From Sedimenticola thiotaurini (GTDB taxonomy: Bacteria; Pseudomonadota; Gammaproteobacteria; Chromatiales; Chromatiaceae): a stretch of DNA of 64,000 bases. The notes under the pieces are model-generated. The model ran no database searches. It was not told the DNA's origin and saw only the letters and a program-made list of their open reading frames with translations. This document shows, piece by piece, positions 1-64,000 of this stretch. Positions within the stretch are counted from its first letter, which is position 1. Each line of letters starts with the position of its first letter. Location: positions 744,001-808,000 of the forward strand of contig NZ_CP011412.1 in NCBI RefSeq assembly GCF_001007875.1. The letters run 5' to 3'. The position numbers and the translations under genes were made by a program.

Positions 1-1
1 G

Positions 2-649
2 GCCGTGCTGCTCAGATCGAGTCGCTCGTTGTCTCTGACAGTGGTTGGCGGAATGGTGCTGGGTTTTGTGATGCTCGGCAGCCAGTTTATGGAGTCCGCT
101 GACCCCGCTGCTGATTGGCAGCGATTACTGTCTCCCTTCGTGGAGTCATTAGTCGATGCGCAACTGGTGGAGCCGGGCCAGCAGGCGTCTCTGGTCACAA
201 CAATGGCCGGTTGGATGCCGGGGATAATCGCCGCAGGTTTTTTCCTGCAGATGGTTGTCTCGCTGCTGCTGGCACGCTGGTGGCAGGCGACGCTGTATAA
301 CCCGGGCGGTTTCCGTGCCGAGTTTCATCAGCTGCGCTTGCCCAGGGCGCTCTCGGTTGTCTTGTTGCTCGTGGCGCTTCCACTGCTTTTGCAGGGGGTG
401 GGGCGGGTAACGCTGCTGGAGCATGCGGTGGTGCTGTTGGTGGTTGCCTGGTTTATCCACGGCCTTGCACTGGTGCATGGGCTGGTCGGCAAGTTAGGTT
501 CAAGCAGTGGTTGGTTGATTGGTACCTATCTGCTGCTGTTATTTGCGTTGCCACACATGATGATTGCGTTGGCAATGGCTGGAATAGCAGACGCATGGTT
601 TGATTTTAGGGCCCGTCTTGGCCCCCGTAGCCCGGGAAAGGCGAGCTGA
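2..649 (+). CDS. DUF2232 (YybS-like) integral membrane protein, 5' end cut by window
   Basis: The frame is open to the window edge and the first GTG at 5 is probably internal, so the N-terminus is missing. About 215 residues are seen. Hydrophobic stretches lie near residues 8-28, 70-92, 115-160 and 165-195, separated by short polar loops, which makes this a polytopic inner-membrane protein. In gammaproteobacteria a DUF2232 protein of roughly 290 residues sits between rpsR and rplI, and here the gene ends 32 bp before rplI. The family assignment rests on this position and the hydrophobic profile. The function is unknown. Confidence 0.7.
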   Translation, partial: AVLLRSSRSLSLTVVGGMVLGFVMLGSQFMESADPAADWQRLLSPFVESLVDAQLVEPGQQASLVTTMAGWMPGIIAAGFFLQMVVSLLLARWWQATLYNPGGFRAEFHQLRLPRALSVVLLLVALPLLLQGVGRVTLLEHAVVLLVVAWFIHGLALVHGLVGKLGSSSGWLIGTYLLLLFALPHMMIALAMAGIADAWFDFRARLGPRSPGKAS

Positions 650-681
650 AGATTTAATACCTGATTACAGGGGAAATAACG

Positions 682-1137
682 ATGGAAGTTATTCTGTTAG
701 AGAAAGTAGACAACCTGGGTGGTTTGGGAGACAAGGTCAATGTGAAGTCCGGTTACGGCCGTAACTTCCTGATCCCCACCGGCAAGGCCGTTACCGCCAC
801 CAAGAGCAATGTGGCCGAGTTTGAAGCACGTCGTGCCGAACTGGAGAAGCAGGCGGCTGAAGCACTGGCCAAAGCAGAGGCCCGTAAAGTCAAGTTGGAG
901 TCACTGACTGTTACCATTGAGCGCAAGGCGGGTGATGAAGGTCGTCTGTTTGGTTCTGTCGGTACGGCGGACATCGCCGAAGCGGTAGTGGCTGCCGGCG
1001 GTGAACTGGAGAAACGGGAAGTCCGTCTGCCGGATGGCCCGTTCCATGCCACAGGCGAGTTCGATGTCCAGGTTCATCTGCACACCGATGTGGATGCCAC
1101 CCTCAAACTGGTGATCAAGCCTGAAGAAGTCGCCTGA
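682..1137 (+). CDS. rplI: 50S ribosomal protein L9
   Basis: A 151-residue protein, matching the usual 148-150 of L9. The N-terminal L9 signature is present ([17 protein letters not shown], then [12 protein letters not shown]), followed by the charged connecting helix (residues about 45-75, rich in E, A and K) and the C-terminal rRNA-binding domain. L9 binds 23S rRNA at the base of the L1 stalk. GGGGA lies about 9 nt before the ATG. The gene follows the DUF2232 gene and is closed by a strong terminator at 1161-1199, so dnaB probably has its own promoter. Confidence 0.97.
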
Positions 1138-1160
1138 TCCCGCTTTCAGGTGATAGCATA

Positions 1161-1199
1161 ACGCCGGGGTCGATGTATGTATCGACCCCGGCGTTTTTT
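1161..1199 (+). terminator. Rho-independent terminator after rplI
   Basis: A perfect 14-bp stem (1161-1174 with 1181-1194, GC-rich at its base), a 6-nt loop (GTATGT) and a run of six T at 1194-1199. It begins 23 nt after the rplI stop codon. Confidence 0.93.
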
Positions 1200-1325
1200 G
1201 TTCAGGGATCCACCGGTTCCATTGCTCTTCCCGATGTTACTGACTGGAAAGGTCACTGAACAATTTCAGATAGCCACGTTTTGCCGTATCCTTTGAATTT
1301 ATTGCACCCGGAACGTCAGCCAAGC

Positions 1326-2729
1326 ATGCAAAAACCTGTTTTTCCATCTGATATGCCCGATGAGGGCGGCAAGACCGAACAACTGCGGGTACCTCCGCAC
1401 TCGATCCAGGCGGAACAGTCCGTACTGGGCGGTCTGATGCTGGATAATCAAGCCTGGGACAATGTGGCCGACCGGGTTGCGGAAGGGGATTTCTATCGCC
1501 GGGAACACCAGTTGATCTTCCGGGCTATTGAGGTGTTGGCTGATCAGCAACGGCCATTCGATGTGATTACGCTCTCTGAAGAGTTGGGGCGCCACGGCCA
1601 GCTGGAGAGCGCCGGCGGGCTTGCTTACCTGGGGCGACTGGCCAAGGATACCCCCAGTGCCGCCAATATCCGTGCCTATGCGGATATCGTGCGCGAGCGT
1701 TCAGTCATGCGCCAGCTTATCCATGTCGGCAACGAGATCGCCGATAGCGGGTTTCACCCCGATGGCCGGGATAGTTCGGAATTGCTGGACGCTGCCGAGA
1801 GCCGGGTGTTCGAAATCGCTGAGAAAGGCGCTAAGGGCAAGGGCGGTTTTGAGGGGATCAAATCACTGCTGACCAAGGCGGTGGATAAGATCGAGACACT
1901 GTTTTCCCAGGATCAACCGATCACCGGACTCAGTACCGGTTTCGCCGACCTGGATAAAATGACCTCTGGCCTGCAGCCGGCTGACCTGGTGATCGTCGCG
2001 GGGCGACCCTCGATGGGTAAGACCACCTTTGCCATGAACGTGGCGGAGAATGTGGCCCTGTTGAGCGGTAAACCGGTGGCTGTTTTCAGTATGGAGATGC
2101 CGGGCGAAGCGCTGGCTATGCGCATGATGTCCTCCCTGGGGCGTATCAACCAGACCCGGGTGCGTACCGGCAAGCTGGACGATGATGAGTGGCCCCGGCT
2201 CACCTCGGCAGTAAGCATGCTGGCGGAGACCAAGTTCTATATTGATGACACCCCGGCCCTGAGTCCTCTGGAAGTTCGGGCCCGAGCCCGTCGTCTGATG
2301 CGTGAGCATGGAGAACTGGGGCTGATCATGCTGGATTATCTACAGCTGATGCAGGTGCCGGGTATGGGTGACAATCGAACCAATGAGATCTCCACCATCT
2401 CCCGTTCCTTGAAGGCGCTGGCAAAAGAGCTCGACGTGCCGGTGATCGCGCTCTCCCAGCTCAACCGAAGTCTGGAGCAGCGCACCAACAAACGTCCCAT
2501 TATGTCCGATCTGCGTGAGTCCGGTGCTATTGAGCAGGATGCGGATCTGGTGCTCTTTATCTACCGCGATGAGGTCTACCATGAGGACAGCCCGGACAAG
2601 GGTATTGCGGAGATTATTATCGGCAAGCAGCGAAACGGGCCGATCGGAACAGTTCGCCTTACGTTCCTCGGTGAATACACCAAGTTTGAAAACTTTGCCA
2701 ACGATGTTTATGGAGACTCCGGTTACTGA
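1326..2729 (+). CDS. dnaB: Replicative DNA helicase DnaB
   Basis: The hexameric 5'-3' helicase of the replication fork, loaded at oriC by DnaC-like factors and contacting DnaG. Starting at ATG 1326 gives 467 residues, close to the 471 of E. coli; a TTG at 1281 would add 15 unconserved residues. The N-terminal helicase domain (about 20-125) is followed by a linker and a RecA-like domain with Walker A GRPSMGKT at 226-233. The family motif SQLNRSLEQRTNKRP and the SDLRESGAIEQDADLV segment lie near the C-terminus. There is no intein. The stop overlaps the alr start (TGATG), so the two are translationally coupled. Confidence 0.97.
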   Translation: MQKPVFPSDMPDEGGKTEQLRVPPHSIQAEQSVLGGLMLDNQAWDNVADRVAEGDFYRREHQLIFRAIEVLADQQRPFDVITLSEELGRHGQLESAGGLAYLGRLAKDTPSAANIRAYADIVRERSVMRQLIHVGNEIADSGFHPDGRDSSELLDAAESRVFEIAEKGAKGKGGFEGIKSLLTKAVDKIETLFSQDQPITGLSTGFADLDKMTSGLQPADLVIVAGRPSMGKTTFAMNVAENVALLSGKPVAVFSMEMPGEALAMRMMSSLGRINQTRVRTGKLDDDEWPRLTSAVSMLAETKFYIDDTPALSPLEVRARARRLMREHGELGLIMLDYLQLMQVPGMGDNRTNEISTISRSLKALAKELDVPVIALSQLNRSLEQRTNKRPIMSDLRESGAIEQDADLVLFIYRDEVYHEDSPDKGIAEIIIGKQRNGPIGTVRLTFLGEYTKFENFANDVYGDSGY

Positions 2730-3805
2730 TGGGACCCACTGCACGCATCGACTTTGCTGCTCTCAGGCATAACCTGAAACGGGTGCGGGAGCTGGCCCCG
2801 AACAGCCGTGTTTTTGCCGTTATCAAGGCCAATGCCTATGGCCATGGCGTAATGCGGGTGGCGCCCTACCTGAGGGATGCGGACGGTCTCGCGGTGGCGC
2901 GGGTCGATGAAGCAATCCGGCTTCGCCAGAACGGGATGGATCAACCCCTATTGGTGCTGGAGGGCTTTTTTGGTGCTGAAGAGCTGGATGCAGCGGCAAC
3001 ATATGGACTCCAGGTGGCGGTCCACCAGCCGGAACAGCTGGCGTTATTACGTCAGCGTCAACTGGCAGAACCCCTGGTCTGCTGGCTGAAATTGGACAGC
3101 GGTATGCATCGGCTCGGTTTTCAGCCGGCTGCTGTGACCGCGGCCTGGCAGGCGCTGCAGGAGATCCCCTCCGTTGCCGACGAAGTGCGGCTGATGACCC
3201 ACCTCTCCTCGGCCGATGATCTGGATGATCAAACCACCCTGGCCCAGATCGCAACATTGCGGCGCTTCGCTGATCAGTTCGGCTGCGCCTGTTCCATTGC
3301 CAACTCCGCCGGCATTATCAGTTGGCCGAGCGCCAGATCCGATTGGATCAGACCCGGCATCATGCTCTACGGAGCTTCCCCCATGGCGGGACAGACCGGG
3401 GAACAGATCGATCTGAAGCCGGTTATGACCCTGCATAGCGAGTTGATAGCAGTTAATCATTTTGCCAAGGGAAGCCCGGTGGGTTATAGCGGTATCTGGA
3501 CCTGTCCGGAAGATATGCCGGTCGGTGTAGTGGCGACCGGTTATGGTGACGGTTATCCCCGACATGCCCCATCCGGTACCCCGGTGCTGCTAAATGGTCG
3601 CAGGGTGCCGCTCATCGGCCGGGTCTCAATGGATATGCTGACAGTGGATCTGCGCAGTCAGCCCACCGCCCGTCCGGGTGATCCGGTTACGCTTTGGGGG
3701 GCTGGTTTACCGGCAGAGGAGGTGGCGGCCTCGTCCGGTACCATCGCCTACGAACTGTTCTGTGGCGTGACCCAGCGGGTGCCGTTTGAGGAGATTAATG
3801 GATAG
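2729..3805 (+). CDS. alr: Alanine racemase (PLP-dependent)
   Basis: Interconverts L- and D-alanine for peptidoglycan precursors. The PLP lysine is K33 in FAVIKANAYGHG; the second active-site region holds GYSGIW and ATGYGDGYPR, with the conserved GRVSMDM nearer the C-terminus. At 358 residues it matches family length: an N-terminal TIM barrel and a C-terminal beta domain. The start overlaps the dnaB stop by one base; dnaB-alr linkage is common in gammaproteobacteria. radA follows 9 nt after the stop, so dnaB-alr-radA probably form one operon. Confidence 0.96.
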   Translation: MGPTARIDFAALRHNLKRVRELAPNSRVFAVIKANAYGHGVMRVAPYLRDADGLAVARVDEAIRLRQNGMDQPLLVLEGFFGAEELDAAATYGLQVAVHQPEQLALLRQRQLAEPLVCWLKLDSGMHRLGFQPAAVTAAWQALQEIPSVADEVRLMTHLSSADDLDDQTTLAQIATLRRFADQFGCACSIANSAGIISWPSARSDWIRPGIMLYGASPMAGQTGEQIDLKPVMTLHSELIAVNHFAKGSPVGYSGIWTCPEDMPVGVVATGYGDGYPRHAPSGTPVLLNGRRVPLIGRVSMDMLTVDLRSQPTARPGDPVTLWGAGLPAEEVAASSGTIAYELFCGVTQRVPFEEING

Positions 3806-3814
3806 GGTTAACCC

Positions 3815-5197
3815 ATGGCCGGTATAGGCAGCAAGCGAGGCGGAAAATCGATCTATATCTGCGCTGATTGCGGCGGACAGTTCCAGAAATGGGCCGGGCA
3901 ATGTCCCGATTGCAAGGGCTGGAATACCCTGCAGGAGTCGGTGGCCGCTGCGGTCTCTTCCCCTAACTCCCGTTTTGCCGGCTATGCGGGTGATGCCAAC
4001 CAGAACCAGATCCGCAATCTGGCCGATGTGTCGCCGGAACAGCGCAGTGGCGAGCCCACCGGCCTGGCGGAACTGGATCGGGTGCTGGGTGGTGGCCTGG
4101 TGGATGGATCGGTAATCCTGATTGGGGGTGATCCGGGTATTGGAAAATCGACCCTGTTGCTGCAGAGCCTGGCCCAACTCTCGGTGCGGCTCAAGACTCT
4201 CTACATCAGTGGCGAGGAGTCTCCTGAACAGATCAGTCTGCGAGCGCTGCGACTGGGTCTGGAGGGTGACCAGCTGCGCTTGCTGGCCGAGACCGGCGTG
4301 GAACGGATAATCGCCCTGGCCCGGCAGGAGAATCCCGCCGTGATGGTGGTGGATTCGATCCAGACACTCTATACCGAACAGCTGCAGTCGGCGCCCGGAT
4401 CAGTCGCCCAGGTCAGGGAGTCGGCGGCACAACTGGTCCGCTTTGCCAAGCAGACCGGAACCACGGTGTTCCTGGTTGGTCATGTCACCAAGGAGGGCGC
4501 CCTGGCCGGCCCCCGGGTGCTGGAGCATATGGTGGACACGGTGCTCTATTTTGAGGGGGAGTCCGGCAGCCAGTTTCGTCTTATCCGTACCATCAAGAAT
4601 CGTTTCGGCGCGGTCAATGAACTGGGCGTCTTCGCCATGACAGACCGGGGACTGCGGGAGGTGAGCAATCCCTCTGCCATTTTCCTGTCCCGGCATGGGG
4701 AGGCGGTTCCGGGTAGCGTGATCCTGGTGACCCGGGAGGGCAGCCGGCCCTTGCTGGTGGAGGTACAGGCCCTGGTGGATGAGAGCCCATTGGCTAATCC
4801 ACGTCGTGTCACCCTTGGGCTGGAGCAGAATCGGCTCTCCATGCTGCTGGCGGTGCTCCATCGGCATACCGGTATCGCCATGTTTGACCAGGATGTTTAT
4901 GTCAATGTGGTCGGTGGTGTGCGAATTACCGAGACGGCCTCCGATCTGCCGCTGTTACTTTCGGTGCTCTCCAGTTTTCGGGATCGGGTGGTGCCCCGGG
5001 AACTGGTGGCTTTTGGTGAAGTGGGGCTCGCGGGGGAAATTCGACCGGTACCCAACGGTTTGGAACGCTTGCGGGAGGCTGCCAAACACGGCTTCACCCG
5101 GGCCATCGTACCCCGTGCCAATGCACCAAAAAAACCGATAGACGGGATAGAGGTCTCTGCTGTTGACCGGCTGTCCGATGTGCTGGATCTCTATTAA
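3815..5197 (+). CDS. radA: DNA repair protein RadA (Sms)
   Basis: A RecA-like DnaB-type helicase that promotes branch migration in recombination. Domains in order: C4 zinc finger (C16, C19, C30, C33), RecA-like ATPase with Walker A GGDPGIGKS around residues 104-112, the RadA-specific KNRFG motif (TIKNRFGAVNELGVF), and a C-terminal Lon-protease-like domain (about 285-455) without protease activity in this family. Its 460 residues match E. coli RadA. It is probably cotranscribed with dnaB and alr; convergent with the PilZ gene downstream. Confidence 0.97.
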   Translation: MAGIGSKRGGKSIYICADCGGQFQKWAGQCPDCKGWNTLQESVAAAVSSPNSRFAGYAGDANQNQIRNLADVSPEQRSGEPTGLAELDRVLGGGLVDGSVILIGGDPGIGKSTLLLQSLAQLSVRLKTLYISGEESPEQISLRALRLGLEGDQLRLLAETGVERIIALARQENPAVMVVDSIQTLYTEQLQSAPGSVAQVRESAAQLVRFAKQTGTTVFLVGHVTKEGALAGPRVLEHMVDTVLYFEGESGSQFRLIRTIKNRFGAVNELGVFAMTDRGLREVSNPSAIFLSRHGEAVPGSVILVTREGSRPLLVEVQALVDESPLANPRRVTLGLEQNRLSMLLAVLHRHTGIAMFDQDVYVNVVGGVRITETASDLPLLLSVLSSFRDRVVPRELVAFGEVGLAGEIRPVPNGLERLREAAKHGFTRAIVPRANAPKKPIDGIEVSAVDRLSDVLDLY

Positions 5198-5259
5198 ATG
5201 CACTGTGCCGGCGCTGTTGGGCTGGTAGTGGCATCGCTATAGCGCCGTTTATGCAGGTG

Positions 5260-5625
5260 TTATCCCAGTGCAGAGAGTTCCCGCTCCAACAGTTTACTAT
5301 CCCCGAGGTTCAGTTCCACCAGACGGCGCAGGTGGGCAATGCTCTCCATGTCGATGTGCACACAGCGCAGGCCCAGTCGCCCGCCTTCCAGGTGAGTGAG
5401 CTGCGCTTCCATGTCGATAAAGAACTCTTCGCCAAGACGGATATTGAGAAAGACCGTATCGCCGGATTGAACATCAACTTGATCGGTGGTCTCCAGCAGC
5501 GCTCCGTTAAGGGAGATATCAACCAACTTGCTGCAGAACAGCTTGTTGTTGTGGGAGATGGTCACTGGTGCATCGAAAAGAATCCGCTGGAAGTTGCGAC
5601 GTTCATTTTTATCCGCGCTGGTCAT
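5260..5625 (-). CDS. PilZ domain protein (c-di-GMP receptor)
   Basis: A 121-residue single-domain protein with both PilZ signatures: the N-terminal arginine motif (ERRNFQR, residues 8-14) and DISLNGALL in the D/N-x-S-x-x-G position. These residues bind c-di-GMP in canonical PilZ proteins. An SD-like GAGGGGAG precedes the ATG. It lies directly downstream of, and in line with, the tandem-FHA gene (47 nt gap), so the pair may be cotranscribed. The output partner cannot be read from sequence; YcgR-like motility control or exopolysaccharide control are both plausible given the flagellar and EPS loci in the window. Confidence 0.9.
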   Translation of the reverse strand: MTSADKNERRNFQRILFDAPVTISHNNKLFCSKLVDISLNGALLETTDQVDVQSGDTVFLNIRLGEEFFIDMEAQLTHLEGGRLGLRCVHIDMESIAHLRRLVELNLGDSKLLERELSALG

Positions 5626-5671
5626 GGAAAAAACTCCCCTCGCTGGTTGGATTGTTCTGCTGGTTTACTAA

Positions 5672-6358
5672 CTATATAGCAGCAGACTGTTCGATCTGTT
5701 CGTGGAAACGCATTTTTATCTCACCCATCTGAATCTCATCGCCCTCGTGGAGTTGAACGCATCGATTGGCTATGGACTGTTTATTGACCAGGGGAGGCTC
5801 ATCGCCTTCCAGATGGGATATATAGTAGCCGTCGTTGCGGTGGGCGATGACCGCACACTCGTTGCCGGTCAGGCCCAGTCGTGTAAGTCCCCGTTGTAGT
5901 GGAATTATCTTTCCCAGGTGCCCACCGTTCAGAATCTGGATGGTGCCGCTGGGTAAGGTGTTGAGATTATTCAGTAACTGATCAAAGGCGGTGTTTGCCG
6001 AATCATGCTGTCGCGGGGCTGGCTTGAGCGAATGGACGTTTGTCTTCAGGGTGGGACGGTTCAATTCCATGCTGTTTTCCGAAAAGAAGAGCTCATGTTT
6101 GCCAATCTGGATAACGTCCCCATGGGATAACGGGGTAGGGCTGGTGATCATTCTATGATTTACCAGCACCTTGTTATCCCTGATCGGCGTGATCCGGCAC
6201 CGGTTCTCCCTTAAGGTGATCAACGCATGACGCTCGGCAATCGCCAGACTTTCTATATGGATATCCGCATCGGCGGCTCGTCCGATGGTGGCAGATGTTT
6301 CACCAAGATTGTGTAATCCGATGAAACGCCCTTTAAAGCATAAAGTTAACTTCGGCAT
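5672..6358 (-). CDS. Tandem FHA domain protein
   Basis: A 228-residue soluble protein. The first FHA domain (about 2-92) has the expected ATIGRAADADIHI, the SLAIAERHALI serine/histidine loop and the N-H near VLVNHRMI. A linker of about 45 polar residues follows, then a second, more divergent FHA-like domain (about 138-220; GTIQILNG, LTRLGLTG, PPLVNKQSI, LHEGDEIQMG) that lacks the classic S-x-x-H. FHA domains bind phosphothreonine peptides. No Ser/Thr kinase gene is nearby. It lies upstream of the PilZ gene in the same direction. Confidence 0.82.
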   Translation of the reverse strand: MPKLTLCFKGRFIGLHNLGETSATIGRAADADIHIESLAIAERHALITLRENRCRITPIRDNKVLVNHRMITSPTPLSHGDVIQIGKHELFFSENSMELNRPTLKTNVHSLKPAPRQHDSANTAFDQLLNNLNTLPSGTIQILNGGHLGKIIPLQRGLTRLGLTGNECAVIAHRNDGYYISHLEGDEPPLVNKQSIANRCVQLHEGDEIQMGEIKMRFHEQIEQSAAI

Positions 6359-6571
6359 GACAGTGATGGCTGCTTAGATTATCAATATTCAGGGAAAACT
6401 ATCCATTTGGCCCCTTATTTAGCGGCCGGTGTCGCCAGGACTGTAATTGGTAACGTGAAATCGGTCACCATAGTAGCATGTCGAGCCGGTGGGAAGAGGG
6501 CCGTCGTGTCGAAAAAACAGGAGCTATATTCTCATTGTCCGGTGGTGCAACGCAACTGCTGTGCTGATTTG

Positions 6572-7843
6572 TCAGGTTTCCTGCGGATACTTATTGGGTT
6601 GAATGCGTACCATGCGCACCATGTTGTCCTTGATCTGCAGGATCTCCACCGGATAACCGGCCAGGAGCAGGCTGGTGCCCGGTTCCGGTATGGTCTCCAT
6701 GTACTCGATAATCAAACCGCTGATGGTACGGGGACCATCCAGCGGCAGTTCCCAGTGATAGGTTCGCACCAGCTCCTTGATATTGGCGCTGCCCGAGACC
6801 AGGAAGCTACCATCCTCCTGCGGCTGAACCTCCTGCACGCTGTCCGCCGGATCGGTACTGAACTCACCGACTATCTCCTCCAGCAGATCCACCAGCGTGA
6901 CCAGACCCAGCAGATCACCGTACTCATCCACGACCATGCCAATACGCTGTTTTTTACGCTGGAAATTGATCAGTTGCCGATTCAGCGGTGTGCCTTCCGG
7001 GATGAAGTAGGGTGGATCGCAGATCTCCCGGATTACCTCATGGGTCAGCCGCCCATGGGTCAGTGCGTGCATGGCCTTCCTGACATGGATAGTACCGACG
7101 ATATTATCAATGCTGCCATCAAAGACCGGCAGGCGGGTATAGGCGCTGTCCTGCAGCAGTTTGATGGTCTCCTCAATGGGGTCTTCCAGGTCAATACCGT
7201 CCACTTCGTTGCGGGGAATCATGATGTCTTCCACCGCCAGCTTCTCCAGGTCAAGAATGCTGAGCAGCATTTTCTGGTGCCGCTTGGGTATCATGGCCCC
7301 TGCCTCGATGACGACTGTTCTGAGTTCTTCCTTGCTGAGTACCTGGTCATCCATATCTTCCGGCGAGACATTGAGCAGTCGAAGAATCATGTTGGCGATA
7401 CTGTTCACCACCCAGACCACGGGATAGAGCAGCCGCAGCAGTGGGGTGTAGACAAAAGCAGCGGGGAACGCCAGTCGTTCGGGTTTCAGGGCGGCCAGGG
7501 TTTTCGGCGCCACTTCCGCGAAGATCAGAATGACCAGGGTCAATAAAAACGCGGCCACCGGGATGGCGCCTTCTCCACCCAGGCGCAGAGCGATCACGGT
7601 TGCCAGCGAAGAGGCCATGATATTGACGAAATTGTTCCCCAGCAGGATCAGGCCGATCAGTCGGTCCGGTCGTTCCAGCAGCCTGCTGGCGCGCACGGCG
7701 CCTTGATGTCCCACCTTGGAGAGGTGGCGCAGGCGATAACGGTTGAGTGTCATGAGGGCCGTTTCTGATCCGGAAAAAAACGCCGACAACAGAATCAGGA
7801 AGATGAGTATGCCGAACAGCACACCAATTGAGATGTCGCTCAA
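6572..7843 (-). CDS. CorB/CorC-type CNNM transporter with CBS domains
   Basis: A 423-residue inner-membrane protein. The N-terminal DUF21/CNNM region has hydrophobic segments at about 5-27, 60-85, 93-115 and 130-150 and the family marker FFSGSETALMTLNRYRLRHL. A CBS pair follows (about 205-330; DIMIPRNEVDGID, YTRLPVFDGSIDNIVG, GMVVDEYGDLLGLVTL), then a C-terminal CorC_HlyC domain. Length and order match E. coli YfjD/CorB (428), linked to magnesium/cobalt handling. The start is TTG at 7841-7843, with a GAAGG-type SD just upstream. Transport substrate is not provable from sequence. Confidence 0.88.
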   Translation of the reverse strand: MSDISIGVLFGILIFLILLSAFFSGSETALMTLNRYRLRHLSKVGHQGAVRASRLLERPDRLIGLILLGNNFVNIMASSLATVIALRLGGEGAIPVAAFLLTLVILIFAEVAPKTLAALKPERLAFPAAFVYTPLLRLLYPVVWVVNSIANMILRLLNVSPEDMDDQVLSKEELRTVVIEAGAMIPKRHQKMLLSILDLEKLAVEDIMIPRNEVDGIDLEDPIEETIKLLQDSAYTRLPVFDGSIDNIVGTIHVRKAMHALTHGRLTHEVIREICDPPYFIPEGTPLNRQLINFQRKKQRIGMVVDEYGDLLGLVTLVDLLEEIVGEFSTDPADSVQEVQPQEDGSFLVSGSANIKELVRTYHWELPLDGPRTISGLIIEYMETIPEPGTSLLLAGYPVEILQIKDNMVRMVRIQPNKYPQET

Positions 7844-7989
7844 AGAAACTGCCTTCTATAGTATAAAGTGAGTAACATTTCTAAGCTGCCTGTTTAGTGA
7901 TGTCAAGCCGGCACATCCGGTGTGATGTGTGGCGGAGCATCAGAAAGGCAACGCGGCGATGGATTCAGATACGGTAGGTAGGAGGCAGA

Positions 7990-8574
7990 ATGCCCGGTCA
8001 GCAGGATGAACACAGCGCCAGAGGGGTCTCGTTCACTGGCGATATGCGACTTCGTTGGGAGGCGCGCAGTGCGGACAATAGCCTGGGTCTGTTGGAGATC
8101 GGGGAGAAAAATGCCCGATTGCTGAGAGCGGTGCTGGTCTCCCAGGAGATCCACAGTGAGCCGGGTGATGAGACCGGCGATCGCGGTGCTGTTGAATTGG
8201 CCCGGGTCGACGCCAAGCTTGATCTGTTGCTGGACATGGTGTCCCAACTGTTACGCCGTGAGCGGCCGAATATGATCGAGACGACAGTGACGCTCTGGCT
8301 GACAGGGGCCGCATGGAGCTGTCAGGCGGAAGTTGTGCCGGCGGTGGGGGAGCCGCTCTGGCTGGAGCTGTATGTTGATGCCCGTCTGGCCCAGCCACTG
8401 CATCTGCCGGTGGTGGTAACTGCTGTTACCGGTCGTGGCAAGGAGTCAGAGATCTCGGTTTCGTTTGATGCGCTGGAAGAATCCCTGGAGGATCTGCTTG
8501 GGAAACTGATCTTCCGCCAGCATCGCCGCATGATTGCCCAGCAAAAAGCAGAAATGAGATCGGAAAACAGTTAG
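7990..8574 (+). CDS. Atypical PilZ-like protein upstream of fleQ
   Basis: A 194-residue protein with a good SD (GGAGG, 5 nt before ATG). It has a central helical segment of heptad-like pattern (AKLDLLLDMVSQLLRR, about 78-93), then beta-rich sequence (about 98-165) and a C-terminal basic helix (LIFRQHRRMIAQQKAE) like the one closing PilZ barrels. The canonical RxxxR and DxSxxG motifs are absent, as in tetramer-forming tPilZ proteins, which is my tentative family. No signal peptide or membrane segment. Its position directly before fleQ suggests a role in motility control, but this is inference. Confidence 0.6.
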   Translation: MPGQQDEHSARGVSFTGDMRLRWEARSADNSLGLLEIGEKNARLLRAVLVSQEIHSEPGDETGDRGAVELARVDAKLDLLLDMVSQLLRRERPNMIETTVTLWLTGAAWSCQAEVVPAVGEPLWLELYVDARLAQPLHLPVVVTAVTGRGKESEISVSFDALEESLEDLLGKLIFRQHRRMIAQQKAEMRSENS

Positions 8575-8742
8575 AAGAAAAATTCTAATATAGTTAGTAA
8601 ATACAATAACTAATAGTAATTACCTTAAATAATAATTAGAATGTGATCCTAGCCGTTTGTGTTAACAAAAATATTTATTGGGTACTTTTATGCAATGTCA
8701 GGGGATTGAGGGGCGACAATATTTTGACAATAACCCCCCAAG

Positions 8743-8759
8743 CTGGTTAACTCATTGCA
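8743..8759 (+). promoter_or_regulatory. Candidate sigma-54 -24/-12 site upstream of fleQ
   Basis: CTGGTTAACTCATTGCA has GG and GC dinucleotides at the correct 12-nt spacing and a perfect TTGCA -12 box, but only TGG of the -24 box fits the consensus (TGGCACG-N4-TTGCA). It lies 56 nt before the fleQ ATG in an AT-rich leader (8575-8808). Confidence 0.4.
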
Positions 8760-8814
8760 TCATTAGGTTTTTATCTAAACCGGATAGTTTAAATAGAGGC
8801 CAGGGATATTGGCA

Positions 8815-10293
8815 ATGAAAGGAAAACTGATAGAGGCCCTCGAGATGTTGCATAACGGTTGTGTGCTGCTGGTGGATAGCGAACCGGAGCGAATCGCTTA
8901 CCTTCGTACCCTGTTTGATTTTATCGATTATGAGTTTGAAGCGGCTGGTGATGCGCAGGGATTGAAACAGCGGCTGATAGAACGGAGCAAGGATAAATGT
9001 ACTTCGGTATTGCTCGGGCCTGACTATCCGGCTGACGAAAGGAAGCGTCTAGTAGAGATCATCAAGAGCGAGGCCAGTGATGTCGCCATCCTTCTGTTGC
9101 GTGAAAAGGATAAGGGAATTCCAGATGGTGAGATGGAACCGCCCTGTATCGGCACGCTTTCCATTCCCACTCAATATGAAGCGTTGATCGGCCTTTTGTA
9201 TAAGGCGCAGCTGTTCCAGGAGAGTTGCCAGAATAAAACCAGCGGCCACCGGCCGCTGGAGTTGTTCAGGAGCCTGTCTGGTAACAGCCGGGCAACCCGG
9301 CAGATCAATAAAATGATCGAGCAGGTAGCCGATACCGAAGCGACGGTGTTGATTCTCGGTGAGTCGGGAACCGGTAAAGAGGTTGTCGCGCGGAAGCTGC
9401 ACTACAACTCTTCACGACGGGGAAAACCATTTGTTCCGGTGAATTGTGGCGCCATACCGGCTGATCTGCTGGAGAGTGAGCTGTTTGGTCACGAGAAGGG
9501 CGCCTTTACCGGCGCCATCAGCGCCCGGCAGGGTCGGTTCGAGATGGCCGATGGCGGCACCCTGTTCCTGGATGAGATCGGTGATATGAGCATGCCCATG
9601 CAGGTAAAACTGCTGCGGGTATTGCAGGAGCGCTCCTTCGAGCGGGTCGGTAGCAATAAGACCATACAATGCAACGTCCGGATTATTGCCGCCACTCACC
9701 GTAACCTGGAAGAGGCGATCAAAGAGGACCGTTTCCGGGAAGATCTCTACTATCGACTGAACGTATTTCCGATCGAAATGCCGCCATTGCGTGAGCGGCG
9801 TGATGACATCCCGGTACTGGTCAATGACCTGATTGCCCGGATTGAAAAGGAGAAGCGCGGTTCGGTACGCCTGACTCCAGCGGCGGTGATGGCGCTGACC
9901 CAGTTCAACTGGCCAGGGAATGTGCGGGAGCTGGCCAACCTTATTGAGCGTCTGGCAATCCTGTATCCCTACGGCATCGTGGATGTGAAGGATCTTCCGG
10001 AGAAGTTCCGGGTCGGTATGAGTATTACGGAATCGGTGAGCGAACTTCCCGAAGTGACGATATCGGGAGAACAGCCCGGTATTGTGGAAAGTGTTCCACG
10101 ACTCCCCAATGAAGGCATCGATCTCAAGTCCCACCTGAGTAATATGGAACTGAGCCTTATACGCCAGGCACTGGATGAGTGTGATGGCGTTGTGGCCCAT
10201 GCGGCAAAACGGCTCAATATGCGTAGAACGACACTGGTTGAGAAACTGCGCAAATATGGCCTTCAACGCACCCAGGAAGCGACAAATATTTGA
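8815..10293 (+). CDS. fleQ: Flagellar master regulator FleQ (sigma-54 enhancer-binding protein)
   Basis: Activates sigma-54 flagellar promoters and, in Pseudomonas, responds to c-di-GMP while repressing exopolysaccharide genes. Domains: N-terminal receiver-like FleQ domain (about 8-130) without the usual acidic phosphorylation pocket; AAA+ domain with Walker A GESGTGKE, sigma-54 contact loop GAFTGA and Walker [10 protein letters not shown]-terminal Fis-type helix-turn-helix ([20 protein letters not shown]). I take ATG 8815 (492 aa) over TTG 8809 because CAGGG at 8801-8805 is then well spaced. It is followed by fleS and fleR, the standard order. Confidence 0.95.
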
Positions 10294-10344
10294 CTAGAGT
10301 CTTTCTGTTAAATATAACTCACTGAATAATAAGAAAATAAAAAA

Positions 10345-10361
10345 TTGGCATGTTATTTGTT
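10345..10361 (+). promoter_or_regulatory. Candidate sigma-54 -24/-12 site upstream of fleS
   Basis: TTGGCATGTTATTTGTT matches TTGGCAC-G-N4-TTGCA in the whole -24 box except one base and in TTG of the -12 box (GC is GT). Spacing is correct. It lies 51 nt before the fleS ATG. In Pseudomonas the fleSR operon is FleQ/sigma-54 dependent, which fits. Confidence 0.6.
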
Positions 10362-10411
10362 AGTTGACGATAGAGCGTGGAGTTTTCTCCACAAGCGTCA
10401 AATAACGGTAC

Positions 10412-11641
10412 ATGCTAATGGCAGAACATAAGATTGCCCAACGGGAACAACTCGAAGATGCCTTCCAGGTTTTTAACCAGGTGTCCGGGCAGTTGGTTGA
10501 CTCTTATCAGCAGTTACAGCAACAGGTTGCCCGTCTGACCCGGGAGTTGTCCGAGGCGCGCAGTGAGCGGCTGTTGCAACTGGCTGAGAAGGAGTCGCTG
10601 GCCAATCGACTGGTTCACCTGCTGGAGACTTTACCGGCCGCTGTCGTGGTGCTGGATGGCGCCGGACTGGTGAAACAGATAAATACCGCCGCTCGCGACA
10701 TATTGCCCGGTATTGATCTGAACAGTGACTGGCAGCAGATCGAGCGGTTGCATATTGTGCCGGGGCAAAAGGGGGATGAGCAACAACTCGTCTCGGGGCG
10801 GCTGGTCTCATTGACCCGGCGTTCACTGGCCCCTGAGCCCGGCACTATTCTACTGCTTCTGGATGTGACTGAGACGCGACAGTTGCAGGAGCGGATGGCG
10901 CGCCGGCAACGGCTCAGCGTCATGGGTGAGATGGCCGCCCAACTGGCTCATCAGATCCGCACACCGCTCAGTTCGGCACTGCTCTATACCTCCCATCTTT
11001 CACGTGATGATCTCAGCCCGCAGCAGCGGGAGAAGTTTTCCACCCGTTGCCTTGAACGCCTCCACCATATGGAGAGCCAGGTCAACGACATGCTCAGTTT
11101 TGCCCGCGGAGGCCAGTTTGAACGGACGCCGCTCGTTGTGCGGGAGCTGTTGATGGAACTGGTGGCAAATCTGGAGCCGCTCAGCCGGGAGCACGACGCT
11201 GTTGTCAATTACCAGTTTGAAGTCGATGAGACTACCCGGATCGACGGAAATTTCGCTGCCCTGTCGGGTGCCCTGCTGAATGTGGCGCAGAATGCATTTC
11301 AGCAGGCTGGTGGGATTGAACTGGGTGTCCAGGCCGGACAGCAATCCGGCGAGCTGTTTATCCGTATCAGTGATAACGGCCCCGGTATCCGCGTTGAAGA
11401 CCAGGAGCGCATTTTTGATCCTTTCTATACCACCCGCCCGGATGGTACCGGCCTGGGGCTCGCCGTGGTGCAGTCCGTGGTTTTGAGTCACCAGGGCCGG
11501 ATCAGTGTCAACAGCACGCTGGGTGAGGGTAGCTGTTTTGAAATCTGTTTGCCGCTGTCCATGGCGCATACCAGGGAGCCGGCAGGGGCGCCGGAATGTG
11601 ACCCGGAGAGTGGCCTTAATGTTGTAAGGAGTCCTGCATGA
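10412..11641 (+). CDS. fleS: Flagellar sensor histidine kinase FleS
   Basis: Cytoplasmic two-component kinase partner of FleR (FlrB in Vibrio). An N-terminal coiled coil (about 10-70, Q/E/L-rich) and a PAS-like domain (about 70-155) precede HisKA with phosphoacceptor H180 in QLAHQIRTPL, then HATPase_c with NVAQNAFQQAG (N box), DNGPGI (G1) and GTGLGLAVV (G2). There is no transmembrane segment, as expected for FleS. 409 residues. The stop overlaps the fleR start by 4 nt (ATGA), so kinase and regulator are translationally coupled. Confidence 0.94.
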   Translation: MLMAEHKIAQREQLEDAFQVFNQVSGQLVDSYQQLQQQVARLTRELSEARSERLLQLAEKESLANRLVHLLETLPAAVVVLDGAGLVKQINTAARDILPGIDLNSDWQQIERLHIVPGQKGDEQQLVSGRLVSLTRRSLAPEPGTILLLLDVTETRQLQERMARRQRLSVMGEMAAQLAHQIRTPLSSALLYTSHLSRDDLSPQQREKFSTRCLERLHHMESQVNDMLSFARGGQFERTPLVVRELLMELVANLEPLSREHDAVVNYQFEVDETTRIDGNFAALSGALLNVAQNAFQQAGGIELGVQAGQQSGELFIRISDNGPGIRVEDQERIFDPFYTTRPDGTGLGLAVVQSVVLSHQGRISVNSTLGEGSCFEICLPLSMAHTREPAGAPECDPESGLNVVRSPA

Positions 11642-12993
11642 GTGATGCAACGGTGCTGATTGTTGAAGACGATGCAACGCTGCGTGAGGCGTTGTGTGAC
11701 ACCCTTGAATTATCCGGCTATGGCGTGGTCTCCGCTGTGGATGGGAAAAGTGCGCTTAAGGTACTGGAGTCGAAACCGGTCAGTCTGGTGATCAGCGATG
11801 TGCAGATGAAACCGATGGATGGCCATCAGTTGCTGGCCCACATCCGGTCCCGTTTCCCGACCGTGCCGGTACTCATGATGACGGCATTCGGCAATATAGA
11901 GAAAGCCGTTACCGCCATGCGTAACGGTGCTGCCGACTATCTGGCCAAACCGTTTGAACCGGCGCTTCTGATTGAGAAGGTGAAAACCTGTATTAAACAG
12001 ACCCAGCCGGTGGACGAGCAGGTGATCGCTGAAGATATCCGTACCCGTGAACTGCTCAATCTGGCGGGGCGGGTGGCCAGAAGTCAGGCAACTGTCTCCA
12101 TCGGTGGCGAGAGCGGCACCGGCAAGGAGGTGTTTGCGCGCTATATTCACCGCCAGTCCCTCTGTAGTGACGGCCCGTTCGTGGCGATCAACTGTGCAGC
12201 GATACCGGACAACATGCTGGAAGCCATGTTGTTCGGTTATGAGAAAGGGGCCTTCACCGGGGCCTATAGCGCTGCCCCGGGTAAATTCGAGCAGGCCCAG
12301 AACGGTACCCTGTTGCTGGATGAGGTCTCCGAGATGAGTTTGCCCCTGCAGGCGAAGCTGTTACGTGTGTTGCAGGAGCGGGAGGTGGAGCGGCTGGGCG
12401 GCCGGAAGGTGATCCCGCTCAACGTCAGGATACTGGCGACCACCAACCGGAATTTGCGGGAAGAGGTGGCTGCCGGCCGTTTTCGTGAAGATCTCTTCTA
12501 TCGTCTGAATGTGTTTCCCCTCCATCTGGCACCGCTGCGGGAGCGGCCACGGGATATTCTGCCGCTGGCCCGTTTCCTGTTACACCGGATCTGTCATTCA
12601 CAACAGATCGCCGAACCGGTGCTTTCAGAGAAGGCCGAACAGCGGCTGATGGAGCATAGCTGGCCGGGTAATGTCCGGGAGTTGGACAATGTTATGCAGC
12701 GGGCGCTGATTCTCTGTGATGGTACTGAGATCACCCCGGATGCCCTCTGTTTCGAAATGGATCTTGCCACCTCACCCCAACCGGCGCCGGCGCCTGTGGC
12801 GGCACCCGCCAAAGAGAATCGCGGTCGTCTGAGCGAGGATCTGCGTTCCATGGAAGAGCGCATGATTATCGACGCGCTGCGGGAGGACCGGGGAAGCCGC
12901 AAAGAGGTTGCCGAGCGGCTGGGTATCAGTCAGCGCACCCTGCGATACAAGATTGCACGTCTTCGGGAAGCGGGTGTGGCCATTCCGGGGTGA
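11638..12993 (+). CDS. fleR: Flagellar sigma-54 response regulator FleR
   Basis: Class II/III flagellar activator (FlrC in Vibrio) phosphorylated by FleS. Receiver domain (1-120) with acidic pocket E10/D11/D12 and phosphoacceptor D54 (VISDVQMKP), conserved T near MMTAFG and K in AKPFEP. AAA+ domain carries [21 protein letters not shown] and the LLLDEVSEM Walker B. The C-terminal Fis-type HTH ends the 451-residue protein (RKEVAERLGISQRTLRYKIA). A sigma-54 site for fliE begins 3 nt after its stop. Confidence 0.94.
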   Translation: MSDATVLIVEDDATLREALCDTLELSGYGVVSAVDGKSALKVLESKPVSLVISDVQMKPMDGHQLLAHIRSRFPTVPVLMMTAFGNIEKAVTAMRNGAADYLAKPFEPALLIEKVKTCIKQTQPVDEQVIAEDIRTRELLNLAGRVARSQATVSIGGESGTGKEVFARYIHRQSLCSDGPFVAINCAAIPDNMLEAMLFGYEKGAFTGAYSAAPGKFEQAQNGTLLLDEVSEMSLPLQAKLLRVLQEREVERLGGRKVIPLNVRILATTNRNLREEVAAGRFREDLFYRLNVFPLHLAPLRERPRDILPLARFLLHRICHSQQIAEPVLSEKAEQRLMEHSWPGNVRELDNVMQRALILCDGTEITPDALCFEMDLATSPQPAPAPVAAPAKENRGRLSEDLRSMEERMIIDALREDRGSRKEVAERLGISQRTLRYKIARLREAGVAIPG

Positions 12994-12995
12994 TA

Positions 12996-13012
12996 TTGGT
13001 GTGTTTTCTGCA
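12996..13012 (+). promoter_or_regulatory. Candidate sigma-54 -24/-12 promoter of fliE
   Basis: TTGGTGTGTTTTCTGCA: GG at 12998-12999 and GC at 13010-13011 in exact -24/-12 spacing, with TGG-G-G in the -24 box and TGCA in the -12 box. It lies 41 nt before the fliE ATG, directly after fleR. FleR/sigma-54 control of fliE is known in Pseudomonas. Confidence 0.65.
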
Positions 13013-13052
13013 TACCTTAATTTAGTGACAGAGTTTTGACGGGAACGAGAGC

Positions 13053-13373
13053 ATGAGTACGACAACCCAAATTGATCAGATACTGGCCCAGATGCGCACC
13101 ATGTCAGCCCAGGCCGCTTCTGCCCCCAAGGCAGCAGAGGAACCTGTCGCCAACAGTTTTGGTGATCTGTTGGCGGAATCGATCAGCCAGGTCAATGAAA
13201 CCCAACAGCATGCCGGGGAGCTGAAAAAGGCGTTCGAACTCGGCACGGAAGATGTCAATCTGGCGGAAGTGATGGTGGCCGTGCAGAAGTCCAGCGTCTC
13301 ATTCGAAGCCATGTTGCAGGTCAGGAACAAGCTGGTGGATGCCTACAAGGAAGTGATGAATATGGCGATTTAA
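13053..13373 (+). CDS. fliE: Flagellar hook-basal body protein FliE
   Basis: Small 106-residue rod-base protein that joins the MS ring to the rod. The conserved C-terminal half is clear: SFGDLLAESISQVNETQ, then DVNLAEVMVAVQKSSVSFEAMLQVRNKLVDAY (residues about 70-102), the FliE hallmark. The N-terminus is low-complexity and alanine-rich as usual. It has its own candidate sigma-54 promoter and heads the fliEFGHIJ series; a 70-nt gap precedes fliF. Confidence 0.95.
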   Translation: MSTTTQIDQILAQMRTMSAQAASAPKAAEEPVANSFGDLLAESISQVNETQQHAGELKKAFELGTEDVNLAEVMVAVQKSSVSFEAMLQVRNKLVDAYKEVMNMAI

Positions 13374-13443
13374 AAAGTATAAAAAACAGAGTGATAAACA
13401 GTAATTTTAATGTAGTGAATCAATATGTGGATGGGTAACGACC

Positions 13444-15099
13444 GTGGCCAATGAAGATAATGCCTTGACACAAGCACTGCCAATGGGCGGATTGGGACAG
13501 AACCCGATCATACGCCAGTTGGGGGTGATGATCGGTATCGCGGCCAGCGTGGCGCTCGGGATAGCGGTGGTGCTTTGGTCCCAGACTCCCAACTACAGCA
13601 TCCTTTACGCCAATATGGCGCCTAAGGATGCGACCGAAGTGGTGGCCGCGCTGGAACAGAATGGTATTCCCTACAAAATTAATGAGGCAACCGGTGCGGT
13701 CATGGTTGCCAGCGGCAAGGTCCAGGAGGCGCGGATGAAACTTGCCGGCCAGGGATTGCCGCACAGCAACAGCATGGGCTTTGAAATACTCCAGCAGGAG
13801 ACCGGTTTTGGTACCAGTCGCGCGCTGGAAGCGGCCCGTTTCCACCGCGCACTGGAAGGCGAGCTGGCCCGCACTATCAGTACCCTGGCGAATATTGAAT
13901 CGGCACGGGTACATCTGGCCACCCCGAAACAGTCGGTCTTTGTGCGCAATAGAAAAGAGCCCAGCGCCTCCGTGGTATTAAAACTCTATTCCGGTAGGGC
14001 GCTGGACAAGGGCCAGGTGGCGGCTATTGTGCATCTGGTGGCATCCAGTGTGCCCGAGTTGAATGCTGACCGGATCACCGTGGTTGACCATAAGGGCAAT
14101 TTGCTGAGCGGGGAGATGGATTCCCGTCAGATGATGCTTACCGCCAGCCAGTTCGAATACACCCGGGAGCTGGAGAAGCACTACCAGCAGCGGGTGGAAG
14201 AGATACTCTCTCCCATTCTGGGGGCTGACAAGGTGCGGGCGCAGGTCAGTGCCGATGTCGACTTTACCGTGACCGAGCAGACCTCAGAGCGCTTCAATCC
14301 GGATCTGCCGGCCCTGCGCAGTGAGCAGGTTAATGAGCAGTCCAGCCGGCTCTCTGCCGTGCAGGGTGTACCGGGGGCGCTGAGTAATCAGCCGCCGGCA
14401 GCCGGAACTGCACCCGAAGTGGCCACACCGCCTGAAGAGGGTGAAGCGGCGGCTCCGACCCCCCTGAACAGTACCAAACGGGCCGTCCGGAACTATGAGC
14501 TGGACAAGACGATCAGCCATACCCGGTTAGCCAGCAACAAGCTGCGCCGGCTATCGGTGGCGGTGGTTGTGGATGATCAGGTGGCGATCGCCGAAGATGG
14601 TACGGTGACGCGGATAGAACGCACCCCCGAAGAGATCAGCCGCATTACCCGATTGGTTAAGGAAGCGATCGGTTTCAATACCCAGCGGGGCGATAGTGTG
14701 GAGGTGATAAACTCCGCCTTCATGCAGCCTGTAGCGCCAGAGCCGTTGCCTGAACTGGCGATCTGGGAAGAGCCCTGGGTCTGGGATTTGTCCAAACAGC
14801 TGGGTGGCCTGATACTGGTATTGGTTCTGATCTTCTTTGTGCTGCGCCCGGCCATGAAGAAACTGACTGCACCACCCACTCTGCATCAGGTGGCCACACC
14901 GGAAGGGATCACTAGCGACGGCGCCCCTGACGCTGCTGAATCGGCTGCATCACTGGATTCTTCGGACGAGGCCATGCGCTTGCCTGGGCCAGAGAAATAT
15001 GAGAACACGCTGGAAGCAGCACGCCAGATGGTTCAAGATGATCCCAAGCGGGTAGCGCAGGTAATCAGGAGTTGGGTGGCAGAAGATGCCGGAAGATAG
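13444..15099 (+). CDS. fliF: Flagellar MS-ring protein FliF
   Basis: Forms the membrane-supramembrane ring. 551 residues with one transmembrane helix near 27-45 and a second near 452-470, framing a large periplasmic part with a YscJ/FliF domain (about 47-220, including LEGELARTISTLANIESARVHLA) and a ring-building region with a Pro/Ala/Glu-rich insert at about 310-340. The cytoplasmic C-terminus (about 500-551) is the FliG-binding tail. The start is GTG at 13444, as no in-frame ATG lies near. Its 3' end overlaps fliG by 14 nt. Confidence 0.96.
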   Translation: MANEDNALTQALPMGGLGQNPIIRQLGVMIGIAASVALGIAVVLWSQTPNYSILYANMAPKDATEVVAALEQNGIPYKINEATGAVMVASGKVQEARMKLAGQGLPHSNSMGFEILQQETGFGTSRALEAARFHRALEGELARTISTLANIESARVHLATPKQSVFVRNRKEPSASVVLKLYSGRALDKGQVAAIVHLVASSVPELNADRITVVDHKGNLLSGEMDSRQMMLTASQFEYTRELEKHYQQRVEEILSPILGADKVRAQVSADVDFTVTEQTSERFNPDLPALRSEQVNEQSSRLSAVQGVPGALSNQPPAAGTAPEVATPPEEGEAAAPTPLNSTKRAVRNYELDKTISHTRLASNKLRRLSVAVVVDDQVAIAEDGTVTRIERTPEEISRITRLVKEAIGFNTQRGDSVEVINSAFMQPVAPEPLPELAIWEEPWVWDLSKQLGGLILVLVLIFFVLRPAMKKLTAPPTLHQVATPEGITSDGAPDAAESAASLDSSDEAMRLPGPEKYENTLEAARQMVQDDPKRVAQVIRSWVAEDAGR

Positions 15100-16096
15100 C
15101 AACAAAATATCGGGTGTAGAACGCGCTGCAATCCTGATGCTGGCGCTGGGCGAGAAGGATGCCGCCTCGATACTCTCCCATATGGGCCCCAAGGAGGTAC
15201 AGGAGTTGGGGCTGGCAATGGCCAACATGAGCAATGTCAGCACCGGCAAAATGGAGTCGGTGATGCACTCGTTTGTGGACACCCTGCGTAGTCAGACCTC
15301 TCTGGGTGTGGATTCAGACCAGTACATCCGCAACGTATTGAACAACGCCCTGGGCAAGGAGAAAGCGGGTGGCGTAATTGATCGCATTCTGCTGGGCAGG
15401 AACAGCAAGGGCCTGGAGCAGTTGAAATGGATGGATCCACGCTCAGTGGCCGAACTGATCCGTCTTGAACATCCGCAGATTATCGCCATCGTGCTCTCTT
15501 TTTTGGATTCAGATCAGGCCGCTGCGGTTTTGTCTGAATTTCCCGAGCGTATCCGGCCCGAGATTGTCATGCGTATCGCGACCCTGGATGGTATCCAGCC
15601 GGCCGCCCTGCAGGAGCTGGATGAGATTCTCGAGAAGCAGTTTTCCGGCGCCAGCAATGTGAAATCCTCCAGCCTGGGAGGGATCAAGACCGCTGCCAAT
15701 ATTCTCAACCTGATAGAGGGTAGTATCGAAAGCAATATCCTGGAACAGGTGGCCAGTGCCGATCCGGAAGTGGCTCAGGAGATCCAGGACAATATGTTTG
15801 TGTTTGAGAACCTGATCGACGTGGATGACCGCGGTATCCAGACCCTGATGCGGGAAGTGGCTTCCGATCAGCTGCTGCTGGCTTTGCGTGGCGCAGACGA
15901 GGGGCTCAAGGAGAAGATTTTCAAGAATATGTCGAAACGTGCTGCCGAGATGCTGCAGGACGACCTGGAAGCGGCGCCTCCTGTGCGCTTAAGCGATGTA
16001 GAGGCGGCCCAGAAGGAGATTCTGACGGTCGCCCGTCGACTGGCGGATGCCGGAGAGATCATGCTTGGAGGTGGCGGTGGAGAAGAATTCATCTAA
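15086..16096 (+). CDS. fliG: Flagellar motor switch protein FliG
   Basis: C-ring protein that couples stator torque to rotor and binds FliF and FliM. 336 residues, the usual size. FliG_N, FliG_M with LIRLEHPQIIAIVLSFL (the EHPQ motif) and FliG_C (about 225-330), where charged residues of the torque helix appear in DRGIQTLMREVASDQLLLALRGAD. Starts inside the fliF 3' end. A glycine-rich tail ([11 protein letters not shown]) overlaps the fliH start. Confidence 0.96.
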   Translation: MPEDSNKISGVERAAILMLALGEKDAASILSHMGPKEVQELGLAMANMSNVSTGKMESVMHSFVDTLRSQTSLGVDSDQYIRNVLNNALGKEKAGGVIDRILLGRNSKGLEQLKWMDPRSVAELIRLEHPQIIAIVLSFLDSDQAAAVLSEFPERIRPEIVMRIATLDGIQPAALQELDEILEKQFSGASNVKSSSLGGIKTAANILNLIEGSIESNILEQVASADPEVAQEIQDNMFVFENLIDVDDRGIQTLMREVASDQLLLALRGADEGLKEKIFKNMSKRAAEMLQDDLEAAPPVRLSDVEAAQKEILTVARRLADAGEIMLGGGGGEEFI

Positions 16097-16775
16097 AGTC
16101 CTTACCGGCAGCGATGCGGGTGAGGCCCAGCAGTGGCTGCCACCCAGCATGGGTGAAAAGGAGGAGAAGAGCGTGGTCAAAATGCGCTCATCCACCACCA
16201 TGCTGACAGCAGAACAGCTCGAAGAGCTGCAGAAAGAGGCTTACCAGGAGGGTTTTGAACTCGGCAAAAAAGAGGGATTTGCTTTCGGTCACAAGGAGGC
16301 GCTGGAACAGGGGCAACAGCGGATCAGCGATTTGATAGGGCAGGTTGAGGCGTTGATGCAGACGCTGGATACTCCGCTCCAGGAACTGGATGAACAGGTC
16401 GAGCGGGAACTGGTCGATCTGGTGATCTCCATGGTTCGTCAGCTGGTGCGTCGGGAAATCCGGCTGGAGCCCAGCCACATCATTGGTATTGTGCGGGAAT
16501 CACTCTCCATACTGCCGGTTTCGTCCCGTAATATCCGGGTACAGCTGAATCCCGAGGACGCCAAACTGGTGCGGGAGATCTATGACATGAATGACCGGGA
16601 ACAGAGCTGGAAGATTGTTGAAGATCCGGTTCTGGCCCGGGGTGGTTGCCGGATTGTCACCGAAACCTCCCAGATTGATGCCACCCTGGAGTCCCGCATC
16701 TCCGCCCTGATAGCCCGTATCATGGGGGGAGAACGGGATGATGATGTCTCCATGACAGACGGCGGGGCGCGATGA
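16077..16775 (+). CDS. fliH: Flagellar assembly protein FliH
   Basis: Negative regulator and stator-like partner of the FliI ATPase. The domain starts with the A/G-x3-G repeats typical of FliH ([22 protein letters not shown]), then a helix and a V-ATPase E-subunit-like C-terminal domain (about 90-220). I choose GTG 16077 (232 aa) because GGAGG at 16067-16071 is well placed; an ATG at 16047 would extend it to 242 residues deeper into fliG. The stop overlaps fliI by 4 nt (ATGA). Confidence 0.9.
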
Positions 16776-18118
16776 GTCTGCCTGATCCGAATCGCACCCC
16801 GATCTGGACGGAGCGTCTGCGCCACTGCCAGCAACGGGTCGGCGAAGATCGGGGACTGGTGGTTGAGGGAAAGATTACCCGCATGATCGGACTGACCCTG
16901 GAAGCGGTCGGTTGCCGCGCCGCCATCGGCGGACAATGTGATGTGATCAGCAGCAGTGGCGAACACATAGAATCCGAAGTGGTTGGTTTCGCCGGTGAGA
17001 GTCTCTACCTGATGCCAACCGGAGATATCCGGGGGCTGGAGCAGGACTCCCGGGTGGTACCCACCGGCAGGGTGTGTGAAGCGGTGGTCGGGGATCATCT
17101 GCTTGGCCGGGTACTGGACGGCGCCGGACGACCGCTGGATGGTAAGGGACGCCTGCACGGGGTGGAGCGCCGGCCACTCACCGGTAAGGTCTATAATCCC
17201 CTCGCCAGAACGCCTATCCGAAAACCACTCGATGTGGGGGTGCGGGCCATTAACGCTCTGTTGAGCGTCGGTCGCGGACAACGCCTGGGCCTGTTTGCCG
17301 GTTCCGGTGTAGGTAAGAGTGTGCTGCTCGGCATGATGACCCGCTACACCGACGCGGATATCACCGTGGTGGGATTGATCGGCGAGCGGGGGCGGGAAGT
17401 AAAAGAGTTCGTGGAGAATATCCTGGGCGACGAGGGCATGGCCCGGGCCGTGGTGGTGGCCGTACCGGCCGACAACACGCCGCTTCGGCGTATGCACGGC
17501 GCCATGTTGGCCACCAGTATTGCGGAGCATTTTCGTGATCAGGGCAAACATGTGCTGCTCTTGATGGACTCCCTGACCCGTTTTGCCCAGGCCCAGCGGG
17601 AGATTGCCCTGGCGATTAATGAGCCGCCGGCAACCAAGGGCTATCCGCCTTCGGTATTTGCCAAGCTGCCGCAACTGGTGGAACGGGCCGGCAATGGTGA
17701 CCAGGGTGGTGGCTCTATCACGGCTTTTTATACGGTGCTGGCGGAAGGTGATGATCAGAACGATCCGATTGCCGATGCGGCGCGGGCAATACTTGATGGG
17801 CATGTCGTACTGTCCAGGCGATTGGCCGAGAGCGGCCACTATCCGGCCATCGATATCGAGGCTTCCATCAGTCGTGCCATGAACGACATCACCGACAAGG
17901 AGCACCAGAACGCGGCCCGGGCCTTCAAGCAGCTCTATTCGCTCTATCGTCAGAACCAGGATCTGATCAACGTTGGCGCCTATGAGCGTGGTAGTGATGA
18001 GCGTATCGATACCGCGATTGATGCAATGCCGGAGTTGGAAGGGTTTTTGCGTCAGGACATGAATACCCCTGTCTCCCGCGAACAGAGCCTGGAGCAGTTG
18101 ATGGCACTCTTTACTTGA
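16772..18118 (+). CDS. fliI: Flagellum-specific ATP synthase FliI
   Basis: Export ATPase of the flagellar type III apparatus, homologous to F1-beta. Walker [12 protein letters not shown] (about 183-193), Walker [12 protein letters not shown], and the family signature [15 protein letters not shown]. 448 residues, close to 457 in Salmonella. The N-terminal beta-barrel and C-terminal helical domain are intact. Translationally coupled to fliH; fliJ follows after 69 nt with a small GC hairpin in between. Confidence 0.97.
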
Positions 18119-18187
18119 GAATCGCTCTAAATAGTGCGACCTTAAAAGCAGGCCCGGACTGACCGGGCGGATCGGTGGAGAAAAAGA

Positions 18188-18619
18188 ATGGTCCCTTCAA
18201 AAAGATTACAACCGGTTCAACGGGTAGCCCAGTCCAAGGAGGATGAAGCGGCACGTGAGTTAGGTGATTCCCGGCGTCGAATGCATGATCAGGAGGCGAA
18301 ACTGGGTGATCTTAAGCGTTACCATCAGGAGTATCTTGAGCGGTTTGAAACAACCGCACGTCAGGGCATGTCTGCCAAGCAGATGCAGGAGTATCGGGTG
18401 TTCCTGGCGAAGCTCGATCGGGCGATTCAGGAGCAGGAGAAAGTGGTGCTGGCGAGCAAGAACGAGTGTGTCACCCGTAAAGAGCAGTGGCAGCAGAAGC
18501 ATGTGCGTACCCAGGCGCTGGGCAAGGTGATGGACCGTTTCCGTACAGCGGAGCAGAAAGAGGTGGAGAAACGGGAGCAGGCGGAGACCGATGACCGCAA
18601 CCAGCGCACACCCCGTTAG
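18188..18619 (+). CDS. fliJ: Flagellar export protein FliJ
   Basis: 143 residues, almost wholly alpha-helical and highly charged (E, Q, K, R), predicted antiparallel coiled coil as in the FliJ/gamma-subunit-like stalk that links FliI to FlhA. Family features: RLQPVQRVAQSKEDEAARELGDSRR at the N-terminus, QEYRVFLAKLDRAI in the middle and a basic C-terminus. SD GGTGGAG precedes the ATG. Its TAG overlaps the stop codon of the convergent downstream gene by 3 nt. Confidence 0.9.
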   Translation: MVPSKRLQPVQRVAQSKEDEAARELGDSRRRMHDQEAKLGDLKRYHQEYLERFETTARQGMSAKQMQEYRVFLAKLDRAIQEQEKVVLASKNECVTRKEQWQQKHVRTQALGKVMDRFRTAEQKEVEKREQAETDDRNQRTPR

Positions 18620-18918
18620 TCTGGCTCCTTATCTTCCCTGAAACCCGGCGGCCTCTTGCCGGATACCAGGTAGGCAAAGGCGATCACTTCAGCGATCGCC
18701 CGGTAGAGTGATTCGGGAATCTCATCCCCCAATGGAATCTGTGCCAGGATGGCGGCCAATTGCGGATCATTTTCCAGTGGAATGTTATGTTCCCGCGCCA
18801 ACTGGAAGATCTGTTCTGCCAGTTTTCCCTCACCCTTGGCCGTGATACGGGGCGTATTCTCACCATCATAGAGCAGTGCAACGGCCACATCGGGTGTCTG
18901 GTCGTAAGTTTCACTCAT
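18616..18918 (-). CDS. FlhB C-terminal-domain-like protein (FlhX/FhlB type)
   Basis: A 100-residue stand-alone version of the cytoplasmic domain of FlhB/YscU export switch proteins: DVAVALLYDGENTPRITAKGEG, LAREHNIPLENDPQLAAIL and IPESLYRAIAEVIAFAYLV align with FlhB after its cleavage site. The membrane part and the autocleavage N-P-T-H are absent, as in other FlhX proteins, which can replace the cleaved FlhB fragment. It follows fliK with a 4-nt overlap, so hook-length control and the export switch piece are made together. Confidence 0.88.
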   Translation of the reverse strand: MSETYDQTPDVAVALLYDGENTPRITAKGEGKLAEQIFQLAREHNIPLENDPQLAAILAQIPLGDEIPESLYRAIAEVIAFAYLVSGKRPPGFREDKEPD

Positions 18919-20216
18919 GCCCGTTCATCCAACAGTGGCAAAGGGGAGGGGGGCTGGTCGGCTCGCTTGTTGGTGGCAACGCCCTGGCCGGCAGAGAGTT
19001 TTCCAACTTGCAGCCCCGCTTTGATAAATGCCTCCCGGAGAGTGGGCAGCAGTTGTTCGATACGGTTGGCGCCTTCCGGTTGCTCAGCGATAAAGTGGCT
19101 GGAGATCTCCTCTCCACTCAAACTGAGCCGGGCTGAGACCGGGCCGGTTGGCTCAATATTGAAGTTGAGAGTGACCGACCAGCGATCCCCCTCCTGCCCG
19201 GCCGGCTTGGCCTCTCTTCCAAACTGGATCAGAAACTCATCATGGCCATCAGGATGGGGGATGGGTAGCTCAAACTGCCAGAACTGCCTGGGATTGTTCT
19301 CGTCCGGCATGGATGCCAGCTGATGTAGTTGCACTCTCGCCAGGGCGCCTTCAGCCTTCTGATGCAGTTCAGCAAACAGCTTCGCCGCCAGCAGCTGCAG
19401 GGCGGCCCCTGCATCACCCCGGATGGCTGCGGAGTTTGCTCCCATCTGCAGCATCGGTTGCAACATCTCCAGCAGTTTCAGCAAGTTGCCCTTCATATCC
19501 TGCTGGGCTTCCAGGCCTTTGAGCAGATGGGGTTCCATAAACAGGCCGGACTGCAAAAATGCCTGGCGAATGGCGCTGCCTGTTACCGGCTGGCCGGTGG
19601 GCAGCAGCTGGTTGATCAGCTGACTAAGCTGCCGGGCCAGCTCATTGGTGGAGCCGCTGTTGCGGCCGCTTTGTGCAGTCAGGCCTGGCTCGCCCTGCAG
19701 GGCGCTGGCAAGCAGTTGCAGGTTGCGCTCCAGTCCATTAGGGCCGTTGGATTGTCCTGGCAACGCTTGCCCAGTCAGTTGTAGTAGTTGCTGGAAAAGT
19801 TTGCCAACTGCATTCTGGGTCCCGGCGGGGAGGCCGCCATTGGCACTACCGGATAGGGATGGGGTACTGAGTGCCTTCAGACTGTCGAGCAATTGATTCA
19901 GTGGTAGCTGTTTTGGCAGAACATCTTTAAGGGCCAGTGCCCGGGTGCTGGCGGCAGTCGCCTCCCGGACTACCTGGAACTCCGGCATGTTGCCCGACTT
20001 GACCACATCCAGGGTGAGCTGCTGGCCGGTTGCCAGTTGTATGCCGGTTTTTACCGGCACCGATACGCCGCCCACATTCAGTTGGGCAATACCTTTACTG
20101 GCTGGTGCCTCCACCACGGCCTGCACTACCTGCCCCGGACGCAACTGCTGCAAGGCGTTTGCACGGGTTTGCTCGATAAAGAGTCGTGGATTGGAAATCG
20201 GGTCCGTGATTTGCAT
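18915..20216 (-). CDS. fliK: Flagellar hook-length control protein FliK
   Basis: 433 residues. The N-terminal two thirds are Q-, L- and G-rich and poorly conserved. The C-terminal Flg_hook domain (about 310-405) shows RQFWQFELPIP, RWSVTLNFNIEPTGPVSARLSL and ISSHFIAEQPEGANRI, the globular substrate-switch region that contacts FlhB. Lies opposite to fliE-fliJ and overlaps the FlhB-like gene. Start ATG at 20214-20216. No sigma-28 site was clearly seen in the 111-bp divergent gap to the next gene. Confidence 0.88.
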   Translation of the reverse strand: MQITDPISNPRLFIEQTRANALQQLRPGQVVQAVVEAPASKGIAQLNVGGVSVPVKTGIQLATGQQLTLDVVKSGNMPEFQVVREATAASTRALALKDVLPKQLPLNQLLDSLKALSTPSLSGSANGGLPAGTQNAVGKLFQQLLQLTGQALPGQSNGPNGLERNLQLLASALQGEPGLTAQSGRNSGSTNELARQLSQLINQLLPTGQPVTGSAIRQAFLQSGLFMEPHLLKGLEAQQDMKGNLLKLLEMLQPMLQMGANSAAIRGDAGAALQLLAAKLFAELHQKAEGALARVQLHQLASMPDENNPRQFWQFELPIPHPDGHDEFLIQFGREAKPAGQEGDRWSVTLNFNIEPTGPVSARLSLSGEEISSHFIAEQPEGANRIEQLLPTLREAFIKAGLQVGKLSAGQGVATNKRADQPPSPLPLLDERA

Positions 20217-20327
20217 GTCAATGTTAGGTATAAAGGGCTGATGTTAGTTTAGTTTATCGACCGACCGGTCGATAGGTTAAATTGAATCGCTTCGGCTTGG
20301 CGTGGCGATCGATAGCGTAGAGTGACA

Positions 20328-21242
20328 ATGACAGAAAAAAAGAGCGAGTCCAAAAAGCAGAAGCTCTGGTATGTGCGGCGTGATGGTGAGATTAAGGGCC
20401 CCCACCCACCAGGCGCCATCAGGCGATTTGTCCTGCTTGGCCGGGTGCGTGTCGACGATGAGGTCAGTATCGATAAGATCGACTGGCTGCCGGTTTCCAA
20501 GGTTCCCGATGTGGTTCCCCCGGAAATCCGGAAGGCGTTGGAGATCGGGGACAAGGAACTGCTGATCACTTCCAGGCTGCGGGAGGATGAACGGAACGGC
20601 CGTGAACGTCGGGTAGCGGCCGATGATCGCACCTACCGCCAACGCAGGAAGGGGGAGCGGCGCCAGGCTGAACTGGAGATTATCCAGAACCATCGGCAGG
20701 CCAAGATAGACCTGCTGGAACGACGTCGAAAAAAACCCCTGCCACTGTTCAGCATGATTATCGTTGGCACCCTGGTGTTACTGGCTGTCGGTTTTGGAAT
20801 CTACCTGGGTGCCCCGGCGTCCATACCGGATCCGGACTGTGACAGCCAACCTGCTCCCGGGGTCAACTGGCGTAACTGCAAGCTGGATGGGTTACAGCTG
20901 GAGAGCGCTGAACTGGATGGGGTGCAACTGAGTAACGGATCGGTCCGCGGGGCGAAACTGTCCGGGGGTAAATTCAATCACGGTGATATGCAGTATGTGG
21001 ATCTGTCTGAATCCGACCTCAGTTATGCGGAGCTGAAAAGCGCCTCCATGAAAGGGGCTACATTGAGGTATACCGATCTCTCTTACGCGGATCTCAGTGG
21101 TGCGGACCTCAGCTTTGCCGACCTCACCGGAGCCAATCTGGGCGGGGCGGCCATTAAACAGGCCCGTCTGGATAACGCTATCTGGATCAATGGCGCCCTG
21201 TGTCAGCCCGGCTCACTGGGAAGCTGTCTGATCAAGCCCTAA
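20328..21242 (+). CDS. GYF_2-like / pentapeptide-repeat membrane protein
   Basis: About 304 residues. The N-terminal GYF_2-like domain (about 12-68: LWYVRRDGEIKGPHPPGAI, then DWLPVSKVP) is followed by a strongly basic/acidic helix (about 80-138), one transmembrane segment (about 140-162) and a C-terminal periplasmic domain (about 170-300) of pentapeptide repeats A(D/N)LxX such as YADLSGADLSFADLTGANL. Cysteines near the domain ends may form disulfides. Function unknown; its position next to fliK and amrA does not settle it. The ATG at 20328 is preferred to GTG 20322. Confidence 0.75.
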   Translation: MTEKKSESKKQKLWYVRRDGEIKGPHPPGAIRRFVLLGRVRVDDEVSIDKIDWLPVSKVPDVVPPEIRKALEIGDKELLITSRLREDERNGRERRVAADDRTYRQRRKGERRQAELEIIQNHRQAKIDLLERRRKKPLPLFSMIIVGTLVLLAVGFGIYLGAPASIPDPDCDSQPAPGVNWRNCKLDGLQLESAELDGVQLSNGSVRGAKLSGGKFNHGDMQYVDLSESDLSYAELKSASMKGATLRYTDLSYADLSGADLSFADLTGANLGGAAIKQARLDNAIWINGALCQPGSLGSCLIKP

Positions 21243-21838
21243 TTGTGGTTGTCACGCGGAGGAATGGACTCGGTCCTGTAGCGGGAGACCCGCAGAGTTT
21301 CTGACCAGTGGCCGGCCGGCAGTCCCGCCTTCAGCTTCAGCTGGGTGACAAATGTTCGGGGATCTGGAAGCTGTTCCCAGACCGACGGCAGGAATGTGCC
21401 CCGGTGATAGCCGTCTTCCAGAATCAGACCATCGACCCCCGGCTCCAGCTGTTGGATCAGTTCCTCTTCCGATCCGATCTCCAGAGGTTCTGCCGGGGTC
21501 AGCAGCGAGATGTGCAACTCCAGAAGTGGCAGTTCAGTGCCGCTTACCGGCGGGAAGCGGGGGTCTTCGAAAGCGGTCGAGTAGGCGTTGGCAGCCACAT
21601 CGGCGACCACCGCCTGGGTGGCTTCCAGGTGACCAATGCAGCCGCGCAATTGGCCCCGCTTAAGGAGTGTGACAAAGGAGGCGCGCTGCTGTTGCAGGGG
21701 GGCGGAAAACTCTGTTGGGTCTACCGGCAAGGGCGTGCGCTGTTCCAGGCCGTGTCGGATGGACGCCTCGGCTATACGCAGCAGATTCTCCTGATCGGCT
21801 TTGCTCAACGGTTCGTTCGACTGCTTAACTGAACACAT
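21239..21838 (-). CDS. amrA: AMMECR1 domain protein AmrA (AmmeMemoRadiSam system)
   Basis: About 199 residues from ATG 21836-21838, with a GGGG-type SD just upstream; a GTG at 21865 is less likely. Family markers: RGQLRGCIGHLEA, AFEDPRFPPV, LELHISLLTP, EDGYHRGTFLPSVWEQLPDP, and FVTQLKLKAGLP. AMMECR1 proteins have no firmly established bacterial activity; they are consistently linked to MEMO1-like and radical SAM partners, which lie next door here (start overlaps amrB by 14 nt). Confidence 0.9.
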   Translation of the reverse strand: MCSVKQSNEPLSKADQENLLRIAEASIRHGLEQRTPLPVDPTEFSAPLQQQRASFVTLLKRGQLRGCIGHLEATQAVVADVAANAYSTAFEDPRFPPVSGTELPLLELHISLLTPAEPLEIGSEEELIQQLEPGVDGLILEDGYHRGTFLPSVWEQLPDPRTFVTQLKLKAGLPAGHWSETLRVSRYRTESIPPRDNHN

Positions 21839-22613
21839 AGGCCCCGTACCCCACAACCCGATCACGGGGACCGGCGGTATCTCCAGAGTTGCGTAGATCC
21901 AGAGTTCTGGCTTTCAGGCCATGTTTTTTTGCCACCAACAGCAGTCCACTGACCGGTGTCCTGCCGCAGGCGCTGTGATAGGTGAGCGCCTCCGGTTGCA
22001 GCGCCTCGATGGCCTGGGAGGTTTTTTGATCCATTTCAGTGGCACTTTCATAATCCAGGTAGTGGCTCAGATCGGAACTGATCACAATCAGGTTTTCCGG
22101 CACGTCCCAGGTCTGCTCGAGAATCTCAGCCACCTGTGGTGGGCTGGCATCCCCCACCAGGAGCGGTACGATTTTAAAATCAGTCAATATTTCCTGCAGG
22201 AAAGGCAGTTGGACCTCGATACTGTGCTCATCCCGGAACGCGTCATCGTTGAGCTGCAGGGAAGGTGAGCAGGCGATTTTCCCCAGCAACTCCTGGTCGA
22301 CCGGAATCAGGCCCAGGGGTGTCTCAAAATGGGTGGCCGAACTGTAGGCGATACCGCGAAACGCGACCCGATGGGCCGGTGCCAGCAGAATGACCCGGTG
22401 AATGTCGCTACTGTTCAGCAGCGTGGCATAGGCGCTGCCGGCAATGGGGCCCGAGTAGATGTAACCGGCATGGGGGGCAATCAAGGCCCTGGGTCTGGTG
22501 TCGCTGACAGGCCTGGCAGCATCAATAAATTGCTGTACTTGTCGATGCAGCGTTTCCGGTTCTGCAGGATAGAAGGCGCCTGCCACCGCCGAATGCTTGA
22601 TTGTTCTGCTCAT
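21825..22613 (-). CDS. amrB: MEMO1 family protein AmrB (AmmeMemoRadiSam system)
   Basis: 262 residues from ATG 22611-22613, chosen because GGGATAA is well spaced there, while the ATG at 22640 has no SD. Family motifs: AGAFYPAEP, IAPHAGYIYSGPIAGSAYA, LLAPAHRV, EHSIEVQLPFLQ, SSDLSHYLDYESA and GRTPVSGLLLVAK. The histidines correspond to the metal-site residues of extradiol dioxygenase-like folds. Second gene of the trio; in operon with amrA and divergent from amrS. Confidence 0.92.
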   Translation of the reverse strand: MSRTIKHSAVAGAFYPAEPETLHRQVQQFIDAARPVSDTRPRALIAPHAGYIYSGPIAGSAYATLLNSSDIHRVILLAPAHRVAFRGIAYSSATHFETPLGLIPVDQELLGKIACSPSLQLNDDAFRDEHSIEVQLPFLQEILTDFKIVPLLVGDASPPQVAEILEQTWDVPENLIVISSDLSHYLDYESATEMDQKTSQAIEALQPEALTYHSACGRTPVSGLLLVAKKHGLKARTLDLRNSGDTAGPRDRVVGYGAYVFS

Positions 22614-22703
22614 TGCGTTATCCCGACTTGTTTCATGCAACGAATATTCGATGAAATTTTACATCTAAAGTGTAGAGTATGAGTACTTAAGTGGGGGTGT
22701 AAC

Positions 22704-23792
22704 ATGCAATTGAAAGAAACGGACCATCCGACCATCTATTGGCATACCCTGGAGGATGGCCGGGTCCAATGTGATCTCTGTCCACGGGAATGCAAACTGC
22801 GGGAGGGGCAGCAGGGACTCTGTTTTGTGCGCGCTTGTCATGACGGCAAGGTGGTCCTTACCACTTACGGACGATCCAGTGGCTTCTGCGTGGATCCGAT
22901 TGAAAAGAAACCGCTCAACCACTACCTGCCGGGGACTCCGGTGCTCTCATTCGGCACCGCCGGCTGCAACCTGAGTTGCCGCTTCTGCCAGAACTGGGAT
23001 ATGAGTAAATCCCGGGAGATGGATACCCTGGCCGATGCCGCTTCCCCGGAAACGATTGCCGCAACAGCAAAACGGCTCGGCTGTCGCAGCATCGCCTTTA
23101 CCTATAACGATCCGGTCATCTTCATGGAGTATGCCGTGGATACCGCCATCGCCTGTCATGCCCAGGATATCCGGACGGTCGCTGTGACCGCCGGTTACAT
23201 CAGCCCGGAGCCCCGGGTGGAGTTCTTCCGGCACGTGGATGCGGCTAATGTGGACCTCAAGTCGTTCAATGAGAGGTTTTACCACAAGCTGACCGGCGCC
23301 CACCTGCAACCGGTACTGGATACGCTGGTCTACCTCAAGGAGCAGACCCGGGTCTGGTTCGAACTGACCACCCTGTTGATACCTGGAGAGAACGACAGCG
23401 ACGAAGAGCTTGACCGGATGACCCGCTGGGTAGTGGCGAATCTGGGACCGGACGTGCCGATGCACTTTTCCGCTTTCCATCCGGACTGGAAGATGCGGGA
23501 TTATCCGCCCACACCACCGGCGACCCTGAGCCGGGCCCGGCAGATCGCACTGAGTAACGGTGTCCACCATGCCTACACCGGCAATGTGCATGATTCAGCG
23601 GGTGGCAGCACCTATTGCAGCAGTTGCGGCAAGCTGCTGATTCAGCGGGACTGGTATGAACTGGGCGAGTGGCATCTGACCCCTGATGGGCGCTGTGCCT
23701 ACTGTGGGGAAACCTGTGCGGGAGTGTTTGAAGCGACGCCGGGTGACTGGGGCGCCAGGCGTATGCCGGTGCGCCTGGATCAAGGGATGTGA
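22704..23792 (+). CDS. amrS: Radical SAM protein AmrS (AmmeMemoRadiSam system)
   Basis: 362 residues. The [4Fe-4S] ligands are C88, C92 and C95 in GCNLSCRFCQNWD, and the pyruvate-formate-lyase-activating-enzyme-like radical SAM barrel follows (TYNDPVIFMEYA, NVDLKSFNERFY, LIPGENDSDEELDRM). An N-terminal cysteine cluster (C23, C26, C30, C40) and a C-terminal one (YCSSCGKLL ... CAYCGETCAG) suggest extra metal sites. Reads away from amrA/amrB, sharing a 90-bp divergent region. The substrate is unknown. Confidence 0.93.
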   Translation: MQLKETDHPTIYWHTLEDGRVQCDLCPRECKLREGQQGLCFVRACHDGKVVLTTYGRSSGFCVDPIEKKPLNHYLPGTPVLSFGTAGCNLSCRFCQNWDMSKSREMDTLADAASPETIAATAKRLGCRSIAFTYNDPVIFMEYAVDTAIACHAQDIRTVAVTAGYISPEPRVEFFRHVDAANVDLKSFNERFYHKLTGAHLQPVLDTLVYLKEQTRVWFELTTLLIPGENDSDEELDRMTRWVVANLGPDVPMHFSAFHPDWKMRDYPPTPPATLSRARQIALSNGVHHAYTGNVHDSAGGSTYCSSCGKLLIQRDWYELGEWHLTPDGRCAYCGETCAGVFEATPGDWGARRMPVRLDQGM

Positions 23793-23890
23793 ATTCGGCT
23801 GTCCGGATCACACAACAGCAGGAGATTGAGACTGGATAGGCGATCCCGGTTCCGGGATAATGCCCGCTTTTTGCAGGAAACAATACCGGC

Positions 23891-24802
23891 ATGTGGTTCA
23901 AGAACCTCCAGATTTTCAGACTCCTTACCCCGTTCGAACTCACCCCCGAAGCACTGCACGAACAGTTGTTGGCCCGGGCGGCGAAAAGCTGTGGCAGCCT
24001 GGAGCCGGCCTCGTTCGGCTGGCAACCACCACTGGGGCGTGGGGCGGAACTGCTTACCCATGCGGCCAACGGCTGCATTATGATCTGTGCCCGGCGTGAA
24101 GAGCGGCTGCTGCCTGCATCCGTGGTGCGCGAGATGCTGGATGAGAAGGTGGCCGCTATCGAGGAGTCGGAGGCGCGCAAGGTGCGGCGCAAAGAGCGGG
24201 AGGAGATCAAGGATGAGCTTATTCACGACCTGCTGCCCCGGGCCTTTGTGAAATCCTCCCACCACTACGCCTATATCGATACGGAACAGAACTGGCTGGT
24301 GGTGGATGCGGCCAGCAGTAAACGGGCCGAGGAGCTGGTCAGCCTGCTGCGGGAGACCCTCGGCACACTGCCGGCAAAGCCGCTGGAAGTGGCCCAGTCT
24401 CCGGCCTCCGTCATGACCGCCTGGCTGAACGGGGCGCTCTCTTCGGCAGAATTCCTGGTTCAGGATGAGTGTGAACTGCGGGATACGGTGGAAGAGGGGG
24501 GCATCATCCGCTGCAAACAGCAGGACCTGGAGGGCGATGAGCTACGCATCCACCTGGAAGCCGGCAAGCAGGTGGTGAAGTTGGCCCTGGAGTGGGGCGA
24601 GCGGCTCGGATTCGTACTGTGCGATGACATGGCGATCAAACGGCTGAAGTTTCTCGATCTGATCCTGGAGGAAGCGGCCTCGGCGGAAGCCGAAGATGCC
24701 GCCACCCGGTTCGATGTGGATTTTGCCCTGATGAGCCTGGAGCTGAGGCGCTTTATCGCCCGTCTGGTGGAGACCTTTGGCGGGCTGGCAGAGGCGGAGT
24801 GA
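23891..24802 (+). CDS. rdgC: Recombination-associated protein RdgC
   Basis: 303 residues, identical in length to E. coli RdgC, and beginning MWFKNLQIFRL as in that family. RdgC forms a ring-shaped dimer on double-stranded DNA and restrains RecA. Other family segments: LPASVVREMLDEKVAAIEE, KDELIHDLLPRAF and FVLCDDMAIKRLKFLD. Monocistronic in appearance, with a 98-nt gap from amrS; convergent with queF. Confidence 0.95.
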   Translation: MWFKNLQIFRLLTPFELTPEALHEQLLARAAKSCGSLEPASFGWQPPLGRGAELLTHAANGCIMICARREERLLPASVVREMLDEKVAAIEESEARKVRRKEREEIKDELIHDLLPRAFVKSSHHYAYIDTEQNWLVVDAASSKRAEELVSLLRETLGTLPAKPLEVAQSPASVMTAWLNGALSSAEFLVQDECELRDTVEEGGIIRCKQQDLEGDELRIHLEAGKQVVKLALEWGERLGFVLCDDMAIKRLKFLDLILEEAASAEAEDAATRFDVDFALMSLELRRFIARLVETFGGLAEAE

Positions 24803-24914
24803 GTTTACGATTGCTCGGATAGGTGACGCCGCCGGGCGGGGTGCGGGGAGCAGCAACTTGGTTTGCATTCGACGCCGCTCACCGCGCCTTGCCCGGGGGA
24901 GTGTCCAGCGGGCT

Positions 24915-25304
24915 TCAGGGCAGGGTGACCGGCACCGGCGGCTGCCAGTTTTCTGCCCGGTGTTCAGCCACCACGGTGGTGTAGATGCCGCCGCGAACAT
25001 TAAAATTGGCGGTCAGACGCATGAAACGGGGCTGGGTGGCGTTCACCAGATCGGTCAGAATCTGGTTGGTTACCGCCTCATGGAAGGCACCCTCGTCGCG
25101 GAATGACCAGGCGTACATTTTCAGGGACTTCAGTTCGACGCAGAGTTTATCTGCAATATATTCGATGGTGAGTTCGGCAAAGTCGGGCTGGCCGGTTTTC
25201 GGACAGAGACAGGTGAATTCCGGTACTTCTATGCGGATGGTGTAGTCTCGCTCCGGTTGTGGATTGTCGAAAGTTTCCAGGGTCTTGCTGGGTTGGCTTG
25301 GCAT
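24915..25304 (-). CDS. queF: NADPH-dependent preQ0 reductase QueF (type I)
   Basis: Reduces 7-cyano-7-deazaguanine to preQ1 in queuosine biosynthesis. 129 residues, the compact unimodular type. The catalytic region [13 protein letters not shown] holds C34, which forms the thioimide, and D41; the NADPH/QueF motif is [20 protein letters not shown]. No other que genes are in the window. Weak SD. Convergent with rdgC. Confidence 0.96.
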
Positions 25305-25515
25305 GTGCGAATGTTCTCGATCTGTGGAAGAAATTCGGCGATTATACGGGAGTTGTCGGCCGGTCTGAAGCCGGCGTGTCTGAGGGCTGTGAAAACCCCT
25401 GCTACGATAATTAATTATATTTAATAAACAATAAGATAAAGTTAATTTTTAAAGTGGAATAATCAGACCTGGTTCTCTTGTATCCAGGATCGCCTAGCTG
25501 TATGTTACCGAGTCT

Positions 25516-28500
25516 ATGCGCTTAGAAAAAATCAAACTGGCCGGATTTAAATCCTTTGTCGATCCGACGACCGTGCACATACCGAGCAATCTGGTCGGTA
25601 TTGTCGGGCCAAATGGCTGTGGTAAATCCAATGTGATCGATGCCGTTCGCTGGGTGATGGGGGAGAGTTCCGCCAAGATGCTGCGTGGCGAATCGATGGC
25701 GGATGTCATCTTCAACGGTTCCACCAGTCGCAAGCCGGTCGGTACCGCCAGTATCGAATTGGTGTTCGACAACAGCGATGGCAAAGCCGGCGGCCAGTAT
25801 GCCCAGTACAGCACCATTTCCGTCAAACGCCAGGTCTCCCGGGATGGCCAATCCAACTATCTGATGAACGGAGTGCGTTGCCGCCGACGCGACATCACCG
25901 ATCTGTTCCTTGGTACCGGCCTGGGTCCCCGCAGCTACTCCATTATTGAACAGGGTATGATTTCGCGCCTGATCGAGGCCCGGCCGGAAGATCTGCGCGC
26001 CTTCCTGGAGGAGGCCGCCGGTATCTCCAAATACAAGGAGCGTCGGCGGGATACGGAAAACCGGATCCGCCGCACCAAGGAGAATCTGGATCGACTGAAT
26101 GACCTGCGGGAAGAGATCGCCAAGCAGCTCCAGCACCTGCAACGCCAGGCCAATACTGCCGAGCGTTACAAGGAGTACAAGGAGCAGGAGCGCCGGCTCC
26201 AGGCGGAACTGCTGGCGCTGCGTTGGCGTGCCATGGATGAGGATATCAAGCGGCGCGACAAGGAGATTCTGGAGAAAGAGACCGACCTTGAGGCGGCCAT
26301 CGCCAAGCAACGGCGCCTGGAAGCGGAGATCGAACGGGACCGGAGTGCACATACTGAAGCGAATGACAATTTCAACGAGGTGCAGGGCCGTTTCTACGCG
26401 GTGGGCAGTGAAATCGCCCGCCTGGAGCAGTCGATCCAGTACGCCAAGGAGAGCCGTGCCCAGTTTGAACACGATCTGCACCAGACCGAGCAGGCCTGGC
26501 AGGAGTCCAGCGATCATCGTCAGCAGGATGAAGCGCGCCTGGCAGAGCTGAACGCCAACCTGGCGGAGCAGGAGCCTCTGCTGGAGCAGGCCCGGGAGAT
26601 TGAACAGGAGTCAGTGGCCCGGCTGGCTGAAGCGGAACAGGCTATGCAGGCCTGGCAGAATGAGTGGGAGCAGTTCAACCATCAGGCGGCGGAGCCGGCC
26701 CAAACGGCCCAGGTGGAACGCACCCGTATCAATCACCTGGATGAAAAAAGCAACCAGACCCAGCGCCGGCTTGAGCGTTTTACCGAGGAGCTGGAGCGAC
26801 TGAACGATCCGCAATTGATGGAGAGTATCGAGAATCTGGAGCTGCAGGAGCAGGAGCGGGAAGAGCAGGCCGCATTGCAGCAGGAGAAGCTGGCTGAGGC
26901 GGCGGAAAAAATTACCACGCTCCGTCAGCAGAATCAGGTCGCCGGGCAACTGCTGGATGAGGCCCGTGCCGCCCTGCAGACCGCCCGGGGCAGATACGCC
27001 TCCCTGGAGGCGCTGCAGCAGGCGGCTTTGGGCAAGCAGGAGCAGGCGGTCACCGAGTGGTTGGAGACCCAGGAGTTGGGCAACGCCTCCCGGCTGGCTC
27101 AGGAGATCGAAGTGGAGGATGGCTGGCAACAGGCGGTGGAGACTGTACTGGGCTTCCACCTGCAGTCGGTCTGCAGCGATGGTTTAGCCAATCTGGAATC
27201 GGTACTGGATACCCTGAAGAGTGGTTCACTCTCCCTGTTCGATACCAGTGTCAGGGCTGAAAACGGGCCGGCTACAGCCGATGCTCTGTCCAGGCGGATC
27301 CAATCGCCCTGGCCACTGGAGAGCCTGCTGGCGGGTGTTCGAACCGCCGACAACCTGGCCCAGGCGTACACCCTGCGTGACAGCCTGAAGCCGGGGGAAT
27401 CGGTCATTACGCCGGATGGTGTCTGGCTGGGCAGGAACTGGCTGCGCCTCAACCGGGGTGAGGATGAAACCTCCGGTGTGTTGGCGCGGGAGCAGGAGAT
27501 CCGTCAGCTCGGGGAGCAGATTGAACAGCTTCTGGACCAGGTGGCGCAGACCGAGGCGACCCTGGCTGATGGGCGTGAACAGTTGCGCATGGCGGAACAG
27601 GAGAAAGAGCAGGCCCAGAAACAGCTTGATGAGATCAAGCACGGCATCTCGGAGTTGCGCTCCCAACTGGCTGGAAAGCGTACCCGGGCCGAGCATCTGA
27701 AACAGCGCGGTGAATCCATACAGCGGGAGATGGAGGAGTTGCGTGCCCAGGCGGAGCAGGACCGGGAGGAGCTGGAGCTGTCCCGGGCCCGACTGCATGC
27801 CGCCCTGGAGGAGATGGAGACTCTCAGTGAGCGCCGGGAACGGCTGGTGGAGCAAAGGGAAAGCCACAACAGCCTGCTCAGTGAGATCCGGGAGGAGACC
27901 GCCCGCCAACGCAACCAGTCCCACAGTATCGCCCTGCAGATCGAATCCATGCGTAGCTCACAGGCGTCCCTGACCCAGAGTCTGGAACGGATGCGAGGGC
28001 AACTGGCCCATCTCACCGCCCGTCGAGAAGAGCTGAAACAGTCGCTGGAAGAGGGGCAGGAGCCGCTGCTGGAGAAAGGCGAGGAGCTGGAGCGGCAGCT
28101 GGCCCTGCGAGTCGAGGTTGAAGCCGAGCTGGCCAAGGCGCGAACCACCCTGGAAGAGATTGATGCCCGGGTCCGCCGTATGGAGCAGGAGCGCTCCGCC
28201 TGCGAACAGGAGGTAATACGCCAGCGCACCAGCATGGATCAGGCGCGGATGGCCCGGCAGGAGGTGCTGATCCGTTGCAAGACCCTGGAAGAGCAGCTGA
28301 AAGAGACCGGTTTTCAGCGCGAACAGCTGTTTCTTGAACTGCCGGGCGAGGCCACTATCGAGACCTGGCAGCAAAATGTGGAACAGATGGAAGCCCGTAT
28401 CCGGCGTCTCGGCCCCATCAACCTGGCGGCCATCGACGAGTTCCAGGAGCAGTCTGAGCGGATGAATTACCTGGATGCCCAGCACGCTGATGTGACAGAG

Positions 28501-29022
28501 TCGCTGGAAACGCTGGAGAACGCCATCCGAAAAATTGACCGGGAAACCCGTACCCGTTTCAAGGAGACCTTCGACAAGGTCAACAGTGGCTTGCAGGAGA
28601 AATTCCCCAAGCTGTTTGGTGGCGGGCACGCCTATCTGCAGTTGACCGGAGAGGACCTGCTCGATACCGGCGTTACCGTAATGGCTCGACCGCCCGGCAA
28701 GCGCAACTCCAGTATCCATCTGCTGTCCGGTGGTGAAAAGGCGCTCACCGCGGTGGCATTGGTATTTGCCATTTTTGAACTGAATCCGGCGCCCTTCTGT
28801 ATGCTGGACGAGGTGGATGCACCGCTGGACGATGCCAATGTGGGGCGTTTCTGTGAACTGGTCAAGTCTATGTCGGAGCAGGTGCAGTTTATCTTTATCA
28901 GTCACAATAAACTGACCATGGAGATAGCCAACCAGCTTACCGGTGTTACCATGCATGAGCCGGGTGTATCGCGCCTGGTGTCAGTGGATATCTCTGAAGC
29001 GGCCGAGCTGGCCGCGATGTAA
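25516..29022 (+). CDS. smc: Chromosome segregation ATPase SMC
   Basis: 1168 residues with the complete SMC plan: N-terminal head with Walker A GPNGCGKSN (31-39), long coiled coil (about 165-480), hinge (about 500-640), returning coiled coil (about 650-1000) and C-terminal head with the ABC signature LSGGEKALTA and Walker B FCMLDEVDAPLDD. Compacts and segregates the chromosome with ScpAB, which are not in the window. A smc gene instead of mukB is usual in this part of the Gammaproteobacteria, and smc-zipA-ligA is the standard order. Confidence 0.97.
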   Translation: MRLEKIKLAGFKSFVDPTTVHIPSNLVGIVGPNGCGKSNVIDAVRWVMGESSAKMLRGESMADVIFNGSTSRKPVGTASIELVFDNSDGKAGGQYAQYSTISVKRQVSRDGQSNYLMNGVRCRRRDITDLFLGTGLGPRSYSIIEQGMISRLIEARPEDLRAFLEEAAGISKYKERRRDTENRIRRTKENLDRLNDLREEIAKQLQHLQRQANTAERYKEYKEQERRLQAELLALRWRAMDEDIKRRDKEILEKETDLEAAIAKQRRLEAEIERDRSAHTEANDNFNEVQGRFYAVGSEIARLEQSIQYAKESRAQFEHDLHQTEQAWQESSDHRQQDEARLAELNANLAEQEPLLEQAREIEQESVARLAEAEQAMQAWQNEWEQFNHQAAEPAQTAQVERTRINHLDEKSNQTQRRLERFTEELERLNDPQLMESIENLELQEQEREEQAALQQEKLAEAAEKITTLRQQNQVAGQLLDEARAALQTARGRYASLEALQQAALGKQEQAVTEWLETQELGNASRLAQEIEVEDGWQQAVETVLGFHLQSVCSDGLANLESVLDTLKSGSLSLFDTSVRAENGPATADALSRRIQSPWPLESLLAGVRTADNLAQAYTLRDSLKPGESVITPDGVWLGRNWLRLNRGEDETSGVLAREQEIRQLGEQIEQLLDQVAQTEATLADGREQLRMAEQEKEQAQKQLDEIKHGISELRSQLAGKRTRAEHLKQRGESIQREMEELRAQAEQDREELELSRARLHAALEEMETLSERRERLVEQRESHNSLLSEIREETARQRNQSHSIALQIESMRSSQASLTQSLERMRGQLAHLTARREELKQSLEEGQEPLLEKGEELERQLALRVEVEAELAKARTTLEEIDARVRRMEQERSACEQEVIRQRTSMDQARMARQEVLIRCKTLEEQLKETGFQREQLFLELPGEATIETWQQNVEQMEARIRRLGPINLAAIDEFQEQSERMNYLDAQHADVTESLETLENAIRKIDRETRTRFKETFDKVNSGLQEKFPKLFGGGHAYLQLTGEDLLDTGVTVMARPPGKRNSSIHLLSGGEKALTAVALVFAIFELNPAPFCMLDEVDAPLDDANVGRFCELVKSMSEQVQFIFISHNKLTMEIANQLTGVTMHEPGVSRLVSVDISEAAELAAM

Positions 29023-29128
29023 CCCAGGACCCCGGGTGTGATCGATTTAACCAAAAAGCTTACAAAAACCGGGTTGGGCGCTGTACTATCAACAGCCACC
29101 ACCGTGACATTTGTGAATCCGTAAACGA

Positions 29129-31971
<2,843 letters not shown>

Positions 31972-32098
31972 GCTGACGTAGCCAGGATTCCGCTGAATCT
32001 ATCTAACCCATTGTTTTTATTGTTTACTTGTGTCCTGTTTAGGGCTAAGCTGTGCGGTCATTTTTTTCCTGCCCTGTTTTGTATTTCTGGAGACTCCA

Positions 32099-33424
32099 GT
32101 GAGTTCAGCCAAAAACCTGATTTTTCATATTCGGCCGGGAGGTAGCCTGAAGGGTACCCTGCGTGTGCCGGGTGACAAATCGATCTCGCACCGTTCGATA
32201 ATGTTGGGGTCACTGGCCGAGGGGACGACCCATATCAGCGGGTTTCTGGAGGGCGATGACAGTCTGGCGACGCTGCGGGCGTTTCGTGCCATGGGCGTGG
32301 AGATCAGTGGCCCGGTAGATGGGAACGTGGCGATTCAGGGAGTCGGTATGCATGGCCTCAAACTGCCAACCGGTCCGTTGGATCTGGGTAACTCGGGTAC
32401 CTCCATGCGCCTGCTGGCCGGATTGCTGGCCGGGCAGGGGCTGAAACTGACGTTGATCGGTGACCGTTCGCTCTCCAGTCGGCCGATGCGCCGGGTGACC
32501 GATCCGTTACGGAGCATGGGGGCGCAAGTGGAGACCACGGAACAGGGAACGGCGCCCCTGACCATATACCCGGTGGACCACCTGAACGGAATCGATTATC
32601 CGCTGCCGGTCGCCAGTGCCCAGATCAAGTCCTGCCTGCTGCTGGCCGGACTCTATGCCACAGGAGAGACCCGGATAACCGAACCGGCGCCTACCCGGGA
32701 TCACACCGAGCGAATGCTGAGTGGCTTTGGCTACCCGGTTCAGCGCAGCGGGGCAACCGCCGCCCTGCAGGGAGGCGGAAAACTGACGGCCTGTGATATC
32801 GATATTCCGGCGGACATCTCTTCGGCGGCTTTTTTTATGGTTGGCGCCAGCATTGCACCCGGATCGGATGTTCTGCTGCAACACGTGGGAATCAATCCGA
32901 CCCGGGATGGGGTCATCAATATCCTGCGACTGATGGGGGCTGATATCGAGGTTCTGAACCAGCGTGATGTGGGTGGCGAGCCGGTGGCGGATCTGCGGGT
33001 CCGTTCTGCGGATCTGCACGGTATCCGTATACCAGAAGATCAGGTTCCCCTTGCCATTGACGAGTTTCCGGCTCTGTTTATTGCCGCAGCTTGTGCCCGG
33101 GGTGAAACACTCCTCACCGGAGCGGAAGAGTTGCGGGTCAAGGAGAGTGACCGTATTCAGGTGATGGCTGATGGTCTGGCCGCTGTAGGTGTGGAGGCAA
33201 TGCCCACGCCTGGCGGGATCGTGATTCAGGGTGGCCGGATAGGTGGCGGCAGAATCAACAGCCATGGTGATCATCGGATCGCCATGGCGTTTGCCATGGC
33301 TGCCCTGCGCTCCGAAGGTGAGATTCTGATTGATGACTGCAGCAATGTGAACACCTCGTTCCCGGGGTTTGTGGCGCTGGCCTCCGGCGCCGGACTGGAT
33401 ATAGAGCAGAGCGAGGAGAATTGA
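32099..33424 (+). CDS. aroA: EPSP synthase (3-phosphoshikimate 1-carboxyvinyltransferase)
   Basis: Sixth step of the shikimate pathway. Starts at GTG 32099, preceded by GGAG at 32089-32092; an upstream TTG/GTG frame would add a non-family hydrophobic leader. 441 residues with PGDKSISHRSIM near the N-terminus, LGNSGTSMRLLAGLL, ASAQIKSCLLLAGL, and TRDHTERMLSGFG. The last motif and overall look resemble class II enzymes (Bacillus/CP4 type) rather than E. coli AroA. The stop abuts the cmk start, the classical aroA-cmk-rpsA arrangement. Confidence 0.96.
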   Translation: MSSAKNLIFHIRPGGSLKGTLRVPGDKSISHRSIMLGSLAEGTTHISGFLEGDDSLATLRAFRAMGVEISGPVDGNVAIQGVGMHGLKLPTGPLDLGNSGTSMRLLAGLLAGQGLKLTLIGDRSLSSRPMRRVTDPLRSMGAQVETTEQGTAPLTIYPVDHLNGIDYPLPVASAQIKSCLLLAGLYATGETRITEPAPTRDHTERMLSGFGYPVQRSGATAALQGGGKLTACDIDIPADISSAAFFMVGASIAPGSDVLLQHVGINPTRDGVINILRLMGADIEVLNQRDVGGEPVADLRVRSADLHGIRIPEDQVPLAIDEFPALFIAAACARGETLLTGAEELRVKESDRIQVMADGLAAVGVEAMPTPGGIVIQGGRIGGGRINSHGDHRIAMAFAMAALRSEGEILIDDCSNVNTSFPGFVALASGAGLDIEQSEEN

Positions 33425-34090
33425 ATGGCTCCCATTATCACAATCGATGGGCCAAGTGGCTCCGGAAAGGGGACCATCGCCAGCCGACTTGCCGGGATTC
33501 TGGGATGGCGTTGTCTGGATAGTGGGGCGCTTTACCGGCTGCTGGGATACGCCGCAGGTCAGGCTGGTATCAGTCTCGATAACGCCGATGAACTGGCCCG
33601 ATTGGCCCTTGATATGCGTATTGAGTTCCGGGATGGCCAGGTGCTGCTGGATGGTGAGGATGTCACTCTGGCGATCCGCAGTGAGCAGGCAGGCAATGCC
33701 GCTTCCAAGGTGGCTGCGCTGCCAGAGGTTCGGGCGGCGTTACTGGCCTGGCAGCGGGCGTGTGCCGTTGAGCCGGGACTGGTAGCGGACGGCCGGGATA
33801 TGGGCAGTGTGGTTTTCCCGGGGGCGGATGTGAAGATTTTTCTTGATGCCAGTGCGGAAGAGCGCGCTCAACGTCGATATAAGCAGTTGATAGAGAAGGG
33901 TTTAAGTGCTAATCTACAGAGTCTGGTTGCGGAGATTCGTGAACGGGATGACCGGGATCGTAACCGCAGTGTAGCGCCACTCATGGCCCCGGAAGGGGCG
34001 TTGATTGTGGATTCAACTGCACTCTCTATTGATGAGGTGCTGGAGAGAGTCCTGGACCGGGTCTATCAGATCCTGCCGGAACTCAAGTGA
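33425..34090 (+). CDS. cmk: Cytidylate kinase
   Basis: Phosphorylates CMP and dCMP. 221 residues. P-loop GPSGSGKG at 9-16, the CMP-binding LDSGALYRLLG, ADGRDMGSVVFPGADVKIFLDA, and the RQ/ERDDRDRNRSVAPL lid motif. Starts directly after the aroA stop. Upstream of rpsA with a 104-nt gap, the usual order across Proteobacteria. Confidence 0.97.
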   Translation: MAPIITIDGPSGSGKGTIASRLAGILGWRCLDSGALYRLLGYAAGQAGISLDNADELARLALDMRIEFRDGQVLLDGEDVTLAIRSEQAGNAASKVAALPEVRAALLAWQRACAVEPGLVADGRDMGSVVFPGADVKIFLDASAEERAQRRYKQLIEKGLSANLQSLVAEIRERDDRDRNRSVAPLMAPEGALIVDSTALSIDEVLERVLDRVYQILPELK

Positions 34091-34194
34091 CAGGTGGCCC
34101 GTTAAGGGCTGTTTTTTTAACTTCAACCCCGTCGGCCTGAAGATTTTATACAGGTCGATACAGTAATCGGTTCGCCGATTAGGATTATTAACCC

Positions 34195-35871
34195 ATGACC
34201 GAAAGCTTTGCTGAACTTTTTGAAGAGAGCGTCGCGCAAACTCAGCTGCGCACCGGTGCCATTATTGTCGGCACCGTACTGGAAATCACCAATGACGCCG
34301 TAATTGTCAATGCCGGACTGAAATCCGAGGGTGTTATACCCAAGAGCCAGTTTCTGAATCTGGATGGAGAGATTGAAGTCGCCGTTGGTGATCAGGTCGA
34401 GGTAGCTCTCGACGCTGTCGAAGATGGATTCGGTGCAACCCGTCTTTCCCGTGAAAAGGCCAAGCGCCATCACGCCTGGAAGGTCCTCGAGACAGCATTT
34501 GAAGCAGAGGAGAACGTAACCGGCCGCATTAATGGCAAGGTTAAAGGTGGCTTCACTGTTGAGTTGGGCGAGATTCGCGCCTTCCTCCCCGGCTCACTGG
34601 TCGATGTTCGCCCGGTTCGGGATACCACTTACCTGGAAGGTAAGGACCTCGAATTCAAGGTAATTAAACTGGATCAGCGTCGTAATAACGTCGTGGTTTC
34701 CCGTCGTGCCGTTGTTGAGACTGAGTACAGTGCTGAACGTGAAGCGCTGCTGGAGAGTCTGCAGGAAGGCATGGAGATCAAGGGTATTGTCAAGAACCTC
34801 ACCGACTATGGTGCTTTTGTGGATCTTGGTGGTATCGATGGTCTGCTGCATATCACCGATATGGCCTGGAAGCGTGTCAAGCATCCGTCCGAAGTGGTGG
34901 AGATCGGTGATGAAATTACCGTTAAGGTGCTTAAGTTCGATCGTGAGAAACAGCGTGTGTCACTGGGTCTGAAACAGATGGGTGATGATCCCTGGACCAA
35001 TCTGGCTCGCCGTTATCCGGAGAACACCCGTCTGTTCGGTAAGGTGACCAACCTGGCTGACTACGGCTGCTTCGTCGAGATCGAAGAGGGTGTTGAAGGT
35101 CTGGTTCACGTCTCCGAGATGGATTGGACCAATAAGAATATTCATCCCTCCAAGCTGGTTCAGCTGGGCGATGAGGTTGAGGTCATGGTTCTGGATATCG
35201 ACGAGGAACGTCGTCGTATCTCCCTGGGCATGAAACAGTGCAAGAACAACCCCTGGGAAGAGTTTGCAGAGACCCACAAGAAGGGCGATCACGTCACTGG
35301 TAAGATCAAGTCAATCACCGATTTTGGTGTGTTCATTGGTCTCGAAGGTGGAATCGATGGTCTGGTTCACCTGTCCGACATCTCCTGGGATGAGGCCGGT
35401 GAAGAGGGTGTTCGTGACTACAAGAAGGGGCAGGAACTGGAGACTGTTGTACTCTCCGTGGACCCTGAGCGTGAACGTATCTCCCTGGGTATTAAGCAGC
35501 TGGACAAAGATCCCTTCTCGTCCTACCTGGCAAACAATGCCAAGGGCGATATCGTCAAGGGTATTGTCAAAGAAGTCGATAAACGTGGTGCGGTCATCAC
35601 CCTGGCTGAAGGCATCGAGGGCTATCTGCGTAGCTCCGAGATCTCCCGCGACCGGGTGGAAGATGCACGTGCAGAGCTGAAAGAGGGAGATGAGATCGAA
35701 GCTCGTTTCCTGGGTGTGGATCGAAAGAATCGCACAATTACGCTCTCCGTCAAGGCGAAAGACTTTGCTGAAGAGCAGGAAGCGATCAAGTCCTATTCTA
35801 GTGCACCTACCGGCACCGCCACACTTGGCGATATGCTGAAAGCACAGATGGACGAAGCATCCAAGAAATGA
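34195..35871 (+). CDS. rpsA: 30S ribosomal protein S1
   Basis: 558 residues, equal to the E. coli protein (557), with six S1 repeats. Repeats 1-2 are ribosome-binding; repeats 3-6 (from about 190) share the phrase GxVxxxTDYGxFVxLxxGIDGLxHxSD, e.g. [20 protein letters not shown] and [20 protein letters not shown]. Helps mRNA bind the ribosome. Codon use is visibly more uniform (GGT, CGT, CTG) than in neighbours, as expected of a highly expressed gene. AGGAT precedes the ATG. Confidence 0.98.
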
Positions 35872-35903
35872 TCTGTTGCGCTAAACGCAGTTGATCGAAG
35901 TAA

Positions 35904-35929
35904 GCCGGGACCCGATATCGGGTCCCGGC
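35904..35929. repeat. Perfect 26-bp palindrome between rpsA and ihfB
   Basis: GCCGGGACCCGAT at 35904-35916 followed directly by its exact reverse complement at 35917-35929, beginning 33 nt after the rpsA stop. No T-run follows, so it is not a standard terminator. It could act as an mRNA stabiliser, a partial attenuator or a protein-binding site. Confidence 0.85.
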
Positions 35930-35952
35930 AACATCGAGGGGATTCAAAAAGA

Positions 35953-36261
35953 ATGACAAAATCTGAATTGATTGACGTCATCGCAAAAGAACAGAGCCAC
36001 CTTGCATACCGCGATGTGGAGTTGGCTGTGAAGTGCATGCTGGAGCAGATGAGTCAAACCCTGGCTTCCGGAGAGCGTATAGAAATCCGTGGTTTTGGTA
36101 GCTTTTCTCTTCACTTCCGTCCACCAAGGCAGGGGCGTAATCCGAAGACCGGTGCATCGGTAGCACTGGCCGGAAAGTATGTGCCGCATTTTAAACCGGG
36201 TAAGGAACTGCGCGAGCGGGTAAACGAAAGTGCCGCCAGTGGCTCCAAAATTACCGGCTAA
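35953..36261 (+). CDS. ihfB: Integration host factor beta subunit
   Basis: 102 residues of the HU/IHF fold. Dimerisation helices at the N-terminus ([17 protein letters not shown]) and the DNA-binding arm [26 protein letters not shown], with the P in the RNPKTG tip that intercalates DNA, then [14 protein letters not shown]. The rpsA-ihfB order is standard. A weak SD (GAGGGG at about 35936) serves the ATG. IHF is also the DNA-bending partner for the sigma-54 promoters of the flagellar genes. Confidence 0.96.
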
Positions 36262-36291
36262 CCTGATTCGGTTCGTTGAGAGTCCGTGTTG

Positions 36292-36322
36292 TTTAATCTG
36301 GAAGTGATGCTTCCAGATTAAA
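36292..36322 (+). terminator. Hairpin after ihfB, probable terminator
   Basis: Perfect 13-bp stem (TTTAATCTGGAAG / CTTCCAGATTAAA) with a 5-nt loop (TGATG), 30 nt after the ihfB stop. There is no long T-run, but the stem base is AT-rich. Confidence 0.6.
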
Positions 36323-36928
36323 TCTTCAAACAATTCTTATTGATAAGCTTTTTTCTTTTCTGACACAGGCGGCCCCGCCATGTGTGTTGCCCGAATTTTC
36401 GGGTACGTCTTCAAAGCGTCGAATCCATGAATGGCTAAATAGTGCCGGGGAAAGCTGGACAGGCCGTTATGGATCTTAATCCTCACCACACCTGCCAAGC
36501 ACATGATTTGTGACGGATGAGCCCCTTTAAGTAAGCCGAATGATCTTAGCTTACTGTCGGGCTGTTTGATCAGAACAGATGGTAGGCCGGGTTGGTGTGC
36601 GGGAGTTGTTCTGGTTCCAGGCAACGGACGCCCTTAACCCGGCATCTGGTGATCTGCAGGTGAGGTCTCGATTCTGCAACTAAACGGATACAGCCATAGC
36701 CAACAAGTAGACAGAAGTTACTACCGCTACAGACAGCAGATGTAATCGGGACTCGGAACGGGACGGCCTGGTGTTCGGATTACATGCCATCAAGCTGCTA
36801 ATCTGATCACGAACCTGGTCTTGCATGATATAACCGTTTTTACATTTCATGGAGTGCACCTAACGAGTCAACTGTGAAGTTAATTACGCCTTCCTTGCCC
36901 TGGTATGTGAAACGTCAGGAACATCCTT
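36323..36928. other. Gene-poor stretch, possible degraded DNA
   Basis: About 600 bp with no convincing gene. A 95-codon open frame on the minus strand (36337-36624) has no SD and no family I recognise; its codon use is irregular. The stretch contains scattered stops in all frames and base use less regular than in the flanking genes, as in decayed DNA. I found no terminal repeats or transposase motifs. It precedes the paired LexA-like boxes. Confidence 0.4.
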
Positions 36929-36943
36929 GTTCTCTAATGGTTC
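36929..36943 (+). promoter_or_regulatory. LexA-like box 1 (GTTC-N7-GTTC)
   Basis: GTTC at 36929-36932 and GTTC at 36940-36943, a direct repeat with 11-bp period. It is the same arrangement as the box in front of lexA in this window. It lies just upstream of a TATAAT at 36944-36949. Confidence 0.6.
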
Positions 36944-36959
36944 TATAATAGCTCAACGA

Positions 36960-36974
36960 GAACGAAAAGAGAAC
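36960..36974 (-). promoter_or_regulatory. LexA-like box 2 (GAAC-N7-GAAC)
   Basis: GAAC at 36960-36963 and 36971-36974: the same direct repeat in the opposite orientation, just downstream of TATAAT at 36944-36949. Boxes 1 and 2 are arranged symmetrically about this -10-like element, so repressor on either would block a promoter here. Confidence 0.6.
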
Positions 36975-37062
36975 TATTTTGTTTGACGAGCATGCTTAGT
37001 GAATGATTTCAAGTGCTTAACCCACATCTCGTGATCCGGTTTTTAAACTGGTGGAAGGTGGT

Positions 37063-37164
37063 ATGGATTTCTGGCAGGGTTTAGACGATCTCCTATATAA
37101 TTCAGCTCCAGATGATCGGGACGTTATGACGCTATGCAGAACAGGAATATCGATGCTTGTGTAG
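37063..37164 (+). CDS. Possible 33-residue leader or small protein
   Basis: ATG at 37063 has a strong SD (GGAAGG, 4 nt away). The frame reads MDFWQGLDDLLYNS and ends at TAG 37162-37164. It overlaps the start of the following 65-codon gene in another frame, so it could be a translational leader. It has no membrane segment or known motif. It lies about 90 nt downstream of the paired LexA-like boxes. Existence is unproven. Confidence 0.3.
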   Translation: MDFWQGLDDLLYNSAPDDRDVMTLCRTGISMLV

Positions 37165-37331
37165 AGGCGATATGTAACAAGGGGTGTCGGGTGGTTCGGC
37201 ATGACATCGAATTGCTGGAACAGGGGCGGATTCTGCCGGAGCTTGTTCACTTGACTCCTCAGTCGCGTCAACAGGTGTTGGAAGAGCTTAAAAGCATCAT
37301 GTCGGTTTATGGCGATAGCTGCCGGGTTTAA
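37134..37331 (+). CDS. Small conserved-looking protein of unknown function
   Basis: 65 residues; the only possible start is ATG 37134 because TGA lies in frame at 37113. The sequence looks like a compact helical protein: CVEAICNKGCRVVRHDI (two cysteines), an acidic-hydrophobic middle and LTPQSRQQVLEELKSIMSVYG. It resembles small uncharacterised gammaproteobacterial proteins of this size, from memory only. A terminator-like hairpin follows at 37402. The paired LexA-like boxes about 160-200 nt upstream would make it a damage-response candidate. Confidence 0.6.
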   Translation: MQNRNIDACVEAICNKGCRVVRHDIELLEQGRILPELVHLTPQSRQQVLEELKSIMSVYGDSCRV

Positions 37332-37401
37332 TATGCATCGATGCCATACCTGGAAAGTCCGAAGAGCTGGTCCGCTGATTCAGAGATTTAAATTCAAATG
37401 A

Positions 37402-37429
37402 GCCGAGCCTGACAGCTCGGCACTGTTTT
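37402..37429 (+). terminator. Probable terminator between the small gene and tex
   Basis: Stem GCCGAGC (37402-37408) with GCTCGGC (37415-37421), 6-nt loop, followed by ACTGTTTTATT. Short but GC-rich with a T-run. Confidence 0.6.
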
Positions 37430-37467
37430 ATTGTGCGTTGGTGTGAACCAGGCACACAACCGGAATC

Positions 37468-39798
37468 ATGGCTGTAATGCAGAAAATAGTTAGCAAGATT
37501 GCTGAAGAGTTGAGTGTCGCTGCCAACCAGGTGGCGGCAGCGGTAGCGTTGCTGGATGAAGGCGCGACTGTCCCTTTTATTTCACGTTACCGTAAAGAAA
37601 AAACCGGCGGTCTGGATGATACCCAGTTACGAAATCTTGAAGAACGCCTGGGTTACTTGAGGGAACTGGAGGCTCGGCGTGAAACTGTCCTTAACAGCAT
37701 CCGGGAACAGGGTAAGCTGACTGAAGCACTTGAGCGGGATATCCTTTCGGCTGAGACCAAAACCCGACTTGAAGATCTCTATCTGCCCTATAAACCGAAG
37801 CGCAGAACCAAAGCCCAGATTGCTCGCGAAGCAGGCATCGAACCCCTGGCGCTGCTACTGCTCTCCGACCCTACACGGGATCCCGCCACAGAGGCATCCG
37901 CCTATCTGAATAGTGAAGCCGGTTTCACCGACAGCAAGCTGGTGCTTGATGGCGCCAAGCAGATTCTCATGGAACGCTTTGCTGAGAATGCCGAGCTGCT
38001 GGGTAAGCTGCGTGAATACCTGTGGAACGAGGGTGTGCTCAAATCCCAGGTGGTAAAGGAGAAGGAGCAGGAGGCGGCCAAGTTCAAAGATTACTTTGAT
38101 TACGCCGAGCCGATTAAACAGATTCCATCACATCGCGCACTGGCACTGTTTCGGGGACGCAATGAAGGCCTGCTGAATCTGGAGCTGGTTGTCGATGAAG
38201 AGATAACCGGCACATCTCCCTGTGAGATGACTATTGCCCAACAGTTTGGAGTAGAAGATCAGGGGCGTGCTGCGGATGGCTGGTTGAAAGAGTGTGTTCG
38301 CTGGGCTTGGCGGGTAAAAATCTTCAGCCACCTTGACCTGGAACTTAAGATGCGGCTGCGTGAAGCGGCAGAAGAAGAGGCGATTCGGGTGTTCGGTCAC
38401 AACCTCAATGACCTGTTGCTGGCTGCCCCGGCAGGAAATCTGCCGATTTTGGGACTCGACCCCGGTTTGCGAACCGGAGTCAAAGTCGCTGTGGTGGACA
38501 CCACGGGTAAAGTATTGGATACCGATACCATCTACCCGCATGCACCAAAGAATCAGTGGGACGCTTCGATCAATTCCCTGGCGGTGCTGTCGAAACGTCA
38601 CGGCGTTCGTCTGGTGGCTATCGGGAACGGTACCGCTTCAAGGGAAACAGACCGGCTAGTGGCCGATATGATAAAGCGTCATCCCGAACTCAAGGTTCAG
38701 AAAATCATGGTTAGTGAAGCGGGTGCGTCTGTCTATTCTGCTTCTGAGCTGGCAGCGGCTGAGCTGCCGGAGCTTGATGTGACCCTGCGTGGTGCAGTAT
38801 CAATTGCCCGACGCTTGCAGGATCCGCTGGCGGAGCTGGTGAAGATTGATCCTAAGGCGATTGGTGTTGGTCAGTATCAACATGATGTCAACCAGACGCG
38901 CCTGGCCCGGCAACTGGATAATGTTGTGGAGGATTGTGTTAACTCCGTAGGTGTTGATATCAATACCGCTTCTCCCGCATTGCTGGGACAGGTTTCCGGG
39001 TTAAACAAAACCCTGGCGGAAAATATTGTCAGGTATCGTGATGAGCATGGTGCGTTCAAGAACCGGAAAGCGTTACTGAAGGTGCCCAGATTGGGTAACA
39101 AAAGTTTTGAACAGGCCGCTGGTTTTCTGCGGATCAATGCTGGTGATAATCCACTTGATGCCTCCGCGGTGCACCCGGAGGCCTATCCGGTTGTTGAGCG
39201 GATTCTGCACAAGGCTGGCCGCCGGATCCAGGATGTTATTGGCGATCGGGCATTTCTTCGCACCCTCAGGCCAGAACAGTTTACCGATGAAAAGTTCGGC
39301 GTGCCGACGGTGACGGATATTATTGCCGAACTGGAGAAGCCGGGGCGTGATCCCCGCGGCGAGTTCAAGACTGCCAGTTTCCAGGACGGGATCGAGAGCT
39401 TGTCTGATCTGAAGCCCGATATGATTCTGGAAGGTGTTGTTACCAATGTCACCAATTTTGGTGCCTTTGTTGATATTGGTGTGCACCAGGATGGGTTGGT
39501 TCATATCTCTGCCATGGCGGAGAAATTTATCAAGGATCCCCGGGAAGTGGTCAAGGCCGGTGATCTGGTAAAGGTGAAGGTCATGGAAGTAGACGTTGCC
39601 AGAAAACGAATTGGTCTGAGTATGCGATTGTCAGATCAGAGTGACGGTGATAACAGAGCCAGGCGTCCTAACGATTCGGCCCGGACAACCGCGGCAAAGC
39701 CAAAACAGCGACAAGTAAAACGGCCTGCTCAGAATAATCCGCCTATGGGGGGTGCTATGGCAGCTGCGCTGGGAGATGCTTTAAAAAAACGGCGTTAG
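37468..39798 (+). CDS. tex: RNA-binding transcriptional accessory protein Tex
   Basis: 776 residues, typical of Tex (about 770-790). Order: Tex_N helical domain, YqgF/RNase H-like domain (about 325-450; [17 protein letters not shown], then [13 protein letters not shown]), helix-hairpin-helix (about 490-560; [29 protein letters not shown]) and C-terminal S1 domain (about 650-725; [26 protein letters not shown]) with a basic tail. Binds RNA, related to Spt6. Monocistronic between a terminator and a weak GGGG/CCCC hairpin. Confidence 0.96.
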
Positions 39799-39887
39799 GG
39801 GTATTTGATCCCAATTACCCCGTTACTCTGTGTATACTTTGTCACTGTTTTGATCGGGTTCAGTCACAAGTAAGGTAGTGTAGGAAG

Positions 39888-40730
39888 TTGCGAGTAGCTC
39901 TCAGAATAGAAGTTGGATCGGAAAAAGGTGCTCGTGAAGGGGTGCCGGCCCTGTTGCGTCTGCTGGATGAGCATCAGGTCAAGGCGACATTCTTTTTCAG
40001 CCTTGGTCCTGACTATAGTCGTTATCCTTTCGGTGATCAGATCCCCAGGCTGGTCAGAAGGCACTTGCCGGCCCCCCTAATCAGCAAACGCTGCAGGAGC
40101 AATCTCCTGGCCGTGGCCGATGCAGGTCACGATATAGGCATTGCCTCCTATACCGCATCAGATTGGCATCAGGACGTGGCCTTCCAGAGCGCTGACTGGA
40201 CCTATAGTGAACTGGCGTTTGCCTGCGAAGCATTTACTGATCTGTTTGGTAAGGCACCACACTGTTTTGCCGCCCTGGGATGGCAGGTCAATCCTCACTT
40301 GTTCAGTGAAGAGGAGGAACTGGGATTTGATTTTGCTTCCGATGTGCGCGGTCAGCACATATTTTTACCGGAGTCCCAGGGCGTGTCGTCAAACTGTCCC
40401 CAGATACCTACAACTCTGCCGACCCTGGATGAACTCCTGGCCCAGGAAGGAATAGACGAAGAAAACCTGCACCAATATCTCTACGCGGCATGTCAGCGCA
40501 TCATGCCCAATGGCGAGGTATTCAGTCTATCTGCTGAGAGGGAGGGGATTGAACTGCTGGAGGTCTTTGAGCGATTGTTGGTTATGTGGAAAGGGGGGCA
40601 GTGGGAAATCAAGTCACTTGGCGAACTCTATAACAGCATTGCTGATGCCCCCCTGAAGAGACACCTTGTGGGATGGGGTACGGTGTATGGGCGCGCTGAG
40701 CACATCGCAATCCAAAGTACGCGGAAATGA
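39888..40730 (+). CDS. ArnD-like polysaccharide-deacetylase fold protein lacking the catalytic motifs
   Basis: 280 residues from TTG 39888, aligning along its length with E. coli ArnD: ALRIEVGSEKGAREGVPALL against LRIDVDTFRGTREGVPRLL, FFFSLGPD, AALGWQVNP, SDVRGQ, IPTTLPTLDELL. In NodB-family enzymes motif 1 supplies two Asp and motif 2 two His. Here these are E8/G10 and A86/A90-S91 (GIASYTASDW against GLHAWDHHAW). Motif 3 R is Q133 and the later His (IHAEVEG) is Ser. It is probably a pseudoenzyme. No arnBCA genes are nearby. No signal peptide. Confidence 0.75.
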   Translation: MRVALRIEVGSEKGAREGVPALLRLLDEHQVKATFFFSLGPDYSRYPFGDQIPRLVRRHLPAPLISKRCRSNLLAVADAGHDIGIASYTASDWHQDVAFQSADWTYSELAFACEAFTDLFGKAPHCFAALGWQVNPHLFSEEEELGFDFASDVRGQHIFLPESQGVSSNCPQIPTTLPTLDELLAQEGIDEENLHQYLYAACQRIMPNGEVFSLSAEREGIELLEVFERLLVMWKGGQWEIKSLGELYNSIADAPLKRHLVGWGTVYGRAEHIAIQSTRK

Positions 40731-40782
40731 GATAGGTCGTCCTGAGGCACTATGCTGTCACGGCTCAATAATGGGAGATTAG

Positions 40783-41124
40783 GTGTCGATGGAACTGCGT
40801 ATTAAAAACAGCCAGCTCAAGGAGTTGGTTTATATCGCCCCCTCAAGCATCCACGGAACCGGCGTGTTCGCCAAACGGGCGTTGTCAAAGGGTGAATATA
40901 TCGGTACCTATCATGGGCCGGTTGCACGCCGGAATGGCACCTACGTGCTTTGGGTCTATGATCCTGATGATGAAGAGAATGCAGTTGGTCGCAGCGGTAA
41001 GAACTATCTGCGGTTCCTTAATCATCAGATACCGGGTAACGCTGAATTTGATGGTTTTGATCTGTACGCCAGGGTAAAAATCGGGAAGAACGAGGAGATT
41101 ACCTTTAACTATGAACCGGAGTAA
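40783..41124 (+). CDS. SET domain protein (putative lysine methyltransferase)
   Basis: 113 residues, a minimal SET domain: SSIHGTGVFAKRALSKGEYIG at the N-terminus, the NH motif in NYLRFLNHQIPGNAEF, and EEITFNYE at the end (usual ELxxDY). The insert between these is short. The post-SET cysteines are lacking, as in many bacterial SET proteins. SAM-dependent methylation of a protein lysine is the family activity; the substrate is unknown. GGGAG lies 5 nt before the GTG start. Same direction as the ArnD-like gene, 52 nt away. Confidence 0.85.
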   Translation: MSMELRIKNSQLKELVYIAPSSIHGTGVFAKRALSKGEYIGTYHGPVARRNGTYVLWVYDPDDEENAVGRSGKNYLRFLNHQIPGNAEFDGFDLYARVKIGKNEEITFNYEPE

Positions 41125-41161
41125 CCCATGGTGCTATGGGCGCAGCGGTGCCGGTTCTCTC

Positions 41162-41770
41162 CTAGTGATAACGACGCATTTGTCCTACCAGTATACCCTG
41201 TATCTGCACTTGTTCCGGCGCATAGACCATGGGCGACATATTGGCATTAGCCGGGTGTAGCACCACACGGTCAGGTTTTTGTTCTATACGTTTGAGAGTC
41301 GCTTCGCTGCCATCCACCAGGGCAACCACAATCTCACCATTGCGTGCATGATCCCGTTGTTCGATGATGATCTGATCGCCGTCAAGAATGCCCTCTTCAA
41401 TCATCGAGTCACCCTTTACCTGAAGGACATAGCAGGGTCGGCTGGTGTGCAGAAAATCCGGAACCTGGACGGTTTCCCGTTGCTCAATCGCCTCAATTGG
41501 TTGACCTGCTGCAATGTAACCCAGAAACGGCAAGCCCTGATCTTCGTTCCTATCCGGGTTGGTCAGTCTTATACCCCGGCGGCGGTTATTCATCGGTTCT
41601 ATCAAGCCGGCATCTATCAGGGCCTGAATCTGTTTGTGTAACGATCCCTTGGAACTCAGTCCGAGTGCGTTGCAGAGTTCATCCAGCGTGGGGGGATGGG
41701 GAAACTTATCCAGATTTGTCTGGAGGTAGTCGTAAATTTCCTGCTGTCTGCGCGTTAAATGATCGTTCAT
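41162..41770 (-). CDS. lexA: SOS repressor LexA (divergent DNA-binding domain)
   Basis: 202 residues. N-terminal winged HTH (1-65) whose recognition region [18 protein letters not shown] differs clearly from the E. coli FRSPNAAEEHLKALARKG. The peptidase part is intact: cleavage bond A88-G89, catalytic S122 in VKGDSMIEEG and K160 in ATLKRIEQ. RecA-stimulated self-cleavage would relieve repression. A direct-repeat operator lies just upstream, overlapping the likely leader, so it is autoregulated. Preceded in the same direction by the RRM gene. Convergent with the SET gene. Confidence 0.93.
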   Translation of the reverse strand: MNDHLTRRQQEIYDYLQTNLDKFPHPPTLDELCNALGLSSKGSLHKQIQALIDAGLIEPMNNRRRGIRLTNPDRNEDQGLPFLGYIAAGQPIEAIEQRETVQVPDFLHTSRPCYVLQVKGDSMIEEGILDGDQIIIEQRDHARNGEIVVALVDGSEATLKRIEQKPDRVVLHPANANMSPMVYAPEQVQIQGILVGQMRRYH

Positions 41771-41782
41771 ACCTGACTCCCT

Positions 41783-41797
41783 GTTCTAGCTTCGTTC
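41783..41797 (-). promoter_or_regulatory. LexA-like operator of lexA (GAAC-N7-GAAC)
   Basis: On the minus strand GAAC-GAAGCTA-GAAC, 12 nt before the lexA start codon, directly downstream of a TATAAT at 41798-41803. A second, degenerate copy (GAAC-N7-AAAC on the plus strand) lies at 41814-41828. This direct repeat is the classic alphaproteobacterial LexA box, not the CTGT-N8-ACAG of E. coli. Confidence 0.65.
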
Positions 41798-41980
41798 TAT
41801 TATAGTGCAAAGAGAACCAATGGGAAACAGGTTGCGGCAAATTCTTGTGTGAAATGCTGGAAACCAATGTGGGAAGTGGCGTATGGGAGAGTGTGCTGCC
41901 ATTGACTATCAATAGCAGTGTATTCCGGCTTACTGCTTGTCGGAACTCAAGGCGGTGTAGCTGATCGCTTTATCCCGCTG

Positions 41981-42436
41981 TCATGAGTGGGAGGCCACCT
42001 TAAAACCCGATGGAGGTAGAGAATCGGTTGTGACTCCAGCGTGGAGATGATCGATATGCAAGCCGGATCTTCTGCGGTCCCGTTTACGTTTTTCGCTAAA
42101 CTCTTTGGCGATCTGCTCATCCTGAAGACGCCTTCTGTCCCGCTCTGATGAGCGATGGAAAAACTTTCTGACCTCCACAATCTTGGTCCTAAACGGCTGT
42201 CCATTGAGTCTGTTTATCAACTGCAGAGCCGCAGAAGGGGGTTCGATACGGGCAACCCCATGGTACTCGACCTGTTTGGTCTGGGGATCATCAATACGCC
42301 AGATATCGCAGTGACGCAGTGTCCCTTTGGGAGAAAACTGCAGCAGGTACCATTTCGGCTTCAGTGCATCGGATATGAACTTCATCAGATGGAGACGGGT
42401 GGTCGATTTGGGTAACCTTCGAATGAAAATTTCCAT
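41981..42436 (-). CDS. RRM-type RNA-binding protein
   Basis: 151 residues. RNP2-like IFIRRLP at 3-9 and RNP1-like EYHGVARIEP at about 57-66, separated by the usual distance, with ALQLINRLNGQPFRTKIVEVRKF closing the fold. A strongly basic tail follows (about 95-120; RDRRRLQDEQIAKEFSEKRKRDRR). SD AGGATTGAGG precedes ATG. Bacterial single-RRM proteins are usually cold-linked or uncharacterised. It lies upstream of lexA in the same direction, 210 nt apart. Confidence 0.75.
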   Translation of the reverse strand: MEIFIRRLPKSTTRLHLMKFISDALKPKWYLLQFSPKGTLRHCDIWRIDDPQTKQVEYHGVARIEPPSAALQLINRLNGQPFRTKIVEVRKFFHRSSERDRRRLQDEQIAKEFSEKRKRDRRRSGLHIDHLHAGVTTDSLPPSGFKVASHS

Positions 42437-42603
42437 ACCTCAATCCTTGTGCAGGCTGTTCCTGAAGTGCTTCAAGCTGTTTGACAGTTGCACTGCCTTA
42501 AAGATCCCCGGCACAACAAGGGGCGCTGGCGTGTAACTGTATCGACAACTACCTGAAATATAGCACTACCAGGGGAAATATATCGACTGGTGTGCTTTGA
42601 AGT

Positions 42604-42633
42604 ACCGGCGGCCGTAAGTATACGGCCGCCGGT
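42604..42633. repeat. GC-rich 13-bp inverted repeat downstream of hppA
   Basis: ACCGGCGGCCGTA / TACGGCCGCCGGT with an AGTA loop, 41 nt beyond the hppA stop. It has no T-run on either strand. It may end hppA transcription or stabilise the 3' end. Confidence 0.7.
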
Positions 42634-42673
42634 CATTCTGGGATCAGCCCGGAATCGGCTTCACCCGTGCGGG

Positions 42674-44680
42674 TTAGCTCAACAGCGGTGCGATAACCAG
42701 GCTGACAATGGCCATGACGTTAATCAGAATATTCATCGACGGGCCCGAGGTGTCCTTGAAGGGGTCGCCAACGGTGTCGCCGACCACAGCGGCTTTGTGA
42801 ACATCCGAGCCTTTGCCACCAAAGTTACCCTTTTCAATATGCTTTTTCGCATTGTCCCAGGCACCACCGGCGTTAGCCATCATGAGTGCCAACAGGACGC
42901 AGGCAAGCAGGGCGCCGCCCAGCATGCCACCCAGCGCTTCCGCATCCAGGACAAAACCCACCACCATGGGTGCCGAAACCGCGATTACACCCGGCAGGAT
43001 CATCTTTTTCAGCGCAGCGGTTGTGGCAATGTCCACACAGCGTGCACTGTCCGGCTCAGCGGTGCCCTCCATCAGCCCGGGAATCTCCCGGAACTGGCGT
43101 CGAATCTCCTTGATCATGTCGAATGCCGCATCACCCACAGCCGTCATGGTGATCGAGGCGATCAGGAAGGGCAGAATGCCCCCAATGAACAGACCGATCA
43201 GCACATGGGGATTATTCAGACTGAGTGCAAAATCGGGGATGTTGGCCGCGACGGTCTCCACGTAGGCGGTAATGATAGCCAGAGCAGCCAGTGCAGCAGC
43301 GCCAATGGCGAACCCTTTACCAATAGCCGCCGTGGTGTTACCCAGTTCATCCAGGGAATCGGTGATCTCCCGGGTCTCGGCGCCCAGCCCGCCCATCTCA
43401 GCGATACCACCGGCGTTATCCGCCACCGGGCCATAGGCGTCGATAGCCATGGTGATGCCGACCGTTGCCAGCATACCCACTGCTGCAATACCCACACCGT
43501 ATAGGCCGACCAGGGAACTGGAAGCGAAAATAATGGCGCAGATTGTGAGGATGGGGATGACCACGGACTGCATACCGATAGCGAGTCCCGCGATCATGAC
43601 GGTCGCCGGGCCGGTCTCCCCCGATTTTGCTATCTGGATGACCGGTTTGCCGGCGGTATAGTATTCGGTAACCAGACCGATGATTATGCCACCGACCGCG
43701 CCGGACAATACCGCACCCCAGACGGCAGCCGATACCCCGATAAGCTTAATCAGTATCAGGGAGGTGATAATGAAAATGATGGTCGCACTGATCGTGCCGA
43801 TACGCAGGGCAACTTCCGGACTCTTAGCCGAGTACTTGCGTACCAGCAGGATGCCCATGACCGAACAGATCAGACCGAGCGATGCCAGCGCCAGAGGCAG
43901 GAACATCAGGTCCGCCTGCTGACCCAATGGGTCCAGGACATCGACGGTCATGGTGGAAGCGATAGCGATCGTCGCGATCATGGCACCGCAGTAAGATTCG
44001 AAGATATCGGATCCCATACCGGCCACATCGCCCACATTGTCGCCCACATTGTCGGCAATTACGCCGGGGTTGCGTGGGTCATCTTCCGGGATACCGGCTT
44101 CGATCTTACCCACCAGGTCGGCACCCACATCAGCGGATTTGGTGAAGATACCGCCACCAACACGGGAGAAGAGGGCGACCGTAGAGGCCCCCATACCAAA
44201 ACCGTGAATGGCATGGGCAGTTTCCGGATCACCGCCGAAGAAGAGGTACAGGGTACCAAGACCAAGCAGTCCCAATGCGGCTACTGAAAGCCCCATAATG
44301 GAGCCACCAAAGAAGGCAATGGAGAGGGCCTCGGAGGCTCCCTTTTCGTGGGCCGCCGTGGTGGTACGCACGTTCGCCTGGGTGGCCGAGAACATGCCGA
44401 TATAACCCGCCAGGGCAGAGGCGCCCGCCCCGACCACAAAGGCAAAGGCAGTTTTGACCCCCAGCATAAATAGCAGCAGTATGACGAGAACGGCTGAGAA
44501 TGCCCCCAGCATTTTGTATTCGCGTCGCATGAAGACCATGGCGCCTTCATGAATTGCTTCTGCTATCCGGGTAACCTTTTCATTACCGGTCTCGTACTGC
44601 ATGACCAGTTTATAGATTCTAAAGGCCGCAACCAGGCCCAATATTCCTAAAAATGGTGGTATCAAGTGACTTAAACTCAT
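42674..44680 (-). CDS. hppA: Membrane-bound (proton or sodium) pyrophosphatase
   Basis: Couples pyrophosphate hydrolysis to ion pumping across the inner membrane. 668 residues, about 16 transmembrane helices. Active-site sequences: [34 protein letters not shown] and the C-terminal [30 protein letters not shown] carries Ala where potassium-independent enzymes have Lys (GNTTKA), so this is the potassium-stimulated subtype. Sequence alone does not separate H+ from Na+ pumping. SD GAGGGGAG precedes ATG. Confidence 0.96.
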
Positions 44681-44985
44681 TTCTCCCCTCGTTTTTTTTA
44701 TTCAAAATAAAAAAACAACCGGACGGGCCTGACAATAAGAGATGACATTAACCCGTGATTTGACAGTTCTGATACAAGATCGATGAAACCAATGGAATTA
44801 CACTGCTCTATGGTAAAGCTAAATAAACTGCTCGAATAGCCTGATTAATAAAAGCAATCGAGAGTATATCTGAATCCAGAGTCATTCACAGTCCGTGATG
44901 GAGTAAATGTTTGCGGTATATCAATAAACTGCCCAACCGTTTACCTGCCAGGGTAGACCGTGCTTGTTCCCGCTGAATAGCGGGA
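44681..44985. other. Intergenic region between bluB and hppA
   Basis: AT-rich, 305 bp. Holds the leader and presumed promoter of hppA near 44700-44880. No gene or strong hairpin seen. Confidence 0.5.
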
Positions 44986-45717
44986 CTAGCCGTGGGTTTT
45001 GGCCAGTTCGGATAACAGATTCCCCTCCTTCTCCGGCTGACTGTTTCCCCAGCGATCGAAGTAGACCAGGTCCTGCAGCGGCAACCGGTCTCGCCAGCCG
45101 GTGCTCTGCAACTCCGGTTGGGTGAAAAAGTGTTCCACGTAACCGACACAGAGATAGGCGATGGGAACTACCCGGGCTGGCAGATTGAGCAGCTCTTTCA
45201 ATTTCGATGGGTCGAAGATACTCACCCAACCGACACCCACCCCCTCGGCCCTTGCGGCCAGCCAGAGATTCTGAACCGCGCAGACGCTACTATAGATGTC
45301 CATTGCCAAGTCATGGGTACGACCCAGCACCACAGGGCCGGCCCGTTCCCGGTCACAAGTAACCACCAGGTTGATCGGTGATTCCAGTATGCCCTCCAGT
45401 TTGAGGGCGCTGTAGAGTGGCCTTTTGTCTGCCTCAAACATCTCCCGGGCTTCCCGGTTCGCCTCCAGGAACAGCCCATGGACCTGCCGCTTGATGGCAG
45501 GAGATCGGATCAGCATGAAATTCCAGGGTTGCATAAAGCCTACGGAAGGGGCGTGGTGCGCGGCCCTTAGTATCCGGGCCAGGACCTGATCCGGTACAGG
45601 GTTTGGTTTGAACTGCCCTCTGACATCGCGTCGGGAGAAGATGGCCTTATAGAGTGCGTCGCGTTCCGCCACGCTGAATTCGACCACTTCCTGCAGGTGG
45701 CCTGAAGGATTTTCCAT
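44986..45717 (-). CDS. bluB: 5,6-dimethylbenzimidazole synthase
   Basis: Nitroreductase-like flavin-destructase that turns FMNH2 and oxygen into DMB, the lower ligand of cobalamin. 243 residues, with FSRRDVRGQFKPNPVPDQVL, AAHHAPSVGFMQPWNFMLI, and GVGWVSIFDP, all BluB-specific against other nitroreductases. SD AGGGGAA 6 nt before ATG. Preceded on the same strand by a cobalamin riboswitch, so it is shut off when B12 is plentiful. Its presence implies aerobic DMB synthesis. Confidence 0.94.
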   Translation of the reverse strand: MENPSGHLQEVVEFSVAERDALYKAIFSRRDVRGQFKPNPVPDQVLARILRAAHHAPSVGFMQPWNFMLIRSPAIKRQVHGLFLEANREAREMFEADKRPLYSALKLEGILESPINLVVTCDRERAGPVVLGRTHDLAMDIYSSVCAVQNLWLAARAEGVGVGWVSIFDPSKLKELLNLPARVVPIAYLCVGYVEHFFTQPELQSTGWRDRLPLQDLVYFDRWGNSQPEKEGNLLSELAKTHG

Positions 45718-45775
45718 AATATTCCCCTTGTCTGGAAAATCACGAATACTTGACCAGGTATCCGATGAGGTTGCA

Positions 45776-45963
45776 CTTCAGGCCGGTCTTCTGACTCAGG
45801 TTCCACTTCCACAGACGCCTTCCCGAATCCTATGTCCAGTGGCTGGCGGCAGCCTGTAAAACAACCGCCGGTCTGTGAAATCCCCATCACAGCGTTGGGC
45901 ACGTAGCGGAGTCGCACCGCTTTCCCGATTCTCCCGGCTCTACAGAGCCGGGCACCTGAAGTT
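45776..45963 (-). promoter_or_regulatory. Cobalamin riboswitch upstream of bluB
   Basis: On the minus strand: closing stem TTCAGG/CCTGAA, AATCGGGAAAGCGGTGCGACTC segment split by a short helix, the B12 box GCCGCCAGCCACTGG at about 45838-45852, and downstream GGGAAGGCG. These are the conserved blocks of the AdoCbl aptamer in their usual order, about 60 nt before the bluB start. It reads only toward bluB; the cobU operon starts about 100 bp away on the other strand. Confidence 0.93.
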
Positions 45964-46062
45964 TTACTGGGTTGGCAATTTTACAGGATTTGCTGCGGAA
46001 GTTTACCTCTGATTATTTGCGCCCCATAATGTGTGCCTTTTCATCTTACGGGTGATCCGGAC

Positions 46063-46590
46063 GTGAAACAGCTGATCCTTGGCGGCGCCCGCTCAGGCAA
46101 GAGCACATTGGCGGAAAGACTGGCCGCCGAGTCGGGCGACAATGTGATCTATATAGCAACCGCCGCTGCCGAACAGAGTGATGTGGAGATGGCGCGGCGC
46201 ATCCAGGCACATCGGGACCGCAGACCCGATAACTGGCTGCTGGTGGAGGAGCCTCTGAATCTTGCCGAGGCGCTCCGGGAGCATTGCGGGCCGGGTCATT
46301 TTCTGATTGTGGACTGCCTGACCCTCTGGTTATCCAATATTCTGCTGATGGATGAGGGTCGTCACTTTAAACAACAGACGACAGCGTTTCTGTCAGTATT
46401 GTCAGAACTGACTGGTAACCTGGTCATGGTGAGTAACGAAGTGGGGCTCGGTATTGTACCGTTGGGTGAGATCTCGCGACGTTTTCAGGATGAGTCCGGC
46501 TGGTTGCATCAGAGGGTGGCTAACAGCTGTGATCGGGTCATTTTAACTGTGGCGGGGCTGCCACTGACACTGAAAGGGGATACGCTTTGA
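46063..46590 (+). CDS. cobU: Adenosylcobinamide kinase / guanylyltransferase CobU
   Basis: Phosphorylates adenosylcobinamide and transfers GMP to it. 175 residues from GTG 46063 (an upstream GTG at 46033 adds ten unconserved residues). P-loop GGARSGKS at 7-14, the HRDRRP guanylate site, DCLTLWLSN and [11 protein letters not shown]. First gene of a tight series cobU-cobT-cobC-cobS-cbiB-cobD; the stop overlaps cobT by 4 nt (ATG at 46587 within the end). Confidence 0.93.
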
Positions 46591-47635
46591 AACCAGGCTG
46601 GCTGAATGATCCGGTCGTGCAACCGGACAAAACCAAGACAGACATAGCCAGGGAAAGGCAGCAACAACTCACCAAACCAAGCGGATCACTGGGCCGACTG
46701 GAGAGCCTGGCGATCCGGTTGGCCGCGCTGCAGGGGCGGGAGTTTCCCCGGGTAGAGAGCGTACGGGTGACCGTGTTTGCCGGGGATCACGGCGTGGTCG
46801 AATCCGGTATCTCCGCATATCCGCAGACAGTGACAGTGCAGATGATTGCCAATTTCTGTGCGGGTGGGGCCGCCATCAGTGTGCTGTCCAGGTTTCTGGG
46901 GCTGAACTGGAGATAGTGGACGTGGGGACTGTTGTCGAGCCGGATCGCCTGCCAGGCGTCATCAGCCACAGGGCCGGCCCGGGAACCGCCAATTTTCAGT
47001 ACCAGGATGCCATGACCGGTGAGCAGCTGACAATCGCCCTCAATGCGGGTCGTGCGGCCGCCATCAGGGCCCAGGAGCAGGGGGCCGATCTGTTCATCGG
47101 TGGCGACATGGGCATCGGTAACACCACAGCCGCAGCGGCGCTGGGCTGTGCGCTGCTGAACGTCGAACCGGATCTGATGGCCGGTCCGGGGACCGGGCTT
47201 GATGAACGGGGCGTGGCCCACAAGGCGGCACTGCTGCGGGAGGCGCTGTCCCGCTACGGAGGGCTTGAAATGGAGCCCCTGGAGGCACTTCGCTGCCTGG
47301 GTGGCTTCGAAATTGCTGCCCTGGCCGGTGCTTATCTGGCCTGCGCCCAGGCGGGTATACCGGTACTGGTCGACGGTTATATTACCACCGCAGCAGCACT
47401 GGTTGCGGTACGTTTCCAGCCGGCGGTCCGGGAGTGGTTGCTGTTCTCCCATCACTCCGCTGAACCGGGTCATCGGACCCTGCTGCAGGCCCTGGATGCT
47501 ACGCCGTTACTGGATCTCGGTATGCGGCTCGGCGAAGGGAGTGGGGCGGCGACGGCGGTGCCACTGTTGCGGGCTGCCTGTGAACTGCACAATCAGATGG
47601 CAACCTTTGCCGATGCGGGCGTGGATGAGGGCTGA
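46587..47635 (+). pseudogene. cobT: Nicotinate-nucleotide-DMB phosphoribosyltransferase CobT, split by a one-base frameshift
   Basis: Two abutting frames make one CobT. 46587-46916 gives the N-terminus ([46 protein letters not shown]) and stops at TAG 46914. The continuation, in the frame one base back from 46907, resumes LEIVDVG and runs through [23 protein letters not shown]-like loops and [10 protein letters not shown] to 47635. Together about 349 residues, the full family length. Catalytic Glu (GEGSGAA region near the end) is present. Either a real lesion, a programmed -1 shift or a sequencing error; the rest looks healthy. Lies between cobU and cobC. Confidence 0.88.
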
Positions 47636-47640
47636 TTCAA

Positions 47641-48261
47641 TTGTCGACTACGGCTAACCTGGATAGCTCCTCCGTCACCACGATCGACCTGATTCGCCAT
47701 GGTGAGCCGGAAGGCGGAGTGTTGATTCGTGGCTGGCGTGATGATCCGTTAAGCAGCCGGGGGTGGCAGCAGATGCGTGACGCAACTGCCGGACATGCCC
47801 CCTGGGACGGGATTGTCGCTTCGCCATTAAAGCGTTGTGCCGAATTTGCCGGCGAATTGAGCAAAAAATCCGGCATTCCAATGACTTTTGAAGAGCGGCT
47901 TATGGAGATTGGCTTCGGTGAGTGGGAGGGATGCTCACCCGAGGTGCTGTACCGGGAGTCGCCCCAGCGGGTTAGCGACTTCTGGAACAACCCGGTGGAG
48001 TGCCCCCCGCCGGGTGGTGAATCCATGCTGCGGTTCCAGCAGCGGGTGGGATCGGCCTGGCAGGAGATCCAGTCGAAGTATGCGGGGCAACATCTGCTGA
48101 TTGTCGCCCATGGTGGTGTCAATCGAATGATCATTGGCCAGGTATTGCAGATGCCGCTGACCCACCTGTTCAGGATAGAGCTGCCGTATGCCGGAATCAG
48201 CCGTATTCGTATTGAACAGGGTTGCCCGCGGTTGGTGTTTCATTGCGGCTCACTGGATTAA
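47641..48261 (+). CDS. cobC: Histidine phosphatase, probable alpha-ribazole phosphatase CobC
   Basis: 206 residues of the phosphoglycerate-mutase-like fold: LIRHGEP (phosphohistidine), SPLKRCAEFA, MEIGFGEWEG and VAHGGVNRMI. In B12 synthesis it removes phosphate from alpha-ribazole phosphate or cobalamin phosphate. TTG start 5 nt after cobT; GAGGG lies upstream. Assignment to CobC over other family members is from its operon place. Confidence 0.85.
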   Translation: MSTTANLDSSSVTTIDLIRHGEPEGGVLIRGWRDDPLSSRGWQQMRDATAGHAPWDGIVASPLKRCAEFAGELSKKSGIPMTFEERLMEIGFGEWEGCSPEVLYRESPQRVSDFWNNPVECPPPGGESMLRFQQRVGSAWQEIQSKYAGQHLLIVAHGGVNRMIIGQVLQMPLTHLFRIELPYAGISRIRIEQGCPRLVFHCGSLD

Positions 48262-48329
48262 CCGGACCGGGCTGATTAGCGGCAGTCCGACTTTTTCTTT
48301 CTCGTTCTCTTCTGATTCCGACAGCAAAC

Positions 48330-49070
48330 ATGATCAGACAATTTTTCTTTGCCCTGCAATTTCTCACCCGACTCCCGGTACCGGCAAACCTGCCCCTGCT
48401 GAGTGAGACGGAGCAGGGTAGGAGCCTGTTATTTTATCCCCTGGTGGGACTGCTGATCGGTCTGCTGCTCATATTGACCGGTGTGTTGGTGGGCAGTGAT
48501 GAATCCCTGCTATGTGCAGCCCTGGTACTGACTGTCTGGGTGGCGATTACCGGCGGACTGCATATCGATGGCCTCGCCGATATGACCGATGCCTGGATAG
48601 GCGGGCAGGGTGACCGGGAGCGCACCCTGGAAATCATGAAAGACCCCCGCTGTGGTCCCAGTGCGGTGGTCGCCGTGGTGTTACTGTTGATAGTGAAACT
48701 GGCCGCGCTGAATAGCCTGATCATGCAGGATGCCTGGGGCGTGATTCTGCTGGCTCCGCTGATTGGCCGTAGCAATCTTATTGCCAGCTTTCTCTACCTG
48801 CCCTATGTCCGGCCACACGGTCTGGGTGCCATGCTGGCCGCCCATCTTCCCCGCTTAGAGGCTGGAAGAGTACTTCTGGCCGCTTTGTTGTTCTGCCTGT
48901 TGATCCAGGGATGGGTCGCGGTGTGGATGTTGCTGTTTTGCGGGCTGTTGTTTGTCATCTACCGATCCATGCTGCTGTCCCGCATCGGCGGTTTTACCGG
49001 TGACAGTGCCGGTACCATTTGTGAGCTTGGTGAGACGATGGCCCTGGTGGCAGCAGCACTGTTGCTATGA
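48330..49070 (+). CDS. cobS: Adenosylcobinamide-GDP ribazoletransferase (cobalamin synthase) CobS
   Basis: Joins adenosylcobinamide-GDP with alpha-ribazole(-phosphate). 246 residues, polytopic with about six membrane helices. Family motifs: QFLTRLPVP at the start, ITGGLHIDGLADMTDAWIGG with its D-rich Mg site, MKDPRCGPSAVVAVV, and GFTGDSAGTICELGE. ATGA overlap with cbiB. Confidence 0.95.
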   Translation: MIRQFFFALQFLTRLPVPANLPLLSETEQGRSLLFYPLVGLLIGLLLILTGVLVGSDESLLCAALVLTVWVAITGGLHIDGLADMTDAWIGGQGDRERTLEIMKDPRCGPSAVVAVVLLLIVKLAALNSLIMQDAWGVILLAPLIGRSNLIASFLYLPYVRPHGLGAMLAAHLPRLEAGRVLLAALLFCLLIQGWVAVWMLLFCGLLFVIYRSMLLSRIGGFTGDSAGTICELGETMALVAAALLL

Positions 49071-49969
49071 GTACGATCCTGTCCGTATTTGCCCTTTTAC
49101 TGGATCAGTTGCTGGGCGAGCCAAGGCGCTATCATCCCCTGGCCGGGTTCGGCTGTTTGGCGCAGTTTACGGAACAGCAGCTGAACCGTTCGGGCGCTGT
49201 TCCGTTGCGACTTATGGGACTGTTGAGCGTTGTGCTCCTGGTTGCACCCATGGCAGTTGCTGCCCAGATCCTGAGCGACTGGTTCGGCCCTCTGTTTGAT
49301 GGAATCCTGCTCTATCTGGCCGTGGGAGCCAAAAGTCTCGCTCAACATGCACTCAGGGTGGTGGAAGCGCTGCAACGGAATGATTTACCCGTTGCGCGAC
49401 AACGGGTCGGCATGATGGTCAGCCGGGATACTGAAAACATGGAACGCCCGGCCATCGTCAGCGCAACCATCGAATCGGTACTGGAGAATGGCGCCGACGC
49501 GATCTTCGGGGCGCTGTTCTGGTTTTTGCTGGCAGGTGCGCCGGGTGTGGTGATCTATCGGCTGGTCAATACGCTGGATGCCATGTGGGGTTACCGCACG
49601 GAGCGATTCCGGGAGTTTGGCTGGTTTGTTGCGCGCCTGGATGACCTGTTGAACTGGTTTCCGGCCCGCCTGACCGCCCTGGTTTACGCCCTGGCAGGTA
49701 AATTTCGAGCAAGCATTCGATGCTGGAGCAGGCAGGCCGACCGGCTCGACAGCCCCAATGGGGGCGTAGTGATGACTGCGGGTGCGGGCGCCCTCGGCCT
49801 GATCCTCGGCGGGCCTTGCAGCTACCACGGAGAGACCCGGGATAAGCCGTTCTTTGGGGCAGGGTTTTCCCCGGTTTGTGGTGACATCTATCGGGCCGTG
49901 GACCTGGTCCAGAAGAGTGTACTCTACTGGGTTATCGCCATATTGATCGGAGGATGGCTGTTTGCTTGA
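49067..49969 (+). CDS. cbiB: Adenosylcobinamide-phosphate synthase CbiB
   Basis: Attaches aminopropanol phosphate to adenosylcobyric acid. 300 residues, membrane protein with 4-5 helices. Conserved LDQLLGEPRRYHPLAGFG at the N-terminus, VGMMVSRDTENMERP and FSPVCGDIYRAVDLV-like C-terminus (GAGFSPVCGD). Overlaps cobS by 4 nt and cobD by 8 nt. Confidence 0.94.
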   Translation: MSTILSVFALLLDQLLGEPRRYHPLAGFGCLAQFTEQQLNRSGAVPLRLMGLLSVVLLVAPMAVAAQILSDWFGPLFDGILLYLAVGAKSLAQHALRVVEALQRNDLPVARQRVGMMVSRDTENMERPAIVSATIESVLENGADAIFGALFWFLLAGAPGVVIYRLVNTLDAMWGYRTERFREFGWFVARLDDLLNWFPARLTALVYALAGKFRASIRCWSRQADRLDSPNGGVVMTAGAGALGLILGGPCSYHGETRDKPFFGAGFSPVCGDIYRAVDLVQKSVLYWVIAILIGGWLFA

Positions 49970-50945
49970 GCACGGCGGAAAGCTGCAGGATGCCAGCCAG
50001 AAGTATGGTATTCCGCTGGATCAATGGATCGATCTCTCCACCGGGATCAATCCGCGCGGCTGGATGCCTCCCCGTCCACCGGACTCCGTCTGGCTCCGGC
50101 TGCCTGAAGAGCATGATGAACTGGAGCAGGTGGCGTGCAGCTATTATGGTTGCGATAGTCTGTTGGCTGTGGCCGGCTCCCAGCAGGCTATCCAGCTGCT
50201 TCCCACCCTCCGATCTCGCTCAAAAGTGGGATTTGTTTCACCCGGCTATGGCGAACATCCATACGCCTGGAAGTGTCATAACCATCAGGTACGCCCCATT
50301 GCCGCGGATGAAGTTGAGCGTCACCTGGATGAGATAGATGTACTGGTGCTGTGCAATCCAAACAATCCCGATGGAGGACTATTTACCGCAGCGCAGTTGT
50401 CGGCATGGCATGAACGACTCAACGCCCGGGGTGGGTGGCTGATAGTTGATGAGGCTTTTATGGATGCCACACCGCAGTGGAGTCTGGCAAAAACCGTCCC
50501 CTTGGGTGGCCTGATCATTCTTCGGTCACTGGGAAAGTTTTTTGGGCTGGCGGGAGCCAGAGTCGGTTTTGTGCTGGCTGACAATCCACTGCTTTTGCAG
50601 ATGAGAGAGAAACTGGGGCCCTGGACTATTGCCGGTCCTTCCCGTTGGGTGGCGGCGAAAGCACTCGCCGACAGTGAATGGCAGACTAAAGCACGACAAG
50701 AACTTGGGTTGGCGGCAGACAGATTGAAAAGATTACTGTCCGGTGCCGGCCTGCCTCCCAGGGGAGGCACCGTGCTGTTTCAATACGTACGCCACAGGGA
50801 AGCCGGACAAATAGCCCATCTGCTGGCGCAGGAAGGAATTCTGGTCAGACTCTTTTCAGAACCCGCCTCACTGCGATTCGGTCTACCCGGTACAGCGGAC
50901 GAATGGGCGCGGATGGAAGCCTGTTTCAAGCGACTCTTCCGTTAA
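49962..50945 (+). CDS. cobD: L-threonine-O-3-phosphate decarboxylase CobD
   Basis: Makes (R)-1-amino-2-propanol phosphate for CbiB. 327 residues, fold type I PLP enzyme: GINPRGW, AGSQQAIQLL, CNPNNPDGG, WLIVDEAFMD and PLP lysine K192 in LRSLGKFFGLAGAR. TTG start with GGAGG 8 nt upstream inside the cbiB end. A perfect 14-nt palindrome (CCGTTGGCCAACGG) follows the stop but has no T-run. Confidence 0.93.
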   Translation: MLEHGGKLQDASQKYGIPLDQWIDLSTGINPRGWMPPRPPDSVWLRLPEEHDELEQVACSYYGCDSLLAVAGSQQAIQLLPTLRSRSKVGFVSPGYGEHPYAWKCHNHQVRPIAADEVERHLDEIDVLVLCNPNNPDGGLFTAAQLSAWHERLNARGGWLIVDEAFMDATPQWSLAKTVPLGGLIILRSLGKFFGLAGARVGFVLADNPLLLQMREKLGPWTIAGPSRWVAAKALADSEWQTKARQELGLAADRLKRLLSGAGLPPRGGTVLFQYVRHREAGQIAHLLAQEGILVRLFSEPASLRFGLPGTADEWARMEACFKRLFR

Positions 50946-51274
50946 CCCGTTGGCCAACGGATAACCCTGGCGGTATGTCACGATTTTTTACACCAGGGTG
51001 AAGGGCTATGAGTTAAAAGACTTATATAACATGGAGATAAAGGAATGGCCGGAAAATTGCACGTATCTGTGGAATGGATTGGTACGGGTTTAAGTTGGCA
51101 GCTATTCCCTGTGTAGGATTGAGCCTATCTGCCCGTAGGAACGGTCTCCAAATTGACGCTGTATAAATCCACATTTTCGGGTTAATCATCTGATAACTCA
51201 TAGGAATTAATGGCACGTATTAGTTGGTGATGGATTACTGCTTGATCCCAACCGGCCTTTGAAGGGACGAGTAC
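50946..51274. other. Intergenic region after cobD
   Basis: 329 bp, AT-richer than its surroundings. Small open frames on the minus strand lack SD and family likeness. SD GAAGGGA for the next gene lies at its right end. No clear terminator. Confidence 0.4.
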
Positions 51275-51712
51275 ATGAGAGAAATGTTCTACTTTGTCGC
51301 CTTTGGCTTTCTGTTCGCTTTCCTTATTCCACTTCTGATTGGCACCATAATTCAGGATGACGGACAGAACGCCTGGCGTTCGAAACAGGATGTAGTGACA
51401 GATAGAGACAAGCGGCCTCCTGTAGTTGATGAATCGACCGATAGCTGTGTGGGAACAGGATACAGTTACCTGTTGTCGGTTGATGGTTTCCCCTATGTGG
51501 AAAAGAAAAATTCTCCCTATATTGCGGCACTTATCGATAAAAAGATTGTTATTCTCCATGTTGATGAGCACAAAAATACAACCGAACTCGGTGCTAAGGA
51601 TAAACTGCCCCCTGAAGTTAAGGTCGATCTTTCTGACGTTTTAACCGGTTGTATCAACAGTGATCGGACCCCCGCCAAAACAGGAAGTGTCCTGAATCTA
51701 AAAAAGCAGTGA
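51275..51712 (+). CDS. Hypothetical protein with one N-terminal membrane helix
   Basis: 145 residues. A hydrophobic segment at 4-25 (MFYFVAFGFLFAFLIPLLIG) is followed by a polar extracytoplasmic part. Two cysteines (C58, C126 approximately; DSCVGTG and LTGCINS) might pair in the periplasm. No known family recognised. Good SD. It lies before the exopolysaccharide genes with a 376-bp gap, so a link is unproven. Confidence 0.65.
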   Translation: MREMFYFVAFGFLFAFLIPLLIGTIIQDDGQNAWRSKQDVVTDRDKRPPVVDESTDSCVGTGYSYLLSVDGFPYVEKKNSPYIAALIDKKIVILHVDEHKNTTELGAKDKLPPEVKVDLSDVLTGCINSDRTPAKTGSVLNLKKQ

Positions 51713-52088
51713 CTGTCATAATTGTCCGTTCTTGATAAGCCTGCTCTCGATGAGGTATTTGAGTTGCAGGCAACAGTATCCCATTCCGTCAGGTAAGGAA
51801 TTGAACCCCTTTTATTGTCGAAATTAATCCCCAAATTACCGGGAATTACAATCGCTATCTGAAGGGCTTAAATTCATCATTGGTCTGTAGCGGGGTTGGC
51901 GCGGTTCTGTCGGGGTAGGCATTATTCCACCTAAGGGTTAAAATAGCCGTAAGTTCTAAAGATTCAGTACAGCCAGCCGAAAACCGATTGTGTTCTGACA
52001 CAGTATCGCAGTTCTACTGACACATTGTCCGGGTAGAGTCAGGCTAAACCTCGTGAAGGAATAAGAAGCAACACGCAAGGGAGAAGGT
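51713..52088. other. Intergenic leader of the exopolysaccharide locus
   Basis: 376 bp without gene. Contains scattered CTGACACA-like segments at about 51994-52028 and a TTGGCGCG-N4-TGTC at 51896 that is one base short of proper sigma-54 spacing. SD GGGAGAAGG before the next start at 52089. Confidence 0.4.
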
Positions 52089-53639
52089 ATGGGCATTCAG
52101 GGTAGTCCGAATGTTTCACTAGTGCAGTTTGAGAAAGAACAACCGAAACAACGACGTCCCGAAACCGGGAAGTTGCCCGAAGGGGTAGCGCCCGACGACA
52201 CAGCAGAGGATAGGGGGGTATTTTCGCGCTTTCACTCCCTCCGGGGAAAAGTAAGGCTATTCGGGCACTTTTATCATGCCCAGTTCCTGTTGCTTGCCTT
52301 TGTTGAGTATTTCTCCTTCGTCTCTGTCTATCTCTTTGCAACCCCACTTCTGAATTTCCAGCCGGCACAGGCGACCGGTACGACCCAATGGGCGGAAGCA
52401 ATGTTCGCCGGCCTGATACTCATATTGACTATCTCATCCATGGGGCTGTATGACACCCGGCAGCGAGAGGGTATCAAGGGCGCACTATCGCGGCTCCTGG
52501 TGGCGTTTTTCTGCGGATTCCTGGTCATCGCGTCACTTGACGCCCTATTGCCGCAATTCAAAAATGATCCGATCTATATCGGCAGTTTTGTGTTGCTCGC
52601 CTTTGTTTATTCCATCCTGCTGAGAATCTATTTCTACAAATTTGTGGATGGAAAGATTCTCCAGCGTCGGGTAATGGTTGTTGGTGCCGGAAAGCGGGCC
52701 GCCTCTATTAGCAAACTGAGACGCAAGACGGATCGGCGTGGATTTGATCTGGTTGGATTTGTGCGGACCTCCGGTGAAGAGACCGTGCAAGTGGATAGCA
52801 CTAAACTGATCAATATCGACGATGACATACGCAAATTTGCCATCCAGAATCAAATTGACGAAATCGTCATCGCCCCGGACGATAGACGCAGAAAACTACC
52901 ACTTGATGGACTCATAGATTGCCGCATGAGCGGTATTGCCATTATCGATCTGCTGGATTTCTTTGAAAGGGAGACAGAAAAGATACGACTGGATCTGATC
53001 CAGCCTAGTTGGCTTATTTACACCGACGGTTTTAAACGGAATATTCTCCGTGCCACCGCCAAACGCACTTTCGATATCCTGATCAGCTCCCTGTTGCTGG
53101 TGGTCTGTTCCCCCCTGATGGTGCTTACCGCCCTGGCAATTATGTTGGAGAGTCGTGGAAAGGGCGGGGTACTGTATCGCCAGCAGCGTGTGGGCCGGGA
53201 TGGAAAGTGTTTCAATCTCTATAAGTTCCGCAGTATGTATACGGATGCGGAGAAAGATGGCGTGGCCCGGTGGGCACAGAAGAACGATTCCCGAATCACC
53301 CGGGTTGGGTCATTTATCCGTAAGTACAGATTGGACGAACTGCCCCAGTTGTGGAACATTTTTGTCAGCGACATGAGTCTGGTTGGTCCGAGACCGGAAC
53401 GTCCCGAGTTCGTGGAGCAGTTGTGCAAGGTAAATGCACTCTATAAAGAGCGCCATCGGGTGACCCCGGGGTTAGCTGGTTGGGCGCAGGTGAGCTATCC
53501 CTATGGCGCATCCAAGAAAGATTCTATGGAGAAACTACAGTACGACCTCTATTACGTGAAAAACCACGGTCTGCTGTTTGATTTCTACATTCTGGTACAG
53601 ACCGTTGAGATCGTCTTTTTCAAGAAAGGTGTACGTTAG
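52089..53639 (+). CDS. Undecaprenyl-phosphate sugar phosphotransferase (PEP-CTERM/XrtA EPS locus, EpsB-like)
   Basis: Starts exopolysaccharide by placing a sugar-1-phosphate on undecaprenyl phosphate. 516 residues: four N-terminal membrane helices (about 60-190), CoA-binding-like Rossmann region (about 195-300; RRVMVVGAGKRAA), a fifth helix (about 325-350) and the C-terminal bacterial sugar transferase domain (GGVLYRQQRVGRDGKCFNLYKFRSM, RLDELPQLWNIF, LVGPRPERPEF). Length and layout fit the priming transferase in PEP-CTERM systems (TIGR03013), supported by PrsK/PrsR next door. Convergent with prsR. Confidence 0.9.
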   Translation: MGIQGSPNVSLVQFEKEQPKQRRPETGKLPEGVAPDDTAEDRGVFSRFHSLRGKVRLFGHFYHAQFLLLAFVEYFSFVSVYLFATPLLNFQPAQATGTTQWAEAMFAGLILILTISSMGLYDTRQREGIKGALSRLLVAFFCGFLVIASLDALLPQFKNDPIYIGSFVLLAFVYSILLRIYFYKFVDGKILQRRVMVVGAGKRAASISKLRRKTDRRGFDLVGFVRTSGEETVQVDSTKLINIDDDIRKFAIQNQIDEIVIAPDDRRRKLPLDGLIDCRMSGIAIIDLLDFFERETEKIRLDLIQPSWLIYTDGFKRNILRATAKRTFDILISSLLLVVCSPLMVLTALAIMLESRGKGGVLYRQQRVGRDGKCFNLYKFRSMYTDAEKDGVARWAQKNDSRITRVGSFIRKYRLDELPQLWNIFVSDMSLVGPRPERPEFVEQLCKVNALYKERHRVTPGLAGWAQVSYPYGASKKDSMEKLQYDLYYVKNHGLLFDFYILVQTVEIVFFKKGVR

Positions 53640-53663
53640 ACAAGCGGTTTCAGTGCTCGTCCA

Positions 53664-55019
53664 TCAGGGTTTAATACCGTATTTTTCCATCAAGCTATAG
53701 AGCGTTGGGCGCGTAATGCCCAACGTTTTTGCCGTCTCTGATATGTTTCCGTCTGTGTGATTCAAGGCGCGGAGAATCGCCTTCTTTTCCGCTTCACTCC
53801 TCACCTGTTTCAGGTTTAACGGCATGGCCTCTTCGTCAGGGGTGGAGAGTTCCAGGTCTTCCAGTGTTATCAATGAACCTTCCGCCATGATAACGGCACG
53901 TTTAATCCGACTCTCTATTTCGCGCACATTCCCAGGCCAGTCATAGTGTTCGATGGCAAGTATGGCGTTTTTATCGAAGCCATTGATCTGCTGGTTATAC
54001 TCTTTGCTGAAACGTTCAAGAAACGCTTTTGCCAGTAACAGGGCATCCCCCTCGCGCTCTTTCAGTGACGGTATCTTTATCGTCACTTCGCTGATTCGAT
54101 AATAGAGGTCTTCCCTGAATCTGCCTTCCGCGATCAGGTTCTGTATGTCCTGGTGAGTGGCGCAGATAATCCTGACATCAATGGGTATCTCTTCACGTCC
54201 ACCGATTCGTTCCAGGGTGCGTTCCTGGAGAAACCGGAGTAGTTTGGCCTGGAGGTCGAACGGGAGATCGCCGATTTCGTCAAGGAACAGAGTACCTCCA
54301 TTGGCGTACTCAATTTTTCCCTTGGTCTGTTTGGATGCCCCGGTAAAGGCGCCTTTCTCATAACCGAACAGTTCGCTTTCCAGCAGATTGGCCGGTATGG
54401 CGGCACAGTTGATTGCAACCATTTTATGGTCGGAACGGGGGCTTAGTTCGTGTAGTGCCTGGGCAAATAACTCTTTACCAGTGCCGCTGGCGCCCAGCAA
54501 CAGTGTTGTTATGTTCGATGGGGCGATTTTTTCAACCGTTCTGCAGGCTTTGAGCATTTCCGGACTGCTTGCGATGATGCCATTGAGCGGTGTTTTTGAT
54601 TGATTTTCCTGAAGCTTGATATTTTCCTGTTCGAGCGTATTGACATGATAAGCGCGGTTGACTATCAGAGACAGAATTTCAGGTTCAACCGGTTTCTGGC
54701 AGAAGTCATAGGCGCCGAGTGCAATCGCTTTGACGGCGTTTGTCCGGTCATTATCGCCGGTGACAACAATTATTTTGGTGCTGGGGGCGAGTGCCAGGAT
54801 CTCCTCCAGGGTTGCAAGACCTTCACTGACTCCACCGGGGTCGGGGGGCAGTCCCAGGTCAAGAGTGACAACCGCTGGTTGGTGACGGCGGATGTGCGTG
54901 ATGGCCTCTTCCCTGTCTCCTGCAATCAGGACCTCGAAGTCGTCAAAACACCACCGTAATTGACTCTGCAGGCCAACGTCATCTTCAACGATTAACAGGT
55001 ATTTGCTTGAATCCGCCAC
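53664..55019 (-). CDS. prsR: PEP-CTERM system sigma-54 response regulator PrsR
   Basis: 451 residues: receiver (1-125; E12/D13/D14 pocket, D54 in VTLDLGLPPDPGG, K in CQKPVEP), AAA+ with [20 protein letters not shown] and LFLDEIGDL, and Fis HTH (NISETAKTLGITRPTLYSLMEK). The P-x-D-P-x-G-x-x-E stretch after the phosphoacceptor and the partner kinase are typical of PrsR. Controls exosortase/PEP-CTERM and EPS genes from -24/-12 promoters. It lies 44 nt after prsK in the same direction. Confidence 0.92.
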   Translation of the reverse strand: MADSSKYLLIVEDDVGLQSQLRWCFDDFEVLIAGDREEAITHIRRHQPAVVTLDLGLPPDPGGVSEGLATLEEILALAPSTKIIVVTGDNDRTNAVKAIALGAYDFCQKPVEPEILSLIVNRAYHVNTLEQENIKLQENQSKTPLNGIIASSPEMLKACRTVEKIAPSNITTLLLGASGTGKELFAQALHELSPRSDHKMVAINCAAIPANLLESELFGYEKGAFTGASKQTKGKIEYANGGTLFLDEIGDLPFDLQAKLLRFLQERTLERIGGREEIPIDVRIICATHQDIQNLIAEGRFREDLYYRISEVTIKIPSLKEREGDALLLAKAFLERFSKEYNQQINGFDKNAILAIEHYDWPGNVREIESRIKRAVIMAEGSLITLEDLELSTPDEEAMPLNLKQVRSEAEKKAILRALNHTDGNISETAKTLGITRPTLYSLMEKYGIKP

Positions 55020-55063
55020 TGCTTACCTCGACTTCGCTAGTTTTATTTGTTTTGTCTTGATCA

Positions 55064-57127
55064 CTACTCTGCTGACCGGGTGCAGGGTAGGGTGATGCGG
55101 AACAGAGCGCCCTCTCCGGGTGCGCTTTCCACGTTGATATCGCCATTTAGACTACGGATGTATTCACGACTCTCATAGACGCCGATCCCCATCCCGGTCA
55201 GCCCCTTGGTCGAATCAAAGGGGTGGAACAGCCGTTTTTTTATAAACTCCTGGTCCATGCCGGTACCCGTGTCCCGGACTTCCACCACTACCTGGTCGGA
55301 ACCGGGCGCGACAGTGATGGTAACATGTCCATCATTAGGTGTGGCATCCTGGGCATTCTGGATGATATGCCCGAATACGGTGGTCAGTTGCTCTCTGTCC
55401 GCCTGGATAAATAGTTGCTGCTCTGGAAGTTTGAGTTCGGGTACCGGTTTTCTCGCCGAATGAGCGGCGCTTGTCTCTGTCAGCAGTGCGCCAAGTTCAA
55501 TACACTCCGAACTGTTACCCCGCATACCGCTCTTCATCTGCTCCATGAGATTGGTCATGCGTTTAACCGAGTTTCTGACAGTGGCAATGACATCGTCAAC
55601 GAACTCCGGTTTATGTTTGTGTCGTTCAGCATTGGACACAATAAGTGACTGCTGGGCCAGAATATTCTTGAGATCATGGACGACGTAGGCCGATAGTCGA
55701 TTAAATGCCTCAAACTGCCGCGCCTGGGTCAACGCCTTCTCTGACAGATGTTGAGCCAGGTAGCTGGCTGCCTGTTGACCGGCCATTTTCAGCAGATCCC
55801 GGTCTTCCCAATTGATCGAGCGCTGTGATTGGGAGTGGGGCATGATGATGAACCCGAAAACCCTGTTTTTGAATAACAGTGGGACAATCAACCAGCCGTT
55901 TTTGATCGCCATCAGCCACTCGGGTGGTGTGAAGCCGACGTAGATATCGGGGTTTCGTTGATATTCATCCAGGTCAACCAGCCACTGCTCCTTTTCCAGG
56001 AAAGCACACAGGGGGTCCTGGGCGTGAGTGATACCCATTGCCGGCTCAGGCATATTAAGAGCGCTGTTCAGTTCGTACTGTCCGTTGTCGCGCCTGATCC
56101 AGAGCAGCCCCCCGGTGCTGTCCACCAAGGCGGACATAGCGCGGATAATCCGCACCGGAACCTCTTCGTCACTTTCAGTAAGAGTCTGGGTAAATCGCAG
56201 CCACTCTTCCCGGTAGTCGTACTTGTAGTTGAAGAAATGCTTGCTCAGGTAGACGCGCACCTTGGCGCGAATAGTCCCGGAAAACAGGATGATCAGCAGG
56301 AGAGCACCGGTTCCGCTCAGGAAGGCAATTTGCAGCGTTGACCCCCAGGACCCCCCGTAAAAGCGGATGTAGTAACCTGCTGAAGCCATGACCAGCAGGT
56401 AGATTCCGGCCCCCATCAGGGTGATCGACTGGAAAACCACATTCCGTGAGATATAAATATCCAAAGACCACTTGGGGTTGCGGGCCACCGATACTGCAAT
56501 GAGCGGAACCATCAGACCGTTAAGTATGCCTCTGGCGTTCCACAGCTCCTGGTTGAGTTGTTTAAACAGCAGTGCATCGGCAAACATAAAAAAATCGTAG
56601 GCAAATATGCAGCCTATCCCGATACAGAGATGCTTGATCGCCCAGCGTTGTTCGACAGCGGAATTCCTGAACAGCTGCTCCAGTAATAACAGGGCAATGA
56701 TATTGAAGATGACCCAGATTCCCAGCGTGGCGTCATGGCTTACCAGGTTGGTGTTCGATGTGGTCACCGCGATCAGCGGCATCAGAATCGTTATGATGCT
56801 GGCCACTAAGAGAAAGATAAAGAACAGATTTATCGGGGTGATTCGCAGCACGCTGCTGATTTTCTGGCTGCTGTTGGATTGAACACTTTTCATTAAAAAG
56901 AGGCACCAGAAGGTGTCTCTGCCCAGTTCCAGGGGTTGCAGGATGCCGGGGAAAGTAATGATCGAGAGGGCAGAAAGAGCCGATATGCCGGCCCAGAGCG
57001 CTGAAAAACTGCTGGCGAATATCAATAACCGACCAAGGGATTTGCCACGCCAGGAGGTTACCAGCAGGACAGTCAGTGCGGCGTAGGCGAGAAATGCAAA
57101 AAGATAACTGAAAAATCCTATATTCAA
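55064..57127 (-). CDS. prsK: XrtA/PEP-CTERM system histidine kinase PrsK
   Basis: 687 residues. About nine N-terminal membrane helices (1-300), GAF domain (about 315-465; WLVDLDEYQRNPDIYVG), HisKA with YVVHDLKNILAQQSL (H in VHDLKN) and HATPase_c (HIIQNAQDATP, VRDTGTGMD, GLTGMGIGVYESREYI). This membrane/GAF/kinase plan is that of PrsK. Transcribed with prsR downstream. The signal sensed is unknown. Confidence 0.92.
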   Translation of the reverse strand: MNIGFFSYLFAFLAYAALTVLLVTSWRGKSLGRLLIFASSFSALWAGISALSALSIITFPGILQPLELGRDTFWCLFLMKSVQSNSSQKISSVLRITPINLFFIFLLVASIITILMPLIAVTTSNTNLVSHDATLGIWVIFNIIALLLLEQLFRNSAVEQRWAIKHLCIGIGCIFAYDFFMFADALLFKQLNQELWNARGILNGLMVPLIAVSVARNPKWSLDIYISRNVVFQSITLMGAGIYLLVMASAGYYIRFYGGSWGSTLQIAFLSGTGALLLIILFSGTIRAKVRVYLSKHFFNYKYDYREEWLRFTQTLTESDEEVPVRIIRAMSALVDSTGGLLWIRRDNGQYELNSALNMPEPAMGITHAQDPLCAFLEKEQWLVDLDEYQRNPDIYVGFTPPEWLMAIKNGWLIVPLLFKNRVFGFIIMPHSQSQRSINWEDRDLLKMAGQQAASYLAQHLSEKALTQARQFEAFNRLSAYVVHDLKNILAQQSLIVSNAERHKHKPEFVDDVIATVRNSVKRMTNLMEQMKSGMRGNSSECIELGALLTETSAAHSARKPVPELKLPEQQLFIQADREQLTTVFGHIIQNAQDATPNDGHVTITVAPGSDQVVVEVRDTGTGMDQEFIKKRLFHPFDSTKGLTGMGIGVYESREYIRSLNGDINVESAPGEGALFRITLPCTRSAE

Positions 57128-57438
57128 AGCGGTCCACTCTCGTTATTGGGTTTATGGATCGGCTGGCTATTCGGTTGTCTCCAGCTGATTGATCGATCGT
57201 GAATTAATCTCCCGATTTTACCGCCGCCTCCAGCAGAATTTAAACATCCTCTCTATTAGTCGGGTGAATCAGCATTTCCTTGAGGGATGTTAACCTATTT
57301 TCACTGGCCCCGGGGGGGTTTAAAAGTACAATCTGTCGGATTATTCACAGCCTGGTTGGAATGACACCCGGCTGATTTCCACAGCACCCGGAATGTCTTG
57401 TACACAGTGAGATGTGGAGGGGGAGGTAGATCTGAAAG
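57128..57438. other. Divergent intergenic region prsK / epimerase
   Basis: 311 bp. CTGGCTATTCGGTTGTC at 57163-57179 has sigma-54-like spacing and a fair -24 box, but the -12 lacks GC. A run of seven G at about 57311-57317 is also present. No gene. SD GGAGGGGGAGG precedes the epimerase ATG. Confidence 0.4.
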
Positions 57439-58476
57439 ATGTCTGAATTTATGCGAGTTCGGGATGAACTTCGGGATAATCCACGTACCTGGTTGATTAC
57501 AGGTGTCGCCGGATTTATCGGTTCAAATTTGCTGGAAGAGCTGTTGCAGCTCGATCAGACAGTGGTAGGGATGGACAACTTTGCCACTGGCCATCAACAC
57601 AATCTGGATAAGGTACGTGGGCTGGTAGGAGAAGCCAGGTGGGAGCGGTTTACTTTCCATGAGCTGGATATCAGGGAGATAGAACACTGTCGAACCGCAG
57701 TTCAGGGGGTCGACTACGTACTACACCAGGCCGCACTCGGTAGTGTACCTCGCTCGATTCATGATCCGCTAACCACCAATGACACCAACAGTACCGGTTT
57801 CCTCAATATGCTGGTCGCCGCCAGGGATGCCGAAGTAAAACGTTTTGTTTACGCTGCTTCGTCCTCCACCTATGGAGATCATCCCGGATTGCCGAAACAG
57901 GAGGATCTGATCGGCAAGCCCCTGTCTCCCTATGCGGTGACAAAATATGTTAACGAACTGTATGCGGATGTGTTTGCCAGAACCTATGGTACTGAATCCA
58001 TCGGCCTGCGGTATTTCAATGTGTTCGGACCCCGCCAGGATCCCAAAGGTGCCTATGCGGCCGTCATACCTCGCTGGATCGAAGAGCTCTACCGTGGAGA
58101 GACCTGTCGGATCAACGGAGATGGGGAGACGTCACGGGACTTCTGTTTTATCAGCAATACAGTGCAGATGAATCTGCTTGCCGCCACCACGGCGAATCCG
58201 GATGCTGTCAACCAGGTTTATAATGTGGCCGTTGGCACCCGCACAACGCTTAACCAGCTGTTTGATGAGATCAGGGGACGCATCGCACTGCGTCACGAAA
58301 AGGTTGCCCAGGCACAGCCGGAATATGTCGACTTCCGTGCGGGTGATGTGCGTCACTCACTGGCCGATATTTCCAAAGCATCGAAGCTGCTGGGTTATGC
58401 GCCAAGCCACAATCTGCAACAGGGACTGGACGTTACTACCGAGTGGTTTCTAGATGAATTTGAGTCTGGATCCTGA
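57439..58476 (+). CDS. UDP-N-acetylglucosamine 4-epimerase (WbpP/TviC-like)
   Basis: Extended short-chain dehydrogenase, 345 residues. NAD site [10 protein letters not shown] (21-30), catalytic S-YxxxK in SPYAVTKY, and [12 protein letters not shown]. The N-terminal extension [18 protein letters not shown] is typical of WbpP rather than GalE, so N-acetylated UDP sugars are the likely substrate. With the dehydrogenase 130 bp downstream it would make a UDP-N-acetylgalactosaminuronate-type sugar for the exopolysaccharide. Confidence 0.9.
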
Positions 58477-58612
58477 AATAATTGGCAAGCACAATTCCCT
58501 GACGGATTGATCAAAGCCCGGAGCTGTCCGGACATTTCAGCCCGGATCTTTTGTGGAAGTTTTTATTATGGCTGGCCCGCCGCATGGGCTCTAACGAAAA
58601 TCAGGAATGATA

Positions 58613-59926
58613 ATGGATAAAATAGCAGTCGTAGGCCTTGGATATGTCGGATTACCACTGGCGGTTGCATTTGGTAAAAAGCGCGACACTATTGGATATG
58701 ATCTGGATGAACGGAAACTGACTAATTATCGGAATGGATTTGATCCGAGCGGTGAGGTAGAGCCGGAGGACCTGGTGGCTGCCACCCATTTGGCGTATAC
58801 CAGCGATCCATCCCGCTTGTCTGAGGCAGACATAGTCGTGGTCGCTGTTCCGACCCCTATTGATCATGCCAGGAAACCGGATCTTTCCCCCGTCATCGGC
58901 GCCTGTCGCACACTGGCAGCAAACCTGAAGCCTGGCGCCACCGTTGTGTTTGAGTCCACTGTTTATCCCGGGTGTACTGAAGAGGTGTGTGTTCCCATCA
59001 TTGAGCAGGTCTCGGGTATGAAGTGGGCCGGTAAGGATGGCGTGGACAGTGGCGCTCGGGATAGTGGATTCTATATCGGTTATTCACCGGAACGTATCAA
59101 TCCGGGTGACAAGGAGAATCGGCTTGAGACTATTGTGAAAGTTGTCTCCGGTGACACGCCAACCACCCAGGATCTGGTTGCGGAGCTGTATGGAAGTGTT
59201 GTCACTGCCGGCGTTTGTCGTGCTGCCACTATCAAGGTAGCTGAGGCCGCCAAGGTTATTGAAAATACCCAGCGTGATCTGAATATCGCCCTGATGAATG
59301 AGCTGGCGATGATTTTCCACAAGATGGATATCGATACTGTCGATGTGCTTGAGGCTGCCGGCACCAAGTGGAATTTTCTCCCTTTCCGCCCGGGACTGGT
59401 CGGCGGGCACTGTATTGGTGTAGACCCCTATTATCTGACCTATAAGGCAGAGGCTGTGGGCTATCATCCCCAGGTGATCCTTGCCGGGCGCAAGACCAAT
59501 GACGGTATGGGCAAGTATATTGCCGAACAGACAGTAAAACGGATGATCCGCGCCGGCCATTCGGTCAATGGCGCCGATGTGATTATTCTTGGTTTGACTT
59601 TCAAAGAGAACTGTCCGGATCTGCGAAACTCGCGGGTTGTGGACATTATTGATGAACTGAAAAGCTACAACTGCAATGTGCATGTGACTGATCCACTCGC
59701 GGATCCGCAAGAGGCTGTGCATGAGTATGGAGTCGAACTGAAAAGCTGGGATCAACTACCCCAGGCCCAGGCGGTTATTCTGGCGGTTGCCCATAATGAG
59801 TACCAGGCGCTTTCGGTTTCTGATTTCAGAGCCATCATGCAGGACAATACGGTAGTCATGGATGTGAAATCCAAGCTGGATCGCCAAGGGTTCGCGGCAG
59901 CAGGGATAGAACTCTGGAGATTGTGA
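58613..59926 (+). CDS. UDP-N-acetyl-D-glucosamine/galactosamine dehydrogenase (WbpO/TviB-like)
   Basis: Oxidises a UDP-HexNAc to the uronic acid. 437 residues from ATG 58613 (AGGA 6 nt before; an ATG at 58607 lies too near). NAD site GLGYVGLPLA, catalytic FRPGLVGGHCIGVDPYYL with its Cys, and VIILGLTFKENCPDLRNSR. The YSPERINPGDKEN signature is present. A strong terminator follows. Pairs with the epimerase. Confidence 0.93.
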   Translation: MDKIAVVGLGYVGLPLAVAFGKKRDTIGYDLDERKLTNYRNGFDPSGEVEPEDLVAATHLAYTSDPSRLSEADIVVVAVPTPIDHARKPDLSPVIGACRTLAANLKPGATVVFESTVYPGCTEEVCVPIIEQVSGMKWAGKDGVDSGARDSGFYIGYSPERINPGDKENRLETIVKVVSGDTPTTQDLVAELYGSVVTAGVCRAATIKVAEAAKVIENTQRDLNIALMNELAMIFHKMDIDTVDVLEAAGTKWNFLPFRPGLVGGHCIGVDPYYLTYKAEAVGYHPQVILAGRKTNDGMGKYIAEQTVKRMIRAGHSVNGADVIILGLTFKENCPDLRNSRVVDIIDELKSYNCNVHVTDPLADPQEAVHEYGVELKSWDQLPQAQAVILAVAHNEYQALSVSDFRAIMQDNTVVMDVKSKLDRQGFAAAGIELWRL

Positions 59927-59942
59927 TTAGTAATCCAGTGGT

Positions 59943-59971
59943 AAAAAGGGGCGGTTTACCGCCCCTTTTTT
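59943..59971. terminator. Bidirectional rho-independent terminator
   Basis: A5-GGGGCGG / CCGCCCC-T6, loop TTTA, between the dehydrogenase and the convergent ATPase gene. The A-run on the other side makes it usable on both strands. Confidence 0.92.
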
Positions 59972-59985
59972 ATTCTTTAGCCAGA

Positions 59986-60831
59986 TCAAGCAGTTACCTG
60001 TTGAAGGGGAGTTGGTAATATCTGGTCATCACGCATCTGTTGTAACACTTCCCGGATATCGGCCGGACCGATATGGTGCTGCTGTTCAGTCATGCCGTAC
60101 AGTAGCATTTGACTGCAGATCAGATTGATCAGGCGTGGAATACCGTGACTGTGGCTGAAAATGAGCGGATAAATATCTTCAGACAACTGGGGATCATTGT
60201 TCCAGCCCACCTGCTTGAGTCGGTGCTGGATATATTCCCCGGTACTTTGTTGATCAAGGGGCTCAAGGCGGATGGCGGCATTTATCTGGGCGTAGAGTGC
60301 TTTGAGGCGATCTGACAGCAACAACTCATGGAGACTCTCCCTACCAATAAGAAAAATTTGCAGGAGGGGCTCCGATTTCCAGCACAACTCCATCAACAGT
60401 TGGATCTTGCGTAACGCTTCTGTTTCCAGATTCTGGGCTTCATCGATAAGCAGCAGGGGACGCTTCCCAAGGTAATGCATACCAGACAGATGTCGCTCCA
60501 GTTCTGCAATCACCTCGTTTTCGCTGCCTGTCAGTCTGTCAATACCGAAACTGAAGGCGATCATTCTGATCAGGTCAGCAGCCTGCAACTGGGTGGATAC
60601 CAGATCGGCGGTGACGACTGATTCACTCTTGATGGTCTGGATAAAATCTCTCAGCAGGGCGGTTTTTCCGGTACCCGACCTGCCGGTAACAAGAACCACC
60701 CCTTCGCCCCGGTGCAGGGCATAGTGCATATAGGTCTTTGCGTGATTGTAACTACCATGTCTGAAGCAGGGCTTGCTATTCGGGTTCAGTCGAAAAGGAT
60801 CCTCGGTCAGATTATAAAACTGTTCATACAT
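59986..60831 (-). CDS. ExeA-like AAA ATPase, XrtA-associated
   Basis: 281 residues from ATG 60829-60831, the start matching the paralogue at 61463 (both MYE-x-FYNL). Walker A GRSGTGKT (50-57), Walker B PLLLIDEAQNL, sensor region LIGRESL and ISH-like C-terminus with HGIPRLINLICSQMLLYG. Members of this type (TIGR03015) accompany PEP-CTERM/exosortase EPS loci. No membrane segment and no extra C-terminal domain. Sits tail-to-tail with the dehydrogenase gene. Confidence 0.87.
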   Translation of the reverse strand: MYEQFYNLTEDPFRLNPNSKPCFRHGSYNHAKTYMHYALHRGEGVVLVTGRSGTGKTALLRDFIQTIKSESVVTADLVSTQLQAADLIRMIAFSFGIDRLTGSENEVIAELERHLSGMHYLGKRPLLLIDEAQNLETEALRKIQLLMELCWKSEPLLQIFLIGRESLHELLLSDRLKALYAQINAAIRLEPLDQQSTGEYIQHRLKQVGWNNDPQLSEDIYPLIFSHSHGIPRLINLICSQMLLYGMTEQQHHIGPADIREVLQQMRDDQILPTPLQQVTA

Positions 60832-61462
60832 AGTATTTTCTATGGCAGTTACCGCCATCCTTGTCATGGGGACGGGGGTATTCCCGATCCCGGTTATTCG
60901 TCCCTGGCCGTTTATGGATCTGCGCCAAACCGTTGTTCTTTAGATGACTGGAATCATCGACGCCTGAATATTATACGCCCATTCACGGCATCGAGTAGTT
61001 CATTGCACGGATCTCCTGCTTTTTATAGTACAGATATGGGACGTTGTGACTTGCGGAGGCCCATTATGGGTCTTGGTTTTCCGGATAAGGATTTTAACGC
61101 CCAACATCTTTTCCAATAAACAGACTAATCTTACCTGATTCGTGTTACCGGCTTTGTCCGTATCGGGCTGGCTGATAAAATCTGCGTTCATCCTCATGTA
61201 CTATTGTACATGTAATCTGTAACATGCTGATTAAAGGAAATTAGACTTCCTGCTGCCTCGTAAGAAATAGGTTCGCAGCCTGCCATCTGCCGATGGAATT
61301 TTATCCTTCTCAGCCTCCTGGTGGCTAAAGAGAGCCGCTGTACTGGTCGAAACAGTTGTAAGTAGACAACTATGTGTAACGGCCAGTCGGGTTAATGGGG
61401 ATAGCTCCCGGCTGGTGGTGTTGCTCCCGTTCTTGCGTCTGACAAAGGATTGATCGTGTTTT
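60832..61462. other. Divergent intergenic region between the two ATPase genes
   Basis: 631 bp. An open stretch to 61119 on the plus strand lacks SD and similarity, so I take it as non-coding. The leftmost part continues in the ATPase leader. Contains AAAGG-type SDs but no proven promoter; no terminal repeats or hairpin of note. Confidence 0.4.
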
Positions 61463-63820
61463 ATGTATGAATCTTTTTATAATCTAAAGGTCGAGCCCTT
61501 TCGACTGAGTCCGGATCACCGGTTCTGTTTCAGCCACAAAAGCTATGCCAAGGCCAAGGCATACATGCAGTATGCCATTCACCGGGCTGAAGGTTTCGTC
61601 ATGGTTACCGGCAAGCCGGGTACCGGTAAAACCACCCTGGTAAATGACCTGGTCGATGGCCTCTCTCACTCCCAGATAGTGGTCGCCACCATTGTAAGCA
61701 CACAGTTGGAGGCGGATGACCTGTTACGACTGGTCGCCTATAACTTTGGACTGGAAGTGGATGCGCCGAACAAGGCGGTGCTGTTGCAGGGACTTTCAGT
61801 CCGTCTGCGTCGCTACCATGAAGAGGGCACCCGGGCGCTATTGATCATTGACGAGGCCCAGGATCTTTCTGCTTCCGCACTGGAAGAGCTGAGGTTGTTG
61901 ACCAACCTGCAGCTGAACAATCAACCTCTGTTGCAGATTTTTCTGGTCGGCCAGGAGAATCTGCGTGATCTGGTACAGAAACCGAGTATGGAGCAGGTGC
62001 ATCAGCGTCTGGTTGCCGCCTGTCATCTTGAAGCCCTGAATGAAGCGGATACAGAGGCCTATATCAAGCATCGTCTGGACCGGGTAGGCTGGAAAAATGA
62101 CCCCCAGATTGATCAGGGAGTCTATCCTCTGGTTTATCAATTCAGTAAAGGGGTTCCGCGCCGAATTAATCTGGTCTGTAGCCGTTTCCTGCTCCACGGC
62201 TGCGTGGAAGAGAAACATCGCATTCGTGTGGCAGATGTGCGAACGGTGGTTGAGGAGTTGCAGCATGAGCAACTCGCACCTGTCGGTTTCAAGGCCGACC
62301 TGCCGCCCTTGCCCCAGGATGAAGAGCCGCTTGAGCCTGATTCGGATATGGAGCCGGATGTTAATGAGGAACAGCCGGCGGCTATGGCGGCACAGGAAGA
62401 GCTGTCGGTTAAGGCTGTCGATACCGGAAAAAGCAATCCATCTGTTCAGGAGGCACCTGTTGCCACCAAGACACCAGCAGCCGCCCCGATTAAACCTCTG
62501 GATGGAGTGGCTGATCTGAGCTCACTGGAGAATCAGAAACGTCAAGATGCGGTTACTTCCTCACCTGTTCCTGATGATGTGGAAGAAGATGTTATCCAGG
62601 AGAACTATTTCTCCCTCTCTGAAGCAGTAGATCTCCCTTCCGAACCGGTACCGATCAAGAAGCCAGCAGAGCCGAGAGTTAAGCCGCGTGGTGGCTATGG
62701 TGACCGTTTTGCCAGTGTCAAGCTGAACGAGCCGGCTAGTGCCAACAAAACTCACTACTACAATCAATACCGGTCTGATTCCCGCTCTTCCGGTGCCGGC
62801 TCCAGAAAGTGGAGCCGGTTGTCCGTTGCATTACTGATCCTGATTGCGGCATTCACCATTGCCGCGGCGGTTTACCTGCTTGGTCCTCAACTGCTCGATG
62901 AGCGTGTGTCAAAAAACGATCAGGAACCGAATCAACCAGCTGCTGTGGTTAATGGGCATCAGGCTGCTGATCAATCCGTATCCCAACCGGCCGGGACAGA
63001 GACCGGGAATGGGGATGCAGAGAGTGCACAGCCAGTCACCCCGGAGGAGGTAGCCAGAGCTGATGTTGCCTCTGCTACCAGCGAATTGAAACAGCAGGAG
63101 ACCCGCTCTTCCATTGATCCAGTTACTCAAACTTTGCTGAATAGCGAGACCGTGCTGACTGAAAAAAAAACAGCGCCCGAGGTTGAGTTAAGTGACGTTT
63201 CTCCACTGACAGACAGAGATGATGTGGAGGAGGCCCTAACCAGGGTCTCATTAGCGGTGGATCAGAGTGCTGACAGCGGAAAGATCGCGTTGGCTTCCCA
63301 AACCTTTGCAGCTAAAAACCAGAAGCAGAACGCGGCAGTAGAAGAGATAGTGACTGCCTCTCTCTCATCAGGGGCTGTGTCTGCCGCAGGGGATAGGGGC
63401 GCCGAGACGCCGCTTCCCGATACAACACATACTCTTGCGCACGATGCGTCCCCTGAATCGGCTATTGAACCTGATATGCAATCAAAAGTATTCTTCCGTT
63501 CCGATAGCACATTTATTCAGGACGAATACAAAGAGCAGTTATCCCAGCTTGCGGCGTGGCTGCAACGACACCAGGGGAGTGTGGTTCGTATCGTCGGCTA
63601 TGCCGATAGTCTGGGTGACGCCGCCTATAACCAAGCGCTCTCCCTGAAACGGGCCCAGGCTGTAGCGGCTTACCTGGAGAGCAAGAATGTCGATGACAGC
63701 CGCTTCCGTATTGAGGGGAGGGGTAGTTATTCAAATACGGACAGCCTCGCCGGCACGGTGGGTGGTGAGCGGCGATCACAGCGACTGGTGGAAGTTACAG
63801 CTGGTCCGCTGACTGACTAA
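61463..63820 (+). CDS. ExeA-like AAA ATPase fused to a periplasmic OmpA-type domain
   Basis: 785 residues. AAA domain (1-270) with Walker A GKPGTGKT (50-57), Walker B ALLIIDEAQDL and FSKGVPRRINLVCSRFLLHG, paralogous to the upstream ATPase. A Pro/Glu/Ala-rich linker (about 275-445), a transmembrane helix (about 451-475), a low-complexity periplasmic region (about 480-665) and a C-terminal OmpA-like domain (about 672-785; VFFRSDSTFI, VRIVGYADSLGDAAYNQALSLKRAQAVAAYL, GERRSQRLVEV). GspA/ExeA carries a different peptidoglycan domain in this place. Likely links cytosolic ATP use to the cell wall at the EPS secretion site. Confidence 0.88.
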   Translation: MYESFYNLKVEPFRLSPDHRFCFSHKSYAKAKAYMQYAIHRAEGFVMVTGKPGTGKTTLVNDLVDGLSHSQIVVATIVSTQLEADDLLRLVAYNFGLEVDAPNKAVLLQGLSVRLRRYHEEGTRALLIIDEAQDLSASALEELRLLTNLQLNNQPLLQIFLVGQENLRDLVQKPSMEQVHQRLVAACHLEALNEADTEAYIKHRLDRVGWKNDPQIDQGVYPLVYQFSKGVPRRINLVCSRFLLHGCVEEKHRIRVADVRTVVEELQHEQLAPVGFKADLPPLPQDEEPLEPDSDMEPDVNEEQPAAMAAQEELSVKAVDTGKSNPSVQEAPVATKTPAAAPIKPLDGVADLSSLENQKRQDAVTSSPVPDDVEEDVIQENYFSLSEAVDLPSEPVPIKKPAEPRVKPRGGYGDRFASVKLNEPASANKTHYYNQYRSDSRSSGAGSRKWSRLSVALLILIAAFTIAAAVYLLGPQLLDERVSKNDQEPNQPAAVVNGHQAADQSVSQPAGTETGNGDAESAQPVTPEEVARADVASATSELKQQETRSSIDPVTQTLLNSETVLTEKKTAPEVELSDVSPLTDRDDVEEALTRVSLAVDQSADSGKIALASQTFAAKNQKQNAAVEEIVTASLSSGAVSAAGDRGAETPLPDTTHTLAHDASPESAIEPDMQSKVFFRSDSTFIQDEYKEQLSQLAAWLQRHQGSVVRIVGYADSLGDAAYNQALSLKRAQAVAAYLESKNVDDSRFRIEGRGSYSNTDSLAGTVGGERRSQRLVEVTAGPLTD

Positions 63821-63887
63821 CCTGTTCTATATGGATATTTTCTTCTGTCCTCCGCGCGACATACTATTTTTATCCGAGTGATATGGC

Positions 63888-64000
63888 ATGAGTGATACGC
63901 AAGTCGGGGTCTTGCCTAAATTTCACCCGCTGATTAAAGATTATCAGGCAGAAGTGGATACTTTTCTCCACAAAGGATTGGTGCGCCTGTTCCAGGAAGT
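63888..64000 (+). CDS. Start of an unidentified gene cut by the window
   Basis: ATG 63888 opens a frame of 37 codons to the window end (MSDTQVGVLPKFHPLIKDYQ, then AEVDTFLHK). Too short to classify. It follows the ATPase-OmpA gene by 67 bp in the same direction, so it probably belongs to the exopolysaccharide locus. Confidence 0.5.
   Translation, partial: MSDTQVGVLPKFHPLIKDYQAEVDTFLHKGLVRLFQE

Follow-up and report, generated by a model that had tools for sequence, protein, structure and literature searches.

A probable GTTC direct-repeat LexA box upstream of lexA and a small set of predicted SOS promoters in the gammaproteobacterium Sedimenticola thiotaurini

Introduction

The direct repeat GTTC-N7-GTTC is assigned to Alphaproteobacteria or to Caulobacter in passages of three papers (PMC8565304, PMC9578287, PMC3323433), one of which gives GTTCN7GTTC as the SOS box of Caulobacter crescentus (PMC9578287). 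Passages of the same papers also propose, as a general model, that the SOS network can be retaken by a second LexA that has diverged (PMC8565304), and mention that Acidobacterium capsulatum acquired an alphaproteobacterial lexA laterally (Mazon 2006, cited in PMC3323433). No report of GTTC-N7-GTTC in Gammaproteobacteria was recognised in the open-access literature, subscription papers lying mostly outside that scope.

Here we describe such a repeat at the lexA gene of Sedimenticola thiotaurini, in a 64-kb stretch of its genome, positions 744001-808000 of contig 1, that we call the window. Compared with the alphaproteobacterial system, the core repeat upstream of lexA is the same and both recognition helices carry H and R/K at positions 44/45, but the Sedimenticola LexA belongs to a separate clade, its helix reads SKGSLHK instead of SKSGIHR, and its half-site is GTTCT(C). 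E. coli-type LexA shares with it the protein architecture, the self-cleavage residues and, as predicted here, the targets lexA, recA and yebG, whereas operator, recognition helix and clade all differ. A non-canonical LexA has reportedly been described in Betaproteobacteria (Sideroxydans) by Sanchez-Alberola in 2015, with a box said to be the B. subtilis-type GAAC/GTTC palindrome; in both cases proteobacterial SOS genes would stand under an unrelated LexA and a different box. The LexA of lexA2-imuA-imuB-dnaE2 cassettes is a second LexA in the same bacterial class, but the Sedimenticola lexA is not beside imuA. The sequence comparisons reported below give good support to the prediction that LexA acts through the repeat. 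The operator is of a known type, but it occurs here with another LexA lineage and in another class; its half-site is slightly longer, the predicted regulon is small and partly new, and the distribution is wide.

Results

The LexA protein and its promoter

The lexA gene (41162..41770, minus strand) holds the sole LexA_DNA_bind match in the genome, which comprises 3.96 Mb in two contigs. By domain architecture the protein is a member of the LexA family, with a DNA-binding domain (PF01726, 48 bits) fused to an S24 peptidase (PF00717, 103 bits) and a TIGR00498 score of 181 bits (cut-off, 111). It has the Ala-Gly cleavage site and the Ser/Lys dyad (IAAG, GDSM and TLKRI), and A84, G85, S119 and K156 (E. 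coli numbering) are each kept in 86 of the 87 members of its LexA group, referred to here as the Sedimenticola type. The nearest named LexA is that of Sedimenticola selenatireducens DSM 17993 (89%). An initial annotation of this DNA had pointed to a recognition helix differing from the E. coli type, which we confirm: the helix reads SSKGSLHKQ, and the group carries H (86/87) and K or R (87/87) at the positions aligned with E. coli E44/E45. Adjoining lexA is a stand-alone SET-domain protein of 113 aa (window 40783-41124, plus strand), a relative of which lies within the fetched lexA flanks at 16 of 49 loci (L035-L083).

Upstream of lexA, the same annotation had proposed a GAAC-N7-GAAC repeat (that is, GTTC-N7-GTTC) with a degenerate second copy, and both are present. 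Box 1 (41783..41797, plus strand; GTTCTAGCTTCGTTC, or GAACGAAGCTAGAAC read along lexA) lies 12 bases from the lexA start and ranks seventh in the weight-matrix scan described below, with a score of 21.5. Box 2 (41814..41828, minus strand; GAACCAATGGGAAAC, or GTTTCCCATTGGTTC read along lexA) is inverted with respect to box 1, contains one mismatch (AAAC for GAAC) in a degenerate outer half-site, and scores 12.0. Of 12 lexA promoters compared, most have the same degenerate GTTT as their outer half-site, and L039 has GTTC there. Between the two boxes is a putative -10 element (TATAAT; 41799..41804, minus strand), proposed from its match to the consensus, and box 1 lies immediately downstream of it. 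In the direction of lexA, the promoter therefore reads GTTTCCCATTGGTTC, then 16 bases with TATAAT, then GAACGAAGCTAGAAC, forming two direct repeats that face each other. Three other lexA promoters (L046, L055 and L056) show a related arrangement, GTTC-N7-GTTC-N7-GAAC, with the half-sites in one 11-base register and their direction turned mid-way.

The E. coli-type palindrome CTGT-N8-ACAG, which the annotation had described as absent, is indeed missing from a 190-base stretch that covers the lexA start and the DNA upstream of it. Across the 64-kb window, GTTC-N7-GTTC has six exact matches where 1.74 are expected, and one of 100 shuffles reached six. Because this enrichment is mild, the single lexA site is weak evidence by itself; it carries weight because it is conserved upstream of lexA in the same LexA group, which takes it beyond chance.

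Box class and LexA class across genomes

We collected 228 LexA proteins, dropped three fragments and sorted the rest into groups according to their identity with the window's LexA (threshold, 54%), helix motifs and kinship. LexAs from the same phylum but not the same class were called alpha when they carried SKSG[IV]HRL, which we take to be the recognition helix motif of alphaproteobacterial LexA. Boxes were then counted in 203 distinct upstream regions of at least 100 bases from loci other than the window, with L282 placed in the E. coli type and L149 and L165 in LexA2.

The direct repeat was found upstream of lexA in 54 of 66 Sedimenticola-type regions, the remaining 12 having no exact box; including the window, the count is 55 of 67, as against a mean of 0.2 and a maximum of 1 in shuffles. 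It was also present in 43 of 62 regions from other non-E. coli-type gammaproteobacterial LexAs and in all 12 alpha regions, GTTC-N7-GTTC being the known alphaproteobacterial SOS box. It was found in none of 29 E. coli-type regions, neither of two from the LexA2 of imu cassettes, none of four from other LexAs of the phylum, and one of 28 from distant named LexAs (L085-L114, mostly other phyla, four being titled Gammaproteobacteria or Coxiellaceae). CTGT-N8-ACAG occurred in 21 of the 29 E. coli-type regions and in none from any other group, including 0 of 66 from the Sedimenticola type; the window's lexA lacks this operator too.

The box reported for the betaproteobacterial LexA fared no better, with GAAC-N4-GTTC (B. 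subtilis type) found in 0 of 67 Sedimenticola-type and 0 of 65 other-gamma-type lexA upstreams; both this pattern and GTAC-type boxes were rejected as the operator (0/67 in the Sedimenticola-type group). Within the GTTC groups the half-site itself differs. T follows GTTC in 95-97% of 65 Sedimenticola-type boxes, whereas the base is mixed in 15 alpha boxes, and the half-site extends to GTTCT in the Sedimenticola type and to GTTCTC in the other gamma type but not in the 15 alpha boxes. On the protein side, almost every member of the three GTTC groups has H and K/R instead of E44/E45. H44 alone is not predictive of a GTTC box, since it is common (26/29) in the distant named LexAs as well, which are mostly non-proteobacterial and mostly without the box.

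Box-carrying promoters in the Sedimenticola thiotaurini genome

Six promoters carry the box, namely those of lexA, recA, imuA-imuB, yebG, an integron integrase and a small gene that we call OrfB, with seven exact boxes in all. At recA, the box GAACATCAGTAGAAC lies 15 bases ahead of the first possible start. The imuA-imuB box GTTCTCTATATGTTC lies 55 bases ahead of imuA and 79 ahead of a divergent gene; ImuA was assigned by NF033429 (219 bits; cut-off, 150), and imuB is located at 876 kb in the genome, compared with 785 kb for lexA. The gene yebG is an SOS gene in E. coli, and its box here, GTTCTATATATGTTC, is accompanied by a third, degenerate half-site that stays in the 11-base register of the other two; YebG scored 77 bits against PF07130 (cut-off, 27.5), and a stricter NCBIfam YebG model matched below its cut-off. 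In contrast, no GTTC-N7-GTTC was found within 300 bases upstream of uvrA (L314), recN (L312) or dinB (L032), even with one mismatch allowed, and these genes were rejected as LexA targets. The initial annotation had named recA, uvrA, imuB and recN as places to look for the box, a list of which recA and the imuA-imuB operon are borne out and uvrA and recN are not; the box at lexA is accordingly accompanied by boxes at other SOS genes.

Direct repeats of 4+4 bases are common, and the boxes could in principle be chance repeats or sites of another regulator, with LexA using an undetected site. GTTC-N7-GTTC has 107 exact matches genome-wide, compared with 39 for the reversed pattern, and most of those examined lie inside genes: among 97 of the 107, 76 were inside reading frames picked by a simple script and 21 outside. 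The 76 are probably background, while seven of the 21 belong to the six promoters of interest. Two further matches (49172 and 49188 of the window, not among the 97) also lie inside a reading frame. A fuller consensus, GTTCTMTWTWTGTTC, gave 20 matches with up to two mismatches versus 28 for its reversed pattern, and only the four best (0-1 mismatch; imuA, yebG, intI and OrfB) are therefore informative.

We also built a weight matrix from 98 boxes found upstream of lexA, recA and OrfB in other genomes, with this genome held out, and scanned it over 362,577 fetched and partly overlapping bases of the genome. The top seven sites were exactly the seven boxes of the six promoters (scores, 27.7 to 21.5). 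The next score, 17.6, belongs to a site beside recG and a small gene; below it come 16.4 and a pair of twin sites at 16.3. Because the scanned stretches were picked mainly by pattern matches, this is a ranking of candidates and not a whole-genome scan. Against a chance origin stand this held-out ranking, the presence of the box at lexA, recA, imuA, yebG and intI, its occurrence at 30 of 30 OrfB loci (below) and the covariation of box class with LexA class over the 203 upstream regions. Chance was rejected on conservation, held-out ranking and controls, and we consider that whole alternative, with another regulator included, extremely improbable.

Two of the lower-ranking sites deserve description. 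The eighth-best, GTTCTCTATAGGTTT at C1:2278742 (L244), lies between recG and a small divergent gene, and it is doubtful as a LexA box. The twin sites GTTCAATCTTCGTTC (C1:166523 and 169151; L008 and L009) are identical, have near-identical surroundings and are 2.6 kb apart, and no gene start was found near them; together with a site at 3335634, they fall in repetitive or low-coding DNA and were treated as background.

Among relatives, recA was matched in 37 of 39 genomes and 30 recA loci were fetched. The exact repeat was present at 10 of the 30, all in the Sedimenticola group and its near kin, and a one-mismatch form, AAAC-N7-GAAC, at eight from more distant relatives (L253, L254, L256, L259, L260, L261, L262 and L271). 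This form reads AAACAAAAAGAGAAC in seven of the eight, indicating a degenerate yet conserved version of the box. The remaining 12 loci, one of them truncated, had neither form. The box was absent from three Methylococcales recA loci (L272, L277 and L279), although their lexA has it, and also from three recA loci that could be read in genomes of the other GTTC type (L263, L276 and L278), which indicates that the regulon varies between groups. One recA locus (L275), from a genome with an additional LexA of the E. coli type, carried CTGT-N8-ACAG.

A putative small membrane protein behind a double box

OrfB (36680..36850, minus strand) was found via its box and encodes a 56-aa protein whose one hydrophobic segment is C-terminal (19 residues from residue 38, hydropathy 2.28). 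Its promoter holds box A (36960..36974, minus strand; GTTCTCTTTTCGTTC; score, 25.5) and box B (36929..36943, plus strand; GTTCTCTAATGGTTC; score, 26.5), which are inverted relative to each other with 16 bases between the inner half-sites. OrfB is kept in all six Sedimenticola relatives fetched (60-88% identity), with both boxes intact and differing spacers. It lies upstream of tex in all six; in five of them the fetched stretch extends far enough to show an HU-like gene on the opposite flank.

When 210 genomes of the order were searched with an OrfB profile, 53 had a match (at E values up to 0.1, many being weak), and 30 loci were fetched. In the 220 bases upstream, exact GTTC-N7-GTTC occurred once or more at all 30 and twice at 24, compared with 0 of 30 over the same length downstream and a mean of 0.22 (maximum, 1) in shuffles; the E. 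coli box was found upstream at one of the 30. Inner spacing of the double boxes ranged from 16 to 26, which suggests two separately bound dimers. The proteins mostly share a Y-[IVL]-M-x-[DE]-Q-V start region. The window's OrfB had no match in Pfam, NCBIfam or PHROGs, six of its relatives gave a single sub-threshold Pfam match (E 0.0099), and searches of these three collections found no homologue of known function.

On this pattern of conserved boxes, OrfB is predicted to be SOS-controlled, and its family, recognised from the box and nothing else, can be added to the candidate SOS protein families. DidA is an SOS-induced small membrane division inhibitor. Passages of PMC9578287 describe SidA and YneA as SOS-induced small membrane division inhibitors too. 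OrfB resembles all three in its short length, single membrane segment and SOS box, and they are likely to be its working analogues, but OrfB differs in having no match in the family collections above. Guessing from its size, membrane segment and predicted control, OrfB may be a small protein of the inner membrane that holds back cell division, or acts on the membrane in some other way, while repair is under way, an assignment that is plausible but falls somewhat short of probable.

Two neighbouring reading frames were also inspected. A 65-aa frame between the OrfB promoter and tex (37134-37331, plus strand) is kept at 62-72% in six relatives and matched no family above cut-off in Pfam or NCBIfam. 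Another, at 36340-36624, was considered as SulA-like and rejected, with no supporting family in Pfam.

An integron integrase behind the same motif

The integron integrase was identified by TIGR02249 (453 bits; cut-off, 265), and its box, GTTCTATATTTGTTC, lies 32 bases upstream. In the parts of PMC3108266 (Cambray 2011) that describe a survey of intI promoters, covering 15 motifs, only the E. coli-type box is found, and Chromatiaceae are stated to lack LexA. The SOS-controlled integrases described there and intI here both have a LexA box a short way ahead of the start codon, but the box is of the E. coli type in the survey and GTTC-N7-GTTC here, in one genome and with regulation predicted from the motif. 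The integrase is thus a candidate for control by a LexA motif that the dedicated survey, as far as those parts of it go, did not find at intI.

The gene itself (C1:2525853-2527244; L414 from position 154) encodes 463 aa, the IntI core being preceded by about 150 additional residues. On the expected (left) side of intI, a low-coding region contains attC-like repeats of the form TAACGCC...TTGTTA, and a strict attC scan found none.

Proposed control by a single LexA

The boxes, their conservation, the LexA residues and the genes can be read directly from the DNA, and they point to binding, repression and induction: very probably, the boxes are operators of this bacterium's single LexA, governing lexA, recA, imuA-imuB, yebG, OrfB and the integron integrase. 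LexA would bind a direct repeat best written GTTCT-N6-GTTCT, with half-sites 11 bases apart, or about one helical turn. At lexA and OrfB, two boxes would face each other around the putative -10, and because they surround it, RNA polymerase would be blocked when LexA is bound. Upon DNA damage, RecA would be loaded and would trigger LexA self-cleavage at A84-G85 through the conserved Ser119/Lys156, and cleavage would release all six transcription units.

LexA lineage

In a midpoint-rooted tree of 105 LexA rows, whose bootstrap was not quite settled, the window's LexA falls within a gammaproteobacterial Sedimenticola-type clade of 27 rows (support, 100/98). The other gamma GTTC-type LexAs form a clade of 39 rows (100/99), except for L143 and L292, which fall with other LexAs of the phylum, and the two gamma GTTC clades join with 93/90. 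E. coli-type LexAs and LexA2 together make up one clade (100/100), and the alpha LexAs form another of eight rows (100/100; branch, 0.9), with the window's LexA outside it. The window's protein shares the GTTC-N7-GTTC operator with alphaproteobacterial LexAs but neither their clade nor their helix, with GS in place of SG at positions 41-42 of SKSG[IV]HRL. By sequence, it is placed within a deep gammaproteobacterial LexA lineage that carries the GTTC direct-repeat box.

These results bear on the suggestion, made in the initial annotation, of a changed or exchanged SOS regulon. The operator has changed, but neither the phylogeny nor the GTTCT half-site supports an exchange with Alphaproteobacteria. 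A fairly recent horizontal transfer of lexA and box from that class would account for the common core motif and for the H and basic residue at positions 44/45 in both, has a precedent in the Acidobacterium capsulatum case (cited in PMC3323433), and fits the placement of alpha and gamma GTTC LexAs on one side of the midpoint-rooted tree (90/87), together with three box-less LexAs of the phylum. A sister relation with the alpha LexAs would not by itself show recent transfer, and the separateness of the two clades and the near fixation of GTTCT here, where the next base is mixed in alpha, make such a transfer very unlikely. AU tests reject neither Sedimenticola type with alpha (p 0.47) nor Sedimenticola type with E. 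coli type (p 0.46).

Breadth of the GTTC type and genomes with two LexAs

In a class-wide draw of 274 genomes, 196 had a LexA-like match and 83 matched the window's LexA at E 1.5e-33 or better, a cut that is not clean, as the E. coli-type L148 and the LexA2 L149 score as well and at least one GTTC-type genome (L169) lies above it. About 79 of these 83 genomes were fetched, and all fell in the two gamma GTTC-type groups, none being E. coli type. Within the class, genomes with the GTTC type come from many family codes. With roughly 30% of sampled gammaproteobacterial genomes carrying a LexA nearer to the Sedimenticola type, scans for CTGT-N8-ACAG alone would miss those SOS regulons.

Of 41 genomes chosen for having either GTTC type, 28 had a single LexA domain and 13 had two or more; nine of the 13 had one E. 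coli-type and one GTTC-type copy, so cohabitation does happen. In these nine, the E. coli-type copy adjoins imuA at 7/9 loci, whereas no imuA match was found beside Sedimenticola-type lexA in flanks of 1.5-3 kb (loci L035-L142). Accordingly, we rejected the window's LexA as the LexA2 of an imuA-imuB-dnaE2 cassette, as it is not beside imuA and the imuA neighbour in two-LexA genomes is of the E. coli type.

How the GTTC-type LexA came to hold SOS genes admits two readings. One is a derived takeover, in which an ancestral LexA of the E. coli type was joined by a second, diverged one, either arisen in the lineage or brought in, and this second LexA retook the SOS genes once the first was lost. 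The nine genomes with both types are consistent with it, the general model is stated in passages of PMC8565304, and the AU test does not reject a grouping of the Sedimenticola and E. coli types. Since imuA adjoins the E. coli-type copy, however, the cassette-bound copy is not of the GTTC type, and the GTTC type is widely spread over the families of the class; a takeover is possible, but we lean against it. The other reading is that the GTTC direct-repeat LexA was the older main SOS repressor of Gammaproteobacteria, that the CTGT type came in afterwards, spreading next to imuA (lexA-imuA-imuB) before displacing it, and that Sedimenticola and many families kept the old switch, with OrfB as a new SOS membrane family and intI re-wired to the old operator. 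In this full form the scenario is speculative and rather unlikely. Genomes with two LexAs stand beside those with one, which offers a testable case of operator change in a core network. At one other-gamma-type lexA locus, a faint imuB match lies nearby.
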